64,000 bases of DNA, taken from an uncultured Porphyromonadaceae bacterium. Lineage in GTDB: Bacteria > Bacteroidota > Bacteroidia > Bacteroidales > Muribaculaceae. The notes beneath the pieces were generated by a model, which searched no databases, had not been told where the DNA came from, and was given only the letters and a program-made list of their open reading frames with translations. Position numbers and translations under genes: made by a program. The stretch covers positions 62,001 through 126,000 of the forward strand of contig CAMNRO010000001.1 in NCBI GenBank assembly GCA_946553045.1. Direction: 5' to 3'. Positions within the stretch are counted from its first letter, which is position 1. Every line of letters starts with the position of its first letter. This document shows positions 1 to 64,000 of this stretch, in pieces.

Positions 1-1611
1 GGCACCGAGCCAGTACTGGTTTTTCGGAGCACCGGTGAGATTGCGCAGCGAGGTGTGCAGATAGCTATATGTGGCATGCAGACTGAGATTCTGCAACGGT
101 CGGCTGCTCAGGCTGATTTCTATGCCCTTGTTGATGAATGTACCCGTATTCTCATTCTTCATGTCTACGGTCTGAATCATGTTCGAGCCGCGACTGTAAT
201 AAGCCGTAAGCTCGGCCGACAAAAAATGGCTGAAGCGCTTTTCGACAGACAGCTCATAGTTCCACAAGCGCTCGGGCCGGAGGTCGGGATTAGCCATCCG
301 ATAGAGATACAGCTCCCGGAACGATGGATTTCGGTAGCCCATTGCGGCCGAGCCCTTGACGGTGACATCGCCGGGAGTATTTACGGCCACTCCGGCCTGA
401 GGCACCCAGCGTGTGCCGAACATATCGCTGTTTGCCATGCGCAGTCCGGCGCTGACAGTAAGCACCCGGCTGAAAAACGCCTGCGAAGCAGTGACATACG
501 GAGAATATTCAAGCACATATTTACGGCCTATAGTGCCCATTGCACCAGGCGTATGCGCGGTGCTGCCGCTCATAGGTATCTTGCCCGAGTAACGGCTGAA
601 GTCGAAGCCCGCCGTTATGGCAGTACCCTCCCTTGGAGTAAAATTCTGATAAGCCATCACACCGAACCTGTCGTCCACGCTGTGGAAATGACGCGGATCG
701 TCGACGTAGTGATTGCCGTAGCTGTAATATACTCTGACCGTTCCCCCGGTATTGCCATAAGTGTTTGTAATGGCCGCAGAGGCCTCACCACGAAGCACGT
801 CCTGCGTGTAGACTGCCGTAGACGCCGGATCGGAAAGCGTCGGATAAATCGGGTCATCTGCATTGAATTTCATCACAGTATAGTCTGCCTGGGCCTTCCA
901 CGTCGCAGAGAAATCATATGCGAGTTTGGCATAGGCGCCGCCCTGCCTGAAATCGAAGCCCTCGACATTGCCGTCGGTACGGTCATAGGAAAGCGAAACA
1001 AGCGACGACATGCGTCCGTAGCGCGCAGTGCCTGTAAGACTCGTCTGCCACGTATTGTATGAACCATATTGTGTGGTAAGGTCGGCATGAAAACCGTCGG
1101 CCTTAGCTCCGCGCGTTATCACATTGATAGTACCTGCCATAGCGTTGGAGCCATATAATACCGACGCAGGACCTCGAAGCACCTCGACGCGCTCTACATA
1201 CTCCTTGCTGTAGAAATCGCCTATATGATGCGAATAAATACCTGCGAACTGAGGCTGGCCATCCATCATCATCAGCACGGCACTTGCGCGGTCTCCGCCC
1301 ACTCCTCTCATCTTTATATGTCCGGCGCCGTTGCCCGAAACTCCATAGCCGAAAATGCCTCTCTCGGTCACAAAGAGGCTCGGCACACGGCCTTTGAGCG
1401 CAGTCAGCAGCTGCGGGCTGCCCGAAGCCTCAAGCTCAGCGCGGTCAATCACAGAGACCGTATATGGCAACAGACGGGCCTCCACAGCCTTATTTGAGCC
1501 TGTAACCACAATTTCCTCGAGGGCTTCGACACTATTGTCTTCAGAAGCAGTCTGCGCTGCCGCCACAGACCCGACGGCGACTGCCAACATGAGTATAAAT
1601 GCTTTTTCCAT
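1..1611 (-). CDS. TonB-dependent outer-membrane receptor (3' end cut by window edge)
   Basis: The frame is open from an ATG at 1609-1611 to the left edge, giving 537 codons without a stop, so the C-terminal barrel strands lie outside the window. It begins with a signal peptide (about 20 residues ending VAAAQ) and a TonB-box-like EEIVVTGS. The plug shows RAELEASG, VLMMMDG and the typical VEVLRGPASVLYGSNAMAG, followed by amphipathic barrel strands rich in aromatic residues. There is no N-terminal carboxypeptidase-like domain, so it resembles BtuB/FepA-type receptors for cobalamin, siderophores or metals rather than SusC. Family knowledge says it imports a scarce ligand using TonB energy; the ligand cannot be read here. 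It is monocistronic at its 5' side, with its own promoter and a striking palindrome upstream. Confidence 0.88.
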   Translation of the reverse strand, partial: MEKAFILMLAVAVGSVAAAQTASEDNSVEALEEIVVTGSNKAVEARLLPYTVSVIDRAELEASGSPQLLTALKGRVPSLFVTERGIFGYGVSGNGAGHIKMRGVGGDRASAVLMMMDGQPQFAGIYSHHIGDFYSKEYVERVEVLRGPASVLYGSNAMAGTINVITRGAKADGFHADLTTQYGSYNTWQTSLTGTARYGRMSSLVSLSYDRTDGNVEGFDFRQGGAYAKLAYDFSATWKAQADYTVMKFNADDPIYPTLSDPASTAVYTQDVLRGEASAAITNTYGNTGGTVRVYYSYGNHYVDDPRHFHSVDDRFGVMAYQNFTPREGTAITAGFDFSRYSGKIPMSGSTAHTPGAMGTIGRKYVLEYSPYVTASQAFFSRVLTVSAGLRMANSDMFGTRWVPQAGVAVNTPGDVTVKGSAAMGYRNPSFRELYLYRMANPDLRPERLWNYELSVEKRFSHFLSAELTAYYSRGSNMIQTVDMKNENTGTFINKGIEISLSSRPLQNLSLHATYSYLHTSLRNLTGAPKNQYWLGA

Positions 1612-1620
1612 ATTCGGTTG

Positions 1621-1628
1621 CAAAGATA
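1621..1628 (-). promoter_or_regulatory. Promoter -7 element of the TonB receptor
   Basis: On the minus strand this reads TATCTTTG, a match to the Bacteroidetes TAnnTTTG element, 10 bases before the receptor ATG. No TTTG is seen at -33; that position falls inside the palindrome at 1639-1664, which suggests regulated rather than constitutive use. Confidence 0.7.
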
Positions 1629-1638
1629 CGACAATACC

Positions 1639-1664
1639 CCGTAATATATTAACCTATATTACGG
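1639..1664. promoter_or_regulatory. Perfect 10-bp inverted repeat, candidate operator
   Basis: CCGTAATATA and TATATTACGG form perfect arms around the 6-base spacer TTAACC. The palindrome covers the -33 position of the TonB receptor promoter, where a bound repressor or activator would act. The arms do not match a classical Fur box. The regulator is unknown. Confidence 0.6.
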
Positions 1665-1702
1665 TTATGCTTACCTTTTTCACTCTCCCCCCAGAACTGA
1701 TA

Positions 1703-2227
1703 TCAGAAAAGGACTCCGATTTTTACCCCCGCAGAACTGAGACTTTGAAAATGATGGACCATCTCGGCGCCGACTACATTCCTGCGCTCTCTGAAAGTAT
1801 AGCCGATGATGAGATGCGAAGAGAATTTAGCACCCCGGGCAAGGTTGATGCCAAGACCAGTGGCACCATAAAGACCGGTCTGCTGGTGATTATGCTCAAG
1901 ATAGTTGAGAGAAGTGCCAAGCTTCAAATCCCAGAAAAGCAAGGAAGGCCTGTTGCGGAAATTTGTGCGGAAATTCACATAAATAGGGTAAGAGCGGCAT
2001 GAGTTGCTGACCATAATATCGGCTTCGGCACCGATACCGAGAAATTTTATCCAGCCACGGCTCATGCCGAATACTGCATTGAAGTCGATAGTACTCATAT
2101 CGCTGCCGCTCAAATCAATCGAAGCACCGGCGTCGGCGCCCCATACAAACCTCGTCACAGGCTTTTCGGCATAAGAAGCAGCGGCGGCAGCCAGCAAGGT
2201 CAGCAATGCAAAGACAAACCGTTTCAT
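1703..2227 (-). CDS. Small outer-membrane beta-barrel protein, unknown function
   Basis: A 174-residue protein with a clear signal peptide (MKRFVFALLTLLAAAAASYA). The mature part has alternating hydrophobic/polar strands, glycine and aromatic residues (FGMSRGWIKFLGIGAEADI, GLGINLARG) and a final strand ending in phenylalanine (GVKIGVLF), as expected for a barrel inserted by the Bam machinery. Its ATG overlaps the prmA stop as ATGA at 2224-2227, so it is translationally coupled to prmA and shares its promoter. No enzyme motif is visible. Probably an 8-stranded structural or porin-like protein; no specific role can be assigned. Confidence 0.75.
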   Translation of the reverse strand: MKRFVFALLTLLAAAAASYAEKPVTRFVWGADAGASIDLSGSDMSTIDFNAVFGMSRGWIKFLGIGAEADIMVSNSCRSYPIYVNFRTNFRNRPSLLFWDLKLGTSLNYLEHNHQQTGLYGATGLGINLARGAKFSSHLIIGYTFRERRNVVGAEMVHHFQSLSSAGVKIGVLF

Positions 2228-3090
2228 GCTTTCCGGAATGTCATGGACGACCAGTTGTCGGTTTCGTCGGCTGCAATAAACTCAAAACCTGCATTTCGGG
2301 CGGCCTCGGCAACTATTTCGCGGTCTGAAACATAAAATCCGCTTACCACAAGAACGCCTCCGTGCCGTGTCGCGGCCGCATATCGGCCAATATCGGCCGT
2401 AATTACATTGCGGTTGATATTGGCGAGGAAAAAATCGGCCTCATAACCGACCGAGGCAAGTGCAGTCGCGTCGCCGCCAATTATCTTCACAGCATCAGGG
2501 CCGGCAAGATTCAGCGCCACATTATCGCGTGCATTGGCCTCGGCAAAGGCATCGATTTCGATTCCGGTGACCGGGCGTGCGCCGAGCATAGCAGCCAGAA
2601 TAGCAAGGATACCGGAGCCGGTGCCCATGTCTATCACTGATTTACCCTCGACTCCGGCCGCAAGAAGCGCTCTCATCATAAGCGATGTTGTGGCATGATG
2701 GCCGGTGCCGAAAGCCATATTGGGGTCTATCGTTATATCGTATTTCGCTGCCGGAATATCGGTGTGGAAACTGCTGTGTACAGCCACTATGCCCTCTACG
2801 AGAATAGGACGGAAATAATTTTTCTCCCATTCGGCGTTCCAGTCGCGGCCTTCCACAAATTCGGCCTCGAAAGTGGCTTCGGCAAACGGCTTCAGCTCTT
2901 CGAGGGCTTCGGCCACAGCCTCGGGAGAATAAAGAGGCGCCGGCACAAAAGCCGTAAGGCCCTCGCCGGGGCAATCTTCGCGGGGCACAAACGACTCGAA
3001 ACCAATAGGAGCAAGAAGGTCGGCGGCCAAATCGCAGAAATCGGCTGAAGCCGGCGAAATACCGATTTCAACCTTATAATAATCATTCAT
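2224..3090 (-). CDS. prmA: Ribosomal protein L11 methyltransferase
   Basis: PrmA trimethylates ribosomal protein L11 with S-adenosylmethionine in the cytoplasm. The protein (288 residues from the chosen start) has the SAM-binding motif VIDMGTGSGILAI, the upstream DPNMAFGTGHHATT segment characteristic of PrmA, and NINRNVI in the position of the catalytic NPP-like loop. The frame extends upstream to 3174, but a divergent promoter at 3127-3134 means the message starts near 3120, so only ATGs at 3105 and 3090 are possible. The 3090 start gives the family-typical MNDYYKVEIG beginning; 3105 would add five residues. It is followed by a beta-barrel gene with a 4-base overlap. Confidence 0.9.
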   Translation of the reverse strand: MNDYYKVEIGISPASADFCDLAADLLAPIGFESFVPREDCPGEGLTAFVPAPLYSPEAVAEALEELKPFAEATFEAEFVEGRDWNAEWEKNYFRPILVEGIVAVHSSFHTDIPAAKYDITIDPNMAFGTGHHATTSLMMRALLAAGVEGKSVIDMGTGSGILAILAAMLGARPVTGIEIDAFAEANARDNVALNLAGPDAVKIIGGDATALASVGYEADFFLANINRNVITADIGRYAAATRHGGVLVVSGFYVSDREIVAEAARNAGFEFIAADETDNWSSMTFRKA

Positions 3091-3126
3091 CGTAGGCTTG
3101 TTCATTGCATAGACGTATTTGTTTCG

Positions 3127-3134
3127 CAAAGGTA
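3127..3134 (-). promoter_or_regulatory. Promoter -7 element of prmA
   Basis: Minus strand TACCTTTG matches TAnnTTTG. It lies 22-37 bases before the two possible prmA starts and decides against the longer upstream reading frame. It is back-to-back with the promoter at 3157-3164 for the divergent gene. Confidence 0.7.
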
Positions 3135-3156
3135 AGCTATTTTCGGAAATTTTCAC

Positions 3157-3164
3157 TAATTTTG
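3157..3164 (+). promoter_or_regulatory. Promoter -7 element of the fur-like gene and purA
   Basis: TAATTTTG matches TAnnTTTG, 36 bases before the ATG at 3201. It sets the start of the fur-like gene downstream of an in-frame upstream ATG at 3105, which the transcript cannot contain. Confidence 0.65.
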
Positions 3165-3200
3165 CACACGTCAAAAAAACGCATCAGTCCTTACACAAGC

Positions 3201-3677
3201 ATGACCGGCGAAAAGCATAAACAAGATTTTGCGCTGCAGAAACTCACCGAGTATCTCGCACGCACCGGTCGTCGCAACACTCCCGAACGGCTCGAAATAC
3301 TCGAAGCGGCACGTTCGCTCGTCACAGGCTTCTCTGTCGAAGAGCTTGCCAACGCCGTTGCGGCGCGCGGAGTGAGAGTATCGCTCGCCACAGTCTACAA
3401 CGCCGTAGAGCTGTTTGTCGCCGCAGGCATCCTTGCCCGCTACTTCGGTAGCCGCGGAGCCCTCTTCGAGATTCTGCCCGCAAACCGCCATCACCTTGTG
3501 TGCCTCAGCTGCGGCAAAACCAAAGCCGTAAAGGACCAGTCGTTTTCCGAAGTGCTCCGCGCGCGCCACTATTCGGCGTTCACCGCATCTTATTTCGAGA
3601 TGACAGTATATGGCGTATGCTCGGCCTGCGCCAGAAAAGCCAAGAAAACCAACATCAACACCCGCATAAAAAAATGA
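3201..3677 (+). CDS. Fur-family transcriptional regulator
   Basis: A 158-residue metalloregulator of the Fur/PerR/Zur family. The N-terminal winged helix includes LATVYNAVELFVAAGIL, and the C-terminal metal region has HHLVCLSCGKTK and VCSACARK, giving the paired CxxC sites of a structural zinc. The start is the ATG at 3201, because the promoter element at 3157-3164 lies downstream of the only other in-frame ATG. Its stop overlaps the purA start (ATGA, 3674-3677), so the two genes form an operon. A fur-like gene before purA also occurs in other Bacteroidales (recollection of family context). Whether it senses iron, zinc or peroxide cannot be decided from the motifs alone. Confidence 0.88.
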   Translation: MTGEKHKQDFALQKLTEYLARTGRRNTPERLEILEAARSLVTGFSVEELANAVAARGVRVSLATVYNAVELFVAAGILARYFGSRGALFEILPANRHHLVCLSCGKTKAVKDQSFSEVLRARHYSAFTASYFEMTVYGVCSACARKAKKTNINTRIKK

Positions 3678-4975
3678 AAGCCGATCTTCTTTTAGGCCTC
3701 CAGTGGGGCGACGAAGGCAAAGGCAAAATCGTCGATGTCCTCGCCCCCGCTTATAATATTGTCGCACGCTTTCAGGGCGGCCCCAACGCAGGCCACACCC
3801 TCGAATTCGACGGCCACAAGCACGTGCTCCGTTCAATCCCCTCGGGCGTCTTTGCAAAAGGTGCAATCACCAATGTGATTGGCAACGGCGTTGTGCTCGA
3901 CCCCGTGCTGTTCCGCGGCGAAGCCGAACAGCTCGAAGCTGACGGCGTAGACCTCCACGCCATTCTCAAAATCTCGAAAAAGGCACATCTCATCATGCCC
4001 ACACACCGCCTGCTCGATGCAGCCGGCGAACGCGCAATGGGCAGCGGTAAGATAGGCACCACCGGCAAAGGCATCGGCCCTACATATACCGATAAAATAT
4101 CGCGTCATGGCCTCCGCGTCGGCGACACCCTCCGCGACGATTTCAAAACCCGCTACGAAGCCGCCCGCGACGCACACCTGCGCCGCCTCGAAGGCATGGG
4201 CGCCGAAATCGACAAAGAAAAACTGGCAGACGCAGAAAACGAATGGTTCGCCGCCATCGACTATATCCGCACTTTCGGCCTCACCGACACCGAACACTAT
4301 ATCAACAAAGCCCTCAACGACGAAAAGAGCGTGCTCTGCGAAGGCGCTCAGGGCACTATGCTCGACGTTGACTTCGGTTCATACCCCTTTGTGACATCAA
4401 GCAACACCGTAGCCGCAGGCGCCTGCACAGGTCTCGGCATCGCCCCCGGCCGCATAGGCAAGGTCTACGGTATCTTCAAGGCATACTGCACACGCGTAGG
4501 CAGCGGTCCTTTCCCCACCGAACTTTTCGACGAGACAGGCGCAACCATACGCAACATCGGCCATGAATACGGCGCTGTGACAGGCCGCGAACGCCGCTGC
4601 GGCTGGCTCGACCTCGTCGCTCTCCGCTATGCCGTGATGATAAACGGCGCCACACATCTCATCATGATGAAGAGCGACGTCCTCGACGGCTTCGACACCA
4701 TCAAGGTCGCCACTGCATACCGTATGCCCGACGGCACCGTCACCTCCGACTTCCCCTACTCCGTCGGCGACAATGCCGAAGGCGCAGGCATAGCCGAACC
4801 TATCTACGACGAGCTCCCCGGCTGGAAAACCGACCTCTCCAAGGCCCGCGCAGAAGAGGAACTTCCCGAAGCTTTCCGCAACTACGTAGCCTACATCGAA
4901 AAACAGGTAGGCGTACCCGTAGCCGTAATCTCAGTAGGCCCCGACCGCGAAGAAACCATCATCAGAAGTCTCTGA
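3674..4975 (+). CDS. purA: Adenylosuccinate synthetase
   Basis: PurA joins IMP and aspartate using GTP to make adenylosuccinate, the first committed step to AMP. The protein is 433 residues, normal for the family. It starts MKADLLLGLQWGDEGKGK, the P-loop-like GDEGKGK motif that binds the phosphates, followed by GPNAGHT and the GTTGKGIGPTYTDK segment. The ATG at 3674 overlaps the stop of the upstream fur-like gene, so the longer open frame upstream is rejected. A strong terminator follows at 4997-5029. Confidence 0.97.
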   Translation: MKADLLLGLQWGDEGKGKIVDVLAPAYNIVARFQGGPNAGHTLEFDGHKHVLRSIPSGVFAKGAITNVIGNGVVLDPVLFRGEAEQLEADGVDLHAILKISKKAHLIMPTHRLLDAAGERAMGSGKIGTTGKGIGPTYTDKISRHGLRVGDTLRDDFKTRYEAARDAHLRRLEGMGAEIDKEKLADAENEWFAAIDYIRTFGLTDTEHYINKALNDEKSVLCEGAQGTMLDVDFGSYPFVTSSNTVAAGACTGLGIAPGRIGKVYGIFKAYCTRVGSGPFPTELFDETGATIRNIGHEYGAVTGRERRCGWLDLVALRYAVMINGATHLIMMKSDVLDGFDTIKVATAYRMPDGTVTSDFPYSVGDNAEGAGIAEPIYDELPGWKTDLSKARAEEELPEAFRNYVAYIEKQVGVPVAVISVGPDREETIIRSL

Positions 4976-4996
4976 TATTATTCTAAACAAAACTTG

Positions 4997-5029
4997 ACGG
5001 CGGGCTTCGACAAAAAGCCCGCCGTTTTA
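4997..5029 (+). terminator. Intrinsic terminator after purA
   Basis: A perfect 11-bp stem (ACGGCGGGCTT with AAGCCCGCCGT) and a 7-base loop are followed by TTTTA. It ends the fur-purA transcript just 5 bases before the next gene, so that gene either has a promoter inside this region or depends on readthrough. Confidence 0.88.
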
Positions 5030-5034
5030 CTACC

Positions 5035-5655
5035 ATGAAAAAAATAGCATTTTTATTAGCAGTCATAATAGGCCTATCCGCCAGTTCAAGAGACTTCCGC
5101 TTCGGAGCCGATGTCGGTCTGGACCTATCAAAGGCCTCGAACACTAAAGGCGGAACATATCCGGCCTATCACGTCGCTTTTGTCGGAGAATACGACTTCA
5201 AATCGGCAACAGAAGGACTTTTTTTAGCTGCAAAGATAGGCCTGAACGCCAAAAGTTGGTCACACGACTTCAGACTTATATCACAGCCGGCTAAAAGGAT
5301 ATCACACCCGCACTACATTCAGGTGCCGGTAACTATCGGGTATCGCCTGCCTCTAAACGACATTGCATCTTTGCGCATTGAAGCCGGTCCATATTTTTCG
5401 GCAGGCCTGTTCGGCAACTCGAAAGTGAACCTCTACAACGGCATGGCAAAACCATACAAAAACAGCGAAGAAAACTGTTTTGGAAAAGATGGTCTCTACA
5501 ATCGCTTCGACACCGGCATTAGCGCCGGCATTGGCGTCACTCTGTTCGGGCACTGGGAGATAGGCATAAACACGAACATACAGCTCAACAAATTCGACTC
5601 CGCCGAAAACAGATCGAACCGCACCTTCGGCCTCTGCACAGGCTTCCTATTCTGA
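5035..5655 (+). CDS. Outer-membrane beta-barrel protein, unknown function
   Basis: A 206-residue protein with signal peptide MKKIAFLLAVIIGLSASS and a mature part of repeated amphipathic strands (FRFGADVGLDLS, LFLAAKIGLNAKSW, SLRIEAGPYFSAGLFG, GISAGIGVTLFGHWEIGINTNIQLN) ending in a terminal phenylalanine (FGLCTGFLF). This is the pattern of the PorT-like outer-membrane beta-barrel families common in Bacteroidetes. It follows the purA terminator by only 5 bases and no clear promoter of its own is visible. Base composition is slightly more AT-rich than its neighbours. Function unknown. Confidence 0.75.
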   Translation: MKKIAFLLAVIIGLSASSRDFRFGADVGLDLSKASNTKGGTYPAYHVAFVGEYDFKSATEGLFLAAKIGLNAKSWSHDFRLISQPAKRISHPHYIQVPVTIGYRLPLNDIASLRIEAGPYFSAGLFGNSKVNLYNGMAKPYKNSEENCFGKDGLYNRFDTGISAGIGVTLFGHWEIGINTNIQLNKFDSAENRSNRTFGLCTGFLF

Positions 5656-5682
5656 CCGCACGACCAAGACACAGACAGCGGG

Positions 5683-5714
5683 TTTGCGGAAGCGAGGGAT
5701 TTTTTGTAATTTTG
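5683..5714 (+). promoter_or_regulatory. Promoter of lepA
   Basis: TTTG at 5683-5686 and TAATTTTG at 5707-5714 are separated by 20 bases, the Bacteroidetes -33/-7 arrangement. The ATG of lepA lies 17 bases downstream, so the leader is very short. Confidence 0.8.
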
Positions 5715-5730
5715 CTGCAAATTTCCGGAA

Positions 5731-7518
5731 ATGAAAAATATTCGCAACTTCTGCATAATCGCACATATAGACCACGGCAAGTCCACTCTTGCCGACCGCC
5801 TGCTTGAATACACCAACACTGTATCCGCCAAAGATATGGAGGCCCAGGTGCTCGACGACATGGACCTCGAGCGCGAACGAGGCATCACAATCAAGAGCCA
5901 CGCCATACAGATGGATTACGAGCTAAACGGCGAAAAATATGTGCTCAACCTTATCGACACCCCGGGACACGTCGACTTCTCCTATGAGGTGTCGCGCTCT
6001 ATCGCCGCATGCGAAGGAGCCCTCCTCATCGTCGACGGCTCGCAAGGCATTCAGGCCCAGACCATTTCGAACCTATATATGGCCATCGACAATGACCTGG
6101 AGATAATCCCTGTCATAAACAAGGTAGACCTCGATTCGGCCAAGCCCGAAGAGGTCGAAGACCAGATTGTAGACCTCCTGGGCTGTAAACGCGAGGAAAT
6201 AATCCGAGCCAGCGGCAAAACCGGCTTAGGCGTACCCGAGATTCTTCAGGCCATCGTAGAGCGTATCCCCGCTCCCGTGGGCGACCCCTCGGCACCGCTC
6301 CAGGCCCTTATCTTCGACTCTGTCTTCAATCCCTTCCGTGGCATCATCGCTTATTTCAAAATACAGAACGGTTCTATCCGCAAGAACGATTTCGTAAAGT
6401 TTGTGGCGACCGGCAAGGAATACCACGCCGACGAAATCGGTATCCTCCGCCTCGACATGCAGCCACGCGCCGAACTCTCGGCCGGCAACGTAGGCTATAT
6501 CATATCGGGCATAAAGAGCAGCAAGGAAGTCAAGGTGGGCGATACAATCACCCACGTTGAGCGCCCCTGCACCGAGGCCATCGACGGCTTCGAGGAAGTC
6601 AAGCCCATGGTCTTCGCCGGCGTCTACCCCATTGAGACCGAAGACTTCGAAAACCTGCGCACATCGCTCGAGAAACTACAGCTCAACGACGCCTCGCTGA
6701 CGTTCACGCCTGAATCGTCGGCCGCCCTCGGTTTCGGTTTCCGCTGCGGCTTCCTCGGCCTGCTCCACATGGAGATTGTGCAGGAACGACTGGGCCGCGA
6801 ATTCGACATGGACGTCATCACCACCGTGCCCAACGTTAGCTACAAAGTCTTCGACAAACGCGGCGACATGGTAGAGGTACACAACCCGTCCGGTCTGCCC
6901 GACGCCACTCTCATAGACCATATCGAAGAGCCTTATATCCGCGCTTCTGTCATCACGACAGCCGACTTCATAGGTCCTATCATGACCCTATGCCTCGGCA
7001 AGCGCGGCGAGCTCGTCAAGCAGGAATACATATCGGGCAACCGCATGGAGCTGACTTTCGACATGCCTCTGGGCGAAATCGTGATAGATTTCTATGATAA
7101 GCTCAAGAGCATATCGAAGGGCTATGCATCGTTCGACTACCATATCCACGACTACCGCGAGAGCAAGCTCGTCAAACTCGACATTCTGCTCAACGGCGAG
7201 AGCGTCGACGCCCTTTCGACCCTCACACACGTAGACAACGCCGTGACATTCGGCCGCCGTATGTGCGAGAAACTCAAAGAGCTCATTCCGCGCCAGCAGT
7301 TCGACATCGCCATCCAGGCTGCTATCGGCGCCAAAATCATCGCACGCGAAACCATCAAGGCCGTGCGCAAGGACGTGACTGCCAAGTGCTACGGCGGCGA
7401 CATTTCGCGTAAGCGCAAACTGCTCGAAAAACAGAAACAGGGCAAGAAGCGCATGAAGCAGATTGGCCGCGTGGAAGTGCCCCAGAAAGCATTCCTCGCC
7501 GTCCTCAAACTCGATTGA
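5731..7518 (+). CDS. lepA: Elongation factor 4 (back-translocating GTPase)
   Basis: LepA/EF4 is a ribosome-bound GTPase that acts on stalled ribosomes or in initiation and subunit biogenesis. The 595-residue length is typical. The GTPase motifs are visible: [14 protein letters not shown] (G1), [10 protein letters not shown] (G2), DTPGHVDF (G3), NKVDL (G4) and SGKTGLG (G5). The LepA-specific C-terminal domain ([36 protein letters not shown]) is intact and separates it from EF-G and TypA. It shares an operon with the EamA transporter, whose ATG overlaps the lepA stop by one base. Confidence 0.97.
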
Positions 7519-8423
7519 TGGGCATACCCGAAAAATTCCGCGGACATCTGGCTCTTCTGGGAGCAAATGTCTGCTGGGGTCTTATGGCTCCGGTCGCCAA
7601 ACTTGTCATGGCGGCCGGCATCATCACCCCACTCGTGCTTACCGACTGCCGTATCTTCGGCGCCGCAATCCTCTTCTGGCTGCTGTCGCTCTGCGGCAAA
7701 CGCGAGCACGTGCCTGCCGGCGACATACTGCGCCTCGCCGGAGCCGGAATGCTCGGCATTCTATTCAACCAAGGCTGCTATATCTTCGGCGTAGGCTATA
7801 CCTCGCCCGGCGAAGCCTCCATCATCACCACCACGATGCCGATGTGGGTCATGGTGCTGGCAAGGATTATCCTCAAAGCGCCGATTACGGCTGGAAAGGC
7901 CATAGGCATTATCCTCGGAGCCATAGGCGCATTCACCCTTGTGTACTCGTCGCTCGGCTCGTCGCTGCGAGGCAACAATCCCCTCCTCGGCGACATGCTT
8001 GTGCTCACGGCGCAAATGTCGTACGCGCTGTACCTCACTCTCTACAAGAACTTTCTGAAGAAATACTCGCTGGTGACGCTGATGAAATGGATGTTCACCT
8101 TCGCCGCCATAGCCATACTCCCCTTCTCGGCTAAAAGCATCGCCGCCACCGACTGGAGCGCACTCACCCCGGCAGTAGCCGCCGGCGTGGGCTACGTAGT
8201 ATTCATGGGTACATTCGTGGCATATATCTGCATGATGACAGGACAGAAGGCCCTGATGCCGACAGTAGTAGGCATGTACAACTACTTCCAGCCCATCGTT
8301 GCCACCTGCGTCGGCCTCGCCCTCGGTCTCGACGTTTTCACACCCCTCAAAGCCCTTGCCGTAATTCTGATATTCGCCGGAGTCTACCTCGTATCAATCT
8401 CAAATAAAACCCATGCCAAATAA
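7518..8423 (+). CDS. EamA/DMT-family inner-membrane transporter
   Basis: A 301-residue protein with about ten predicted membrane helices in two repeated halves, the hallmark of the drug/metabolite transporter (EamA) superfamily. The first half begins LALLGANVCWGLMAPVAKL, a typical EamA start; the second begins after LLGDMLVLTAQMSYALYLTLYK. Members export amino acids, nucleotide precursors or other metabolites; the substrate cannot be inferred. The ATG at 7518 overlaps the last base of the lepA stop; a TTG three bases earlier is less likely. Transcribed with lepA. Confidence 0.85.
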   Translation: MGIPEKFRGHLALLGANVCWGLMAPVAKLVMAAGIITPLVLTDCRIFGAAILFWLLSLCGKREHVPAGDILRLAGAGMLGILFNQGCYIFGVGYTSPGEASIITTTMPMWVMVLARIILKAPITAGKAIGIILGAIGAFTLVYSSLGSSLRGNNPLLGDMLVLTAQMSYALYLTLYKNFLKKYSLVTLMKWMFTFAAIAILPFSAKSIAATDWSALTPAVAAGVGYVVFMGTFVAYICMMTGQKALMPTVVGMYNYFQPIVATCVGLALGLDVFTPLKALAVILIFAGVYLVSISNKTHAK

Positions 8424-8475
8424 AAGGCAAGCGCCACACGACATGGCAACTTTTTTTCAGTCGTAGAAAATAAAA

Positions 8476-8549
8476 GCCGGAGGCCGGGCCGACTCGTTTC
8501 ATACCGTCCATTTTGCAATGCGATAAATGAGTCAACGCCAGTCTCCGGC
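8476..8549. other. Nested inverted repeats in the 312-base intergenic region
   Basis: The stretch between the EamA gene and susD (8424-8735) has no gene. Its first half contains GCCGGAG (8476-8482) pairing with CTCCGGC (8543-8549), and inside that GACTC (8491-8495) pairing with GAGTC (8529-8533). This could be a folded 3' untranslated region of the lepA operon or a small RNA; no promoter is recognised. The second half holds the susCD terminator. Confidence 0.35.
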
Positions 8550-8641
8550 GGTCTGATTATGCAACCTTACAAATACATCTTGCGAATTTACAACTGAACC
8601 GTAAAAAAACCGCAAAAGGCGATAATCAGATGTAGTGAAAA

Positions 8642-8724
8642 ACATTCGGCCCGGTCCTAAACCTATTTTACTCCCTCTCAGAGGGGTTTTGCCTATGTAA
8701 TTAAGTCCAACCCGGGCCGAATGT
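8642..8724 (-). terminator. Terminator of the SusC/SusD transcript
   Basis: A perfect 13-bp stem (ACATTCGGCCCGG, 8642-8654, with its complement at 8712-8724) encloses 57 bases that include a smaller hairpin (CCCTC/GAGGG at 8673-8685). On the minus strand the stem is followed by TTTTTC. It starts 12 bases after the susD stop. The long, itself folded loop is unusual for a simple terminator. Confidence 0.75.
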
Positions 8725-8735
8725 AGAATGTCTGA

Positions 8736-10319
8736 TTAGAACGAGTCGTTCTGAGTCAGGTTGGGATTGTTGTTCACTTCCTTCTGCGGGAAAGGCAGCC
8801 ATTCACGTCCGGGAACAAAGTTAAGACGGTGTTTCTCGCTGTAGGATTTCACATATTCGGTATATTCGGCATCAGAACCGAGACCCCAGCGGCGAAGGTC
8901 GAAGAAACGGTCATACTCGAACATCAACTCTTTGCCGCGCTCTTTCTGCAGACGGCGCATGAACGATTTCTTGTCCTTGAGGCAGTCTTTATGCACGCTC
9001 TGAGCCAGGGGGTAGAGGTTTACGCGCTCGCGAACCATATCGACATACTTGGCGGCGTCTTTCAGAGGTGCTCCGGTCTCGGCAAGACACTCGGCATAGC
9101 TCAGGAGGACGTCGGCATAGCGGAGTATGCGCACGTTGATGGCATTGGGGTTGGTAGCGGCCTTAGCATTCAAATAGTAGTCCGTGCAATACTTGCGGCA
9201 CCAGCACTGCTTTTTCCAGAGGTCGTCGCGCCAGTTTGTGATCTGGCCGTCGCCGGGATAGAGAACCTCTCCGGGGAAGTCCTTCCAGAGGTCGGGATAT
9301 ACGATATTGTCGCGCAGACGGACGTCGTAGCCACCGTCGCGGGTCTTCTCGTCCTTATACATTGCCACAGTCCAGTCGGGTACAAAATAGTCACCGAATC
9401 CTACGGGCGAGGCCGACATGAAGCGTTCGCGCCAATTGCCGAAGTTGCAGTCGGCACCATCATTTCCTATCATACCCCAGAAACCACCGATTTTGTTGGG
9501 ACTCTCGTCTGAGTTCTGTGTCTCGAAGATAGATTCGGTGTTGTTTTCCGAATCATGGCGGAAGTTGTCGCGATATTTTGCAACAAGCTGATATTTCCCT
9601 GAGTCTATTACTTTTTTGAAGCAATCTTTTGCCGACGCAAAATCGTGAGTATTCATGTAGAGTTTACCGAGGAAGCAGAGAGCATGATACTTGTTCACAC
9701 GACCCACTTCCGAATAAGAATCAGGAAGATTGGCAACGGCATATTTTAAGTCTTCTTCAACAAATTTGCAGTTAGCCTCGAAAGTAGATTCTGCTGGTTG
9801 GTCGGAAGGTGCCGAAATCCAGTCTACCAGAGGTGCTTTCTTGTAGAGCATGGTCAGGTAGTAGTAGTGCATGCCACGGAGAGCGCGGGCCTGGGCGAGG
9901 ACATCGGTTTTCTTGTCTTCGCTGCTCCATTCGATTTCATCGGCGTGGATTATCACCTGATTGGCGCGGAAGATAGCCTGATAGAGAAGATTATATGTAT
10001 AGAGATTCCAGCGCTGATCGTAGTTTGTATAGTTCAGATTGATGAGCGACTTGAGTTCGTTGTCGGGCGAATCAGAGGTAAATTCATCCGACTGACCCGA
10101 ACACATATATGCGTTAAGATTGGTATAGAAACTATTGTACAGAGCATGATATGCCCCTGTAAGACCGCTTTCTACTCCGGCCTGGGTATTCCATGCCACT
10201 TCGGCGGTGAGTTTATTTGGGTCGCTGAGTTCGAGCAAAGATTCGTTGCACGAAGTAATTGCAAGTGCTGCGGTGCCGACAACTGCGGCAACTGATATGG
10301 TCTTTATATATTTTATCAT
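8736..10319 (-). CDS. SusD/RagB-family surface glycan-binding lipoprotein
   Basis: A 527-residue SusD-like lipoprotein. The signal peptide ends with a lipobox (LAITSC), so Cys24 is probably lipidated. TPR-like helices follow (ARALRGMHYYYLTMLYK, the conserved SusD core), and the C-terminal segment LQKERGKELMFEYDRFFDLRRWG is the family signature. SusD proteins sit on the cell surface as a lid on a SusC channel and capture oligosaccharides. It lies 12 bases downstream of the SusC gene and is the last gene of the operon. The neighbouring GH51 and GH43 enzymes point to arabinan or arabino-oligosaccharides as ligand (inference). Confidence 0.95.
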   Translation of the reverse strand: MIKYIKTISVAAVVGTAALAITSCNESLLELSDPNKLTAEVAWNTQAGVESGLTGAYHALYNSFYTNLNAYMCSGQSDEFTSDSPDNELKSLINLNYTNYDQRWNLYTYNLLYQAIFRANQVIIHADEIEWSSEDKKTDVLAQARALRGMHYYYLTMLYKKAPLVDWISAPSDQPAESTFEANCKFVEEDLKYAVANLPDSYSEVGRVNKYHALCFLGKLYMNTHDFASAKDCFKKVIDSGKYQLVAKYRDNFRHDSENNTESIFETQNSDESPNKIGGFWGMIGNDGADCNFGNWRERFMSASPVGFGDYFVPDWTVAMYKDEKTRDGGYDVRLRDNIVYPDLWKDFPGEVLYPGDGQITNWRDDLWKKQCWCRKYCTDYYLNAKAATNPNAINVRILRYADVLLSYAECLAETGAPLKDAAKYVDMVRERVNLYPLAQSVHKDCLKDKKSFMRRLQKERGKELMFEYDRFFDLRRWGLGSDAEYTEYVKSYSEKHRLNFVPGREWLPFPQKEVNNNPNLTQNDSF

Positions 10320-10331
10320 TGTTGAATTAGA

Positions 10332-13300
10332 TTAGAAATCAATATTAACACCGAACACCCACGATTTGGGTGATGGATAAGCGCTCATGTCTACACCGGG
10401 AAGGAAGATATTATTGCTGTTGAAATCGGGGTCAAAGCCTTTATATTTGGAAATGGTGATGAGGTTCTGGCCTGTCACAGATACTTTCACATTTTCCACA
10501 TATCCCTTAAGGAATTTAGGCTTCCAGTTATAGGCAAGCGAGATAGAGCTGAATCGGAAGAACGAAGCGTCCTCAAGCCAGCGGTCGCACCACAAGTGGC
10601 TGTTGCGCTCGTCGCCGTAGATAGGACGAGGGTTCTTCGAACCCATGTTTGTAGGACTCCAATAGTCATACCCGGCATATGCGCCCTTGCAGTCGTTGAT
10701 ACCTTCCATATATCGACGTGTATCATTGTAGGCGTACTGACCAAACTTTCCGTAACCAACCACACCGAAATCGAAATTCTTCCATGAGAGTTGCACATTG
10801 AGACCGAGTTCGAGTTTTGGCCATGGGCTACGGTCATCTATGGTAGTAGCGTCGCCCGATGTAATCTGTCCGTCGTCGTTGGTATCGACATAGCGTATAT
10901 CGCCCGGACCGGCATCGGGTTGAATCACCTGACCTTTGGAGTTCTTGTGAGCCAGAACTTCGTCCATGCTCTGGAAGATACCGTCGGTCTTCACGAGATA
11001 GAATTTACCGACAGACTGACCAACGCGGGTTACGGTATATGTGCCGTACTGGTTGCCGTCGAACTGCTCGGCCTTACCGTATCCGAACTTGAGCAGTTTG
11101 TTGTCGGAGTGGTTCATATTGAGGCTAACAGAATATGAGAAACCGTTTTCAAGTCGGTCGCGCCATGTGGCAGTAAGTTCGAAGCCCTTATTTTCGATCG
11201 AAGCGGCGTTCACCACGGGGCTACCGCCTGCATTACCCGTCGAACCGAGGATAGGCAGACCTGTAAGCACGTCGTGAGATGTCGATATATAGTATTCAGC
11301 GGTAACAGAAAGGCGGTTGTTGAGGAAACTGAGATCTACACCGAAGTTTTTCTGCTCCATGGTTTCCCACGAAAGGTCGGAATTGGAGAGCGAAGCTACA
11401 GTCTGACCTATTGTCGTACCCTTTCCGTCGCCGTTGAATAGATATTGGGCGGTACTGAGCATATACATCTGGTAGTCATAGTAGCCTATATTCTGGCTGC
11501 CGAGTTTACCCCAGTTGGCGCGGATTTTAAGGTCATTAATCCAGCCTGCCTTGAAGAATTTTTCCTGACTGATACGCCAGCCAACAGACGCGGAAGGAAA
11601 TGTGCCCCATTTGTAGCCCTTTCCGAAACGTGATGTTCCGTCGATACGACCGGTGATACTCAAAAGATAGCGACCATCGTAATCGTAATTGACTCGACCG
11701 AGGTAAGATATAAGAGCTGCTTCATACATACTGCCCGAGGCGGTCGCGCCGGCAGTTCCGGCATTCACGGTATGAAGCCAGCCAGCTCCGGGAATTTCAA
11801 TAAGATTCTGCTTGGAGGCTTCGGCATTTTTTACGCGAGTCTTCTGATATGTCTGACCCACAACGGCATCGACGTTGTGCCCTCCGAACTTTTTGTTGAA
11901 CGAAAGAGTATTCTCAATCAAATAGTTATAGCGTCGATTCCATGTAGTAGTAGCAGAGTTCGGACCGTCGGCTTTATTCAGGCCTGTGCCGTAGCCCTTG
12001 GTCCATGAGTCGCGGCTCGAATCCATGATGTCGGCACCGAGATTGATTTTATATTTCAGGAAGTCGAAAATGGTGAGTTCAGCCCAGGCGTTCGCTCGGA
12101 TAGTGACGAATTCAGTCTTGGTATCACCATTATCAACGGCTGCAAATGGATTATAGGCCAGAGTCCTGGCTCGAGTCTGGTCTCCGCGGCCATAACCATG
12201 GGTCGTACCGAGGGGGCCGTCATCATAGATAGGTACCGTAGGGATAAGTTCGACAATGTCCTGAATTACACCGCCGCCCATGATACTGCTTGCATTCCTG
12301 AGCTTGGTACGCGACACTGCAATGTTCTCTCCCGCACGCACACGCCCGAGAGTTCCCTGACTATTGATACGCGCCGTAAGGCGTTCCATACCTCGGCCGG
12401 GGGTTGTTGCACTGTTGCCCATATAGTTGAGCGACGCACGATAGGTTCCGTGCTTTGAGCCGCCCGACATACTGAAGTCGTATGTCTGCATGACACCGGT
12501 CTTAAACCATTCGCCCTGCCAGTCGGTGTCGTATTCGCGGTGGTCGAAACGCTCGGTCACGCCCTGCACACCGATGGCGATGGCGTTGTCGACAGCGACA
12601 TCGTAGAGAGCCTTCCACTCGGCGGCGCGTGCCATCTTGAGCTTGGGAAGATTCTGGATTGCAACCTGCGACATGAAGCCGAACTTGGTGCGGCCATCCT
12701 TACCACCCTTGGTGGTGATGATGATCACACCGTTGGCTGCACGCGAACCGTAGATGGCGGCTGCGGAAGCGTCCTTGAGTACCTGAATGGTTTCGATGTC
12801 GTTGATGTTGAAGTGAATGTCGTTGGAGGTAGGCACCCCGTCAATTACATAGAGGGGGTCGTTGTTGGTGAGGTTGCCTACACCGCGGATCTGAATCTGG
12901 GGAAGCGAGCCGATTTCACCGCCCGTACGCACGCTCACGCCGGCAGCGGCGCCGAGGAGCATTTCGCCTACAGAGGTGTTGGTGCGCTGGCTGTAGTCTT
13001 CCGGTTTCACAACCGAAACAGCGCCCGTAAGGTCGGCTTTCTTGACTGTACCATAACCGATGGCAACCACTTCGTCGAGCTGGATGCCCGATTCCTTCAT
13101 CGTCACGTTCACTACGCTGCGGTTCTGCACAGGAACCTCGACCGTAGCGAGGCCGACGTATGAGAATACGAGGGTTCCGTTGCCGGGAGCATTGATTTCA
13201 TATTTACCGTCGATGTCGGTGGTATTGGCCACCTTTGTGTCTTTCAGCACCACGGAGGCTCCGATTACCGGTTCGCCGTCTTCTGTGGAGACAAGGCCGG

Positions 13301-13412
13301 TCACTTTCTGTGCCATTGCAGGCAGAGCGGCAAAGACCGCCAGCATCACAATGAAGGCCTTGAAGAATGCCGGAATTCGTCCGGACAGATTCTGTCGATT
13401 GGTCATTTTCAT
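10332..13412 (-). CDS. SusC/RagA-family TonB-linked outer-membrane transporter
   Basis: A 1026-residue SusC-like protein. The signal peptide is followed by a carboxypeptidase-regulatory-like domain (KVTGLVSTEDGEPVIGASVVLKDT..., about residues 36-110), a TonB-box/plug start (LDEVVAIGYGTVKKADLTGAV), the SusC plug signature (QIQIRGVGNLTNNDPLYVIDG) and a long barrel ending in ...KSWVFGVNIDF with terminal Phe. There is no STN domain, so no anti-sigma signalling is expected. It imports oligosaccharides too large for porins, together with the SusD lid. The gap to the upstream enzyme gene is 211 bases and contains two inverted repeats. Confidence 0.96.
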   Translation of the reverse strand: MKMTNRQNLSGRIPAFFKAFIVMLAVFAALPAMAQKVTGLVSTEDGEPVIGASVVLKDTKVANTTDIDGKYEINAPGNGTLVFSYVGLATVEVPVQNRSVVNVTMKESGIQLDEVVAIGYGTVKKADLTGAVSVVKPEDYSQRTNTSVGEMLLGAAAGVSVRTGGEIGSLPQIQIRGVGNLTNNDPLYVIDGVPTSNDIHFNINDIETIQVLKDASAAAIYGSRAANGVIIITTKGGKDGRTKFGFMSQVAIQNLPKLKMARAAEWKALYDVAVDNAIAIGVQGVTERFDHREYDTDWQGEWFKTGVMQTYDFSMSGGSKHGTYRASLNYMGNSATTPGRGMERLTARINSQGTLGRVRAGENIAVSRTKLRNASSIMGGGVIQDIVELIPTVPIYDDGPLGTTHGYGRGDQTRARTLAYNPFAAVDNGDTKTEFVTIRANAWAELTIFDFLKYKINLGADIMDSSRDSWTKGYGTGLNKADGPNSATTTWNRRYNYLIENTLSFNKKFGGHNVDAVVGQTYQKTRVKNAEASKQNLIEIPGAGWLHTVNAGTAGATASGSMYEAALISYLGRVNYDYDGRYLLSITGRIDGTSRFGKGYKWGTFPSASVGWRISQEKFFKAGWINDLKIRANWGKLGSQNIGYYDYQMYMLSTAQYLFNGDGKGTTIGQTVASLSNSDLSWETMEQKNFGVDLSFLNNRLSVTAEYYISTSHDVLTGLPILGSTGNAGGSPVVNAASIENKGFELTATWRDRLENGFSYSVSLNMNHSDNKLLKFGYGKAEQFDGNQYGTYTVTRVGQSVGKFYLVKTDGIFQSMDEVLAHKNSKGQVIQPDAGPGDIRYVDTNDDGQITSGDATTIDDRSPWPKLELGLNVQLSWKNFDFGVVGYGKFGQYAYNDTRRYMEGINDCKGAYAGYDYWSPTNMGSKNPRPIYGDERNSHLWCDRWLEDASFFRFSSISLAYNWKPKFLKGYVENVKVSVTGQNLITISKYKGFDPDFNSNNIFLPGVDMSAYPSPKSWVFGVNIDF

Positions 13413-13485
13413 GGTTGATTAATTAAAATACTTAATAACAGCTGTTTATGATTGATTTATTGGTTTATCCAAGTGTGAGCGAGGG

Positions 13486-13510
13486 CTATACCGTCTCATC
13501 GACGGCATAG
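13486..13510 (-). other. Hairpin in the SusC leader
   Basis: CTATACCGTC and GACGGCATAG pair as a 10-bp stem with one mismatch and a 5-base loop, 74 bases upstream of the SusC ATG. No TAnnTTTG promoter is visible between here and the ATG, so the transcript probably runs through this element from upstream. Confidence 0.4.
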
Positions 13511-13554
13511 ACACGGATAATAAACATTTCGGTGGTAATCCGGGCGTTCCCGAG

Positions 13555-13607
13555 TATTGTTGTCCGCCTGAACCTAACCTATGGAACTATCAGGGCGGAC
13601 AACAATA
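13555..13607 (-). terminator. Perfect 14-bp inverted repeat after the GH43 fusion gene
   Basis: TATTGTTGTCCGCC (13555-13568) pairs perfectly with its complement at 13594-13607 around a 25-base loop. It begins 17 bases after the stop of the fusion gene. On the minus strand no U-run follows, so it may be a partial terminator or an RNA stability stem that separates enzyme genes from susCD rather than a complete stop. Confidence 0.55.
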
Positions 13608-13623
13608 ACCAAGAAACTACAGA

Positions 13624-16209
13624 TTATTTAGCGTCGGAGATGACGGGCCAGCCGTCTTCCCACTTGATTTCGCGGAGGAAGAGTTTGCTGGCTCCGCGGC
13701 GGCTTTTATCGTAGGCATGGGCTATGAAATACCACTTGCCGTCTATTTCGTAGACACTGCAGTGACCGACACCGCTGTATGCGGGGCTTTCGCCTACAAT
13801 AATCTCGCCGCCACATTCGGTCATTGGCCTGCCGTCTTTGCCGACATAAGGCCCGGCGACCTTGCGGCTGCGCCCCACGGCAGTCTTATAGTTACTGCTC
13901 AAGCCTTTGCAGCAATAGTCGTAGCTCACGAAGAGATAGTACCAGCCGTCGTGACAGGCGATGAACGGTGCTTCGATGGCATTGGTGTTGGCAGTCTCGT
14001 TGCCGTGCGCTACTTTGTCGGCCGGACGTCGACGGGCTATGGTAACTGGAGCTCCGACAGGAGTTTTCATATCTTTGTCGAGCTGAACGAGCTGAATTCC
14101 ATCCCAGAACGAACCGAAAGTCATCCAGGGTGTACCCTTTTCATCGATGATAATGTTGGGGTCGATGGCGTTCCAGTCGTTTACACCGGGCTGAGAGCGG
14201 ATTACGGCCCCAAGGTCCTCCCACTTATAGTCGGGGCTGTTCGGGTTGAGGGTCTTGTTGGTAGCCACACCTATGACCGAGATATTTTTATAGAAGGTCG
14301 AGCAGCTGTAGTAAAGATACCATCGGTCGCCGACCTTGATGATGTCGGGAGCCCAGGTATGTCCGCCATACGATGGCACGAACTCTACGGGCCAGGTGGG
14401 AGTCGGGTCGAGCGGTGCTTTCTCCTGCTTCCATGTCTTGAGGTCGGTCGACGACATCATGCCGATGCCGAAACCGGTGGTAAACATATAGTACACACCG
14501 TCTTCCTTGGCCATTACAGGGTCGTGAACATCGGGGTTCGCGGCATCGAACTCGAAATGAGGACGACGAGGCATAGGCTTCGAGAGCGTACGCTGCAGGA
14601 AGTTTGCAATGCCACCGGTGGCCTGCTCGTGGTGGGCGGAATTGGAGAATCCGTGGTCACCGCCGGGCACGACCTGCTTCTCGCACTTTTCGTAGATTTC
14701 GGCAGCCTTGTCGGCACCGGCAGCCACGAAGTCGCGGTCGCCATAGACGATGAACACATCGCCCTTGTAGGCCGGAATCGAGTCGAACACATTCACTCCG
14801 TTGATTTTCTCATAGTAAACACGGCCAAGCTTCATACCCATGAGTTCCTGGGGGCGACCGCCGTCGGCGTCGAAACGCTTGAGCATCATCGGAGCGGTGT
14901 CGGGGATAGTGAGGGCGGGATATACGAGAACGAGCGATTTAAAAAGGTTGGGATTTGCCGCGCTCGTGAGAGCTGCCACGAGACCACCCTGGCTGCAGCC
15001 GACGAGCGCCATGCGGGTCGAATCGACAAAATCCCATGTCCTGGCGGCTGCCACGATATCCTCGATATTTGCTTTTTCGGTGAAGACGGTCATTTCGGTG
15101 GTTACGCCGTCGCTCTTGCTGTGATTGCCACCGCCGCAGAAGTCGAAGATGTAGCTTGCCACACCGCGCATAGCCATGGTTTCGGCGAAGGGCTGGGGTT
15201 CGCGGTATGTACCGTTGTAGCCGTGAGCCATGATGGCGAGGGGCTTGCGGGCATCGCCACCGGTGGGGATATAGACACGGCCTCTGATGGTCTTGCCGTC
15301 GCGGGCTTTCACGTCGATTTCCTTGATGGTGAAGGGAATGTTCTCATCGGGGAAGTTCTTGGCCTTCATGGTGTAGTCGGGGAAGTCGCGGAGACGGTTG
15401 CGGAGGAACACGTCGAGATCGGCGCGCTTGTCCTTGAACTGCCAGCCGAGCCATGCCCGGGCCATGCGGGAGAAAGAGCCGCCGAAAGGCTCATGGTAAG
15501 TGCCTCCATGACCTATGCGGAGGTGATTGGCGAAAGCCACAGGCACATGATTGATGCGGTCGTAGTCGAGCTGCGCGTTCTCATAGGCGATATCGCCTTC
15601 GCCGCCGATGATATAGAGAATCGGACAGTGGAGATTGCGGAGCGACTCGCCGGAAGCTTCCGACATACTGATGTCGCCCATGCCGGAGTTGAACATTATG
15701 CATGTCTTCACTCGGGGGTCACCGCAGTTGGCCAGCAGCTGGGCGCCGCCGCAGCTCATGCCGCCGAGGCCTACATATTCGAGGTCGATGCCTTTATAGT
15801 AGGGGCTCGAAGAGTCTTTGACAACGCGCTCCGCCCAGTCGATGGCGCGGGGCATGTCCTCGTTGGGCGACTTGTGGAGCTCGCGGTCGGAGATGCTGTC
15901 CTGCATCTCGCCGAGGGCCACTACGAGGTAGCCGTAGGAGGCAAGGTCGCTGAGCATGCGCTCGTGGGGGAGCGATGTGTCGTTGCAGCCGCCGTTGGCG
16001 AACACGAAGAGCGGAAGCGGGCCTTCGCCTTTCACTGCGGCCTTGTAGTCGGCCGGACGGTAGACCACATAGCCGGGCAGTGTCGGCTCGCTGATGGCCT
16101 CGGACTTGTAGGGGCCGCTGCCGCCGTCGTCGAGGACCTTGCGTGTCGGAGCAGCCGAAAGGTTCAGGAACAGCGCCGAAAGAATTGTAAATAAGAATAG
16201 TCTCTTCAT
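13624..16209 (-). CDS. Triple-domain fusion: two alpha/beta-hydrolase domains plus GH43 endo-arabinanase-like domain
   Basis: An 861-residue secreted protein (signal peptide ending LSAAP). Residues about 30-280 form a first alpha/beta-hydrolase domain with nucleophile elbow GGMSCGG (Ser152). Residues about 290-545 form a second one with GCSQGG (Ser406), an Asp in VYGDRD and His in GGDHGF. Residues about 550-861 are a GH43 five-bladed propeller resembling endo-1,5-alpha-L-arabinanases: catalytic base Asp563 in VHDPV, Asp683 in NAIDPN and acid Glu746 in AIEAPFI are all present. The frame is continuous, so this is one polypeptide. It would combine ester removal (acetyl or feruloyl, inferred) with arabinan cleavage. 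Its ATG overlaps the stop of the carboxylesterase gene, as part of the GH51-to-SusD operon. Confidence 0.88.
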   Translation of the reverse strand: MKRLFLFTILSALFLNLSAAPTRKVLDDGGSGPYKSEAISEPTLPGYVVYRPADYKAAVKGEGPLPLFVFANGGCNDTSLPHERMLSDLASYGYLVVALGEMQDSISDRELHKSPNEDMPRAIDWAERVVKDSSSPYYKGIDLEYVGLGGMSCGGAQLLANCGDPRVKTCIMFNSGMGDISMSEASGESLRNLHCPILYIIGGEGDIAYENAQLDYDRINHVPVAFANHLRIGHGGTYHEPFGGSFSRMARAWLGWQFKDKRADLDVFLRNRLRDFPDYTMKAKNFPDENIPFTIKEIDVKARDGKTIRGRVYIPTGGDARKPLAIMAHGYNGTYREPQPFAETMAMRGVASYIFDFCGGGNHSKSDGVTTEMTVFTEKANIEDIVAAARTWDFVDSTRMALVGCSQGGLVAALTSAANPNLFKSLVLVYPALTIPDTAPMMLKRFDADGGRPQELMGMKLGRVYYEKINGVNVFDSIPAYKGDVFIVYGDRDFVAAGADKAAEIYEKCEKQVVPGGDHGFSNSAHHEQATGGIANFLQRTLSKPMPRRPHFEFDAANPDVHDPVMAKEDGVYYMFTTGFGIGMMSSTDLKTWKQEKAPLDPTPTWPVEFVPSYGGHTWAPDIIKVGDRWYLYYSCSTFYKNISVIGVATNKTLNPNSPDYKWEDLGAVIRSQPGVNDWNAIDPNIIIDEKGTPWMTFGSFWDGIQLVQLDKDMKTPVGAPVTIARRRPADKVAHGNETANTNAIEAPFIACHDGWYYLFVSYDYCCKGLSSNYKTAVGRSRKVAGPYVGKDGRPMTECGGEIIVGESPAYSGVGHCSVYEIDGKWYFIAHAYDKSRRGASKLFLREIKWEDGWPVISDAK

Positions 16210-17657
16210 TATTTGGTCTTGATATATGACTTGTTATCGAATACCATCGTGGGGCATGTGGTGTCGTTGTAAGGCTCCCACTTGGGAAGCCCCTTGGTGT
16301 TGGGGTTGCCGTTGCGGATAAAGGCAATCCATGCCGAGCTCATCTTGTCGGCGAGCTCGTATGCCTCTTTGGTCGCGCCGGTCATTTCGGGCTGAAGCTC
16401 GATGTTGTTGAACATGAAGGGAAGTTCCATGCCGTGGCATGCGCCGAGGGTGTTGCCTTCGGGCTTCCAGTTGAAGAGGTAGAGATATGCGTCGGCTGTG
16501 CCCTGAGCGGCTTTGTTGCGGGCCTGGTTGATGGCGCCGTCGCGGAACATTGTGTCTTCCTTGCCGTTGAGGAAATCGAACTCGTTGAAGTTCCAGCCAA
16601 TCATCATGGGCACTTCAGCGCTTACTTCGGGTGCACCGTTCTCAAAACCCGGAGCAACGATGTGCTTGCCGTCGAGCACCGGACCCATCATGCCTCTTCT
16701 CACGTCCTTGCCCTGGGCCTTGAGTGTCATGTTGACAGCGTTCATGCTCTTGTTGACGGCAGCAACGAGCTCCTTGTAGGGAACAGCGTTAAGACCCTCT
16801 ACATCGTCGGCCTTGAGACCGAGCTCGTTCAGGAGAGCCTTGCCGTAGAGCTCGGCATACTCGTTCACATTCTGGCGGGCGAAAGAACCGCTCTGCACGA
16901 TTGCGCGGTGAAACAGGCCTTTGGCCGCGGGCATCATCATGACGGTGGAAACCTTGCCGCCGCCACCACTTTGGCCGCCGATGGTCACGCAGTCGGGGTC
17001 GCCGCCGAAGTTGGCTATATTATCGTGAACCCATTCGAGGGATTTAACGAGGTCCTGCATGCCGAGGTTGGCGGAATCGGAATAACGGCCACCGAGACCC
17101 GACATGTCGAAATAACCGAGAGTATTTAGGCGGTGGTTTACAGTCACGACAACAATATCGCCCTTTTCGGCGAGGGCGCGGCCTTCGTAGCAGGGAAGGT
17201 CATGGCCGGAGCCGGTCGCGAAGCCTCCGCCGTGGAACCACACGAATACCGGACGTTTCTTACCGTCGTCGAGACCCTTGGTCCATACGTTGAGCACGAG
17301 GCATTTTTCCTCGTCCATCGGCTCCATCACGAACTGGAAGCCGAAATCGTTGTCGCTCTGAGGATTTCCCTTGAAATCGAGGGTCTGACCCTGGGGTGCC
17401 TTGGGACCATACACGCGGCATTTGAGCACGCCCTCGTGCGATTCGGGCTTCTGGGGCGGCATGAAACGCTCGGCATGAGCGTAGGGTATACCCTTGAATG
17501 TGTAGACATCGCCGTCGCGATAGCCCTGGATTTTACCATAGACGGTATTGGCGGTCGTGGACTCGTCGGACACGAGCGGACCGACCGTGCGGGCCTCGGC
17601 ACACATCATGGCAGAGGCGCAAAGTGCGATTGCTAATGCGGATTTGATTGTTTTCAT
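16209..17657 (-). CDS. Secreted type-B carboxylesterase
   Basis: A 482-residue carboxylesterase/lipase-family protein with signal peptide (cleavage near AEA). It has the type-B landmarks: FKGIPYA near the N-terminus, LNVWTKG, oxyanion-hole HGGGFATGS, nucleophile elbow GGQSGGGG with Ser230, and the late His in CHGMELPFMFNN. Such enzymes remove acyl groups; within this arabinan locus it may deacylate pectic side chains such as acetylated or feruloylated arabinan (inference). It is in an operon: 3 bases separate it from the GH51 stop upstream, and its own stop overlaps the ATG of the fusion gene (TAATG). Confidence 0.88.
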   Translation of the reverse strand: MKTIKSALAIALCASAMMCAEARTVGPLVSDESTTANTVYGKIQGYRDGDVYTFKGIPYAHAERFMPPQKPESHEGVLKCRVYGPKAPQGQTLDFKGNPQSDNDFGFQFVMEPMDEEKCLVLNVWTKGLDDGKKRPVFVWFHGGGFATGSGHDLPCYEGRALAEKGDIVVVTVNHRLNTLGYFDMSGLGGRYSDSANLGMQDLVKSLEWVHDNIANFGGDPDCVTIGGQSGGGGKVSTVMMMPAAKGLFHRAIVQSGSFARQNVNEYAELYGKALLNELGLKADDVEGLNAVPYKELVAAVNKSMNAVNMTLKAQGKDVRRGMMGPVLDGKHIVAPGFENGAPEVSAEVPMMIGWNFNEFDFLNGKEDTMFRDGAINQARNKAAQGTADAYLYLFNWKPEGNTLGACHGMELPFMFNNIELQPEMTGATKEAYELADKMSSAWIAFIRNGNPNTKGLPKWEPYNDTTCPTMVFDNKSYIKTK

Positions 17658-17660
17658 GGC

Positions 17661-20186
17661 TTAGCGTGTGCTCTTCACACGAAGGATGGTAAATGAATTA
17701 GGTTTGAAGGTATATTTGAATTCTTTTCCGAAGCCATCGAAGGTAGTTTCTACCGGAACGATTTTTTCGGGGTTGTCCATCGAGTTTTCATCGGTCTTGG
17801 AGGCTGAGCTGAGTGTGATTACTGTACCCTGGGGTGCGACTTCCTTGGCCTTGAGGGCGATAGTGGGAGTATAATCCTGATCGGTTGAGTTCACGACCTT
17901 GATTACGGTCTCGCCGGTGGCTTCGTCGTAGCCGGCTGCGGTATAGTGGCCTGTGGGAGCGGAAGCTACCTGGCGGAACACTTCGTCGCCGTCGAGGTCT
18001 ACGGTCACCATGTTGTTCTTGCCGAGGTCTACCTTCACTTTATACCATTTATCCTTGTCGAGCTGCAGGCTGCCACCGCCGGGGTTGCTGTCGGCATTGG
18101 CGCCGCCGCTGGTCGAGCGGCTCATGGATATAATCTTTCTGTCGCCTACGTTGCGGGGAAGATTGATGATGAAATAGTCTTCGAGACCATTGTCAGCACC
18201 GAAAATGAGCGACGGACCGAGGATAGCCTTGCGCGGGCTGCGATCGGGGTCGAAATGAGGAGCGGGAACTTCGCGCTCTACGAGGCGGATATCGAATTCG
18301 AGCGAGCCACCGTCGAGATTGAGGTCCTTGAGCATGTTGGTGACGGTAGAGCCGTTGAAGCGGCTGCGCGATTTCTTTTTTGTGGTTACAAGGTCGGTGG
18401 CGTTTACGTTTTCGGCGATTACTTTGCCGTTGGCGTCGCGAACGGTGATGTTGCGCACCATGTCGCCAATATTATTGCCGAGGAAGCCGACTCCACCTGC
18501 CGTGAGAACGCGCTGAGGCTCTTCGTTGTTGATTTCGACATTGTAGGTCGGGCGGTTATTGGCATACATCTGCTGCACATAGTACGATGCACGGCCCATG
18601 GTCTTTTCATTGTCATACCAGATGAGGTTGGTGGGCCAGTCGCGGCGGTTCACGTTCTCGAAGAGAGGCGCATAGGAAGCCATCTTCACGAGGTCGGAGT
18701 TGCGTTCAACACCGGTGAGGAATGCAGCTTCTGCAAGAGCGGCATTGAGGTTGGCTTCTGTGATGACTGCATATTCGCCGATATAAACGTCGTATTTACC
18801 GCGCTCCATATCGTCGAAAAGACGGTCGTTTTCATAGAAGAAACCGGGGTTCACATACCAGTGGGGGTCAATCATATCGGCCTTTTCAAGCTTTTCGCGG
18901 CTGGGCGAGAGCTGAAGGGTGGAAATGAAGGTGATGTCGGGATATTTCTCCTTGAGAATGCGGTAGAAATAGTTGTAGCGCTGTGCATAGTGGTCGCCGA
19001 CCTGCTCGTTGCCGAGCTCTACATACTTGAGATTGAAGGGCTCGGGGTGACCTGCGGCGGCGCGCATGGCGCCCCAGGGGTTGCTCACGGGAGCGGTGGC
19101 ATAGTCGATGGCATCGATGATGTCCTGGAGGAAAGGCTCGTAGTCTTCGGTCCAGTCGCCGTTGCGCACGGAGCAGGATAGACCTACATTGGCAACGAAC
19201 ATGCCGGCTGCGCCCACGTCCTCGCAGAACTGGAGGAATTCATGATAACCCATGCCCCAGGTGCTGTGGTAGTTCCAGAGAATCCACTCGCTGTGGCGCT
19301 TCATCGGGTCGCCTATTGTCTCTTTCCACTTCACGCGGTTCTCAAGGGTTGCACCTTCCACGATACAACCGCCCGGCCAGCGGATAAAGCCGGGCTTGAG
19401 GTCGGCTATCTTCTGAGCCACATCGGCACGGAGACCGTTCTTGCGGCCCTTGAATGTATTCTGCGGGAAGAGCGATACATAATCGACATACACCTTGCCG
19501 GTCTTGCCGAAAACAAGCTGAAGGTTAGCCTTGTAGTCGGTAGCTTTGGCTGTGAGTTCGCCTGTAAACTCCTTCCAGCCGCTGCCTTTGACAACATCGA
19601 AAGTAGCTTTTGCAAGTTCCTTGCCTTTTTCGGATACGACACGGGCGGTGACGGGGCCGGTATAGTCCACGGGATTAAGATAGAACCGAAGGTCGTACTT
19701 GTCTTTGCCGATAATGCGCATGCCCCAGTAGCCCGAGTTGGCGAGAACAACGCCGGGAGCTTCGAGATCGAGGCGCATTGCATGGGGTGTGGCCGGGTCG
19801 AGCTGATTTTCATCGGTTATGTCGTATGTGGCCTTGCCGGTCACAGTCCAGCCGTCCATTTTTAGCGAGTCGGTATCCCATTTTATTTTCCAGTCGCGGT
19901 AGTTTCCGTGCTCATAGTTGAGGCTGTGGGGAGCGCAGGCATAGCCGTCCTTATATGTCATGCCCGAAGGAAGCACATGCTCCTCGAAGTTGCGGTTCTT
20001 GACGAGTTCGGCATATATACCGCCGTCGCCGGCGTGATTGATTTCTTCGAAAAACACTCCATAGAGACTTTCGGAAACATCGTGGCCTTTCTTGCCGAGA
20101 TCAACTCCGATAGTCTGCGCCATGGCGGTCGCTCCGGCTGTGAGGAGCGTTGCGAGTGCAAGATGTCTGAATCCTGGTTTATTCAT
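17661..20186 (-). CDS. GH51 alpha-L-arabinofuranosidase
   Basis: An 841-residue secreted enzyme that removes terminal alpha-L-arabinofuranosyl residues from arabinan and arabinoxylan. The signal peptide is followed by LYGVFFEEINHAGDGGIYAELVKNRNFEE, the family start. A carbohydrate-binding-like insert lies near residues 90-220, then the catalytic barrel with acid/base Glu394 in ELGNEQ and nucleophile Glu471 in YIGEYAV. A C-terminal beta domain ends at residue 841. It is the first gene of the minus-strand arabinan operon and has a promoter element at 20229-20236. Release of free arabinose would feed the araBAD-type cluster about 12 kb downstream. Confidence 0.94.
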   Translation of the reverse strand: MNKPGFRHLALATLLTAGATAMAQTIGVDLGKKGHDVSESLYGVFFEEINHAGDGGIYAELVKNRNFEEHVLPSGMTYKDGYACAPHSLNYEHGNYRDWKIKWDTDSLKMDGWTVTGKATYDITDENQLDPATPHAMRLDLEAPGVVLANSGYWGMRIIGKDKYDLRFYLNPVDYTGPVTARVVSEKGKELAKATFDVVKGSGWKEFTGELTAKATDYKANLQLVFGKTGKVYVDYVSLFPQNTFKGRKNGLRADVAQKIADLKPGFIRWPGGCIVEGATLENRVKWKETIGDPMKRHSEWILWNYHSTWGMGYHEFLQFCEDVGAAGMFVANVGLSCSVRNGDWTEDYEPFLQDIIDAIDYATAPVSNPWGAMRAAAGHPEPFNLKYVELGNEQVGDHYAQRYNYFYRILKEKYPDITFISTLQLSPSREKLEKADMIDPHWYVNPGFFYENDRLFDDMERGKYDVYIGEYAVITEANLNAALAEAAFLTGVERNSDLVKMASYAPLFENVNRRDWPTNLIWYDNEKTMGRASYYVQQMYANNRPTYNVEINNEEPQRVLTAGGVGFLGNNIGDMVRNITVRDANGKVIAENVNATDLVTTKKKSRSRFNGSTVTNMLKDLNLDGGSLEFDIRLVEREVPAPHFDPDRSPRKAILGPSLIFGADNGLEDYFIINLPRNVGDRKIISMSRSTSGGANADSNPGGGSLQLDKDKWYKVKVDLGKNNMVTVDLDGDEVFRQVASAPTGHYTAAGYDEATGETVIKVVNSTDQDYTPTIALKAKEVAPQGTVITLSSASKTDENSMDNPEKIVPVETTFDGFGKEFKYTFKPNSFTILRVKSTR

Positions 20187-20228
20187 GTTTTAAGGTAATT
20201 TGGTAATAGGTAGATTGGTTTTCACTTG

Positions 20229-20236
20229 CAAAATTA
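20229..20236 (-). promoter_or_regulatory. Promoter -7 element of the arabinan operon
   Basis: Minus strand TAATTTTG matches TAnnTTTG, 42 bases before the GH51 ATG. No TTTG is present at -33, which suggests activator dependence. The divergent regulator promoter lies about 60 bases away. Confidence 0.65.
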
Positions 20237-20294
20237 TCCTTGTTTTTTCAATTTTTATGTAGGCCATTTGTAAAAAAATATCAGTTATTTGTAT

Positions 20295-20302
20295 TAACTT
20301 TG
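20295..20302 (+). promoter_or_regulatory. Promoter -7 element of the hybrid regulator gene
   Basis: TAACTTTG matches TAnnTTTG, 23 bases before the regulator ATG at 20326. A TTTG at 20267-20270 is 24 bases upstream, somewhat further than the usual 19-21. Confidence 0.65.
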
Positions 20303-20325
20303 TGCGCCAATAACCTAAATATCAC

Positions 20326-21825
20326 ATGAAAACGCCATTCGTCCTCTTTTTAGCCCTTTTTGCCGCCCTATCGGCGTATGCAGACACACTACGGCCGCAC
20401 GCCAGAATAAGGACAATATGGGTTCATGCTCACAATATGACCGATTCGGTCTATTTCGACCACAGCATGAACAATGTACGATTCTATCTTACAAACGACG
20501 AACTCATACCGACCGACTCGGTCGAATACCGCATATGGCTGAAAGGAGCCGACGAAGGCTGGATCACTCCTGTCGAAAAAGACTGGCACTTCTACAGCGA
20601 CCTAAAACCGGGCGAATATACATTCAAGGCACAGTGCCGCCTTACCGACGGAAAATGGGGCCCGGAGATAGTACGCGATTTCACTATCCTTAATCCCTGG
20701 TGGAGGACCACGCCGGCCCTGCTCGCATACATTATTATAATAAGCGGCATCACCGCATATATCATATATCTTCTGCGGGCCCGAATGAAAATCAGAAACC
20801 AGCTGATGCTCGAACGCAAGAATCAGCTTTTCAAGAACGAGCTCGTGCTCCATGCTTCGCGTGAGTTCAGGACACCTCTCATCATCATAAGGTCGACAAT
20901 AGAAAAACTTAAAAATGGGAATGACAGACTGTCACCCACCGACATTCGCCATCTTCGTGCGAGTAGCCGCTCGCTCATGCAGATGGTCGAACAGCTCGCC
21001 GGCTACGGCGAACCCGGTGTCGAAGAGCGACAGCTGCAAAAAGAGAAAATAACTGAAAACACCGAAGCGCCCGTCAACAGCGACACATACGCTGTCATCG
21101 CCGTTCCAGACGTGCAGCTCGGTGAGGTCCTGAAGCGCGACATGCAGAAATCGCTCGAAGTAGTGCTGTCCGACGGCAGCGACATTTCGAGGATAATCGA
21201 GGAGAAAACACCCGACGCTATAGTGCTTGACACCGATTTGACCGAAATAAACGCATACACTTATCTGCATAAACTGAAGACAGACCCAGCTACTGCCGAT
21301 ATTCCAGTGGTACTAATTTCTACTTTCGACAACAGCCGAAGTCTGCTACGAGCAATCCGCTCGGAAGCCGACGACTATCTTGCAAAGCCGTTTAGCTGCG
21401 AAGTTCTTACGGCAATGGTCATCAAAAATATCAAAGCAGCCCGTGAAAAATCGACTAACCCTCCAGATAACATTATAAGCCGCAAACCTGTTTACGAGAA
21501 TAAAAACGATAAGCAGTTCTTGGCAAAACTCGAAAAAACAGTCAACAGCCATCTCGGCGACAACGACTTCGACGTAAACGCGCTTGCTCAAGCCCTCGAA
21601 ATGAGCCGGGTACAACTCTACACCAAACTTAAAGAACTCAACGGCATGAGCCCCGTAGAGTATCTGCGCGACATGCGCCTCGAACGCGCCGCCGCACTTC
21701 TGCGCGATTCTAACCTCACGGTCAAGGAGGTCCGCGACCGAGTTGGCATGCCCGATGCCACAAACTTCCACCGCCGCTTCAAAGAAAAATACGGCACCAG
21801 CCCCGGTGCGTTCAATCAATCTTAA
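20326..21825 (+). CDS. Reduced hybrid two-component-type regulator (Y_Y_Y, TM, dead histidine region, REC, AraC)
   Basis: A 499-residue protein related to hybrid two-component systems (HTCS) of Bacteroidetes glycan loci, which are usually about 1300 residues. Order: signal peptide 1-19; periplasmic Y_Y_Y-like immunoglobulin domain about 25-122 ending NPWWRTTP; one membrane helix about 130-150; a short dimerisation-helix region where the histidine motif reads SREFRTPL, so Arg179 replaces the phospho-accepting His; a receiver domain about 254-372 with Asp302, Ser332 and Lys354 kept; and an AraC DNA-binding domain about 395-499. The beta-propeller and the HATPase domain are missing. Nothing upstream could supply them, because the divergent GH51 gene begins 139 bases away. 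It probably controls the arabinan operon by a mechanism that needs no kinase (inference). Confidence 0.85.
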   Translation: MKTPFVLFLALFAALSAYADTLRPHARIRTIWVHAHNMTDSVYFDHSMNNVRFYLTNDELIPTDSVEYRIWLKGADEGWITPVEKDWHFYSDLKPGEYTFKAQCRLTDGKWGPEIVRDFTILNPWWRTTPALLAYIIIISGITAYIIYLLRARMKIRNQLMLERKNQLFKNELVLHASREFRTPLIIIRSTIEKLKNGNDRLSPTDIRHLRASSRSLMQMVEQLAGYGEPGVEERQLQKEKITENTEAPVNSDTYAVIAVPDVQLGEVLKRDMQKSLEVVLSDGSDISRIIEEKTPDAIVLDTDLTEINAYTYLHKLKTDPATADIPVVLISTFDNSRSLLRAIRSEADDYLAKPFSCEVLTAMVIKNIKAAREKSTNPPDNIISRKPVYENKNDKQFLAKLEKTVNSHLGDNDFDVNALAQALEMSRVQLYTKLKELNGMSPVEYLRDMRLERAAALLRDSNLTVKEVRDRVGMPDATNFHRRFKEKYGTSPGAFNQS

Positions 21826-21845
21826 ACTCTTAGAATAGCTTTATT

Positions 21846-21877
21846 TTTGGAAAGTTAAGTATTTGTAGCTATCTTTG
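21846..21877 (+). promoter_or_regulatory. Promoter of the M3 peptidase gene
   Basis: TTTG at 21846-21849 and TATCTTTG at 21870-21877 are 20 bases apart. The start codon lies 94 bases further on, leaving room for a leader that contains a terminator-like hairpin. Confidence 0.8.
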
Positions 21878-21896
21878 CGGTGCATAACCGACCGAC

Positions 21897-21917
21897 GGCC
21901 TCCCCGTGAGGCCTTTT
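21897..21917 (+). terminator. Terminator-like hairpin in the peptidase leader
   Basis: GGCCTC (21897-21902) pairs with GAGGCC (21908-21913) around a 5-base loop, followed by TTTT. It sits between promoter and start codon, where it could attenuate transcription. Confidence 0.5.
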
Positions 21918-21971
21918 GGCGTGTATAGACGTTCTATTTCTGAAATAAATTAATCAAACATACGTTTCTTA

Positions 21972-24122
21972 ATGAAAAATTTAATCGTAATCGCCGCAAC
22001 AGCTCTAACTCTTGGAGCTTGCAGCCATCAAAACAAGACCGATATGGCAGACAATCCCTTCCTGGCTCCATACGACACCAAGTACGAAATCCCGCCTTTC
22101 GATAAAATCGAATACGGCCACTACCTTGCCGCCCTCGACAGCGGCATAAACCAGAAGACGGCCCAGATTCTGGAAATAACATCAAATCCCGACAGCGCCA
22201 CCTTCGAAAACACCATCATGCCCCTTGAGCACAGCGGCGAAATCCTCGACCGCGTGGCAGCGGTATTCTTTGCTCTCGACGAGTCGAACTCTTCGCCCGA
22301 AATGGTTGAAATCGCCGAGTCGTTCTACCCCAAATACTCGCAGTTCGCCGACGAGATGACGATGAACGACGACCTCTTCGCCCGTATCAAGACCGTGTAT
22401 GACAACCGCGAAGGTCTCGACCCCGACCAGAAGCGCGCCGTAGAGGAATACTACAAGCAGTTCGCGCGCAACGGCGCCCTCCTCTCGGCTGAAAAGAAAG
22501 AAGAGCTCAAGGCCGTGAACACCGAACTTGCCGAACTCTACCTCACTTTCAACAAGAACCTTCTCAACGCAACCAACGCTTTCTCTATCACCGTGAGCGA
22601 CAGCACCGAACTCGCCGGCCTTCCCGCCTCGAGCATAGCCGTCGCCGCCGAAGAGGCTGCAAACCGTGGTCTCGGCGAAGGCAACTGGGTCTTCACGCTC
22701 CATGCTCCCAGCCGTCTGCCCCTCCTGCAGTATGCCGACAACCGCGACCTGCGCCGCAAGATGTATGAAGGCTATACCACCCTCGCTTCCGACGGCGAAT
22801 ACAACAATCTTCCCGTTATCAACAAAATCCTCCAGGCCCGCACTAAGAAAGCCGAGCTTCTCGGTTTCGAGAACTATGGCTCGTATATGACCGACAACGT
22901 CATGGCCAAGACCATTGCCAATGCCGAAGACCTTCTGATGCAGATCTGGAAGCCTGCTGTAGCCCGTGTGAAAAACGAAGTTGCCGAAATGCAGGAAGTT
23001 GCCAACAGCGAAGGCAATGATTTCAAGATTGCACCTTGGGATTACTACTACTACGCCGAAAAGGTGCGCCAGAAAAAATATGACCTCGACGAAAGCAAGG
23101 TCCGCGAATATTTCGCCGTCGACTCCGTGCGCAACGGTATCTTCACCATGGCCGAAAAGCTCTATGGCGTGAAATTCACCGAAATGCCCGATGCCCCCAA
23201 ATATTATCCTGAAGTGACCGTCTATGACGTGACCGACATCAACAGCGGCGAGCACGTGGCTGTGTTCATGACCGACTACTTCCCCCGCGCATCGAAGCGC
23301 CAGGGTGCATGGATGAGCGAATTCAAGGGCTCTTGGCAGAACGAAGACGGCACATCGTCGCGCCCCATCATCTACAATGTAGGCAACTTCTCGCGTCCGA
23401 CCGCCGACGCTCCCGCACTCCTCACACTCGACGAGGTTGAGACCATGTTCCATGAATTCGGCCACGGCCTCCACGGCATGCTCTCGCGTGCACGCCTCAA
23501 GAGCCAGGCAGGTACCAACGTTGACCGCGACTTCGTGGAGCTCCCCTCGCAGATTCACGAACACTGGTCGATGGAACCCGAGCTCCTCAAAATATACGCA
23601 CATCACTACAAAACCGGCGAAGTAATTCCCGACGAACTCATCGAGAAACTTCAGGCTGCGTCGACACATAACATGGGCTTCACAACCGCAGAACTCGCCG
23701 GTGCCGCCCTCCTCGACCTCCAGTACGGCAAACTCAACACAACCGAAGACATCGACATCGCCGCTTTCGAAAGCAAAGTATCGGCCGACCTCGGCATGCC
23801 CGCCGAACTCACCTACCGCTACCGTTCGCCCTACTTCAAACACATCTTCGGCAGCGACGGATATGCTTCGGGCTACTACACATATCTCTGGGCTGAGGTT
23901 CTCGACACCGATGGCTTCGAACTCTTTAAAGAAAAAGGCATTTTCGACCCCGAGACAGCTAAAAAGTTCAAAGAAAACGTGCTTGAAAAAGGTGGTTCTG
24001 TAGACCCCATGGAGCTCTACGTCAACTTCCGCGGCCATAAGCCCAGCGTCGACGCCCTCCTCCGCAACCGCGGCCTCGCCGACGCCAAAGCCGTAGACCT
24101 CTCTTCAAAATCCGGAAAATAA
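21972..24122 (+). CDS. dcp: M3-family peptidyl-dipeptidase, lipoprotein
   Basis: A 716-residue zinc metallopeptidase of family M3 (Dcp/oligopeptidase A type) that trims dipeptides from oligopeptide C-termini. The active-site helix ETMFHEFGHGLHGM carries the HExxH zinc motif (HEFGH), with further conserved segments FVELPSQIHEHW and SDGYASGYYTYLWAEV. It has a lipoprotein signal (LTLGAC, Cys17), so it probably acts in the periplasm or is membrane-anchored, unlike cytoplasmic enterobacterial Dcp. It has its own promoter (21846-21877). The symbol rests on family similarity. Confidence 0.9.
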   Translation: MKNLIVIAATALTLGACSHQNKTDMADNPFLAPYDTKYEIPPFDKIEYGHYLAALDSGINQKTAQILEITSNPDSATFENTIMPLEHSGEILDRVAAVFFALDESNSSPEMVEIAESFYPKYSQFADEMTMNDDLFARIKTVYDNREGLDPDQKRAVEEYYKQFARNGALLSAEKKEELKAVNTELAELYLTFNKNLLNATNAFSITVSDSTELAGLPASSIAVAAEEAANRGLGEGNWVFTLHAPSRLPLLQYADNRDLRRKMYEGYTTLASDGEYNNLPVINKILQARTKKAELLGFENYGSYMTDNVMAKTIANAEDLLMQIWKPAVARVKNEVAEMQEVANSEGNDFKIAPWDYYYYAEKVRQKKYDLDESKVREYFAVDSVRNGIFTMAEKLYGVKFTEMPDAPKYYPEVTVYDVTDINSGEHVAVFMTDYFPRASKRQGAWMSEFKGSWQNEDGTSSRPIIYNVGNFSRPTADAPALLTLDEVETMFHEFGHGLHGMLSRARLKSQAGTNVDRDFVELPSQIHEHWSMEPELLKIYAHHYKTGEVIPDELIEKLQAASTHNMGFTTAELAGAALLDLQYGKLNTTEDIDIAAFESKVSADLGMPAELTYRYRSPYFKHIFGSDGYASGYYTYLWAEVLDTDGFELFKEKGIFDPETAKKFKENVLEKGGSVDPMELYVNFRGHKPSVDALLRNRGLADAKAVDLSSKSGK

Positions 24123-24155
24123 CTTTTAATTACAAATTACAAGTTAGAAGTTTTC

Positions 24156-24521
24156 ATGCGCCGTCCAAGCATAGTCTACGAGAAATCCATGGCGTTTTCA
24201 AACCGTATTGTCAAGTTGTACAAACATTTATGCAATACACATAATGAATATACCATGAGCAAACAAGTACTACGCTCTGGCACAAGCATAGGCGCCAATA
24301 TATGCGAGGCGATTCATGGAGTCAGCAAGAAAGATTTTCTTTCAAAAATGTACATAGCTTACAAGGAATGCGCTGAAACAAGATATTGGTTAGATATTCT
24401 TCTAAATGCGAACTATCTAACCAAACTACAATACGATTCGATTGCAGAAGACTGCAACGAACTGCTGGCACTCCTTACAAGCATTACCAAGAGTACTCGA
24501 AACTCAATAAACAACTCCTAA
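24156..24521 (+). CDS. Four-helix-bundle protein (S23/23S rRNA intervening-sequence family)
   Basis: A 121-residue protein of the four-helix-bundle family first found in 23S rRNA intervening sequences. Diagnostic segments are VLRSGTSIGANICEA (family VxRSxxSIxxNIAEG) and YKECAETRYWLDILL. Function unknown; homologues occur as solitary intergenic genes. It is visibly more AT-rich than its neighbours, and both flanks carry related low-complexity sequence (ACAAGTTAGAAGTT before, AACTTCTAACTACTAATTAC after). It has no promoter of its own that I can see. The composition suggests recent acquisition or a mobile unit between dcp and aspS. Confidence 0.88.
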   Translation: MRRPSIVYEKSMAFSNRIVKLYKHLCNTHNEYTMSKQVLRSGTSIGANICEAIHGVSKKDFLSKMYIAYKECAETRYWLDILLNANYLTKLQYDSIAEDCNELLALLTSITKSTRNSINNS

Positions 24522-24551
24522 CTTCTAACTACTAATTACTCACTAAACAAT

Positions 24552-26312
24552 ATGTTTCGCACAAATACCTGCGGTGAGCTTCGGCTTGCCGACGCCGGCA
24601 AAACCGTGACTCTTGCCGGCTGGGTGCAGAAAACCCGCAAAATGGGCGGTATGACATTCGTTGACCTCCGCGACCGCTATGGCATAACCCAGGTGGTCTT
24701 CAACGTAGAGCATGATGCCGCTCTCACCGAAGCCGCCAACAAACTCGGCCGCGAATTTGTAGTGCAGATTACCGGCAATGTAGCCGAACGCACTGCCAAA
24801 AACCCCGGCATGCCTACCGGCGACATCGAAATCATTGCCAACAAACTGACAGTCCTCAATCCCAGCGAGGTTCCGCCCTTCACCATCGAAGACGAATCTG
24901 ACGGCGGCGACGACCTCCGCATGCGCTACCGCTATCTCGATATCCGCCGCGCTCCCGTGCGCAAGAACCTCGAACTGCGCCACCGCATGACAATGGAAGT
25001 ACGCCGCTATCTCGACAGCAAAGGCTTCCTTGAAATCGAGACTCCAATGCTTGTGGGCTCGACACCCGAAGGCGCACGCGACTTCGTTGTGCCCTCACGC
25101 ATGAACCCCGGCCAGTTCTACGCTCTTCCCCAGTCGCCCCAGACACTCAAGCAGCTGCTGATGGTGAGCGGTATCGACCGCTACTTCCAGATTGTGAAGT
25201 GCTTCCGCGACGAAGACCTCCGTGCCGACCGCCAGCCCGAATTCACACAGATCGACTGCGAGATGAGCTTCATCGAACAGAACGATGTAATCGAACTCTT
25301 CGAAGGCATGGCAAAACACCTCTTCAAGGAAATCCGCGGCGTCGAGCTCACCGAGCCATTCCCCCGCATGCCATGGGCCGACGCCATGAAGTACTATGGC
25401 AGCGACAAGCCCGATACCCGCTTCGGCATGCGCTTTGTAGAGCTTATGGACGTGCTTAAAGGTTGCGGCTTCTCCGTATTCGACAACGCCGCCTACATCG
25501 GCGGTATCTGCGCAGAAGGAGCCGCCCACTACACCCGCAAGCAGCTCGACGCGCTCACCGACTTCGTGAAGCGCCCGCAGATTGGCGCCAAGGGCATGGT
25601 GTACGCCCGTGTGGAAGACAACGGCAACGTGAAGTCCAGCGTAGACAAATTCTACACTCAGGAAAAACTTCAGGAGCTTAAGGAAGCCATGGGAGCCAAG
25701 CCCGGCGACCTTATCCTTATCCTCAGCGGCGACGACGCCATGAAGACACGCAAGCAGCTCTGCGAGCTCCGTCTCGAAATGGGCCGTCAGCTCGGACTTC
25801 GCGACAAGGACAAATTCTCATGCCTATGGGTGGTAGACTTCCCCATGTTTGAATGGAGCGAACAGGAAAACCGCCTCATGGCCATGCACCACCCCTTCAC
25901 CCATCCCAAGGACGAAGACATTCCTATGCTCGACACCGACCCCGCAGCCGTGCGCGCCGATGCCTACGACATGGTTATCAACGGTGTCGAAGTAGGAGGC
26001 GGCTCAATCCGTATCCACGACAGCGAACTCCAGGCCAAGATGTTCGAAATCCTCGGCTTCACCCCCGAAAAAGCCGCCGAGCAGTTCGGATTCCTCATGA
26101 ACGCCTTCAAGTTCGGTGCACCTCCCCATGGCGGTCTTGCCTACGGTCTCGACCGTTGGGTGAGCCTCTTCGCAGGTCTCGACAGCATCCGCGACTGTAT
26201 CGCCTTCCCCAAAAACAACTCGGGCCGCGATGTAATGCTCGACGCTCCCGCCGCTCTCGACCAGAGCCAGCTCGACGAGCTTAACCTCGCCCTCGTAGAA
26301 CCGCAGAAATGA
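24552..26312 (+). CDS. aspS: Aspartyl-tRNA synthetase
   Basis: A 586-residue class II synthetase that charges tRNA-Asp. It has an N-terminal anticodon-binding OB-fold ([24 protein letters not shown]), motif 2 ([16 protein letters not shown]) and motif 3 ([21 protein letters not shown]), with the bacterial GAD insertion in between. tRNA-Asn genes occur at 53.9 kb, but no asparaginyl enzyme is in the window, so discriminating or non-discriminating specificity is open. Its stop overlaps the ATG of the Nif3-like gene (ATGA), so the two form an operon. Confidence 0.97.
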
Positions 26313-27451
26313 AATTATCCTATATCATAGCCGCTCTTGAAGAGTTCGCACCGCGGACTCTTCAGGAGTCATGGGACAACAGCGGCCTCCAGATAGGTCT
26401 TCCCGAAGGTACCGACGAGGTCTCCGGGGCCCTGCTCTGCGTCGATGTCACCGAAGAGATTGTGGCCGAAGCCGCCGAGCGCGGCCTCAACCTCATAATA
26501 TCGCATCACCCGCTGATATTCAAAGGCTTCAAGTCGCTGACCGGCGCCAATGCTCCGCAGCGTGCCGCAATGGCTGCAATCCGTGCAGGCATAGCTGTCT
26601 ATTCGGCTCATACATCGCTCGACAGCACTGTCGGAGGCGTTTCCTATGCCATGGCTTCGGCCATGGGTGCAAAAACACTCCGCGTGCTCTCGCCCGCCGA
26701 CATAGAATTCCGCAAGCTCACCGTCATCTGCCCGCGCGCAGCTGCCGCCGATGTGCGCCTTGCCCTGCTCGACGGCGAAGCCGGAACCGCTCCAGGCTCC
26801 GGCAACTCAACCATGAGCCACACAGCGCCGGCGCTCGAAACCGACAGCCGATGCACATATAACGACGTCGAAGGCGAAACCCTGCCAGCAGCCCAGAACG
26901 ACCCAATAGCCGGAATCAACCTCGTCCACACACCCCTCACCCGTGTGGAAGCGATTGTTCCGTCGTGGAAAGCGGCTGCGCTTGCCGCAGCCGTCACCGG
27001 CGTTCCCGGTGCGGAAGACTCACGCGTTGAAATATCGCCAGTCGGCAACTCCGACCGCAATATAGGCCTGGGTGTAGTGGCAGAATTCGAACAACCTATG
27101 ACAATGGCCGATTTCGCGGCTATGCTCAAAGATAAATTCGACATACCCGCCATACGCGTCTCTCTCGGCTATGATTCGGAAGCAATGGTGCGCCGAGTCG
27201 CCATGTGCGGCGGCGCAGGCGGCGAATTCATAGGCGCAGCCCGGGCTGCCGGCGCTGATGCCTACGTCACTGCCGATGTCCGCTACCACGATTTCTGCGA
27301 CAACCGCACCGGCATGACCATATTCGATATCGGCCATTTCGAAAGCGAACAGTATGCTACTGTTATTTTCAAGAATGTGCTTTCGAAAAAAATGCCTAAC
27401 TTTGCAGTCTATTTCTCTTCCTCACAAAAAAATCCGGTAAAATATTTGTAA
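26309..27451 (+). CDS. Nif3-like dinuclear metal centre protein
   Basis: A 380-residue NIF3/YbgI/YqfO-family protein. Metal-binding segments are visible: [13 protein letters not shown] (two adjacent His), [11 protein letters not shown] and the C-terminal [10 protein letters not shown]. The central insert about residues 130-290 matches the PII-like domain of the longer YqfO type. The family forms hexamers with two metals per subunit; its biochemical role is unsettled, sometimes annotated as GTP cyclohydrolase-like. It overlaps aspS by 4 bases and is followed 10 bases later by the zinc-ribbon gene, a pairing common in Bacteroidetes. Confidence 0.9.
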
Positions 27452-27461
27452 GTCACCATAT

Positions 27462-28235
27462 ATGGCAACTGAAAACAAACAAGATGCACCCCGTTCGGTC
27501 GAGGATCGTCTCAAAACACTCTACGAACTCCAGACCATTCTCTCCGAAATCGACCGTATCCGTAATATCCGCGGCGAACTTCCCCTGGAAGTAAAAGACC
27601 TTCAGGATACTATCGCCGGTCTGAACACCCGTATCGAACGCTACCAAGGCGACATCGAAGACCTCAAAATCAAGCGTACAGCCGAACAGAACAAAATCGA
27701 GAACAAAAAACTTCTCATCGAGCGCTATCGCCAGCAGCTCGACAACGTGCGCAACAACCACGAATTCGACAACCTCACCAAGGAAATCGAATACGAGACC
27801 CTCGAAATCAAACTCAGCGAAAAGAATATCGGTGAAATCGAACGCGAAATCGACAACCGCCAGGCCCAGATCGCTTCGATTCAGCAGGACATCGTAGACC
27901 AGACCCAGATTCTCGCCGAGAAAAAAGCCGACCTCGAGAATATCGTCAACGAAACCCGCACCGAAGAGGAAAACCTCATCGGCCGCGCCAAGACCCTCGA
28001 GCCCGGCGTAGACGACCGCACCCTCAACGCCTTCAAACGTATCCGCAAAAACGCACGCAACGGCCTCGGTATTGTAATCGTAGACCGCAACGCATGCGGC
28101 GGCTGCTTCAACCGCATTCCCCCGCAGAAGCAGATTGAAATCAAGATGCACAAAAAAGTAATCGTCTGCGAATACTGCGGCCGAATCATGATCGACCCCG
28201 AGCTTGCCGCAGCCGTTGAAGAATCAAAGAAATAA
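27462..28235 (+). CDS. Coiled-coil protein with C4 zinc ribbon
   Basis: A 257-residue cytoplasmic protein. Residues about 15-190 form a long charged coiled coil; the end carries a C4 zinc ribbon (CGGCFNRIPPQ ... VCEYCGRIMID). It belongs to the widespread DUF164-type zinc-ribbon family whose gene often follows nif3-like genes, as here. The family is thought to act in nucleic-acid or ribosome-linked processes, but no reaction is established. It is the last gene of the aspS operon; a strong terminator follows. Confidence 0.88.
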   Translation: MATENKQDAPRSVEDRLKTLYELQTILSEIDRIRNIRGELPLEVKDLQDTIAGLNTRIERYQGDIEDLKIKRTAEQNKIENKKLLIERYRQQLDNVRNNHEFDNLTKEIEYETLEIKLSEKNIGEIEREIDNRQAQIASIQQDIVDQTQILAEKKADLENIVNETRTEEENLIGRAKTLEPGVDDRTLNAFKRIRKNARNGLGIVIVDRNACGGCFNRIPPQKQIEIKMHKKVIVCEYCGRIMIDPELAAAVEESKK

Positions 28236-28251
28236 ATTATTTCTGAATCTT

Positions 28252-28291
28252 AAAAATCGGACTATGCTGATACAGTGTAGTCCGATTTTTT
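28252..28291 (+). terminator. Terminator of the aspS operon
   Basis: AAAAATCGGACTA and TAGTCCGATTTTT form a perfect 13-bp stem with a 13-base loop, ending in a U-run. The promoter element of the next gene starts two bases later. Confidence 0.9.
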
Positions 28292-28292
28292 A

Positions 28293-28300
28293 TATATTTG
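28293..28300 (+). promoter_or_regulatory. Promoter -7 element of the secreted unknown protein
   Basis: TATATTTG matches TAnnTTTG, 31 bases before the ATG at 28331. The expected -33 position falls inside the preceding terminator stem and shows no TTTG. Confidence 0.55.
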
Positions 28301-28330
28301 CAGGAAATCCACATAACCACATATATACTT

Positions 28331-29179
28331 ATGAAAAAACTAATCTGCATCTTCATTCTTGCAACAATCACTTGTATCGTAACCAAAGCTGCCGACTTCA
28401 GTTCCATGCGCGGCGTATGGGCCTCAGACAGTGCCGAAGCAGTAGTCACCGACCACGCCTGTATCTTTTTCGAAAACACTCCGTCGGGCATGAGGGCTTT
28501 TCTTGACGTTCCTTCATACAATATCCATAGCCGCACAACCTTGGCCGACTCAACATTCATCACCGAAGAAAGCGCTCCGCTCCAGATGTCATCTGAAGGA
28601 AAAAAACTGAAAATAGGCAATAAAACGCTCGAAAAAGTAGAAGACATCACCGTCTGCGAACCATACGAACGCCCTGCCGCCATCTCGAAACTGGAGATAG
28701 GCAAACGCCTGCAGGAATGGCGACTCGGGGCAGCCTACGGAAGAGAAGGCACATTCACATTCTGCGAAATCAACACCAACCGCCATCTGTTTATCTACAT
28801 GATAAATCCGACCATGACATACATTCGGGCCGCAGCAACGAGAAACAACAACAATGGCACTCTCTTCTTCCAGAATATAAGAATGATGCAGAACAAGAAC
28901 ACCGGCGAGTTCACATCGCACATCATGCCCGGCAATCTCGCCATCGCCCGCGAAGACCTGGTTATAGACGACAGCAAGTTCCAGCCCGACAAATGCACAT
29001 TCACCCCCGAAGGCGGAATCTACTGGTCGCTCATATCCTTCACGCCCGACGAAATACTTATAAACGGCTGCGGAGAGACCTACAGAGTCAGTCGGGCAGC
29101 ATCTCCCCAGACCAAAGACGAATACTTCAAATACACTCCATACACATCAGAAGCCGAAGGGTTAAATTTCTTTCACTGA
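28331..29179 (+). CDS. Secreted protein of unknown function
   Basis: A 282-residue protein starting MKKLICIFILATITCIVTKA, a clear signal peptide. The promoter element at 28293-28300 supports this ATG rather than one 33 bases upstream. No lipobox or enzyme motif is seen. The mature part is predicted mainly beta, with two similarly sized halves. I do not recognise the family. It is monocistronic, between the aspS operon terminator and glnS. Probably periplasmic or surface-exposed. Confidence 0.7.
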   Translation: MKKLICIFILATITCIVTKAADFSSMRGVWASDSAEAVVTDHACIFFENTPSGMRAFLDVPSYNIHSRTTLADSTFITEESAPLQMSSEGKKLKIGNKTLEKVEDITVCEPYERPAAISKLEIGKRLQEWRLGAAYGREGTFTFCEINTNRHLFIYMINPTMTYIRAAATRNNNNGTLFFQNIRMMQNKNTGEFTSHIMPGNLAIAREDLVIDDSKFQPDKCTFTPEGGIYWSLISFTPDEILINGCGETYRVSRAASPQTKDEYFKYTPYTSEAEGLNFFH

Positions 29180-29211
29180 TAATTAAAGCATGAAGTTCGG
29201 GGGATTTTTGC

Positions 29212-29219
29212 TATCTTTG
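29212..29219 (+). promoter_or_regulatory. Promoter -7 element of glnS
   Basis: TATCTTTG matches TAnnTTTG, 37 bases before the glnS ATG. No clear -33 TTTG at the usual distance. Confidence 0.65.
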
Positions 29220-29255
29220 CGACTTGGAACAGAAAAAAATTAAACACATCATACT

Positions 29256-30962
29256 ATGGCTCAGAACGAAGTAACGGGACCTGAAGAAAAGAAATCCCTC
29301 AATTTTGTAGAAGAAGAGGTGTACAACGACCTGCAGGCCGGCAAAAACGGCGGACGTCTCAGCACCCGCTTCCCACCCGAACCCAACGGTTACCTTCACA
29401 TAGGCCATGCCAAGGCCATATGCATGGACTTCGGCGTTGCCGAAAAATTCGGCGGCACATGCAACCTGCGCTTCGATGACACCAACCCCGTCAAGGAAGA
29501 TGTCGAATATGTCGACTCTATCCGCGAAGACATTCACTGGCTCGGTTTCGACTGGGGCGACCGCGAATACTATGCTTCCGACTACTTTCCCCAGCTTTTC
29601 GACCTCGCAGTGCGACTCATCAAGGAAGGCAAGGCATATGTAGACGACCAGACTTCCGAAGAGATAGCCCGCCAGAAAGGCACTCCGCAGACACCCGGCG
29701 AAGAAAGCCCCTACCGCAACCGTACACCCGAAGAGAACCTCGACCTTTTCATGCGCATGAATGCCGGAGAGTTCGAAGAAGGCTCGCGTGTGCTCCGTGC
29801 AAAAATCGATATGGCGTCGTCCAACATGCACTTCCGCGACCCTATCATGTACCGTATCATCAAGACGCCCCATCACCGCACCGGCACAACATGGAAGGTC
29901 TACCCGATGTATGACTTCGCCCATGGCCAGAGCGACTACTTCGAAGGTGTCACCCACTCTATCTGTACTCTTGAATTCGTGCCTCACCGTCCGCTTTACG
30001 AATATTTCGTAAAAGAACTCGCCGACGACAGCTACTGCCCGCGACAGATTGAATTCAACCGCCTGAACCTCACCTACACCGTCATGAGCAAGCGCAAACT
30101 GCTCCAGCTCGTGAAGGAAGGCCTCGTTGCAGGATGGGATGACCCCCGAATGCCGACCATTTCGGGCATGCGCCGCCGCGGCTACACACCCGCCTCTATC
30201 CGCAACTTCATCGACACTATCGGCTATACTAAGTATGAAGCCCTCAACAGCGTGAGCCTGCTCGAGCACGCCGTGCGCGACGACCTCAACCGCATCGCCA
30301 CCCGCGTGATGGCTGTCGTAAATCCGCTCAAAGTGGTTCTCACCAACTATCCAGAGGACAAAGTCGAGACCGTGAGCATGGACAACAATCCTGAAGATTC
30401 CGAAGGCGGAACACACGAAATGCCCTTCTCACGCGAGCTCTACATCGAGCGCGACGACTTCATGGAGAATCCGCCCAAGAAGTTCTTCCGCCTCGCACCC
30501 GGCTCTGAAGTCCGCCTCAAAGGCGCGTATATCATCAAGTGCGACAAGGTTATCAAAGACGAAGAAGGCAACATCACCGAACTGCGCTGCTCATACGACC
30601 CCGACACCCTCAGCGGCATGCCAGGCGCCAACCGCAAGGTGAAAGGCACACTCCACTGGGTATCGGCACCCCACGCCATCGACGCCGAAGTGCGCCTCTA
30701 CGACCGTCTTTTCGACGTCGAGAACCCGGCAGCCGAGCCCGACCGTGATTTCCGCGAAATGCTCAATCCCGACTCGCTCAAAGTGGTTCAGGGCGTGAAA
30801 CTCGAGCCTTTCATCATGGCAACCGCCCAGCCCGGAAGCAAATTCCAGTTCCAGCGTGTCGGCTACTTCACACCCGATGCAGACAGCACTCCCGAACATC
30901 CGGTATTCAACCGCACCATCGCCCTTAAGGATACCTGGGAAAAGGTGCAGAAAAAAGCTTAG
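29256..30962 (+). CDS. glnS: Glutaminyl-tRNA synthetase
   Basis: A 568-residue class I synthetase charging tRNA-Gln directly. The catalytic core has RFPPEPNGYLHIGHAKA with the HIGH signature and VMSKRKL as the KMSKS-like loop. The C-terminal half carries the two beta-barrel anticodon-binding domains. Its presence suggests this organism can make Gln-tRNA directly rather than only through a GatCAB route. Monocistronic from its own promoter; folded repeats follow. Confidence 0.96.
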   Translation: MAQNEVTGPEEKKSLNFVEEEVYNDLQAGKNGGRLSTRFPPEPNGYLHIGHAKAICMDFGVAEKFGGTCNLRFDDTNPVKEDVEYVDSIREDIHWLGFDWGDREYYASDYFPQLFDLAVRLIKEGKAYVDDQTSEEIARQKGTPQTPGEESPYRNRTPEENLDLFMRMNAGEFEEGSRVLRAKIDMASSNMHFRDPIMYRIIKTPHHRTGTTWKVYPMYDFAHGQSDYFEGVTHSICTLEFVPHRPLYEYFVKELADDSYCPRQIEFNRLNLTYTVMSKRKLLQLVKEGLVAGWDDPRMPTISGMRRRGYTPASIRNFIDTIGYTKYEALNSVSLLEHAVRDDLNRIATRVMAVVNPLKVVLTNYPEDKVETVSMDNNPEDSEGGTHEMPFSRELYIERDDFMENPPKKFFRLAPGSEVRLKGAYIIKCDKVIKDEEGNITELRCSYDPDTLSGMPGANRKVKGTLHWVSAPHAIDAEVRLYDRLFDVENPAAEPDRDFREMLNPDSLKVVQGVKLEPFIMATAQPGSKFQFQRVGYFTPDADSTPEHPVFNRTIALKDTWEKVQKKA

Positions 30963-30980
30963 CGAAGGTTAAAGAATGAA

Positions 30981-31037
30981 GGTTAGTGGTTAAAGGACAG
31001 CCTTTGGCCACTAATCTTTCACCGTTAACCACTAACC
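30981..31037 (+). terminator. Two overlapping, mutually exclusive hairpins after glnS
   Basis: Hairpin A is 30983-30996 with 31001-31014 (a 14-bp stem with two G-U pairs and loop ACAG). Hairpin B is 30981-30993 with 31025-31037 (perfect 13-bp stem). They share the left arm, so only one can form. Only a weak pyrimidine run follows A. A separate 8-bp hairpin (31047-31065) stands just before the next gene. Possibly a terminator or attenuator between glnS and the TPR gene. Confidence 0.45.
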
Positions 31038-31073
31038 AATAACCCTCGGTTTCCGGCGGAAACCGACTGAAAT

Positions 31074-32549
31074 ATGAGTTACGACGACGAATCCAATCCC
31101 CGCGAAGAGCTATACCAGAACTTCCTCAAATCGCTGAAAGAGCCTGCCACAGAGCGCTTCTTCGACGAGGATGAACTCGTGGAAATATTCGACTACGCCG
31201 GCGACATCGCCGACGACTACGCCCGTGCCGAGGTGCTTTTCTGCGGTGCCCGCCTCTATCCAGAGAGCGCGCCGCTGAAAGAACGCCGCGCACTGCTGTA
31301 TTTCGACCTTGAAGACGCCGAAAAAGAGCTCAAAGACGGCAGTGCGGCCGCTTACATTGCCGATAACGCCGACCACACGTCGCTTCTCTTCGACATTGTG
31401 AGACTCGAAGCGAACCGACCGGCCGACGCACCTGCCGCGCTCTCTTTTCTGATGGAACAATATCCGTCGTTTTCCGACGAGGAAACCATACGCTTCATAG
31501 ACCTGGCCTTCGACCTCGACTGCTATGACTGGGTGAAGGCACATATGCCCGAACTCCGCAAGAAAGCAAGTTTCCTGCCGGCACTTCTCTTCGAGGTCCT
31601 TCAGGAAGCCGACCAGCAGGGCGACGACGAGACCGTAGCGCTCCTTGCCGAAGAACTGATCGAGGCGGAGCCATTCTCCATAGCCTACTGGGCTACTCTT
31701 TTCCGTGCGCAGGCACGTCTTGGCAAGGAAGAAGAGGCGCGCCAGACCTTCGACACCGCCAAAGCACTTGGCGCAGACAATCCGTCGGCTCTGCTGAATC
31801 TTGCAGACACAATCTACTCGTCAGCTCCCTATCTGCAAAAAGATGCCATTGAGATGATGGCTTCTCTGAAAGAAGAGAATCCGGACGATTTCACGTTTAC
31901 GGACTGCCGCTGCGCGCTGCTGGTGCAGAACGGCGACCCTGCGACAGCCGTAGCCGAGCTACGCAGATACATGGCGGCGCATCCGGGCGAAATACGCCCG
32001 CTGAAGCAGCTGTTGCTTTGCAACATTGTCGACGCCGAAGAAATCTGCGACCGTTTCATACAGGCCAACGACGGCCACGAAATGTCGGCCGCCGACCTCG
32101 ACGAGACAATCAATGCACTCCTGATGCGTTCGGCTATGAACTCGCTTGCCGGCCTGCTGAAATCGCTGAAAAAACGCCGCGCCCTCAACTCGGTGGAATT
32201 TGCATCGTATGCAGAGGCCCTTTTCGCGTTAGGCAAATATGAAGAAACGGTAGAACTAATCAGCGACGACAGTCTTTTCGACGAGATAACCCAGATACCC
32301 TTCCGCGGAGCCTCGCATGTCTATATCTGCGTGACGGCATATATGAAGACCGGCCATGAGGAACAGGCAAAGGCGATACTCGAAAAAGTGACACCCTTCT
32401 TCGAGGCATATCTCTCCGGCGCGCCACTGCCGGTGCGCATGGCCTCGCGCACCATCTTCACCCTTGCCGACAAAGTGCGGCGCCATCCGGCCTCAGAAAA
32501 GCTCTACTGGGAATATTTCGACATGCTCGGTCATTCCAAGTTCACTTGA
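31074..32549 (+). CDS. Cytoplasmic TPR-type helical repeat protein
   Basis: A 491-residue acidic protein without a signal peptide or membrane segment. It is all-helical with TPR-like repeats (AEVLFCGARLYPESAPLKERRALLYFDLED, YWATLFRAQARLGKEEEARQTFDTAKALGADNPSALLNLA, ASYAEALFALGKYEETVELI). Such repeats act as protein-binding scaffolds; a partner is not evident. It follows glnS by 111 bases with folded sequence in between, and overlaps the convergent small membrane gene by 8 bases at its stop. Confidence 0.8.
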   Translation: MSYDDESNPREELYQNFLKSLKEPATERFFDEDELVEIFDYAGDIADDYARAEVLFCGARLYPESAPLKERRALLYFDLEDAEKELKDGSAAAYIADNADHTSLLFDIVRLEANRPADAPAALSFLMEQYPSFSDEETIRFIDLAFDLDCYDWVKAHMPELRKKASFLPALLFEVLQEADQQGDDETVALLAEELIEAEPFSIAYWATLFRAQARLGKEEEARQTFDTAKALGADNPSALLNLADTIYSSAPYLQKDAIEMMASLKEENPDDFTFTDCRCALLVQNGDPATAVAELRRYMAAHPGEIRPLKQLLLCNIVDAEEICDRFIQANDGHEMSAADLDETINALLMRSAMNSLAGLLKSLKKRRALNSVEFASYAEALFALGKYEETVELISDDSLFDEITQIPFRGASHVYICVTAYMKTGHEEQAKAILEKVTPFFEAYLSGAPLPVRMASRTIFTLADKVRRHPASEKLYWEYFDMLGHSKFT

Positions 32550-32790
32550 AAAAGGCCTTGAGACGCGCTATGCCGGCCTTGCCGAGTATGAGAATCGCTG
32601 TGTACTGACACGCCTTTGCAAGGCCATAGAAAACAGCCCACAGCACACCCTTGGCGGCTACAGATAAAGGCAGGAGCATCTGCGCGAACGATATGGCATA
32701 ACAAAGCAGACAGCACAGCGCTACGATGACACCTGTGCGGAACGAAAGGCCCTGCAGCCATAGCCTGAATTTTCTGAACGACTCTTTCAC
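32542..32790 (-). CDS. Small two-helix membrane protein
   Basis: An 82-residue protein with a basic amphipathic start (MKESFRKFRLWLQGL) and two hydrophobic segments (VIVALCCLLCYAISFAQMLL and VLWAVFYGLAKACQYTAIL). Positive charges at both ends suggest a hairpin with both termini in the cytoplasm. It ends convergently with the TPR gene, overlapping by 8 bases. Function unknown. It could be a spurious frame, but the membrane-protein composition supports a real gene. Confidence 0.6.
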   Translation of the reverse strand: MKESFRKFRLWLQGLSFRTGVIVALCCLLCYAISFAQMLLPLSVAAKGVLWAVFYGLAKACQYTAILILGKAGIARLKAFFK

Positions 32791-32819
32791 ACTCCAAAAT
32801 TACGAATTTTTCAAATAAG

Positions 32820-32850
32820 AAGCGTCTGCTCCGGCTTGGAACAGACGCTT
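32820..32850 (-). terminator. Terminator of the arabinose cluster
   Basis: AAGCGTCTG and CAGACGCTT form a perfect 9-bp stem with a 13-base loop, 25 bases after the araB stop. The U-run is better on the plus strand (CTTTTC) than on the minus strand (CTTCTTATT), but position fits the end of the minus-strand ara operon. Confidence 0.65.
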
Positions 32851-32874
32851 TTCATTGGTTATAAGGGGAGGTGC

Positions 32875-34467
32875 TTACTTTTTTGCCTCCACGGCTGCAC
32901 GCTCTATGGCGAGGCAGGCGTTATAGTTTTTGATGTAGGCGTCGAAACCTGCCACATCAGAGGGCTCGGGAGCGATTTCCACACCGGCATTGCCGAGGAA
33001 CACTTTCTTCTCAAGATACTCGGGCAAGGACTGGCCTTCGGGATTGCTCACCACAAAGCCGGCAAGCAGGGCCATACCCCACGCACCGCCTTCGCCGGCA
33101 GTCTCCATTACAGAAATCGGCGAATTGAGAGCAGCTGCAAGGATACGCTGGCCGACGCCTTTGGTCTTGAAGAGACCGCCGTGGCCGGTGATACGGTCAA
33201 CACCAACATTCTCTTCCTTGAAGAGAATATCGTTGCCTATTTTCAGCACCGCAACCGACGCGTAGAGGTTGGCACGCATGAAGTTGGCGAGATTGAAGCG
33301 GTCGTTGGCAGAGCGCACGAAGAGAGGACGGCCCTCTTCGAGACCGGTTACGGGTTCGCCCGAAACATAATTGTATGCCATGAGGCCGCCGCAGTCGCCG
33401 TCGCCTTCGAGAGCGCGGTTGTAGAGGAGGCCGTAGAGCTGATTATAGTCAACGGGAACACCGAGCATCTCCTGGTATTCCTTGAAGAGATTTACCCACG
33501 CGTTGAGGTCGGAGGTGCAGTTGTTGCAGTGCACCATCGCAACGAGGCTGCCGTCGGGGGTCGTTACCATGTCGATCATCTCATAAGGCTTTGAGAGCTC
33601 TTTTTCGAGAACAATCATGGAGAACGACGATGTGCCGGCCGATACGTTGCCGGTGCGTTTGAGGACGGCGTTGGTAGCCACCATGCCTGTGCCGGCGTCG
33701 CCTTCGGGCGGGCAGAACGGCACGCCTGCGGCGAGATGGCCCGAAACGTCGAGAAGAGCGGCGCCCTCGGGTGTGAGGTTGCCTGCGGCTTCACCTGCTA
33801 CGAGCACCTTGGGCAGAATATCGCTGAGAGTCCATTTGAAGCCCTTCGGAGCCACAAGCTCGTCGAACTTGGCGACCATTGTTGCGTCGTAGTTCTTTGT
33901 TTCGGGGTCAACGGGAATCATGCCAGAGGCATCGCCAACGCCGAGCACACGCTCGCCGGTGAGTTTCCAGTGGATATATCCGGCAAGGGTTGTGAGGAAA
34001 TCGATGTCGGCCACATGCTCTTCATTGTCGAGGATAGCCTGATAGAGGTGCGATATGCTCCAGCGGAGGGGAATATTATATACGAACAGTTCGCTCAGTT
34101 CTGCGGCGGCACGACCGGTGTTGGTGTTACGCCAGGTGCGGAATGGCATGAGGATATTGCCGTCGGCGCCGAACGGCATGTAGCCGTGCATCATGGCGCT
34201 GATACCGATTGCTGCAAGGCGCTCGATTTCTACGTCGTAGAGTTCGCGCACGTTCTTGCGGAGGTCGGCGTAGCAGTCCTGGAGACCATACCAGATAGCC
34301 TGTGTGCTGTATGTCCAGAGACCGTCGACGAGCTGGTTCTCCCAGGTGTGGCTGCCCTGTGCGAGCGGCTTATTGTCCGGGCCGATAAGCACGGCCTTGA
34401 TACGGGTCGAACCGAACTCAATGCCCAGCACCGCCTTGCCCTGTTCTATGATAGTTTTAGCTTCCAT
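32875..34467 (-). CDS. araB: FGGY-family carbohydrate kinase, probable L-ribulokinase
   Basis: A 530-residue FGGY kinase that would phosphorylate L-ribulose at C5 with ATP. The N-terminal ATPase fold shows [17 protein letters not shown]; the second lobe shows [27 protein letters not shown] and the C-terminal [15 protein letters not shown]. The assignment to ribulose rather than xylulose comes from its position after araA in the araD-araA-araB order of the Bacteroides arabinose cluster. It lies 155 bases downstream of araA, with a 13-bp hairpin between them, and ends at the cluster terminator. Confidence 0.8.
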
Positions 34468-34527
34468 TGATTGAGTAATTTTTTCCGCGTTGCGAAAAAA
34501 TAAAGTCGAGAAAGTAAAAAGTCTATA

Positions 34528-34568
34528 AAGTTAAGATAATAGCTCCCTAAAAGCCATTATCTTAACTT
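34528..34568 (-). repeat. Intergenic hairpin A of the ara cluster
   Basis: AAGTTAAGATAAT and ATTATCTTAACTT form a perfect 13-bp stem between araA and araB. The arms are nearly identical to the element at 39441-39481 (AAAGTTAAGACAAT), and the flanks share AAAGTAAAAAGTCTATAAAG-type sequence. Likely an RNA stem within the operon that alters araB expression. Confidence 0.6.
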
Positions 34569-34622
34569 ATTTGATTTTTTGCACTCTTTTAAACTTAAGT
34601 TTCGCGCAACGAACCTTTTGCT

Positions 34623-36158
34623 TTAGCAGAGAGATTTGTTAAGCATGTAGTAGACTTCGTTCCAGCGGAGCTCGTTCTTGAAGTTCTCGATGGTGGTGTC
34701 TTTGCAGATATGAAGCATTTCGATGCCTGCGATTTCCGCATAGTCCTGCCAGTATTCGGGAGTGAGCTTATAGGAGAAGCAGGAGTGGTGTGTGCCGCCT
34801 GCGAGAATCCATGCGCCTGCGCCGACTTCGAAGTTGGGCATAGGAATCCAGAGAGCCGAAGCCACGGGGAGTTTGGGCAGGGGTTTGGGTTCGATGCACT
34901 CAACGTCGTTGACGATGAGACGGAAGCGGTTGCCGAGGTCTACGACAGTAGCGGTGATACCGGCGCCAGGCTTCGAGGTGAAGACGAGGCGTGCTGTAAG
35001 GCTCTTGCGGATACCAATACCGAGGAAGTGAACCTCGAGACGGGGGCGTTCGGCAGCGATGAGGGGGCAAACCTCGAGCATATGGGCCTGGAGAATCGAG
35101 CTGTTCGCACCGTCGAAGTTAAGAGTGTAGTCTTCGAGGAACGAGCATCCCTGGCCCTGGCTCATAACCCATACCGAGCGATAGAGAGCTGCGCTCTTCC
35201 AGTCGCCTTCGGCACCGAAACCGTAGCCTTCGGCCATGAGGCGCTGCGATGCAAGACCGGGAATCTGGTCGAAACCGACGAATTTGGGGTCGTTGATATC
35301 GGCGGTACCGAGGTCGTCGAAGTTGGTTGTGAAACCTTTGGCGCCCTTGGCCTCGAGGATAGCACGGAGTGCGAGTTCGGCCTTGGCAGCGTTCCATACT
35401 TTCTTGTAGCCTTCGCTGTTCTTGTCTTCGAGTTCGGCTGCATGCTCATATTCCTTGAAGTAGGTAGCAACGAGAGCGTCGGTGTCGGCGTCGGAGACCT
35501 TCTTGAAGTATTCCATGAGTTCGCTCACGGGGGTGTAGTCCACGTGATAGCCCATGCGCTGTTCGGCCTCTACCTTGTCGCCGTCGGTAACGGCCACATT
35601 GTTCATCTGGTCGCCGAATCGGAGAATCAGCATATCCTGGCTGTCGGCCCATGCTGCGGCAACGCGCTGCCATACGGCGATGTGGTCCTGAGCGACGGGG
35701 TCGGTCCAGTGGCCAACGACAACTTTACGGCGCAGACGCATGCGCGAGCAGATGTGGCCGAATTCGCGGTCGCCATGAGCGCTCTGGTTGAGGTTCATGA
35801 AGTCCATGTCCATGGTATCCCAGGGAATTTCGGCGTTATATTGTGTGTGGAAGTGAAGCAGAGGCTTGTTGAGCTGCTGCAGACCGTGAATCCACATCTT
35901 TGCGGGCGAGAAGGTATGCATCCAGGTGATTACACCGATACATGCGTCGCAGTTGTTGGCAGCCTTCATCACGTCGGCCACCTCTTTGGAAGAGTTTGCA
36001 GTGCCTTTGTAGACAACTTTCACGGGAAGTCGGCCAGATTTGTTAAGACCTTCTACCATTTCTTTCGAGTGGCTGTCGACAGCCACAACGGCGTCACCGC
36101 CATATAGGAGCTGGGCACCTGTGACCCACCATACTTCGTAGTTTGAGAATACGCTCAT
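34623..36158 (-). CDS. araA: L-arabinose isomerase
   Basis: A 511-residue AraA converting L-arabinose to L-ribulose in the cytoplasm, metal-dependent. Family landmarks are the start YEVWWVTGAQLLYGGDAV, FHTQYNAEIPWDTMDMDFMNLNQSAHG, the two metal-binding glutamates in LMAEGYGFGAEGDWK and SFLEDYTLNF, and the C-terminal histidine in GGTHHS. Length is normal. It follows araD by 67 bases of AT-rich low-complexity sequence and precedes araB, so isomerase and kinase are expressed together. Confidence 0.97.
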   Translation of the reverse strand: MSVFSNYEVWWVTGAQLLYGGDAVVAVDSHSKEMVEGLNKSGRLPVKVVYKGTANSSKEVADVMKAANNCDACIGVITWMHTFSPAKMWIHGLQQLNKPLLHFHTQYNAEIPWDTMDMDFMNLNQSAHGDREFGHICSRMRLRRKVVVGHWTDPVAQDHIAVWQRVAAAWADSQDMLILRFGDQMNNVAVTDGDKVEAEQRMGYHVDYTPVSELMEYFKKVSDADTDALVATYFKEYEHAAELEDKNSEGYKKVWNAAKAELALRAILEAKGAKGFTTNFDDLGTADINDPKFVGFDQIPGLASQRLMAEGYGFGAEGDWKSAALYRSVWVMSQGQGCSFLEDYTLNFDGANSSILQAHMLEVCPLIAAERPRLEVHFLGIGIRKSLTARLVFTSKPGAGITATVVDLGNRFRLIVNDVECIEPKPLPKLPVASALWIPMPNFEVGAGAWILAGGTHHSCFSYKLTPEYWQDYAEIAGIEMLHICKDTTIENFKNELRWNEVYYMLNKSLC

Positions 36159-36225
36159 GATTGATTATGAATTAAGGATTAAGGATAATTTATAGTTGAT
36201 AATTCAGAGTTACTGACCCGAAAGC

Positions 36226-36915
36226 TTATTTCTGCCCGTAGTAGGCGTTGGGACCGTGTTTGCGGGAGAAATGCTTTTCGATAAGAAGAGGATTCATGGT
36301 GAGACCGGGGTTCACCTGATATGCAATGAAAGCCATCTTGGCAACCTGCTCCATCACAACGGCATTGTGCACGGCTTCTTCGGGAGTCTTTCCCCAGCTG
36401 AAAGGACCGTGGTTCTTGACAAGCACACCGGGTGTATGGATAGGATTGAGGCCGATGAAACGCTCGACGATGACATTGCCGGTCTCGAGCTCGTAGTCGC
36501 CTTCGACCTCGGCGGCTGTCATGTCGCGGGTACAGGGTATTGCATTGTGGAAATAGTCGGCATGAGTCGTACCGATATTGGGCAGATCGATGCCGGCTTC
36601 AGACCATGCAGTGGCATAAGTCGAGTGAGTGTGCACCACACCGCCGATTTCGGGGAAAGCACGGTAGAGGGCGAGGTGCGTGGGGGTGTCGGACGAAGGG
36701 CGGAGATTGCCTTCCACAACCGTTCCGTCGGCAAGGCTCACAACCACCATATCGGAAGCCTTCATCGTATCGTAGCTCACACCGCTGGGCTTGATTACCA
36801 CCAGGCCCTTTTCGCGGTCTATACCCGACACGTTGCCCCATGTGAATATCACGAGGCCGTGCTCAACAAGGCTCATGTTGGCACGATATACTTTTTCTTT
36901 GAGTTCTTCGAGCAT
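36226..36915 (-). CDS. araD: L-ribulose-5-phosphate 4-epimerase
   Basis: A 229-residue class II aldolase-fold enzyme converting L-ribulose 5-phosphate to D-xylulose 5-phosphate, the entry to the pentose phosphate pathway. It has [11 protein letters not shown] and IKPSGVSY (phosphate binding), [12 protein letters not shown], and the zinc histidines in [13 protein letters not shown] plus [12 protein letters not shown]. Its ATG overlaps the araR stop (both at 36915), giving translational coupling of regulator and enzyme. Confidence 0.96.
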
Positions 36916-37592
36916 TATATCTTGAATCTTAAGTTTTGTTCATAAATGTCGTTGTCGAAGCGATAGAGGCGCGCTCCACGGCGAGAGCCTGTCTTATCGA
37001 TGCTGTCGGTAGCGACCACCGACTCTACTTCGGCCACGCGTTTGCGGAAATTTCGCTTGTCTATTCCCTCTCCGAGCACGGTCTCATAAAGAGCCTGCAG
37101 CTGCGACAGCGTAAACAGAGGCGGAAGAAGGCGGAATGCCACCGGTTCCACAGCAAATTTACGTCTCAGTGAGGCAAGAGCGCGCTCAATCATCATCGGA
37201 TGGTCGAATCCGAGCTCAGGCAGCTCGTCGAGCGGCAGCCAGTGAGCTTCGTGCTCTGCCACGGCCGCGCTGTCGACATCGGCAATATTGACAAGAGCGC
37301 TATATGCAACGGAAATAACCCGTTCGCCCGGGTCGCGGTCGACCGCACCGAATGTACCGACCTGATGCATATATACATCGGCTATACCGGTAAGGTCGTG
37401 AAGTACGCGGGCAGCAGCCTCGTCGACGCTCTCCTCGCGGCCGACAAATCCGCCCATAAGCGACCATTTTCCGGCTTCAGGCTCGAAGCTTCGTTTGGTC
37501 AGGAGCAGGCTGAGACGTCCGTGGTCAAGGCCGAAGATTACACAATCGACGGCCACATAAAGTCTGTCGTTTCTTGTATAGTAAGCGCTCAT
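36915..37592 (-). CDS. araR: Nudix-type arabinose repressor (NrtR family)
   Basis: A 225-residue protein with an N-terminal Nudix-like domain and a C-terminal winged helix ([31 protein letters not shown]). The Nudix box at residues 48-70 ends RVLHDLTGI where the active consensus is REUxEExGU: Val63, Asp66 and Leu67 replace catalytic glutamates. It is therefore probably a sugar sensor, not a hydrolase. This agrees with the known Bacteroides AraR, a non-catalytic NrtR-family repressor released by L-arabinose. It stands between araP and araD in the cluster it should control; candidate operators are upstream of galM. Confidence 0.9.
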
Positions 37593-37620
37593 TGGAAATT
37601 GAAAGAGTCGAATAAAGTTT

Positions 37621-37677
37621 AAAAAGTCAGGATAACAGTCTTGACAATGACTACTTCGACCATTATCCTGACTTTTT
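37621..37677 (-). terminator. Perfect 15-bp hairpin between araP and araR (ara hairpin C)
   Basis: AAAAAGTCAGGATAA (37621-37635) pairs with TTATCCTGACTTTTT (37663-37677) around 27 bases. On the minus strand the stem ends in a U-run, so it can act as a terminator 8 bases after the araP stop. It resembles the hairpins at 34528 and 39425 in place and composition. Confidence 0.7.
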
Positions 37678-37684
37678 TATTAGA

Positions 37685-39367
37685 TTACCAGAAGTAAATG
37701 TAGAATGCAACGGTGATACCGAGAATGATTATCGAGTGGATAACATCCCAGCGATTCCAGCTGGCACGGGTTTCGGCACGCTGCTCGGGAGTGGAGGTGC
37801 CGAACACAAGACCGCGGATTTTTTCTTCGGTCGGAGCCTTGGTGCAGAGCGATACAACGACACCGACAGCGAGGCAGAACACGAGCATCCAGCCGCAGAA
37901 GAAGAGCCAGTTGCAGTCAAAGAACACAGACTGGAAGAGGCTGGGGTCGGCCGATACACCTGCGTTGCTGTAGTAAATCTTTGCGCCGAGGCGTGTAAGG
38001 CCTACGATAAGACCCGAGAGAAGGGCCCACATGCCACCCAGAGCCGAGGCACGTTTCCAGAGGATACCGATAAGGAATGCGGCGGCAATGCCGGGAGCAA
38101 GCACAGACTGAACGTCCTGGAGGTAGAGATAGAGCACGTCGCCGACCGAACGCATGACGGGAATCCAGAGGATACCGAGGATTACGATGACAACGGTAGC
38201 GGCCTGACCGATACGCACGAGTTTCTTGGGGTCGGTCTTGGGTTTGAGGCGCTGATAGAAGTCGATGGTGAAGAGGGCTGCCGACGAGTTGAAGAGCGAT
38301 GCGAGCGAGCTCATGAGAGCGGCAAGGATACCGCACACGATAAGGCCCTTGACACCGGCGGGAAGCAGCTTGGCAACGAGTGTGGGGAATGCGGCGTCGG
38401 AATTGGGATTGCCGTTGGGGAGCATGGGCAGGAAGTCGCCGAGGTTCTGGTGGAGAGCGAAGGCAATCATGCCGGGGATAAGGAAGAGGAATACGGGGAG
38501 AAGCTTGAGGTAAGCACCGAAGATAGTACCGCGGCGGGCTTCTTTCTCGTTTTTACCTGAAAGGACGCGCTGCACGATGAACTGGTCGGTACACCAGTAC
38601 CAGAAACCGATAACGGCCGAGCCGATAAGGGCGCCGAGCCAGGGATACTGGGCGTCGCGGTTGTCGCGGATAAGGTTGACCATGGTGTCGCCATATTCGT
38701 TGACCTTCACAGCCGAGCAGATACGCATCATTTCATCCCAGCCACCGAGCTCCTTGAGACCGAGCACGAGGATAATGAGCGAGCCGAGCAGAAGAATCGG
38801 GGTCTGGAGCACAGAAGTGTAAAGCACAGATTTCATACCGCCGAAGATGGTATAGAGAGCGGTGATGAGCACAAGGCCGATAGCGGCAATCCAGAAGAAG
38901 TCGATGCCCCAGAGTTCGTCGATGCCGAATACCTGCTGGAACACGAGACCGCCGGCATAGACCGTAACGGCAACTTTGGTGAGCACGTAGCTGATGAGCG
39001 AGATAGTAGCAAGGATAGTGCGCGACTGCGGATTGAATCGCTTTTCAAGGAATTCGGGCATGGTGTAGACCATGGAGCGCGAATAGAAGGGCACGAAGAC
39101 CCAGCCGAGGATAAGAATCATCCAGCCCTGGATTTCCCAGTGAGCCATCGCCATACCCGACGATGCTCCGGAGCCGGCGAGACCGATGAGGTGTTCAGAA
39201 CCGATGTTCGACGCGAAAATAGACGCACCGATGGCAATCCATGTGGCGTCCTTGCCTCCGAGGAAGTAGTCGGCGGCATTGTTCTGCTTTTGGCGCACAA
39301 CCCATACAATGATGCCTATAAGGGCAACAAAGAACAAGGCTATGACAACCCAGTCAAGTAACTGCAT
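37685..39367 (-). CDS. araP: Sodium:solute symporter, probable arabinose permease
   Basis: A 560-residue inner-membrane symporter of the SSS family with about 14 helices. SglT-like landmarks are GGKDATWIAIGASIFASNIGSEHLIGLAGSG, MVYTMPEFLEKRF and WWCTDQ-like WYWCTDQFIVQRVLS. SSS carriers move sugars in with sodium. L-arabinose is inferred from its place between galM and araR in the arabinose cluster; the araP name follows the Bacteroides usage. Flanked on both sides by strong intergenic hairpins, which would set its message apart from araRDAB. Confidence 0.85.
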   Translation of the reverse strand: MQLLDWVVIALFFVALIGIIVWVVRQKQNNAADYFLGGKDATWIAIGASIFASNIGSEHLIGLAGSGASSGMAMAHWEIQGWMILILGWVFVPFYSRSMVYTMPEFLEKRFNPQSRTILATISLISYVLTKVAVTVYAGGLVFQQVFGIDELWGIDFFWIAAIGLVLITALYTIFGGMKSVLYTSVLQTPILLLGSLIILVLGLKELGGWDEMMRICSAVKVNEYGDTMVNLIRDNRDAQYPWLGALIGSAVIGFWYWCTDQFIVQRVLSGKNEKEARRGTIFGAYLKLLPVFLFLIPGMIAFALHQNLGDFLPMLPNGNPNSDAAFPTLVAKLLPAGVKGLIVCGILAALMSSLASLFNSSAALFTIDFYQRLKPKTDPKKLVRIGQAATVVIVILGILWIPVMRSVGDVLYLYLQDVQSVLAPGIAAAFLIGILWKRASALGGMWALLSGLIVGLTRLGAKIYYSNAGVSADPSLFQSVFFDCNWLFFCGWMLVFCLAVGVVVSLCTKAPTEEKIRGLVFGTSTPEQRAETRASWNRWDVIHSIIILGITVAFYIYFW

Positions 39368-39424
39368 AAGGTTAAGGTATTATTATTTTGGTTAAGGTAA
39401 TTAAGGTTTATGAGGGAGAGGGTT

Positions 39425-39490
39425 AAAAAGTAAAGTCTGGAAAGTTAAGACAATAGCTATAAGAACCATTGTCTTAACTTTTTACTTTTT
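39425..39490 (-). repeat. Long two-part hairpin between galM and araP (ara hairpin B)
   Basis: AAAGTTAAGACAAT (39441-39454) pairs perfectly with 39468-39481, and outside it AAAAAGTAAA (39425-39434) pairs perfectly with TTTACTTTTT (39481-39490), one base being shared at the junction. A bulge GTCTGG lies on the left. The inner arms match ara hairpin A except for one base per arm. Confidence 0.65.
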
Positions 39491-39504
39491 CGACACCGTT
39501 ATGA

Positions 39505-40659
39505 TTATTTGATTGTCGAGAATTTGTATGTGCAGTGGCTGGTGTAGGTTTCGCCGGGGCGCAGAACTGCGGTGGGCCACTGAGGCTTGTTGGGGGTGTC
39601 GGGATAGTGCTGTGTCTCGAGGCATACGGCAGTGCGCTGCTGATATGTGATACCCTTCTTGCCTGTGACAGTGCCGTCGAGGAAGTTGCCGGTGTAAACC
39701 TGCACGCCGGGCTCGTCGGTGTACACGTCCATGGCGATACCCGATTCAGGCGAAACGAGGCGGAGTTTGGCCTGGCTCATGTCGCCGGGATTGCGGAGCA
39801 CCCAGTTGTGGTCATAGCCGTTGCCGTTGATAAGCTGAATGTCTTCAGCGGCGATGTCGCGGCCGATTTCCTTGATTACGGTGAAGTCCATCGGAGTGCC
39901 TTCGACGGTCTCGATAGTGCCGAGAGTCATATATGTGCTGTCGACGGGTGTGAAGCCTTCGGCGTCAATCCAGAGCGAGTCGGCGAGGATAGTGTTTTCG
40001 GGGTTGCCCGACAGATTGAAGTAAGAGTGGTTGGTGAGGTTGATGATGGTCGGAGCCTTTGTTGTGGCGCTATAGGCAATGGCAAGGGCATTGTCCGAAG
40101 TGAGAGTGTAGGTCACGGTAGCGGTCACTTCGCCGGGGAAACCGTTGTCGCCGTCGGGCGATACGATTGTCAGCTCGAGAGTGCTGTCGTTAGGCTGCGC
40201 GGCGGTGTAGACACGATACTGCCAGCCGAGCGTTCCCATATCGGTACCACCATGAAGGCAATGTCCGAAGTTATTCTGCGGCAATTGGTAGACACTGTCG
40301 TCAAGTTCGAAGCGACCCTGATTGATGCGGTTTGCATAGCGGCCTATGGACGCACCAAAGTCTGTGAGATTATTTTCGGGGAAATAAGCCTGAACGCTGT
40401 CGAAACCAAGGACAACGTCGCGGAAACCGCCCTTGGCATCGGGTACATTCAGCGAAACGAGACGTCCGCCGAAGTTCGTAATGCACGCTTCCATACCGTT
40501 TGCATTAGTCAATGTATAGAGCGAAATGGAATCGCCGCGATATTCGCTTGCGAATTTCTGAGGATCGAGGCCCGATTTGGTCAAAACGGGTGCCTCCGTT
40601 TTAGTGCCGCACGAAGCGAGCACAAGTGCCGAAACAAGGGCTACCGGAAGAACTTTCAT
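39505..40659 (-). CDS. galM: Exported aldose 1-epimerase (mutarotase), lipoprotein
   Basis: A 384-residue galactose-mutarotase-family protein that interconverts alpha and beta anomers of aldoses. It has a lipoprotein signal (LVLASC), so it acts in the periplasm or on a membrane surface, ahead of the AraP permease. Catalytic features are visible: IGRYANRI, NNFGHCLHGG, NLTNHSYFNLSG with the catalytic His, and a late Glu in AVCLETQHYPD. It is the first gene of the arabinose operon and has a good promoter upstream. The name reflects the family; arabinose is the likely substrate from context. Confidence 0.92.
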   Translation of the reverse strand: MKVLPVALVSALVLASCGTKTEAPVLTKSGLDPQKFASEYRGDSISLYTLTNANGMEACITNFGGRLVSLNVPDAKGGFRDVVLGFDSVQAYFPENNLTDFGASIGRYANRINQGRFELDDSVYQLPQNNFGHCLHGGTDMGTLGWQYRVYTAAQPNDSTLELTIVSPDGDNGFPGEVTATVTYTLTSDNALAIAYSATTKAPTIINLTNHSYFNLSGNPENTILADSLWIDAEGFTPVDSTYMTLGTIETVEGTPMDFTVIKEIGRDIAAEDIQLINGNGYDHNWVLRNPGDMSQAKLRLVSPESGIAMDVYTDEPGVQVYTGNFLDGTVTGKKGITYQQRTAVCLETQHYPDTPNKPQWPTAVLRPGETYTSHCTYKFSTIK

Positions 40660-40698
40660 GGTCTTGAATGGTTGAAAATGAATGGTTAATTATTTTGG

Positions 40699-40756
40699 GT
40701 GTAAAATTAACACTCATTTTTCGACCCACCAAATAAAAAAACATGTTTAAAAACAT
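40699..40756 (-). promoter_or_regulatory. Promoter of the ara operon with two candidate operators
   Basis: On the minus strand, TTTG (40730-40733) and TAATTTTA (40702-40709) lie 20 bases apart; the second deviates from TAnnTTTG at its last base. Two palindromes overlap or adjoin it: GTGTAAAATTAACAC (40699-40713, one mismatched pair) over the -7 element, and ATGTTTAAAAACAT (40743-40756, perfect) just upstream of -33. Either could bind AraR. The rest of the 387-base gap to the next gene holds a divergent promoter and phased repeats. Confidence 0.6.
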
Positions 40757-40836
40757 ATTTTTAACACCACAATGCTGTCTCAAGCCACAAAAACAGGCTT
40801 GAAAACACTCAGGGGCACGCCTACGCCCGATTTTAT

Positions 40837-40862
40837 ATAATTTTACATAATTTGCCATAATT
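40837..40862. repeat. Three ATAATT repeats with exact 10-base period
   Basis: ATAATT occurs at 40837, 40847 and 40857, one helical turn apart, in an AT-rich stretch about 50 bases upstream of the promoter at 40912. Such phasing suits a curved DNA segment or tandem binding of a response regulator. Confidence 0.4.
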
Positions 40863-40911
40863 CAAAAAAAACATCATCAATAAGCCTCAAATAAAAAAAA
40901 CAGGCACATAT

Positions 40912-40943
40912 TTTGGCTGTTAGCTTTTTTTAGAGTAATTTCG
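40912..40943 (+). promoter_or_regulatory. Promoter of the secreted-protein operon
   Basis: TTTG (40912-40915) and TAATTTCG (40936-40943) are 20 bases apart; the second differs from TAnnTTTG at one position. The ATG lies 104 bases downstream at 41047. Confidence 0.55.
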
Positions 40944-41046
40944 CACAGCAAAAGAAACTCAAGATATAATTTCGGATTTGTAAATTGCATTTGTTTATTC
41001 ACAAGAAAAAGTTTTAAAAACCAAAATAACAACCATTCATTTCCAC

Positions 41047-43218
41047 ATGAAAATTTTTACACATATTGTCAGCGTTGCAGCATGTGCCTTGATTGCATCA
41101 TCGGCGGCAGTTGCTGTTGCAGCTCCTCTCGGAGTCGGCTTTGACGCAGCCACCTATGTTCACAAAAATATGGTTGTCAGATCTGGATTGGACAAAGGAA
41201 GATCGGCGACCATAGACCATATCAACGTTCTGCTTAACAAAGATGACGCAGCTGCAAGCCCGATGTTCAATGCCGCAGCCAGGTCGTACTCTGTTCCCGA
41301 TCCGACGGTGACATTCGGTCCGGTCAGCACATTCGGTGACATCGACGGCCCCGACGGCGAAGTATGGTTCTACACCATGAACATCGAAAACACAGCCATC
41401 AAGCATGAGTATTTCACTGAATACCGTCTGAAATCATATACCGTAAACATCTATGACAGTCAATTCAAAGAGATTGGCTCTATCCACGACGAGATGGACT
41501 ATGCAGCGGACGAAATCCGTGTGCCGGCATGCGTGCTGCTCCCTTCGGTGACAAAGAATTTCTTCAATGACGACGCCAAATACGAACTTGTCATCGGTCT
41601 GGCGGTCAACACCACTACCCCCGGTATCACCCGCTATCGCTCACTCGCATACCAGCTGAACGGCGAAAAAGACAGCGACGGTTCCGACAAGATTATAGCC
41701 ACTTTTCCCGAACTCATCTGCAATGTGCTCGATGCCACGACAGAAGGCGGTCCTGAGAATATATATATGTCTACGATGACAGAATATTTCCCGACCGATT
41801 TTCCTGAAAACGGCGACATGTGGCAGTATCGCATGGAGTCGTTCGTACGCGTGCAAATCTACGGCAAAGCAGGCCAGGACGGTCAGCCCATCGAGATTCT
41901 CTCATACGACATGTGCCATCTCAATCTTCCGGGCAATCAGGAAACCTCGCCGTTTCTGCTAACCTTGTCGGACGGCGGCAAACCATATGCCGTTCTCTCG
42001 CATTACAAGGAAACACTGTTCGAGCCTTACAACTCCAGCGATGAAGACATGGTTCAGCGCAAGGAAAACGCTCTTATAATAGATGTGTACGAACTGGGCT
42101 CCACCGCTGTCAGAAGCCAGCAGACAGTCATTCCTTTCAAAAAGGATTCAGAAGACGATGTCATTGGTTCGTTCTACTCCATCGGCGATCTCCGCTATAG
42201 CCAGGACGTGAATTTCCATGACTTCGACAACTCCGGCAAAGCCGCTTTCTATGTCACTAAAGGCAACAAGGTTGTCGGAAGCGATGAAGTTCTCGAAAGT
42301 TCATACTATGTATATATGCACGACGGCACACGCAAATCGACAATATTCGAGCACTCGCAGAGCACTCTGCCCCTTTCCGACATAGCCGGCTGCGAACCTC
42401 AGAACATGTTTGTGTCGCTTGGTAACAACCAGTATGTCTTCAACTTTGTAGACATTTTATCGGGCAAAGTCGTATCTTCCGTAAACCAATACCTCGAGAT
42501 AGACAACTCCGACCCCGATCCTCTTCTGTCTACAATGGACCGCGTCGCCGATGGCAGCAGCTACAAATATGCAGTTGAGATGAGATACCCCATCGAAGAA
42601 GACGACATCGCATATATGCGTATCGCATGGCTCAATGCCGACGGCACCCCCGACCATATCGATGAAGTAAACATGGGCAAGGGTGTAAACTACGCAAAAA
42701 GCTTCCTCGAAAGCAAGACTCTCGACCCGACCACATTCCACTCAGACAAGCATCAGGAATATATCCTTCTCATCAAGCGCGGCGTCAATGGCGGAACATC
42801 AGAAGAACTTCTTATCGGCCAGACACGCACTGAAGAGTATCCCGACGGCCGCGACATTCTCTATCTCCCTCCGGGCGAAAAAGGCTTCCTTGTTTCTGTC
42901 GTTCCCTATTCGGCCGCAGGTCTGCCAACTTTGGCCGTAGCATACAGCCCCGACAACGCCACATTCAATGTCGATTATTACACCCTGCCTCTCGACGCGC
43001 CTCACAGCGGAATCGGAGAGACAATATCGGATGTGGTTTCTGAAGCAGATATTGTCTTCGACGGCAACACCGCTTATGCCGAAGGGTTCACCATCGAACT
43101 TTACTCAATCCATGGCATGCTCATCGCTTCTGCAACCGACAGACTCGACATCAGCACATTCCCGGCCGGCGCATATATCGTCAAAGCCGGCAATACAGCC
43201 AAAAAGATTATAAAGTAA
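41047..43218 (+). CDS. Secreted protein with sorting-domain-like C-terminus, unknown function
   Basis: A 723-residue protein with signal peptide (cleavage near VAVAA). The main body is beta-rich and I recognise no catalytic motif. The last about 65 residues (GFTIELYSIHGMLIASATD ... FPAGAYIVKAGNTAKKIIK) resemble type IX secretion C-terminal sorting domains, with the pattern of a strand, GxxI, then PAGxYIVK and a basic end. This suggests export across the outer membrane and surface attachment. It is the first of three such genes; 14 bases separate it from the C10 protease gene. Confidence 0.75.
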   Translation: MKIFTHIVSVAACALIASSAAVAVAAPLGVGFDAATYVHKNMVVRSGLDKGRSATIDHINVLLNKDDAAASPMFNAAARSYSVPDPTVTFGPVSTFGDIDGPDGEVWFYTMNIENTAIKHEYFTEYRLKSYTVNIYDSQFKEIGSIHDEMDYAADEIRVPACVLLPSVTKNFFNDDAKYELVIGLAVNTTTPGITRYRSLAYQLNGEKDSDGSDKIIATFPELICNVLDATTEGGPENIYMSTMTEYFPTDFPENGDMWQYRMESFVRVQIYGKAGQDGQPIEILSYDMCHLNLPGNQETSPFLLTLSDGGKPYAVLSHYKETLFEPYNSSDEDMVQRKENALIIDVYELGSTAVRSQQTVIPFKKDSEDDVIGSFYSIGDLRYSQDVNFHDFDNSGKAAFYVTKGNKVVGSDEVLESSYYVYMHDGTRKSTIFEHSQSTLPLSDIAGCEPQNMFVSLGNNQYVFNFVDILSGKVVSSVNQYLEIDNSDPDPLLSTMDRVADGSSYKYAVEMRYPIEEDDIAYMRIAWLNADGTPDHIDEVNMGKGVNYAKSFLESKTLDPTTFHSDKHQEYILLIKRGVNGGTSEELLIGQTRTEEYPDGRDILYLPPGEKGFLVSVVPYSAAGLPTLAVAYSPDNATFNVDYYTLPLDAPHSGIGETISDVVSEADIVFDGNTAYAEGFTIELYSIHGMLIASATDRLDISTFPAGAYIVKAGNTAKKIIK

Positions 43219-43232
43219 GAGGCCGCACACAT

Positions 43233-45728
43233 ATGAACAGATTCATTATGAGCGCCATGGCTTTCGCCATGGCCCAGGGTATCCTATTTGCAGCTCCGCT
43301 TACACCCGAGGAGGCTCTGGCCCGCCTGAAAGCACCAGACGGCCCCCGTAATGCTCCTGCACTGATTGCAAATACGCCATCTCTGGTGAACACTGCGCGA
43401 TGCGCCGACGGCGAACCCGCCGTATATCTCTTCGACAAAAGCGGAGAGGGCTTCATCATCGTCAGCGCCGACGACAGCACCGAACCGCTGCTCGGCTATT
43501 CCGACTCAGGCTCTCTGACAGGCGAGCTTCCGCCACAGCTACAGTGGTGGCTCGAAGAATACACACGCCAGATTGAATATAACAAGCAGAATGGCTTCAA
43601 CTCCCTGCCTCTGAAAAAGACACAGGACCAGCGCGAGGCTATTGAGCCCATGATAAAAACCAACTGGGACCAGGGTGCGCCTTACAACAACATGTGCCCG
43701 GCCATCGGACCCGAACGCACCTACACCGGCTGCGTTGCCACTGCCATGGCTCAGGTCATGAACTACTGGAACTATCCCGAGCGAGGCAAAGGCCAGATAA
43801 CATACAATGCCGAATCCCTCAACAAACGTCTCTCGCTCAATTTCGCTCTCAGAGCATTTGACTGGGATAATATGCTTGATACCTATACCGAAGGTGAGTA
43901 CTCCGACACTCAGGCCAACGCTGTAGCATATCTCATGAAAGCTTGTGGATATTCCGTAAAAATGGAATACGGACTCGACTCATCGGGCGCGCTGGCTATG
44001 GATATTGCCAATGCCCTCATAAAGTATTTCGACTACGACCCGAATATGCGCTACACACTCCGCCAGTATTACAATACATCGGAATGGAATGCTCTTATTT
44101 ATGAAAACCTGAAGAACGTAGGTCCAATACTCTATGGAGGCGGCTCTATGATTGGTGGCGGACACTCGTTTATTTGCGACGGATATGACGGAAACGGCTA
44201 CTTCCACTTCAACTGGGGCTGGACCGGCATGTCGAACGGCTATTTCTCGCTCGACGCGCTCAACCCCTACTCGCTCGGAACGGGCGGCGGCTCCGGTGGC
44301 GGGTATAATTTCACTCAGGATGCCGTCCTTGGCATACAACCGCCCACAGGCGAACCTGCCATCAACGAAATCCCCGTTCTGACTCAGACCGGCTCATTGG
44401 CTGCATATGAGAAAAACGACTCCATTTTCTTCGATCTCTTCGCCGCCACACAGCCGATGTGGGTGAATTACTGCCCCGAGACTCTGGAGTTGAAAATGGG
44501 AGCAACATTCCACAACGAGAACGACGCTTCGGCAAGCGATTTCACTCTTCCTGTAAGCGATATCATATTCTCGCTGAAGCCCGGTTATGCAGTAAGCGCG
44601 GCATTCAAACCCAGCGTTGACCTCGCACAGGTTCCTGACGGAAGGTATAAAGTGACCATTTCCAACGCTCACGTCGCCAAACCGGACGAATGGTTGCCGG
44701 TGAAATACAACAAGGGGTATTTCAACTATATCCACCTCACCAAAAACGGCAAAAGCTGCACTATCGAAAACAACGACGTTGACCGTCTTGAAATTGTCGA
44801 CGGCAGCATTGTTGGCGATTTCTACTACGGCACCGCCTCGAAAGTGAGCATAACTGTCCGCAACGATTCCGAACAGGAGCTCAGCAGCGGCTTCGCTCCC
44901 GTAATAGTCTACGACGGCAGTCTTGTAATGCTTGGCGAAAGCATTCTGCTCACCGTGAAGCCTGGCGAAACCGTGACGCGCGAATGGGTGACAACAATCT
45001 ACTCCCTGTCGCAATATTTCGTCCCCGACAAAGACATGGTCGTGAAGCTGTCGTTCTTCGATGAATCTACCTACAACGTATATTCCGACGATATCTTCAA
45101 GGACGTTACGCTCAAGGCTAATCCCGGATTGCCGACGGTTGAGACCAAATACAGACCATCTATTGAAAACGCAAAGCTGAAAGCAGAAAACATCAACGGC
45201 TCTTTACAACTGATATATCTGGTAAGCGATAAAAACAATATCGAAGTAAAATCAACCATAAAACTCAACAAAGGTTATTTTGCATATCCGATGTATGCTT
45301 GCGTGACATCTCCGGGCGAACTGGAAGGCCAGATGATGCTCGAAACATATGCCGGCAACATATGCATCCTCGACACTCCGGGGCAGATTCACAACTTCGA
45401 GACCACAATATCGTTCCCGGGAGCAGTTCCTGACAAGAGCTATTATCTGATGATGGGCTATGAATATGCTCAGCAGTTCATTCAGATTGGTCCGTTCTAT
45501 GCCACCTTCCGCCTTGCCACTTCCGGCGTCGAAGACGTTGCCATAGATACCGACGATATTAGTTTCGATGGCGAGACTGTAGGCGCTCTTGGCTACCCCA
45601 TCGAAATATTCAATATTCAAGGTGCAAAAGTAGCCGAAGGCAGAGATACGGTAGAGACCGCAGCTCTCGCACCGGGCATATATATAGTCCGTGCCGGCGA
45701 CAAATCGAAAAAAATAGCAATCAAATAA
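43233..45728 (+). CDS. C10-family (streptopain-type) cysteine protease, secreted
   Basis: An 831-residue protease precursor. A signal peptide and inhibitory propeptide (about residues 22-135, with GFIIVSADDSTEPLLGYSDSG typical of the family) precede the papain-fold catalytic domain. The catalytic Cys167 lies in YTGCVATAMAQVMNYW and the catalytic His311 in GGGHSFICDGYD, followed by HFNWGWTGMSNGYF. Beta-sandwich modules follow, then a sorting-domain-like end (PIEIFNIQGAKVAEGR ... LAPGIYIVRAGDKSKKIAIK). Relatives are streptopain SpeB, interpain and the fragipains. In operon with the upstream secreted protein. Confidence 0.92.
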   Translation: MNRFIMSAMAFAMAQGILFAAPLTPEEALARLKAPDGPRNAPALIANTPSLVNTARCADGEPAVYLFDKSGEGFIIVSADDSTEPLLGYSDSGSLTGELPPQLQWWLEEYTRQIEYNKQNGFNSLPLKKTQDQREAIEPMIKTNWDQGAPYNNMCPAIGPERTYTGCVATAMAQVMNYWNYPERGKGQITYNAESLNKRLSLNFALRAFDWDNMLDTYTEGEYSDTQANAVAYLMKACGYSVKMEYGLDSSGALAMDIANALIKYFDYDPNMRYTLRQYYNTSEWNALIYENLKNVGPILYGGGSMIGGGHSFICDGYDGNGYFHFNWGWTGMSNGYFSLDALNPYSLGTGGGSGGGYNFTQDAVLGIQPPTGEPAINEIPVLTQTGSLAAYEKNDSIFFDLFAATQPMWVNYCPETLELKMGATFHNENDASASDFTLPVSDIIFSLKPGYAVSAAFKPSVDLAQVPDGRYKVTISNAHVAKPDEWLPVKYNKGYFNYIHLTKNGKSCTIENNDVDRLEIVDGSIVGDFYYGTASKVSITVRNDSEQELSSGFAPVIVYDGSLVMLGESILLTVKPGETVTREWVTTIYSLSQYFVPDKDMVVKLSFFDESTYNVYSDDIFKDVTLKANPGLPTVETKYRPSIENAKLKAENINGSLQLIYLVSDKNNIEVKSTIKLNKGYFAYPMYACVTSPGELEGQMMLETYAGNICILDTPGQIHNFETTISFPGAVPDKSYYLMMGYEYAQQFIQIGPFYATFRLATSGVEDVAIDTDDISFDGETVGALGYPIEIFNIQGAKVAEGRDTVETAALAPGIYIVRAGDKSKKIAIK

Positions 45729-45744
45729 ATCATTTCTTTAACAT

Positions 45745-45773
45745 TCATGTGCGGTCGTCATAGCCGCACATGA
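45745..45773 (+). other. Intergenic hairpin between two secreted-protein genes
   Basis: TCATGTGCGG and CCGCACATGA form a perfect 10-bp stem with a 9-base loop in the 67-base gap. No U-run follows, so an RNA stability or spacing role is likelier than termination. Confidence 0.5.
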
Positions 45774-45795
45774 CCATAAACCAATCTACACGAGT

Positions 45796-48700
45796 ATGAA
45801 AAAACTTTATCTATTCCTGGTGACAGCCATAGTGGCTCTGTGCGGCTCATTCGCCGCAGAGGCCGCAACAGGCGGTACAATCTCATGGAACTATCCCGGA
45901 GCAGTAGAAATCTACACCTGGACTTCCTCTACGAAAACCCTGACTGAGGTTAGCCTCGATGCCAACGCAACAAGCTATACTGTCGAAAAAAATATGATAG
46001 CGCATTATGTGTTCGTAAAAAACGGCTATCAGGTGGCAAGCTTTTCCGGCATTAAACCAAACGGCGATTCCCAAAGCATCAATAAAGGCAATCCCTTCGG
46101 TTACGAAGGCGATAAATTCGGTCAGTTATACAACGTTACTTTCAACGGTTCAAATGCCGGTACAAATTTCATTCTGGAACTCGTATCTGACGAAGAAGCC
46201 AACAAAGAAGCCACATTCACGCTCGACATCGAAAACGGTTCCAATCTTGTTTCTTCAATCACAGTCGGTGCACGCGACATATCTTATGCTGACGGCAAGC
46301 AGACCGTAAGCTATAAGCCAGCATTGGAAAAAGACGTTACCATTACAGTCGCCAGCAACGAATCCATTTACAGCGCAAAACATAACGGCGTTGAGCTTCC
46401 CGTTAAGAACAGCTATGGCACCAAGTATTACAAAGTTGATGCAATCAGTGCCGATGACATCATAACCATACGCGGTTATGATGAAGAACCGGTTATAGAA
46501 ACCTGCAAAGTCACTATCGATATTCCCGAAAACGCCAAAGACGCCCTCAATAAGGTCTGGAACACCTCCACCCTCAAGGAAGTTATTGCTGCAGAAGACG
46601 GCTCTTACACCGTAAACAAGGGCGATATCATCAATATCCGTTTCAAGGAAGACTATAAGATAAATTCCGTCAAGGCAAATGATGCCGATGTAACTGTCAA
46701 TGGTCTTATCACCTCTAACTTCGCAATCAATGCAGACACCCATGTCGTAATCGATGCAGCCCCCATTACATACGCAGACGTGACATGGACCGTATATATC
46801 GCCAATCCTGAAGGCGTGAGCCTCCGCGCCGGAAACGGCCTCGTCGGCTACGACCTTGACCTCAGCCAGGGAGGCGAACCTGTCACCTCCGATATCGAAT
46901 TCAAGGCTGCCAAGGAAAACGGAGTTGTCCTTTCGCCTGCCATGACCATTCCCGCCGCACAGACCTACAAATTCACCTTCACTGTATCCGAGAAATACTC
47001 GTCGCTGTTGTATAACCCCAAAGAAGGCTACTGGATTAAGGCCACACGCAACTCGAACCTCTCTTCTGTAGCCGACAACCCTGTAACCGACCGTACATTC
47101 TATATCGTCGCACAAAAAATAGACCGCAGTGCAAAAGCTGTCGTCTATCTTTCCACAAACGGAGTGAAAGCCATTCTCAACGGTCAGGGCACTAACATCA
47201 CCATCGACCAGCTGGGTTATAAGATGATTGAATTCGACCCCGAATACGACACTCCTTTCAGCGGCCGCTTCTACAGCAATGCCGTACAAAACCCCGCAGT
47301 ATATGTAGACGGTACAGCTGCAAAAGCTGATGAAAACAACATTTACAGCCTCGATATCAAAGACGGCTCAGTTGTAAAAATGTTCGGCGACGGCAAAATC
47401 CACTCACAGAAAGAAGTTTCGGTTGACGCAGCTCCCGGCACCAGCGCTGAGATTACCTACGACAAAATCGTTACGACAACAAAATCGTTCAGCTGCTTCG
47501 ACGGCACAGAAGTGACCATCGTTCCCGACGAAAACACATCTATCGTAATCGACGGCAACCCCGTTCAGGCAAGCCGTATGAGCAAGGTTGCCGCAAGCGA
47601 AGGCACCCCCTACACATTCACCACAACCGGCGCACATCAGATTAGCCTTGTCTACACTGGCGCTCCTGTCGACGAATACATTCTCGATCCTGTTTCCGGC
47701 TCGACAGTAGAATCGCTCGACCCGATTACCATCGCATTCCCCAACGCCGCCGACGTTACAGTTGAAATGGCAGGTGACGAAATCCTCTTCATGAGCATGG
47801 ACCAGACGTACGCAGCATGGAATATGGCGGTAACCAAAGTTGAAGACGCCGATTGCCCGACATTCCAGCTCGTCGCCTCGCCTGCCCCCGACGCTCTTAA
47901 GCAATACATGCTCAACATACCCGCAGGCTTCTTCAAGATAAACGGTGCTACCAACAGCCCCGAAATCGACGCCACTTTCACCCTGCAGAAAAAACTCGAA
48001 GACATCGAAGTGATGTTCAGCCCCACCGGCGACGTTCCTGTTTCGGAATATCCCACTTTCAATATCGTATTCGAGGAAACTCTCCAGGTGTCTACCGCAG
48101 CCGACATTGCATCGAAACTGACTGTAACATTCGACGGCGAGACTCTCACTCCCGAAACCGACTTCATGTACGGCACAGAAGGATTCTACTTCATGCTTAT
48201 GCTTAGCAATTCCGACTACTTCCGACCCGGCGCCCTCACCGTGTCGCTCGCAGAAGGTGCCCTCAGCCTTTCCGGCACACCGTCGCCCACAATTGAACAC
48301 ACATGGAACCTCATCGAGCCTAAAGAGTATGTGTGCACCATCACCCCCGACGCCACTCAGACAGTTACAAGCCTCGAAAAAATCACTGTCGTATTCGAGA
48401 ACGCCGAGAGTGCCACTATCAGCAACTCGTATGGCGTGAGCCTCAAGGGCGGCACACCCGGCAACGCAGACTACTACAACGTGACCGGCAAAATCACCCC
48501 CGTTGAAAACGAAGAGCATCCTACCTTTGACATCACTTTCGACCCCGCTCCCACAAATGCAGGCCAGTATGAGCTTACCTTAGGCTATGGCGTGTTCTAT
48601 CTCGACAACTCCACAAGCTATCCCAATGGATATCTCACCCGCAAGTACACACTCTCTCCCTCTACCGGTATTGAAGGTGTGATTGTAGACGGCGAAGCCA

Positions 48701-48804
48701 ACGGTGACATCTACAACCTCCAGGGTGTGAAACTCAACTCCAAGTGGAGCGACCTCCCTGCCGGCCTCTACATCATCGGCGGTCAGAAAGTAATCAAGCA
48801 CTAA
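45796..48804 (+). CDS. Large secreted repeat protein with sorting-domain-like C-terminus
   Basis: A 1002-residue protein with signal peptide (MKKLYLFLVTAIVALCGSFA). The body is a series of beta-sandwich modules. At least two similar ones begin DPVSGSTVESLDPITIAFPNAADVTVE and TPDATQTVTSLEKITVVFENAESATIS, so tandem domain duplication is visible. The end (GDIYNLQGVKLNSKWSDLPAGLYIIGGQKVIKH) is the short C-terminal motif common in secreted proteins of Prevotella- and Muribaculum-like bacteria. Probably a surface adhesin or binding protein; no enzyme motif. It ends the three-gene group at a strong terminator. Confidence 0.75.
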   Translation: MKKLYLFLVTAIVALCGSFAAEAATGGTISWNYPGAVEIYTWTSSTKTLTEVSLDANATSYTVEKNMIAHYVFVKNGYQVASFSGIKPNGDSQSINKGNPFGYEGDKFGQLYNVTFNGSNAGTNFILELVSDEEANKEATFTLDIENGSNLVSSITVGARDISYADGKQTVSYKPALEKDVTITVASNESIYSAKHNGVELPVKNSYGTKYYKVDAISADDIITIRGYDEEPVIETCKVTIDIPENAKDALNKVWNTSTLKEVIAAEDGSYTVNKGDIINIRFKEDYKINSVKANDADVTVNGLITSNFAINADTHVVIDAAPITYADVTWTVYIANPEGVSLRAGNGLVGYDLDLSQGGEPVTSDIEFKAAKENGVVLSPAMTIPAAQTYKFTFTVSEKYSSLLYNPKEGYWIKATRNSNLSSVADNPVTDRTFYIVAQKIDRSAKAVVYLSTNGVKAILNGQGTNITIDQLGYKMIEFDPEYDTPFSGRFYSNAVQNPAVYVDGTAAKADENNIYSLDIKDGSVVKMFGDGKIHSQKEVSVDAAPGTSAEITYDKIVTTTKSFSCFDGTEVTIVPDENTSIVIDGNPVQASRMSKVAASEGTPYTFTTTGAHQISLVYTGAPVDEYILDPVSGSTVESLDPITIAFPNAADVTVEMAGDEILFMSMDQTYAAWNMAVTKVEDADCPTFQLVASPAPDALKQYMLNIPAGFFKINGATNSPEIDATFTLQKKLEDIEVMFSPTGDVPVSEYPTFNIVFEETLQVSTAADIASKLTVTFDGETLTPETDFMYGTEGFYFMLMLSNSDYFRPGALTVSLAEGALSLSGTPSPTIEHTWNLIEPKEYVCTITPDATQTVTSLEKITVVFENAESATISNSYGVSLKGGTPGNADYYNVTGKITPVENEEHPTFDITFDPAPTNAGQYELTLGYGVFYLDNSTSYPNGYLTRKYTLSPSTGIEGVIVDGEANGDIYNLQGVKLNSKWSDLPAGLYIIGGQKVIKH

Positions 48805-48820
48805 TCCGAAATACTCTCAC

Positions 48821-48858
48821 TACAAAAAAGACGCTGTAATGCAGCGTCTTTTTTTGTA
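48821..48858 (+). terminator. Bidirectional terminator
   Basis: An AAAGACGCTG/CAGCGTCTTT core stem with A- and T-runs extending it on each side and a 5-base loop. It serves the secreted-protein operon on the plus strand and the glycosyltransferase operon ending at 48877 on the minus strand. Confidence 0.88.
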
Positions 48859-48876
48859 TCTCTCATATACCGGACT

Positions 48877-49611
48877 TCATCGGCGCGACAGAAGCTGTAG
48901 CAAAAAATAATAGAAGAACTTCACATCGTCTATGAAATAGCGGCGAAACAGGCGTCTGGGCTCCTTGCAGAAACGATAGAACCATTCCAGACAAAGCTTC
49001 TGCATGATTGCAGGCGCACGCTTGATATTACCGGCTTCGAAATCGATAGTCGCTCCGAGAGCCATCCATATATCCACTCCGGGCATACGGTCTTTGTGGG
49101 TCATAATCCACTTTTCCTGCTTGCTCGAACCCACCCCGACGAGCACAACATTGGCGCCCGAACGGTTTATGATATCGTAGATAGAGCGGTTTTCATCTTC
49201 ATTTTTTTAAAAACCGTAAGATGGCGAATGGGCTCCGACAACTATACGCCGCCCGACATCGCTGTTAATACGCTCCATAGCCCGCTCAGCCACCCCCGGT
49301 CCTGCTCCGAGAAGGAATATGCGGCAGTCCGGATTGTTGCGGTGATACTTATAAAACGCAGGGAAAAAGCTGCTGCCCGGTATGGTTTCCGGCAAAGAGC
49401 GCTTCAGAAGCTTAGAGCAGAAATAAAGGATACGGCTGTCGCACACCACCCAGTCGGCCTTGTCGTAGCAACGCCTGAAATCCTCGTCAGATTCAAGCCT
49501 TACCAAATGGTCTACATTCGGGGTGAAGAGCACTCCTTTATCGAGCCTCTCGAGGAGTTCGGCACATGTCAGCGCCTGTATGCGGGCATGCAGAATCCTG
49601 ACTATGTTCAT
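48877..49611 (-). pseudogene. WecG/TagA/CpsF-family glycosyltransferase broken by an in-frame stop
   Basis: The two halves of one GT26-type glycosyltransferase lie in the same frame. The first (codons 1-134) has FTPNVDHLVRL, WVVCDSRILYF and IFLLGAGPGVAERA and ends SPSYGF. A TAA at 49207-49209 follows, then KNEDENRSIYDIINRSGAN and the typical VLVGVGSSKQEKWI through to 48877. Total length would be 244 residues, normal for the family. The stop lies in a T5A7 tract, and one base change (TTA or GAA to TAA) explains it. Enzymes of this family add N-acetylmannosaminuronic acid or similar sugars to lipid carriers for surface polysaccharides. Its ATG overlaps the stop of the upstream GT4 gene. Confidence 0.85.
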
Positions 49612-50585
49612 GGTCTATCAATCAGAGAAAGGTAAATATCAAATATCCGTGCGGCCACGGAATCATGGTCGAGGCCGAGCGCAAAAATTTTTTCGCGTCC
49701 GGTCATACCGCCGCCGGAGTCCTCGCTGAGCGCGGCAAAAACATGGTCGGCCAGTGATTCAGGGTCAGACACACTGCAGCAGGCGCTACGCCCGACACCG
49801 GCAAGCAGCATGTCGACATCGCCGACTTTAGTAGACACAACCGGAAGATTGCATGCCATAGCCTCTTTGACAGACTGCGGCGAGCCTTCCGAAACAGAAG
49901 TCATCAGCATGACATCTGATTCACACATTGTCCGGGCGACCTCACGGCGAGTCATGTTCATGATACATGCGGTATCGGCTTTCAATCCATATTTTTCTTC
50001 AAGCTTCGAAACCGCAGCCTGAAACAGAGGATAGTTCTTCACCGCACGGGCCGGGTCGCTGGGAAACAATATGCGGACTCTTCCATCGGCCTTGCCGGCC
50101 GGAGCGCTGTCGGAGGGCGTAAAAATTTCCGTATCCACCGAACAGGCAATCTTGGCCACATTGCCGCAACAGCGGCTTACAAGTGCCGTCATGCGGTCAT
50201 TAAGAGATATAGCCGTGTCGACATGCCTGAGAATGCGGCGGGTCAGTGCGACCTGAACCGTCTTTCCCTGCTCGGGCTGTATATCTCCGCCATGAAGCGT
50301 AAGGACCACAGGCACATTCCAACGGCGGAAAGGCCACAGAAGAAACAGCCCCGACAGCCCGTAGTGGATATGAACCAGGTCATATCCTCCGCCGCTTATT
50401 TTTTTATTTATCGCTACTACCGACTTCAGATATGCTTTGTTGCCATCTTTGTTATCGATATAATAAACATCGTATTCAACCTCAGGGTAGCATCGGCAGA
50501 CAGCCTCCATCTGTTCCTTTACGAACACGCCGTAGTCCGGCCTGTTTTCGGAGGGGAACATATTTGTAACCAATAGAATTTTCAT
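49608..50585 (-). CDS. GT4-family glycosyltransferase
   Basis: A 325-residue retaining glycosyltransferase with GT-B fold. The N-terminal domain starts MKILLVTNMFPSENRPDYG and includes YDLVHIHYGLSGLF and VLTLHGGDI; the C-terminal nucleotide-sugar domain has VSEGSPQSVKEAMACNLPVVSTKVGDV with the conserved E(x7)E. The ATG at 50585 is preferred over one 33 bases upstream because it begins the domain directly. It is coupled by ATGA to the broken WecG-like gene, so the pair probably served capsule or exopolysaccharide assembly. Confidence 0.9.
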   Translation of the reverse strand: MKILLVTNMFPSENRPDYGVFVKEQMEAVCRCYPEVEYDVYYIDNKDGNKAYLKSVVAINKKISGGGYDLVHIHYGLSGLFLLWPFRRWNVPVVLTLHGGDIQPEQGKTVQVALTRRILRHVDTAISLNDRMTALVSRCCGNVAKIACSVDTEIFTPSDSAPAGKADGRVRILFPSDPARAVKNYPLFQAAVSKLEEKYGLKADTACIMNMTRREVARTMCESDVMLMTSVSEGSPQSVKEAMACNLPVVSTKVGDVDMLLAGVGRSACCSVSDPESLADHVFAALSEDSGGGMTGREKIFALGLDHDSVAARIFDIYLSLIDRP

Positions 50586-50617
50586 AGAGTCAGGAGGCTG
50601 TTTAACATTTAACGACA

Positions 50618-50650
50618 ATGAAGCCCCAAATATTGCTTTTGGGGCTTCAT
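50618..50650 (-). terminator. Terminator of the DUF1846 gene
   Basis: ATGAAGCCCCAAA and TTTGGGGCTTCAT form a perfect 13-bp stem with a 7-base loop, 21 bases after the stop at 50672. The U-run on the minus strand is weak. Confidence 0.75.
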
Positions 50651-50671
50651 ATAAGGTATGTTCAAAATTTG

Positions 50672-52138
50672 TCAGCGCACCTTTCTCGCAGGGTCACAGG
50701 TGAGTCCGACTCCGAGTTTCTTGAAAATTTTACGGTCTACTTCGCCAAGCATCACCGTCGAGTGCACCTGACAGCCGTCGAGTTGCGAGAGCTGTTCGAG
50801 AGCACGGCGGCAGTTCTCATCGTGGGTGCTGAGCACCGACAGAGCGACAAGAACCTCGTCGGTATGCAGGCGCGGGTTATGACCCCGGAGATAGTTGAGC
50901 TTCGTATATTGTATGGGCTCTATCATTTCCTGCGGTATCAGCTTCACGGAGTGCTCTATACCGGCAAGATGCTTCACCGTATTGAGTATCAGAGCCGCGC
51001 TGGGACCAAGCAAGGCACTTGTCTCGGCCGTGATGATGGTTCCGTCGGCAAGTTCGATGGCCGAACAGGGCACTTCGCTGCGGGCGGCGCGTTCGCGTGC
51101 GGCCGACACACACCTGCGGTATGAGACGTCTATCTTAGCCTGCTTGAACAGCAGCGCAATCTTGTTGACTTCGGCATCGCTGCCTTCGCCTGTAGCCAGA
51201 CGGTTTAGCGCGGTGAAATAGCGGCGTATAATCTCATTTTTTGAAGCATCGCAGCACACATCGTCGTCGCTGATACAGAATCCCACCATGTTCACGCCCA
51301 TGTCAGTCGGCGATTTATATGGATTATGACCGTATATGCTTTCAAAAATGGCATTTAGCACCGGGAAAATCTCGATGTCGCGGTTATAATTGATTGCAGT
51401 CTTGCCATAGGCCTCAAGATGGAAGGGGTCTATCATGTTCACATCGTTGAGATCGGCTGTGGCGGCCTCATAGGCGATATTCACCGGATGCTTCAGCGCC
51501 AGGCTCCACACCGGGAATGTCTCGAACTTGGCATATCCGGCCTCGATGCCTCGCTTATGCTCGTTGTAGAGCTGGCTAAGACATACAGCCATCTTGCCGC
51601 TTCCGGGGCCCGGGGCGGTGACAATCACCAGCGGACGTGTAGTCTCGATATAGTCGTTGTGGCCGAAACCCTCGTCGGACGCAATCAGCCCGACATTTGT
51701 CGGATAGCCTTCGATTGTATAGTGATAGTACGCGGTGATACCCATTCGCTCAAGGCGCGCGCGATAGGCGTCGGCGCTCATCTGGCCGTTATAGTGGGTG
51801 ATTACGACGGCACTAACCAGGAAACCGCGTTTCTGGAATTCCTCGCGCAGACGGAGCACGTCCATGTCGTAGGTTATTCCGAGGTCATTCCGCACTTTGT
51901 TTTTCTCGATATCGAGCGCGCTGATTACAATGACAATCTCGGCGCTGTCGCGCAGCTGACTGAGCATTCGCAGCTTGATATCAGGTTCGAACCCGGGCAA
52001 CACGCGGCTGGCGTGATGGTCGTCGAAGAGCTTTCCTCCGAGTTCAAGATAAAGTTTGTTGCCGAACTGCGCAATGCGCTCCTTGATGTGTTCGGACTGA
52101 ATCTTAAGATATTTTTCGTTGTCGAATCCGTGTCTCAT
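50672..52138 (-). CDS. DUF1846 (UPF0371) protein
   Basis: A 488-residue cytoplasmic protein of the DUF1846 family, whose structures show a P-loop-like N-terminal part. Visible segments are MRHGFDNEKYLKIQSEHIKERI at the start (family-typical), LYLELGGKLFDDHHASRVLPGF, and VIVTAPGPGSGKMAVCLSQLYNEH, which looks like a nucleotide-binding loop (GPGSGK). Function is not established. The start at 52138 is chosen over a TTG at 52150 because the promoter -7 element covers the latter (52148-52155). It is monocistronic and diverges from the two-component genes. Confidence 0.88.
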   Translation of the reverse strand: MRHGFDNEKYLKIQSEHIKERIAQFGNKLYLELGGKLFDDHHASRVLPGFEPDIKLRMLSQLRDSAEIVIVISALDIEKNKVRNDLGITYDMDVLRLREEFQKRGFLVSAVVITHYNGQMSADAYRARLERMGITAYYHYTIEGYPTNVGLIASDEGFGHNDYIETTRPLVIVTAPGPGSGKMAVCLSQLYNEHKRGIEAGYAKFETFPVWSLALKHPVNIAYEAATADLNDVNMIDPFHLEAYGKTAINYNRDIEIFPVLNAIFESIYGHNPYKSPTDMGVNMVGFCISDDDVCCDASKNEIIRRYFTALNRLATGEGSDAEVNKIALLFKQAKIDVSYRRCVSAARERAARSEVPCSAIELADGTIITAETSALLGPSAALILNTVKHLAGIEHSVKLIPQEMIEPIQYTKLNYLRGHNPRLHTDEVLVALSVLSTHDENCRRALEQLSQLDGCQVHSTVMLGEVDRKIFKKLGVGLTCDPARKVR

Positions 52139-52147
52139 AACGGATTG

Positions 52148-52179
52148 CAAAGTTACGCATTTCCGCTCATCTCCGCAAA
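52148..52179 (-). promoter_or_regulatory. Promoter of the DUF1846 gene
   Basis: Minus strand TTTG (52176-52179) and TAACTTTG (52148-52155) are 20 bases apart. The ATG follows only 9 bases after the element, so the message is leaderless or nearly so. Confidence 0.8.
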
Positions 52180-52221
52180 CTCCGGCATTGTTTTTTGTTT
52201 TCGGATTCCGGCGGAATTTGC

Positions 52222-52229
52222 TATTTTTG
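52222..52229 (+). promoter_or_regulatory. Promoter -7 element of the response regulator
   Basis: TATTTTTG matches TAnnTTTG and ends 7 bases before the ATG at 52237, again leaving almost no leader. It is divergent from the DUF1846 promoter. Confidence 0.65.
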
Positions 52230-52236
52230 CAGATGT

Positions 52237-52815
52237 ATGAAGGTTCTGATTATTGACGACAATCCGGCGGTTAGAACAACTCTCCGGCTGGTACTCAACG
52301 GTGTTTTCGATGAAATAGCCGCTGTCGGCGACCCGCGTCTGATTCCGGCCCTGCTTGCCGCCGGAAATATAGATGCCGTGCTGCTCGACATGAATTTCGA
52401 CAACAGCCGTCTCGACGGAAGCGACGGTCTTTTCTGGCTTTCGCGAATCAAGGAAAGCGAAAATGCCCCTGCGGTCGTGCTCATCACAGCTTTCGGGGAC
52501 GTACCGCTTGCCGTCGAAGCCATGAAACTCGGGGCTGAAGACTTCGTGACGAAACCGTGGGATAACGACGAACTCATCGCCAAACTTAACAAAGCCATTG
52601 CCCGCAACAGAGCCGGACGCGATGCTAGCCTCGTGCTCGACAAAGCCCGCGAACTCGAACGCCTCGACAACCAACGCCGCCAGATGACTCTCGACGAACT
52701 CAAATTCGAGCACGTCAGCAGTGTTGTAGACAGTTGCGGAGGAAATCTCAGCGCCGCGGCCGACCGCCTCGGCATAACCCGACAGACATTATATAATATA
52801 CTCAAGAAAAAGTGA
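52237..52815 (+). CDS. Response regulator with Fis-type DNA-binding domain (no AAA+ domain)
   Basis: A 192-residue regulator. The receiver domain (residues 1-120) has the acidic pair Asp7/Asp8, phospho-acceptor Asp51 (VLLDMNF), Thr84 and Lys106 (TKPW). The C-terminal Fis-type helix-turn-helix (about 150-192, GGNLSAAADRLGITRQTLYNILKK) follows directly, so it is NtrC-like with the sigma-54 ATPase removed, similar in layout to ActR/RegA/PrrA. It therefore should act without sigma-54. The start at 52237 follows from the promoter element at 52222-52229. Overlaps the kinase gene by 4 bases (GTGA). Confidence 0.92.
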   Translation: MKVLIIDDNPAVRTTLRLVLNGVFDEIAAVGDPRLIPALLAAGNIDAVLLDMNFDNSRLDGSDGLFWLSRIKESENAPAVVLITAFGDVPLAVEAMKLGAEDFVTKPWDNDELIAKLNKAIARNRAGRDASLVLDKARELERLDNQRRQMTLDELKFEHVSSVVDSCGGNLSAAADRLGITRQTLYNILKKK

Positions 52816-53810
52816 GACATTTCCGACTCAATTTCGCTCTTCTCCTGACAACTGTCGCTACTGCCGCCGCGCTTGCCGTATGGCTGTTTTCGACCGGACG
52901 TTGGCCTCTCGGAATTTTCGCCCTGCTTCTTCTGTGTTTTGCGGTCTTGTCTCTCGTATCGCTGACGAAAAAGCTCATAAGACTCATGAGCACTTTTGTG
53001 AGCGCTCTCGAGATGAACGACGTGACAATGCAGTTCAATATCGGCGAAGACGACCGCGAGCTGCACCGCATGTCGCAGTCGATGAACAGCATCATAGAGC
53101 TATACCGCTCCAACACACGCCAGCTCGAGACCGGAAAACTCTATTACGACCGCATTCTGCGTATCATGACCCATGAAATGCGCAACTCCATAACCCCGGT
53201 CATAGCCATAGCCGACGACATTGAAAAACACCCCGAAAAATATGATGGCGACAATCTCAAAGAGGCAATATCGGTGATAAGGAGCCAGAGCGAAGGCATA
53301 AAACACTTTCTGGACGCATACTACGAAATGACCCACATACCGGTTCCTGAGAAAACACGCGTAGATGCCATAGCGTTTTTCAACAGAATAAAAGCCATGG
53401 CAAGGATTGAGGCGGCAAACCGTTCGCTGCCTGAAAATGTGTGCGGGTTTATCGTTGCCAGAGACATGACTCTCGATATAGACACCGCTCTGATGACGCA
53501 GGCGCTGATAAACCTCATACGCAACGCTCTCGATGCGGTCGCCGCCGTCGAAAATCCGTCGGTAAATGTCGTGGTAAGCTCGTCCGACGGACAGCCATAT
53601 ATTTCGATTGAAGACAATGGTCCCGGCCTATCGCCCGAAATTGCCGAAAACCTGTTCCAGCCCTTCCTTTCCACCAAAGCAGGCGGAAGCGGCGTCGGTC
53701 TATACCTCAGCCGCCAGATAGTGCGGCAGCACGAAGGCGACCTACGGCTGACAAGTAGCCGCCACGGCGCAATAGCCACCATCATTCTTCCTGCAGAGTC
53801 ATCAAGATGA
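52812..53810 (+). CDS. Sensor histidine kinase, cognate of the upstream regulator
   Basis: A 332-residue membrane kinase. Two hydrophobic helices (about residues 8-27 and 33-52) have almost no periplasmic loop between them, so it probably senses within the membrane or cytoplasm. A HAMP-like linker leads to the phospho-accepting His121 in MTHEMRNSITP. The ATPase domain has the N box (LINLIRNALDA), G1 (IEDNGPGLS) and G2 (GGSGVGLYLS). Translation starts at GTG (52812), overlapping the regulator stop, which sets kinase:regulator ratio by coupling. Confidence 0.92.
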   Translation: MRHFRLNFALLLTTVATAAALAVWLFSTGRWPLGIFALLLLCFAVLSLVSLTKKLIRLMSTFVSALEMNDVTMQFNIGEDDRELHRMSQSMNSIIELYRSNTRQLETGKLYYDRILRIMTHEMRNSITPVIAIADDIEKHPEKYDGDNLKEAISVIRSQSEGIKHFLDAYYEMTHIPVPEKTRVDAIAFFNRIKAMARIEAANRSLPENVCGFIVARDMTLDIDTALMTQALINLIRNALDAVAAVENPSVNVVVSSSDGQPYISIEDNGPGLSPEIAENLFQPFLSTKAGGSGVGLYLSRQIVRQHEGDLRLTSSRHGAIATIILPAESSR

Positions 53811-53832
53811 CTCCACAGACACCTATGGATGC

Positions 53833-53864
53833 AAAAAGAGGACTGCCCTCACGGGAAATCCTCT
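53833..53864 (-). terminator. Terminator of the tRNA-Asn pair
   Basis: AGAGGA (53837-53842) pairs with TCCTCT (53859-53864), with an inner CCC/GGG. On the minus strand the stem is followed by TTTTTGC. It lies 6 bases after the first-copy tRNA 3' end. Confidence 0.75.
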
Positions 53865-53869
53865 ATTTG

Positions 53870-53943
53870 CGCTTCAAGATGGACTCGAACCAACGACCCT
53901 CTGATTAACAGTCAGATGCTCTAACCGACTGAGCTATTGAAGC
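53870..53943 (-). tRNA. tRNA-Asn (anticodon GTT), downstream copy
   Basis: A 74-base cloverleaf on the minus strand: acceptor GCTTCAA/TTGAAGC with discriminator G, D arm GCTC/GAGC, anticodon stem TCTGA/TCAGA with loop CTGTTAA (anticodon GTT, Asn), and T arm around TTCGAGT. CCA is not encoded. Identical to the copy at 53992-54065. Confidence 0.96.
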
Positions 53944-53991
53944 ATGGTTTGCAAGCCGAAACCTGCATATATGTATGTGATAATGAATAAG

Positions 53992-54065
53992 CGCTTCAAG
54001 ATGGACTCGAACCAACGACCCTCTGATTAACAGTCAGATGCTCTAACCGACTGAGCTATTGAAGC
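53992..54065 (-). tRNA. tRNA-Asn (anticodon GTT), upstream copy
   Basis: Same 74-base sequence as the downstream copy, 48 bases away. Both are read from one promoter at 54102-54133 and end at the terminator at 53833-53864. Confidence 0.96.
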
Positions 54066-54101
54066 AGTTATTTTGGCAGCCCCTCCGGGCTTTTTGCGGT
54101 G

Positions 54102-54133
54102 CAAATTTACAATCAATTTTTGAACTATGCAAA
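54102..54133 (-). promoter_or_regulatory. Promoter of the tRNA-Asn pair
   Basis: Minus strand TTTG (54130-54133) and TAAATTTG (54102-54109) are 20 bases apart, 36 bases before the tRNA 5' end. The rest of the 397-base gap 53811-54207 is AT-rich with no further gene. Confidence 0.8.
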
Positions 54134-54207
54134 TATTTTTTCTGTTTTTTTGATTTTTATTTTTCAACACAGCAAAAACGAGGCCAAAAACAGGGCCGGA
54201 ACCACAC

Positions 54208-55968
54208 TTACCTCAGGTCCGGGCAGTCAAACCATAGTGTTCCGGCCGCCAATGCGGCAGAAGCCTCTGTCTTAGTAGTGCCGTCATAAGACGAATCGAA
54301 CGGCGACCGCCCCATGCCCCGCCACTGATAGCTTTTATAAAGCCCCATGGCGTCAAGCAGGGCCGAATATACATCTACCTGATTTATCTCAAAACCGCCA
54401 TGCCCGGCATATGCCGAGTTTATCAGTATCAGAGGCGTATGATTGTCGGAGTCTACATATGCATATGGTCCGTCAGCATCAATTTCGCGGCGGTGCGCAC
54501 CAAGCCCCTCGTGGTCGCCAACGATGGCTATCACAGTATCGTCGGCGTCAGGTCGCGACATTATATATGTCACAAAATCGGCAAGAGCGGCATCCACATA
54601 TGCCGTAACCTCCAGATAGTCGCGAAGCCACCGGGGATAATCTCCCTGCAAGGCCAAAGGCGAAAGACCGGGCGGCAATGTAAACGGATTGTGGCCCGAA
54701 TGCGTCACCACAAGCAAAAAGGCGTTCTCGCCTTCGGGCCACACCTCACCCTGCCTCATGCGCTCGGCACACCGGCCCAGAAGGCGATGGTCAAGAATAT
54801 CGACACCGTCGTGCCAGTCCATATCTTCGTCCTCATACCAGTCGTCGTGCATCAGAAGAGTGTCTATGCCAAGCGAAGCGGCAAATACAGCCTGATTCCA
54901 TGTCGACGGCAAATCGCAGCTCACAAGATAGGTAGAAGCGCCATGGTCCTTCATGGCCTTGGGCAGTGAATAGTAGTCAGCGCGTGCATGGTCCTTCACA
55001 AAAACCCCGCTACGCAGCGGATATCGGCCTGTCACATACAGAAGCTGACCGTCTATCGACCTGCCCGCACGTGCCTGCGTAAGCACATCTTTATTATAGT
55101 ACACGCGCGAGGTATCCTCGACGAGAGAATTGAGGAATGGCGTCACCTCACGACCCTCAATTTCGAGACCGACAGGCCATGACTCAAGCGACTCACACAG
55201 TATGAGCACAAGATTGCGCTTCGCCACACTGTCGGAGGGGCAATAGAGCGCAGTCGCGGCATCGTGGTCTTCAAACCACGCGCGGGCCTGAGCGAGTTCT
55301 TCGGGCGATGGCGCCGCATCTTTGGTCATTGCCTCATAAAGAAGCGGAAGAAATATGGTATATACAGGAGGCTGCACAGTCATGGCAGTGACATCGGCCG
55401 ACAGCTCGGCCATGCGGCAGCGGAAACCTCCTCTGGCTGCAAAAAAGATATAGTTCACGCCAGTCAGAGCAGCCAGAACTATCGCATATGCAACCGGATT
55501 ATAGCGGCATGACCGACGCACCAACCGGCACTGACACAAGCATGCCCCCGCAATAATAAGCGCAAAACCGATGTCGGCAAGCCTCATTCCCTCCACGACA
55601 CTGCCGCCAAAGCCCGCGAGGTTTGAAACAAGGCCATAGCTTGTCAGCGGAATATGGGTGTAATAGGTTCTGAAATAGATGATATTTGCCTCAAGCAACC
55701 CGGCCAGACCGATGAGGACTCCGCACTGCCAGCCCCATCGCCGCGTCAGTACCGAAGGGAGAGTGAATACTGTAGCCGCGGCAGGAAGAATAAAATAAAG
55801 AGAACGATAGCGCAGAAAAGGAGCAAAATCGCTGTCCATACACCAAAGCAAATCAAACCATAAGAAGATAAGCAATGTGGCCGACCACCATACCATATAC
55901 GACACCGGAGGCACCAATTCACGCAAAACTCCCAGAAACTTACAGCAACTTTTCGAGAGGGTAAGCAT
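54208..55968 (-). CDS. LtaS-like phosphoglycerol/phosphoethanolamine transferase (sulfatase fold)
   Basis: A 586-residue inner-membrane enzyme with about five N-terminal membrane helices (residues about 25-180) and a large periplasmic sulfatase-fold domain. Metal ligands are visible: Glu259 in LILCESLESWP, the HSGHNPF His pair, and VGDHEGLG. The nucleophile position reads GRSIDGQL (Ser304), where lipoteichoic acid synthases have Thr. In a Gram-negative host the product is probably a phospho-modified glycan or lipid, not teichoic acid (inference). Monocistronic; no clear promoter except a poor TGTCTTTG at 56013-56020. Confidence 0.85.
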   Translation of the reverse strand: MLTLSKSCCKFLGVLRELVPPVSYMVWWSATLLIFLWFDLLWCMDSDFAPFLRYRSLYFILPAAATVFTLPSVLTRRWGWQCGVLIGLAGLLEANIIYFRTYYTHIPLTSYGLVSNLAGFGGSVVEGMRLADIGFALIIAGACLCQCRLVRRSCRYNPVAYAIVLAALTGVNYIFFAARGGFRCRMAELSADVTAMTVQPPVYTIFLPLLYEAMTKDAAPSPEELAQARAWFEDHDAATALYCPSDSVAKRNLVLILCESLESWPVGLEIEGREVTPFLNSLVEDTSRVYYNKDVLTQARAGRSIDGQLLYVTGRYPLRSGVFVKDHARADYYSLPKAMKDHGASTYLVSCDLPSTWNQAVFAASLGIDTLLMHDDWYEDEDMDWHDGVDILDHRLLGRCAERMRQGEVWPEGENAFLLVVTHSGHNPFTLPPGLSPLALQGDYPRWLRDYLEVTAYVDAALADFVTYIMSRPDADDTVIAIVGDHEGLGAHRREIDADGPYAYVDSDNHTPLILINSAYAGHGGFEINQVDVYSALLDAMGLYKSYQWRGMGRSPFDSSYDGTTKTEASAALAAGTLWFDCPDLR

Positions 55969-56079
55969 TTATTTTCAAAAAATTAAGAGATTGTTTAAAA
56001 ACATCTGATAACAAAGACAGCGGACAATATCCAATTTCACGACAGTCTAAAAAAATTATCGGGCAAATTTACTACAATA

Positions 56080-56111
56080 TTTGGCTAAGAACAAAAAAAA
56101 TCGTACCTTTG
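56080..56111 (+). promoter_or_regulatory. Promoter of the rpsF operon
   Basis: TTTG (56080-56083) and TACCTTTG (56104-56111) are 20 bases apart. The leader to the rpsF ATG is about 35 bases and AT-rich with no obvious fold. Confidence 0.85.
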
Positions 56112-56153
56112 CAGCCGGAAAACAAAAACTCCACTTAATCAATTAATTATCAA

Positions 56154-56519
56154 ATGCAGTACGAAACCGTTTTCATTTTAACTCCCGTTTTGTCTGATGC
56201 TCAGATGAAGGAAGCGGTAGAAAAGTTTGCAAAGGTGCTCACCGACAACGGCGCATCGATTGTAAACACCGAGGAGTGGGGCCTGCGCAAGCTCGCTTAT
56301 CCCATTCAGAAAAAATCGACCGGCTTTTACAGCCTCATTGAGTTCGAAGCTGATCCTCAGGTAATCCGCAAGCTCGAAATCGCCTACCGTCGCGACGAGC
56401 GTGTACTCCGCTGGCTCACATTCCGTCAGGACAAATACGCAGCACAGTACGCCGCAAAGCGTCGTGCCCGCCGCGCCGCCCAGCCCCAAGCACAAACCGT
56501 AGAAACAAAGGAGGACTAA
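56154..56519 (+). CDS. rpsF: Small-subunit ribosomal protein S6
   Basis: A 121-residue S6 protein that binds S18 in the platform of the 30S subunit. It shows the family pattern [44 protein letters not shown] and [13 protein letters not shown]. The C-terminal tail is longer than in E. coli and basic ([10 protein letters not shown]). First gene of the conserved rpsF-rpsR-rplI operon. Confidence 0.97.
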
Positions 56520-56522
56520 CCC

Positions 56523-56792
56523 ATGGCACAGACTCAATCTGAAATCCGCTACCTCACTCCCATGTCGGTAGACGTGAAAAAGAAAAAATACTGCCGATTC
56601 AAACGCTTCGGCATCAACTTCATCGACTATAAGGATCCGGAATTCCTCAAGAAATTCCTCAACGAGCAGGGCAAAATCCTTCCCCGCCGTATCACCGGCA
56701 CTTCGCTGAAATTCCAGCGTCGTGTGGCTCAGGCCGTTAAGCGTGCCCGCCACCTGGCTCTCCTGCCCTACGTGACCGACCTGATGAAATAA
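56523..56792 (+). CDS. rpsR: Small-subunit ribosomal protein S18
   Basis: An 89-residue S18, partner of S6. It has the family core [61 protein letters not shown]. The start is 3 bases after the rpsF stop. The single Cys near KKKYC is the remnant zinc-type position; a full C4 motif is absent. Confidence 0.97.
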
Positions 56793-56812
56793 CCCTTAAA
56801 GCCGGACAGAAT

Positions 56813-57253
56813 ATGAAAATCATACTCAAAGAAGACGTCAGCGGCCTTGGATACAAGGACGACGTTGTAGAAGTAAAAGACGGATACGGCCGCAACTACC
56901 TCATCCCCTACGGTAAAGCCGTTATCGCCACACCCTCGGCTCTCAAGGTTCTCGCTGAAAACCAGCGTCAGCGCGCCCACAAGCTCGCCAAAATCAAGGC
57001 CGACGCAGAAGCTCTCGCAGCTTCGCTCAAGGACGTGAAGCTCACCATCGGTGCCAAGACCAGCGCCACCGGCACTATCTTCGGCTCTGTAAACAGCATT
57101 CAGATTGCTGAAGCCCTCGAAAAACTCGGCTTCAACATCGACCGCAAGATTATCGAAATCGAACCCGTCAAGGAAGTTGGCGAATACACCGCTACCGTTA
57201 AACTTCACAAAGAAGTTACCGCACAGGTTCCCTTCGAAGTTATCGCTGAATAA
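56813..57253 (+). CDS. rplI: Large-subunit ribosomal protein L9
   Basis: A 146-residue L9 with the N-terminal 23S-binding domain (MKIILKEDVSGLGYKDDVVEVKDGYGRNYLIPYGKA), connecting helix and C-terminal domain (TIGAKTSATGTIFGSVNSIQIAEAL). Third gene of the operon, 20 bases after rpsR, ending at a terminator. Confidence 0.97.
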   Translation: MKIILKEDVSGLGYKDDVVEVKDGYGRNYLIPYGKAVIATPSALKVLAENQRQRAHKLAKIKADAEALAASLKDVKLTIGAKTSATGTIFGSVNSIQIAEALEKLGFNIDRKIIEIEPVKEVGEYTATVKLHKEVTAQVPFEVIAE

Positions 57254-57274
57254 TAGTCATAACATCATACCTAC

Positions 57275-57312
57275 GATTGGCCGTGGTCCTCGGACTGCGG
57301 CCGATTTTTTTT
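57275..57312 (+). terminator. Terminator of the rpsF operon
   Basis: GATTGGCCG..GGTCC and GGAC..CGGCCGATT form a stem with one G-U pair and a small internal mismatch, followed by a run of eight T. Confidence 0.85.
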
Positions 57313-57340
57313 GCCCGTATCAAAACATTCTGTACCTTTG
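57310..57340 (+). promoter_or_regulatory. Promoter of the RING/TerD-like gene
   Basis: TTTG (57310-57313) overlaps the T-run of the previous terminator, and TACCTTTG follows at 57333-57340, 19 bases apart. The start codon lies about 120 bases further on, leaving a long leader. Confidence 0.8.
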
Positions 57341-57359
57341 CAGGCGTTATAAAGACATA

Positions 57360-57422
57360 CAGCGGGCCAAGAACGACTTACTTCAAAAAATTTTCAGGAC
57401 TCAGTCGTTCAATTGCCCGCTG
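57360..57422 (+). promoter_or_regulatory. Two-tier hairpin in the leader of the RING/TerD-like gene
   Basis: Outer stem CAGCGGGC (57360-57367) pairs with GCCCGCTG (57415-57422). Inner stem GAACGACT (57371-57378) pairs with AGTCGTTC (57403-57410). Both are perfect 8-bp stems separated by small internal loops, with a 24-base apical loop. It fills the 5' untranslated region between promoter and ATG. Confidence 0.65.
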
Positions 57423-57465
57423 TTTACGTTAATTCGCAGAAAGGCATCGCAACCTGACGCTCAGA

Positions 57466-59730
57466 ATGACAAAGACTATGGATACAGCTCTTTTCAAAAC
57501 GGCATTCTCGGCTAACGCCATATTTATACCGGCCACACGCGCCGACATCGCTCCGTGCCAGGCCACTACTGTAGCAACGGCTTTCACTGCAGCCCTGGTG
57601 AAAATAGGATATACCGCAGACGAAAAGCTATTCCATGCCTTGTGCCATCTCTCCAACGAAGAAATAGCCGAAATAAACCTCGAAATAGAAAATATTCTCG
57701 GACTCAGGCTCAACTGGATGCCAATGATTCGCAACTGGCAGACTCCGGTCGAAACCGATTTCTACGACACTCTCATCGCGATGTTCGCAAATGTGCTTCC
57801 GGCCCTCAACGACATTCCGGGCACAACTCTGCCTTGCGGACATTTCATACCGGACGGCACCTTCCCACTTGAGCGGTATAACGGCTGCCCTCTGTGCGGA
57901 CGCACTTTCGCCGTATCAGACTATACATACACCGGACAAGGCACGAAACTTAAAACCCTCACCCTCTGGACCGAAACAGAGCTTCTCGAATATGAGTGCA
58001 CGCTCCTGAATTCGAAAACTCCGCTCGAAGGCACCCAGACAGAAGCGCTAAAAGTACTTTTGAACCATTTCGGCCTTCCCGAGGGCATCGACATAAAGGT
58101 ACGCGAAATCGCCGCTCTTGCATTTCTCTACCTCGCAGGCAAAGAGGACTATCGGCGCGCCGCCGATATTGTGAAAAGCCCGGCCGATATTCTACGCGCG
58201 CTCTGGTCTGAAAAAAGCGGCTCCGCACGAATTGTGAAACCAAAAGACATAGCGACGCGCGAAGCCGACAATGTCGGCTACCGCTGGCAGCCGGACTACG
58301 AAGAGCGCAAGGAACAAAAACGCATCGAAACAATCGAGAAGCTGAAGCTGAAATACAGCCGAGCAATGTGCCGCTTTGTTGCCAGACTGTTCGAGCAGAT
58401 GCCGATGGATGCCTGTGCCATGTGCGAAAACATGCACCCCGACCGCGGCATGTGGGTGCGGTTCATACGCGCACTGCGCCTTGCAGAGTATGGACGCCGA
58501 AACGACTTCCCGAAACTTCGCGAAGTCCTCGACCGATTCTATCGCGGCGACTACACCGTATGGGCCGGAGAGGTCGAGACTGCACTTTTGTCGAAAGACA
58601 CCGCCCGGGCTTTGCGACTGCTGTCGGAGCGGCCCGGAGCGTTCGCCCGGCGTCTGTTTGCTTCAATGCTGCACCTCGGTGCCACCCCTGTCCTCGAGGC
58701 ATTTGCCGTCGCGGGCGAACAAACCGACATCAGACTTCTGCTTACCGTCGACATGTATGCCGCCTACTGCCTTGACCCAGACAACGAACGCAGCGTCAGG
58801 CTTGCCGGAGGCTCTACGCACCTCATTCCTCCGAGCAAGTATCTCAAAGAGACACCAAAGGAGGAAATAGCCGCAATGACGGCCGGTGTCAAAGACGTAT
58901 GCGCAGCCCTCATAAGCCGCCATTTTGCGTCCAGAGGGAAAATAGGCGGAACGGTATATATACAGAAAGAGCTTTACGACATTCCGGTGCCCGTTGGCGA
59001 GCGCGCCCAGAGCAACTCAGGCGCATACTATCTTCCCCAGGGCTCGCGCATACCCGTCGAAGGCGACCACATACGCCTGTTCCTGCACTGGGGCGAAGGA
59101 CTGCCCGCACAGCACCTCGACATGGACCTCAGCGCCATAATCTCATATCCAGACCACACCGACGACTGCGCATATTACAATCTGTCGCCGGCGGGCGCCG
59201 TACACAGCGGCGATATCCAGTATATACCCGACCGGGTCGGCGCCGCCGAGTATATCGAGCTCGACATTCCGGCTCTCGAGAAAAACGGCGCCACTCATGT
59301 GGCATTCATCGCCAGCGCATATACCTCTGGCGGCGTAAGCCCCACGGCGAAAATCGGATGGATGGACTCCCGCAATCCGATGAAAGTAGACAATGAGACA
59401 GGAGTGGCGTTCGACCCCTCTACAGTCCAGTTCTCGACACGCCTCGACACCGAAACGCCTTACGATTCAATTGTCTTCGGCGTCCTCGACATAAAATCGC
59501 GTCAGGTGATATGGGCCGAGCTTCTCATAAAAGGCCAGATGGCCAGAAGCATAAGCATAACTCAGATTATGGCCCATGTCAGCAAGCTCGAAAACCGCAT
59601 GAGCATAGGCCGTCTCCTCGAAATACGGGCCAAGGCTCAGGGGCAGACCATAACGGGTCTCGCCGAAGAGGCCGACGAAGTTTTCACGACCGACACAGCT
59701 ACATTCGCACGCATAGCCACTCTTGTATAG
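57466..59730 (+). CDS. RING-finger plus TerD-like protein (MXAN_6230/SCO0854-type)
   Basis: A 754-residue cytoplasmic protein. Near residue 120 lies a compact treble-clef metal site, LPCGHFIPDGTFPLERYNGCPLCG (Cys124, His126, Cys141, Cys144), as in the bacterial RING-domain family named after MXAN_6230 and SCO0854. A long helical middle (about 170-490) follows. Residues about 530-690 resemble TerD: LDMDLSAII and GAVHSGDI followed by acidic strands (AAEYIELDIPAL). TerD domains bind calcium in tellurite/stress systems. The function is unproven; a stress or protein-modification role is inferred. It is monocistronic, with no ter genes nearby. A second Met at 57478 could be the start. Confidence 0.82.
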   Translation: MTKTMDTALFKTAFSANAIFIPATRADIAPCQATTVATAFTAALVKIGYTADEKLFHALCHLSNEEIAEINLEIENILGLRLNWMPMIRNWQTPVETDFYDTLIAMFANVLPALNDIPGTTLPCGHFIPDGTFPLERYNGCPLCGRTFAVSDYTYTGQGTKLKTLTLWTETELLEYECTLLNSKTPLEGTQTEALKVLLNHFGLPEGIDIKVREIAALAFLYLAGKEDYRRAADIVKSPADILRALWSEKSGSARIVKPKDIATREADNVGYRWQPDYEERKEQKRIETIEKLKLKYSRAMCRFVARLFEQMPMDACAMCENMHPDRGMWVRFIRALRLAEYGRRNDFPKLREVLDRFYRGDYTVWAGEVETALLSKDTARALRLLSERPGAFARRLFASMLHLGATPVLEAFAVAGEQTDIRLLLTVDMYAAYCLDPDNERSVRLAGGSTHLIPPSKYLKETPKEEIAAMTAGVKDVCAALISRHFASRGKIGGTVYIQKELYDIPVPVGERAQSNSGAYYLPQGSRIPVEGDHIRLFLHWGEGLPAQHLDMDLSAIISYPDHTDDCAYYNLSPAGAVHSGDIQYIPDRVGAAEYIELDIPALEKNGATHVAFIASAYTSGGVSPTAKIGWMDSRNPMKVDNETGVAFDPSTVQFSTRLDTETPYDSIVFGVLDIKSRQVIWAELLIKGQMARSISITQIMAHVSKLENRMSIGRLLEIRAKAQGQTITGLAEEADEVFTTDTATFARIATLV

Positions 59731-59848
59731 GCACTCCATTCCGGGGTGCCTCGACGCCCGCCATTGGCCGCATTGCATGCCGAAATTGCGCCAAATGAGC
59801 TTTTTTTTATTTTTTTCACATAGTCAATGCACTTTATACTCCAGATAA

Positions 59849-59868
59849 TTGTTACATTTACATAACAA
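59849..59868. promoter_or_regulatory. Inverted repeat upstream of the efflux operon, candidate operator
   Basis: TTGTTA and TAACAA arms are separated by 8 bases, 40 bases before the membrane-fusion protein ATG. No standard promoter is seen in the 177-base gap, so the element may mark a regulated start. Confidence 0.4.
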
Positions 59869-59907
59869 ATTCATCACAACCGAAATCATATTCCAATCTT
59901 CATAGTC

Positions 59908-61101
59908 ATGAAAAGGATAAACTCTGCCCAGATTCTGAAATCAAAAAAAGGCAAAACCGCAATAATAGCCATATTGGCACTTGCTGCAATAGCATTGGTT
60001 CTGTGGTTTATTTTCCGCCCGCGACCCGCCTCGGCCTCACTGCCGGTGGTGGAGGTAAGCCCCGTCACTACTTCCGACGTGAACGTCTACGGCGAATATG
60101 CCGGTCGTATCCGCGCACAGCAGTTCGTCGAAGTCCGCGCCCGCGTTGAGGGCTATCTTGAGAAAATGTTTTTCGAAGAAGGCACACACATAAACAAAGG
60201 CCAGACTATGTTCCTCATCGACCGCAAGGTCTACAAGGCTCTTGCCGAAAAAGCACGCGCCCAACTCAACAAGGCCCGCTCGAACGCCCTTAAAGCCGAG
60301 CGCGACCTTGCCCGCATACGGCCGCTCTATGAGCAGAACGCAGCATCGCAGCTCGACCTCGACAATGCCGAGGCCGCATACGAAAGCGCCAAAGCCGAAG
60401 AATCCGTAGCCGCCGCCGACCTCACCCAGGCCGAGCTCGTGCTGAGCTACACCACTGTAACCAGTCCTATTTCGGGCTATGTGAGCGAGCGCGTGGCCGA
60501 CATCGGCACCCTCGTAGGCCCCGGCGGCAAATCGCTCCTCGCCACTGTCGTAAAGAGCGACACCGTGCTCGTAGACTTCTCCATGACAGCGCTCGACTAT
60601 CTCAACAGCAAAAACCGCGATGTGAACATAGGTCATAAAAGCGAGTCGCGCCAGTGGGAGCCTTATGTCACGGTGACCCTTGCCGACGGTTCCGAGTATC
60701 CACTCAAGGGTCTCGTGGATTTCGCCTCGCCCCAGGTCGACCCGGCCACCGGCACATTCTCTGTCCGCGCCGAGATGCCCAACCCCGACCACGTGCTGCT
60801 TCCCGGTGAGTTCACCCGTGTGAAAGTGCTCAAGGACGTGCGCACAGATGCCATCGAAATACCCGCCAAGGCCATCGAAATAGAACGCGGCGGCGCGTAT
60901 ATCTATGTCGTGCGCCCCGACAGCGTCATCGAACGGCGCTTCGTCGAGACCGGTCCCGAAGCAGGAAACAATATTGTAATCGAGCGCGGCCTTTCCGCCG
61001 GCGAACATATAGTAACGGAGGGTTTCCATAAACTCCGCCACGGCATGAAAGTACTGCCTGTAATGGCTCAACCCGACACAACAAGCACCACACAGTTATG
61101 A
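59908..61101 (+). CDS. RND efflux periplasmic adaptor (membrane-fusion protein)
   Basis: A 397-residue AcrA/MexA-type adaptor linking an RND pump to an outer-membrane channel. It is anchored by an N-terminal helix (AIIAILALAAIALVLWFIF) and has no lipobox. Barrel-sandwich halves (GRIRAQQFVEVRARVEGYLEKMFFEEGTHINKGQ and SYTTVTSPISGYVSERVADIGTLV) flank a coiled-coil hairpin (about residues 100-165). The beta-barrel and membrane-proximal domains follow. Its stop overlaps the pump ATG (ATGA at 61098-61101). No outer-membrane factor is in the window; it may lie beyond the right edge. Confidence 0.94.
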   Translation: MKRINSAQILKSKKGKTAIIAILALAAIALVLWFIFRPRPASASLPVVEVSPVTTSDVNVYGEYAGRIRAQQFVEVRARVEGYLEKMFFEEGTHINKGQTMFLIDRKVYKALAEKARAQLNKARSNALKAERDLARIRPLYEQNAASQLDLDNAEAAYESAKAEESVAAADLTQAELVLSYTTVTSPISGYVSERVADIGTLVGPGGKSLLATVVKSDTVLVDFSMTALDYLNSKNRDVNIGHKSESRQWEPYVTVTLADGSEYPLKGLVDFASPQVDPATGTFSVRAEMPNPDHVLLPGEFTRVKVLKDVRTDAIEIPAKAIEIERGGAYIYVVRPDSVIERRFVETGPEAGNNIVIERGLSAGEHIVTEGFHKLRHGMKVLPVMAQPDTTSTTQL

Positions 61102-64000
61102 AAAGGAACTTTTTTCTCGACCACCCCGTCTTCGCTATCGTCATCTCGATAGTGATAGTGCTGCTGGGTGTCATCGGTCTGGTGATGCTGCCCGTCGACC
61201 AGTATCCCCGCATCGTTCCGCCGGTGGTAAAAGTCTCGGCATCATACCCCGGCGCCGACGCCATGACCGTGACACAGGCCGTGGCCACCCCGATTGAACA
61301 GGAACTCAACGGCACTCCCGGCATGATTTATATGTCGAGCAGCAGCTCTAACTCGGGCGGTTTCTCGGCTCTGGTGACATTCGATGTTGATGTAGACCCC
61401 GAACTCGCTGCCGTCGACATTCAGAACCGCGTGAAGAAGGCCGAATCGCGTCTTCCGGCCGAAGTTGTGCAGAATGGCATCAGCGTCGAAAAAGAGACTG
61501 CCAACAAGCTGATGACCATCGCCCTGATGTCGAACGACCCGAAATACGACGAAATATACCTCAGTAACTTCGCCACCCTCAACGTTCTCGACCTTCTTCG
61601 GCGTGTGCCAGGCGTAGGCAGTATCCGCAATGTGGGCAGCCGCTACTATGCGATGCAGATCTACGTGCAGCCCGACAAGCTCGCCGACCTTGGCCTGACC
61701 GTACAGGACATACAGAACGCCCTCAAGGACCAGAACCGCGAATCGGCCGCCGGCGTACTCGGCCAGGCGCCCATGAACGGCATCGACCTCACGGTGCCTA
61801 TTATCGCCCGCGGACGTCTTTCGTCGCAGACCGAATTCGAAGACATCGTCGTGCGTGCCAACTCCAACGGCTCCATGATACGCCTCCGCGACGTCGCCCG
61901 GGTTTCGCTTGAGGCGTCGAGCTACTCCACCGAGAGCGGTATCAACGGCGGCAATGCCGCAATCCTCGAAATCAACATGCTTCCGGGCGAGAACGCCATG
62001 GACGTTGCCACGCAAGTGAAAAAAACGATGGACGAGATCAGCAAGTCATTCCCAGAGGGCATCAGCTATGAGGTGCCGTTCGACATGACCACTTACATCT
62101 CCGAATCGATACACCACGTGTACCGCACATTCTTCGAGGCCCTTATCCTGGTGATTCTCGTAGTATTCCTGTCGCTGCAGAGCTGGCGCGCGACCCTCAT
62201 ACCGGTAATAGCCGTTCCGATTTCACTCATCGGAACATTCGGCGTCATGCTCATCTTCGGCTTCTCGCTCAACATGCTCACCTTGCTCGGCCTCATTCTT
62301 GCCATAGGCATTGTGGTGGACGACGCCATCGTCGTGGTCGAAAACGTAGACCGCATCATGGAGAAAGACGGAGTAGACGCCTTCGAAGCCACACGCCGCG
62401 CCATGAACGGTCTCGGCAGCGCCCTGATAGCCATGAGCCTTGTGCTATGCGCCGTATTCGTGCCCGTCAGCTTCCTGCCAGGCATTACGGGCCAGCTCTT
62501 CCGCCAGTTCACGGTCACCATCGCCGTGTCGGTAATCATCTCTACGGTCGTTGCCCTCACCCTCTCGCCGGTGATGTGCTCCAAGCTCCTGCGCCACACC
62601 GACCGCCGCCACAAGCCCAAATTCTTCCGTATAATCAACTATACCCTCCTGCGAGGCAACCGCTTCTACAGCCGTGCTATCCGCGCAGCCCTCAACAAGC
62701 CGCGGCGCATGTGGGTTGGCTTCGGAATGGCTCTGGTAATTATTTATGTCGCCAACATGCTTGTGCCGACGAGCTTCATGTCGCCTGAAGACCAGGGTTA
62801 CTTTACCGTCGAGCTCGAGCTTCCCGAAGGCTCGACCATCGAACGCACCCGCGCCGTCACCGACAGAGCCATCGCCTTCCTTCAGGCCGACAAAGACGTG
62901 GAATATGTGCAGAACGTGACAGGCTCGTCGCCCCGCACCGGCACAAACCAGGCTCACGCCGCCCTCACCGTCATACTCAAGCCGGCCGGCGAACGCGGCA
63001 CCAACTCTCTGAGCGAACTTCGCCAGCGTGTGGCCGACGAACTGTCGCAGTACCCCGAAGCCCAGGTATATTTCTTCACTCCGGCAATCATACCGGGTCT
63101 GGGCTCTTCCGGCGGCTTCGAGATGGTGCTCGAAGCCCGCGGCGACGCCACATACGAAGACCTTGCCCGCGCCGTCGACACCCTGAAATACTATGCCGCC
63201 GAATGCCCGGAGTTCGCAGGACTCTCGACCTCGCTGCAGGCCGATATCCCACAGCTGTTCTTCGACGTAGACCGCGACAAGGCCAAGCTGCAGGGAATAC
63301 CGATGAGCGATATTTTCTCGACAATGAAGGCATTCACGGGCTCGGTATATGTGAACGACTTCAACATGTTCAACCGCATCTACCGCGTATATATACAGGC
63401 CGAAGCGCCCTACCGTGCCAACCGCGACAACCTCAACCTCTTCTTCGTGCGAGGCGCAAATAAAGCCATGGTGCCTGTCACATCGCTCGGCACGACCAAC
63501 TACACCGCCGGTCCCGGCACTATCGGACGCTTCAACATGTTCAACGCCGCCACCATTGGCGGTGAAGCCGCCCGAGGCTACAGCACGGGCCAGGCCATGG
63601 ATAAACTCGAAGAGATTGTCGAGGAGCATCTGCCCGACAACATCGGCGTCGACTGGGCCGGACTCTCCTACCAGCAGAAGCACAACGGCGGCAACACCGG
63701 TCTGGTGCTCGCACTCGCGTTCCTCTTCGTGTTCCTTTTCCTGGCGGCTCAGTATGAGAGCTGGACGGTGCCCCTGGCTGTGATTCTGTCGCTGCCCGTG
63801 GCCGGAGTCGGCGCATACCTCGGCATAGCAGTCTGCGGGCTCGAAAACAACATCTACTTCCAGATCGGACTCGTGATGCTCGTCGGTCTCGTTGCCAAAA
63901 ACGCCATTCTCATCGTCGAGTTCGCCAAAGAGGAAGTCGAGAAAGGCGTCGACGCCACCCATGCGGCCCTCACGGCGGCCAAGCTCCGCTTCCGCCCGCT
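61098..64000 (+). CDS. RND multidrug efflux pump, AcrB-like (3' end cut by window edge)
   Basis: The frame is open from 61098 to the right edge (967 residues of about 1050 expected). It has the HAE1 pattern: first helix VFAIVISIVIVLLGVIGL, PRIVPPVVKVSASYPGA, the proton-relay aspartates in GIVVDDAIVVVENV and the lysine in LVAKNAILIVEFA. The large periplasmic porter/docking domains are both present. The missing part is the last helices. It exports hydrophobic drugs, bile salts or other toxic compounds by proton antiport, working with the adaptor encoded upstream. Confidence 0.95.
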   Translation, partial: MKRNFFLDHPVFAIVISIVIVLLGVIGLVMLPVDQYPRIVPPVVKVSASYPGADAMTVTQAVATPIEQELNGTPGMIYMSSSSSNSGGFSALVTFDVDVDPELAAVDIQNRVKKAESRLPAEVVQNGISVEKETANKLMTIALMSNDPKYDEIYLSNFATLNVLDLLRRVPGVGSIRNVGSRYYAMQIYVQPDKLADLGLTVQDIQNALKDQNRESAAGVLGQAPMNGIDLTVPIIARGRLSSQTEFEDIVVRANSNGSMIRLRDVARVSLEASSYSTESGINGGNAAILEINMLPGENAMDVATQVKKTMDEISKSFPEGISYEVPFDMTTYISESIHHVYRTFFEALILVILVVFLSLQSWRATLIPVIAVPISLIGTFGVMLIFGFSLNMLTLLGLILAIGIVVDDAIVVVENVDRIMEKDGVDAFEATRRAMNGLGSALIAMSLVLCAVFVPVSFLPGITGQLFRQFTVTIAVSVIISTVVALTLSPVMCSKLLRHTDRRHKPKFFRIINYTLLRGNRFYSRAIRAALNKPRRMWVGFGMALVIIYVANMLVPTSFMSPEDQGYFTVELELPEGSTIERTRAVTDRAIAFLQADKDVEYVQNVTGSSPRTGTNQAHAALTVILKPAGERGTNSLSELRQRVADELSQYPEAQVYFFTPAIIPGLGSSGGFEMVLEARGDATYEDLARAVDTLKYYAAECPEFAGLSTSLQADIPQLFFDVDRDKAKLQGIPMSDIFSTMKAFTGSVYVNDFNMFNRIYRVYIQAEAPYRANRDNLNLFFVRGANKAMVPVTSLGTTNYTAGPGTIGRFNMFNAATIGGEAARGYSTGQAMDKLEEIVEEHLPDNIGVDWAGLSYQQKHNGGNTGLVLALAFLFVFLFLAAQYESWTVPLAVILSLPVAGVGAYLGIAVCGLENNIYFQIGLVMLVGLVAKNAILIVEFAKEEVEKGVDATHAALTAAKLRFRP

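Follow-up and report, generated by a model that had tools for sequence, protein, structure and literature searches.

The closest described systems to the regulator analysed here are the Bacteroides HTCSs, such as BT4124 and BT4663 (PMC11253607, PMC3878776), which likewise have a Y_Y_Y domain, a single membrane helix, a DHp hairpin, a receiver and an AraC domain. In the mechanism proposed in PMC11253607, an S/CHIP-DK contact lets the receiver, while unphosphorylated, keep the AraC domain away from DNA; this lock is described as present in most HTCSs, not all. The same paper reports that BT4124 and BT4663 variants with Ala-Gly or Ala-Asp in place of the S/C-H pair bind DNA without phosphorylation, with phosphorylation still raising the DNA affinity of the BT4663 lock variants, and BT4236, an HTCS with Gln in place of the phospho-histidine, has been suggested to be phosphorylation independent. 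PMC3878776 presents SusR as a membrane-bound regulator that senses in the periplasm and binds DNA through a cytoplasmic domain, the latter being described as unlike that of other known transcription factors. Finally, HP1043, ChxR and FrzS have a receiver fold without the catalytic residues, and phosphorylation-independent action is known for some pseudo-receivers or atypical response regulators (PMC12632262).

A 499-aa protein encoded at 20326..21825 on the forward strand of the window (the whole stretch of 64,000 nucleotides analysed here) resembles the Bacteroides HTCSs in these domains and in lying beside polysaccharide enzyme genes, but is devoid of the propeller, the phospho-histidine, the ATPase domain, the receiver acidic pair and the S/C-H half of the lock. 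We consider it probable that this mini-regulator is a derived HTCS turned into a one-step, phosphate-independent, membrane-spanning transcription regulator. A membrane-anchored one-step sensor was one of three options offered by an earlier, sequence-only reading of the locus, and it is the one that fits best.

The list of open reading frames and Pfam yield the order signal peptide, Y_Y_Y domain, membrane helix, DHp-like hairpin, pseudo-receiver and AraC domain, in agreement with the layout of one Y_Y_Y, one membrane helix, a receiver and an AraC domain, and no propeller or ATPase domain, that had been read from the letters. The hydropathy profile presents two hydrophobic stretches: an N-terminal one, interpreted as the signal peptide, and a second that starts at residue 132, corresponding to a single membrane helix (about residues 129-150, 20710..20775, limits set by eye). 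The periplasmic, Ig-like Y_Y_Y domain precedes this helix (residues 23-125, 20392..20700, from a residue table and a Pfam match at 64-121 with 36.8 bits). Behind it, and on the same forward strand, follow the DHp-like helical hairpin (residues 151-228, 20776..21009; HisKA at 170-224 with 21.0 bits, under the 26.9 cut-off), with no ATPase domain after it, the pseudo-receiver (residues 253-375, 21082..21450; Response_reg at 276-365 with 48.6 bits, the profile being entered only at position 24) and the AraC-type DNA-binding domain (residues 395-499, 21508..21822; HTH_18 at 420-498 with 68.7 bits, and alignment to the HTCS structure 12aw). Reg_prop, Peripla_BP and HATPase_c were absent among the eight Pfam families that matched at E<=10, leaving Y_Y_Y alone, with no propeller or periplasmic-binding-protein sensor, and all of the 25 NCBIfam matches listed of 105 fell far under their cut-offs. 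A single-sequence structure prediction was too poor to use (mean pLDDT 44.7, pTM 0.22). Domain-by-domain HMM scoring places 22 aa between hairpin and receiver (22-23 aa in the orthologue set), compared with 192-219 aa in the 19 loci of ATPase-bearing HTCSs in which both domains were scored. Pfam and this comparison led us to abandon the description of the hairpin as a short helical remnant, since it is complete and HisKA-like to about residue 228.

The mini-regulator is present as a single copy in its own genome, among 12 search rows of which the remaining 11 correspond to five HTCS-type proteins (six rows; open frames of 915-1403 aa), a Y_Y_Y/AraC protein (two rows) and three short proteins of AraC or receiver type. 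Two further orthologues were identified among 397 genomes of the family, own genome included: a 511-aa gene in G172 (genus g13), 48% identical over 499 codons, and a gene in G122 (genus g15), for which identity is 43% by the search alignment and 41% when 382 codons are compared. A search for the same domain order in other genomes had been suggested, and that order is found complete in G172, with an HTH_18 match of 69.8 bits, and in G122 up to the contig end, into which the gene runs before the AraC domain; the mini family as treated here thus rests on three members, one of them cut. No orthologue was detected in the 48 other congeneric genomes (E<=1e-40), the other 13 genomes of g13 and seven of g15 (E<=1e-45), or 393 genomes of the order (profile search, E<=1e-45), where the relatives retrieved were all larger or differently organised; the same search of genus g30 (111 genomes) was negative at E<=1e-60. 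A contig search produced a single hit, to a Prochlorococcus record with a receiver stretch 31% identical. The wide searches considered the best two to three candidates per genome, which is adequate for orthologues and is no census of CA-less HTCSs. Orthologues in two other genera, a pN of 0.343 against a saturated pS of 0.768 for the window and G172 genes (no dN/dS ratio is given because dS is saturated) and the conserved promoter block described below uphold the earlier view of a gene that is maintained, not decaying. Between the window and G172 genes, identity is highest in the hairpin (59%) even though the kinase is gone, followed by the AraC domain (56%), the receiver (50%), Y_Y_Y (47%) and the linkers (16-17%); compared with G122, the hairpin (45%) is not the best kept, with the receiver at 46%.

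Divergent from the mini-regulator, on the reverse strand, lie genes for a GH51-type alpha-L-arabinofuranosidase (17661..20186), a type-B carboxylesterase (CE, 16209..17657) and an 861-aa fused alpha/beta-hydrolase-GH43 protein (13624..16209), with SusC (10332-13412) and SusD (8736-10319) genes in the same direction over 8736..13412. The hydrolase part or the GH43 part of the fusion is also matched alone in other genomes. G172 preserves the divergent GH51, CE and fusion order with one additional small ORF and no SusC/D genes after it. In G122, GH51 is reduced to its last 200 residues, CE is absent, the hydrolase part of the fusion is present and SusC/D-like genes are nearby on the opposite strand. 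At locus L033 (1293-1931), beside the G122 orthologue, the last 200 residues of GH51 stand behind a short unrelated start; the truncation could be a real deletion or a fault of the draft assembly. This remnant and the missing CE weaken the case for GH51 as a target of the mini-regulator. The earlier label of arabinan operon remains plausible in view of its GH51, GH43, esterase and SusC/D genes, with arabinan as a plausible substrate judging from the enzymes encoded, but the SusC/D genes do not follow the operon in G172 and occupy the other strand in G122. The congeners with the closest GH51 genes (G019 and G043, 70-71% identical) have no divergent regulator.

A 36-nt block (20267..20302, forward strand), identified by alignment and pattern search and conserved in the three genera, begins about 60 nt before the ATG and is closed by the TAnnTTTG -7 box TAACTTTG at 20295-20302, 23 nt before the ATG. 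Its identity is 26/36 between the window and either orthologue and 33/36 between G172 and G122, the best values in 30 mononucleotide shuffles each being 23-24. The pattern derived from the three copies has a single exact match per genome in all three, beside the mini-regulator gene, plus one extra three-mismatch site in the own genome; a shorter pattern gave a second match with three mismatches at 56057-56074 of the window (0.24 expected by chance). The block may be simply a promoter, or an operator too. On the GH51-operon side, a -7-like box, TAATTTTG (20229..20236, reverse strand), is the same in G172 and differs by one mismatch in G122. HTCS operators have been reported as direct repeats of about 21 bp (PMC3878776). 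With that spacing, the best repeats found here were no better than those of shuffled sequences (72, 199 and 69 of 200 as good), and an operator of this kind was discarded as a candidate. The G172 spacer contains a 15-nt direct repeat 41 nt apart that has no clear equivalent in the window; an 8-nt repeat with the same spacing is present there at another place.

The catalytic residues of the kinase and receiver carry most of the argument for a phosphate-free mode of action. HATPase_c has no Pfam match, and HisKA stays under its cut-off, in any of the three mini-family members, and all three have Arg at the H-box His position (Arg179, codon 20860-20862), confirming the substitution first noticed in the window. 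Such a loss is rare, the His being missing in 0.9% of HisKA domains (722 of 76,471; PMC12632262), and that source defines a pseudo-histidine kinase as a kinase relative without at least one of ATP binding, autophosphorylation and phosphotransfer; judged by its sequence, the mini-regulator belongs to this class. His176 (20851-20853), one helical turn before Arg179, is also invariant in the three members; elsewhere in the alignment this position is mostly Asn, Asp or Gln, and His in one protein. The receiver retains Asp302 (21229-21231) at the phospho-acceptor position, Ser332 and Lys354, all invariant in the three members, with Tyr or Phe at position 351. The Mg-binding acidic pair is replaced by VP in the window (V260-P261), by EP in G172, where one acidic residue (E) survives, and by VA in G122, the second position being non-acidic throughout. 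In PMC12632262, the second acidic residue is described as binding the metal directly, and a pseudo-receiver as a PF00072 domain without at least one of five catalytic residues. The claim of a receiver with its Asp retained thus stands as regards Asp302, but because the acidic pair is lost the domain classifies as a pseudo-receiver in spite of Asp302, Ser332 and Lys354. The stronger evidence for phosphate independence is that the ATPase domain, the His and the acidic pair are all missing together.

Conservation of Asp302, Ser332, Lys354 and an aromatic residue at 351 in all three members leaves room for noncanonical phosphorylation, and Asp302 might be phosphorylated in trans by another histidine kinase or by a small phosphodonor. 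This seems unlikely to us, since the acidic pair is gone in every member (VP, EP or VA), which also speaks against the earlier option of a receiver served by another kinase. Candidates for trans phosphorylation are to be found elsewhere: five proteins of genus g17 and one of G779, likewise kinase-less, keep the H-box His and the full acidic pair, unlike the mini-regulator. The g17 candidates combine a periplasmic-binding-protein sensor, an H-box His and a complete receiver with the lack of an ATPase domain (L036 9635-11842, L037, L038, L039 and L040 6759-8948; open frames of 734-748 aa, 652 aa in L039). SusC/SusD-like genes, as judged by eye, adjoin them in L036 and L040.

These six proteins belong to a set of ten other CA-less HTCS-like proteins recovered among the best two to three candidates per genome, which indicates that kinase loss recurs. 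Besides the g17 proteins, the set comprises propeller-bearing proteins of G686 and G779, two of G294 and G305 (L034 9485-13039, L035) that have propellers and Gly for the receiver Asp, and a 412-aa protein of G559 (413-aa open frame; L113 8500-9735) that lacks a periplasmic domain and consists of a membrane helix, a hairpin, a pseudo-receiver (EA pair, Ile for Ser/Thr) and an AraC domain. By eye, the L034 protein is divergent from SusC/SusD-like genes, and the L113 protein adjoins two ORFs that we take to be chromate-transporter-like. Absence of the ATPase domain was established with Pfam for G294 and G216 (no HATPase_c), from the sequence as read for G305 and G559, and from hairpin-receiver gaps of 34-56 aa for the others. 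All ten share a membrane-anchored DHp-REC-AraC arrangement without ATPase domain with the mini-regulator, but they keep the H-box His (10/10, with a full receiver in 6/10) where the latter has Arg. Two further proteins, of G419 and G532 (L079, L080), are full-length HTCSs (1442-aa open frame) with Asn for the phospho-His, Ala at the second acidic position, FHIP at the lock and a kinase-sized stretch in place, and would qualify as pseudo-HTCSs. Pseudo-receivers occur in 6/12 kinase-defective and 0/20 kinase-proficient proteins (Fisher p = 0.001) of 32 non-mini comparison proteins that were picked by similarity to the query, include near-copies and amount to about four independent pseudo-receiver lineages; L081, which ends before the receiver, and L008, which has no receiver, were left out. 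Since pseudo-receivers are confined to the kinase-defective proteins of this comparison, kinase loss and receiver decay go together. In the phylogenetic tree, the mini family forms a clade with 100/100 support apart from the other CA-less proteins, and the CA-less label needs at least four changes. An origin from the other CA-less proteins was rejected on this basis; with a midpoint root and a long mini branch (1.73), any assignment of a nearest full-length relative would be provisional. The own genome also encodes, at L112 4023-6125, a 701-aa protein with Y_Y_Y, a membrane helix (by eye) and an AraC domain, for which the domain comparison found no hairpin or receiver match and which is a candidate for another one-step membrane regulator.

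The inhibitory lock points in the same direction, with less specificity. The S/C-H position corresponds to A324-D325 (21295-21300) in the mini-regulator, which reads ADIP, and in the 12aw alignment the Cys-His of CHIP faces this Ala-Asp of the window REC-AraC part; the orthologues have Gly-Gly and Asn-Glu. The AraC-side Asp, just before the first helix core, and the Lys are kept, an assignment that follows our reading of the residue spacing of PMC11253607 on the 12aw alignment. The mini-regulator thus naturally has the Ala-Asp pair that was engineered into Bacteroides HTCSs, which fits DNA binding that no longer waits for phosphate. On the other hand, the S/C-H pair was found in 7/12 kinase-defective and 9/20 kinase-proficient comparison proteins, and since it is also missing from many of the latter, its loss is unspecific evidence.

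DHp hairpins dimerise, and the mini-regulator, having kept its hairpin, might pair with a full-length HTCS and dampen or redirect it; the five HTCS-type proteins of its genome would be potential partners. Yet no full HTCS gene was seen in the neighbourhood of the window copy or in the 19.9 kb surrounding the G172 orthologue, the mini-regulator has a conserved promoter of its own and a divergent operon, and its AraC domain is kept as if for direct DNA binding. Such heterodimerisation is, in our judgement, improbable, and the dominant partner of a full HTCS proposed by the sequence-only reading found no support.

The lost lock residues and the conserved promoter, which may give autoregulation, could also be accommodated by a signal-blind, constitutive DNA binder, whose membrane part is an anchor and whose activity is set by its expression level, and the mini-regulator has no recognised ligand-binding domain. 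Against this, its periplasmic domain is under about the same constraint as its receiver (42-54% versus 45-50% identity among the three members) and contains lineage-specific invariant aromatics, and we regard a signal-blind protein as having a low probability. The residues in question, W32, W87 and F89, are invariant in the three members. In the 24 further Y_Y_Y domains of the alignment, Trp is never seen at 32 or 87, nor Phe at 89; these domains present Phe or Tyr at position 87 in four cases, Tyr at 89 in one, and at 32 Phe in one and gaps in three. The aromatics suggest a lineage-specific contact, perhaps to a sugar or a partner, and are best seen as a lead. Tentatively, the Y_Y_Y domain itself could be the sensor, its aromatics binding an arabino-oligosaccharide or a partner carrying it, with a mechanical relay through the former kinase hairpin and the pseudo-receiver to DNA; the two-component chain would then have become a one-step membrane transcription factor, in one of several independent conversions in the order. 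A Y_Y_Y domain that senses directly would, to our knowledge, be without precedent, and this extended proposal is a possibility of clearly lower standing than one-step regulation as such.

The several missing catalytic features and the sparse distribution (own genome and two others among 397 in the family, 0/48 other congeners) might point to a full-length HTCS that suffered a recent deletion and is now decaying. This is highly improbable and largely refuted by the orthologues, given an arrangement common to three genera, reading frames that have stayed open while synonymous sites became saturated, a conserved promoter and no full-length version at the site in G019 and G043. Full-length HTCS orthologues in sister strains, named earlier as the sign of a recent deletion, were thus not found in the 48 congeners, and a recent deletion was rejected.

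Under one-step, phosphate-independent regulation, a periplasmic event at the Y_Y_Y domain, such as the binding of a ligand or partner, would alter the packing of two protomers. The membrane helix would pass this change on to the DHp-like hairpin, which would act as a dimeric signal rod and not as a kinase, and the pseudo-receivers would then position two AraC domains on DNA. With the receiver half of the REC-DBD lock missing, DNA binding would be independent of phosphorylation, and the likeliest targets would be the divergent GH51-esterase-hydrolase/GH43 operon and the mini-regulator's own promoter.

FrzS, which came up as a structure match and which we take to be a pseudo-receiver, is, like HP1043 and ChxR, a non-membrane protein, whereas the pseudo-receiver of the mini-regulator is joined to a preceding pseudo-kinase hairpin that is anchored in the membrane. 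By its published description, BT4236 shares the lost phospho-His and a non-consensus lock (CSIP-EK in BT4236). In its predicted mode of action the mini-regulator would resemble SusR as described, with a periplasmic sensing part, a membrane passage, a cytoplasmic DNA-binding part and no kinase; set against that description, its clear AraC/HTH_18 domain behind a pseudo-receiver would be a difference. Ideas of phosphorylation-independent HTCSs and of membrane regulators therefore exist, but the combination seen here appears to be unreported in the literature covered, since no description of this layout was found in openly accessible publications (most subscription journals lie outside that coverage).

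Signalling by HTCSs is taken to proceed by phosphotransfer, which makes the relay from periplasm to AraC domain difficult to disentangle from the chemistry of the kinase. The mini-regulator provides a minimal system, made by nature, in which to ask if a signal can pass mechanically along the hairpin, and it serves as a warning that HTCS-like annotations can hide regulators that would be invisible to any phosphorylation assay.
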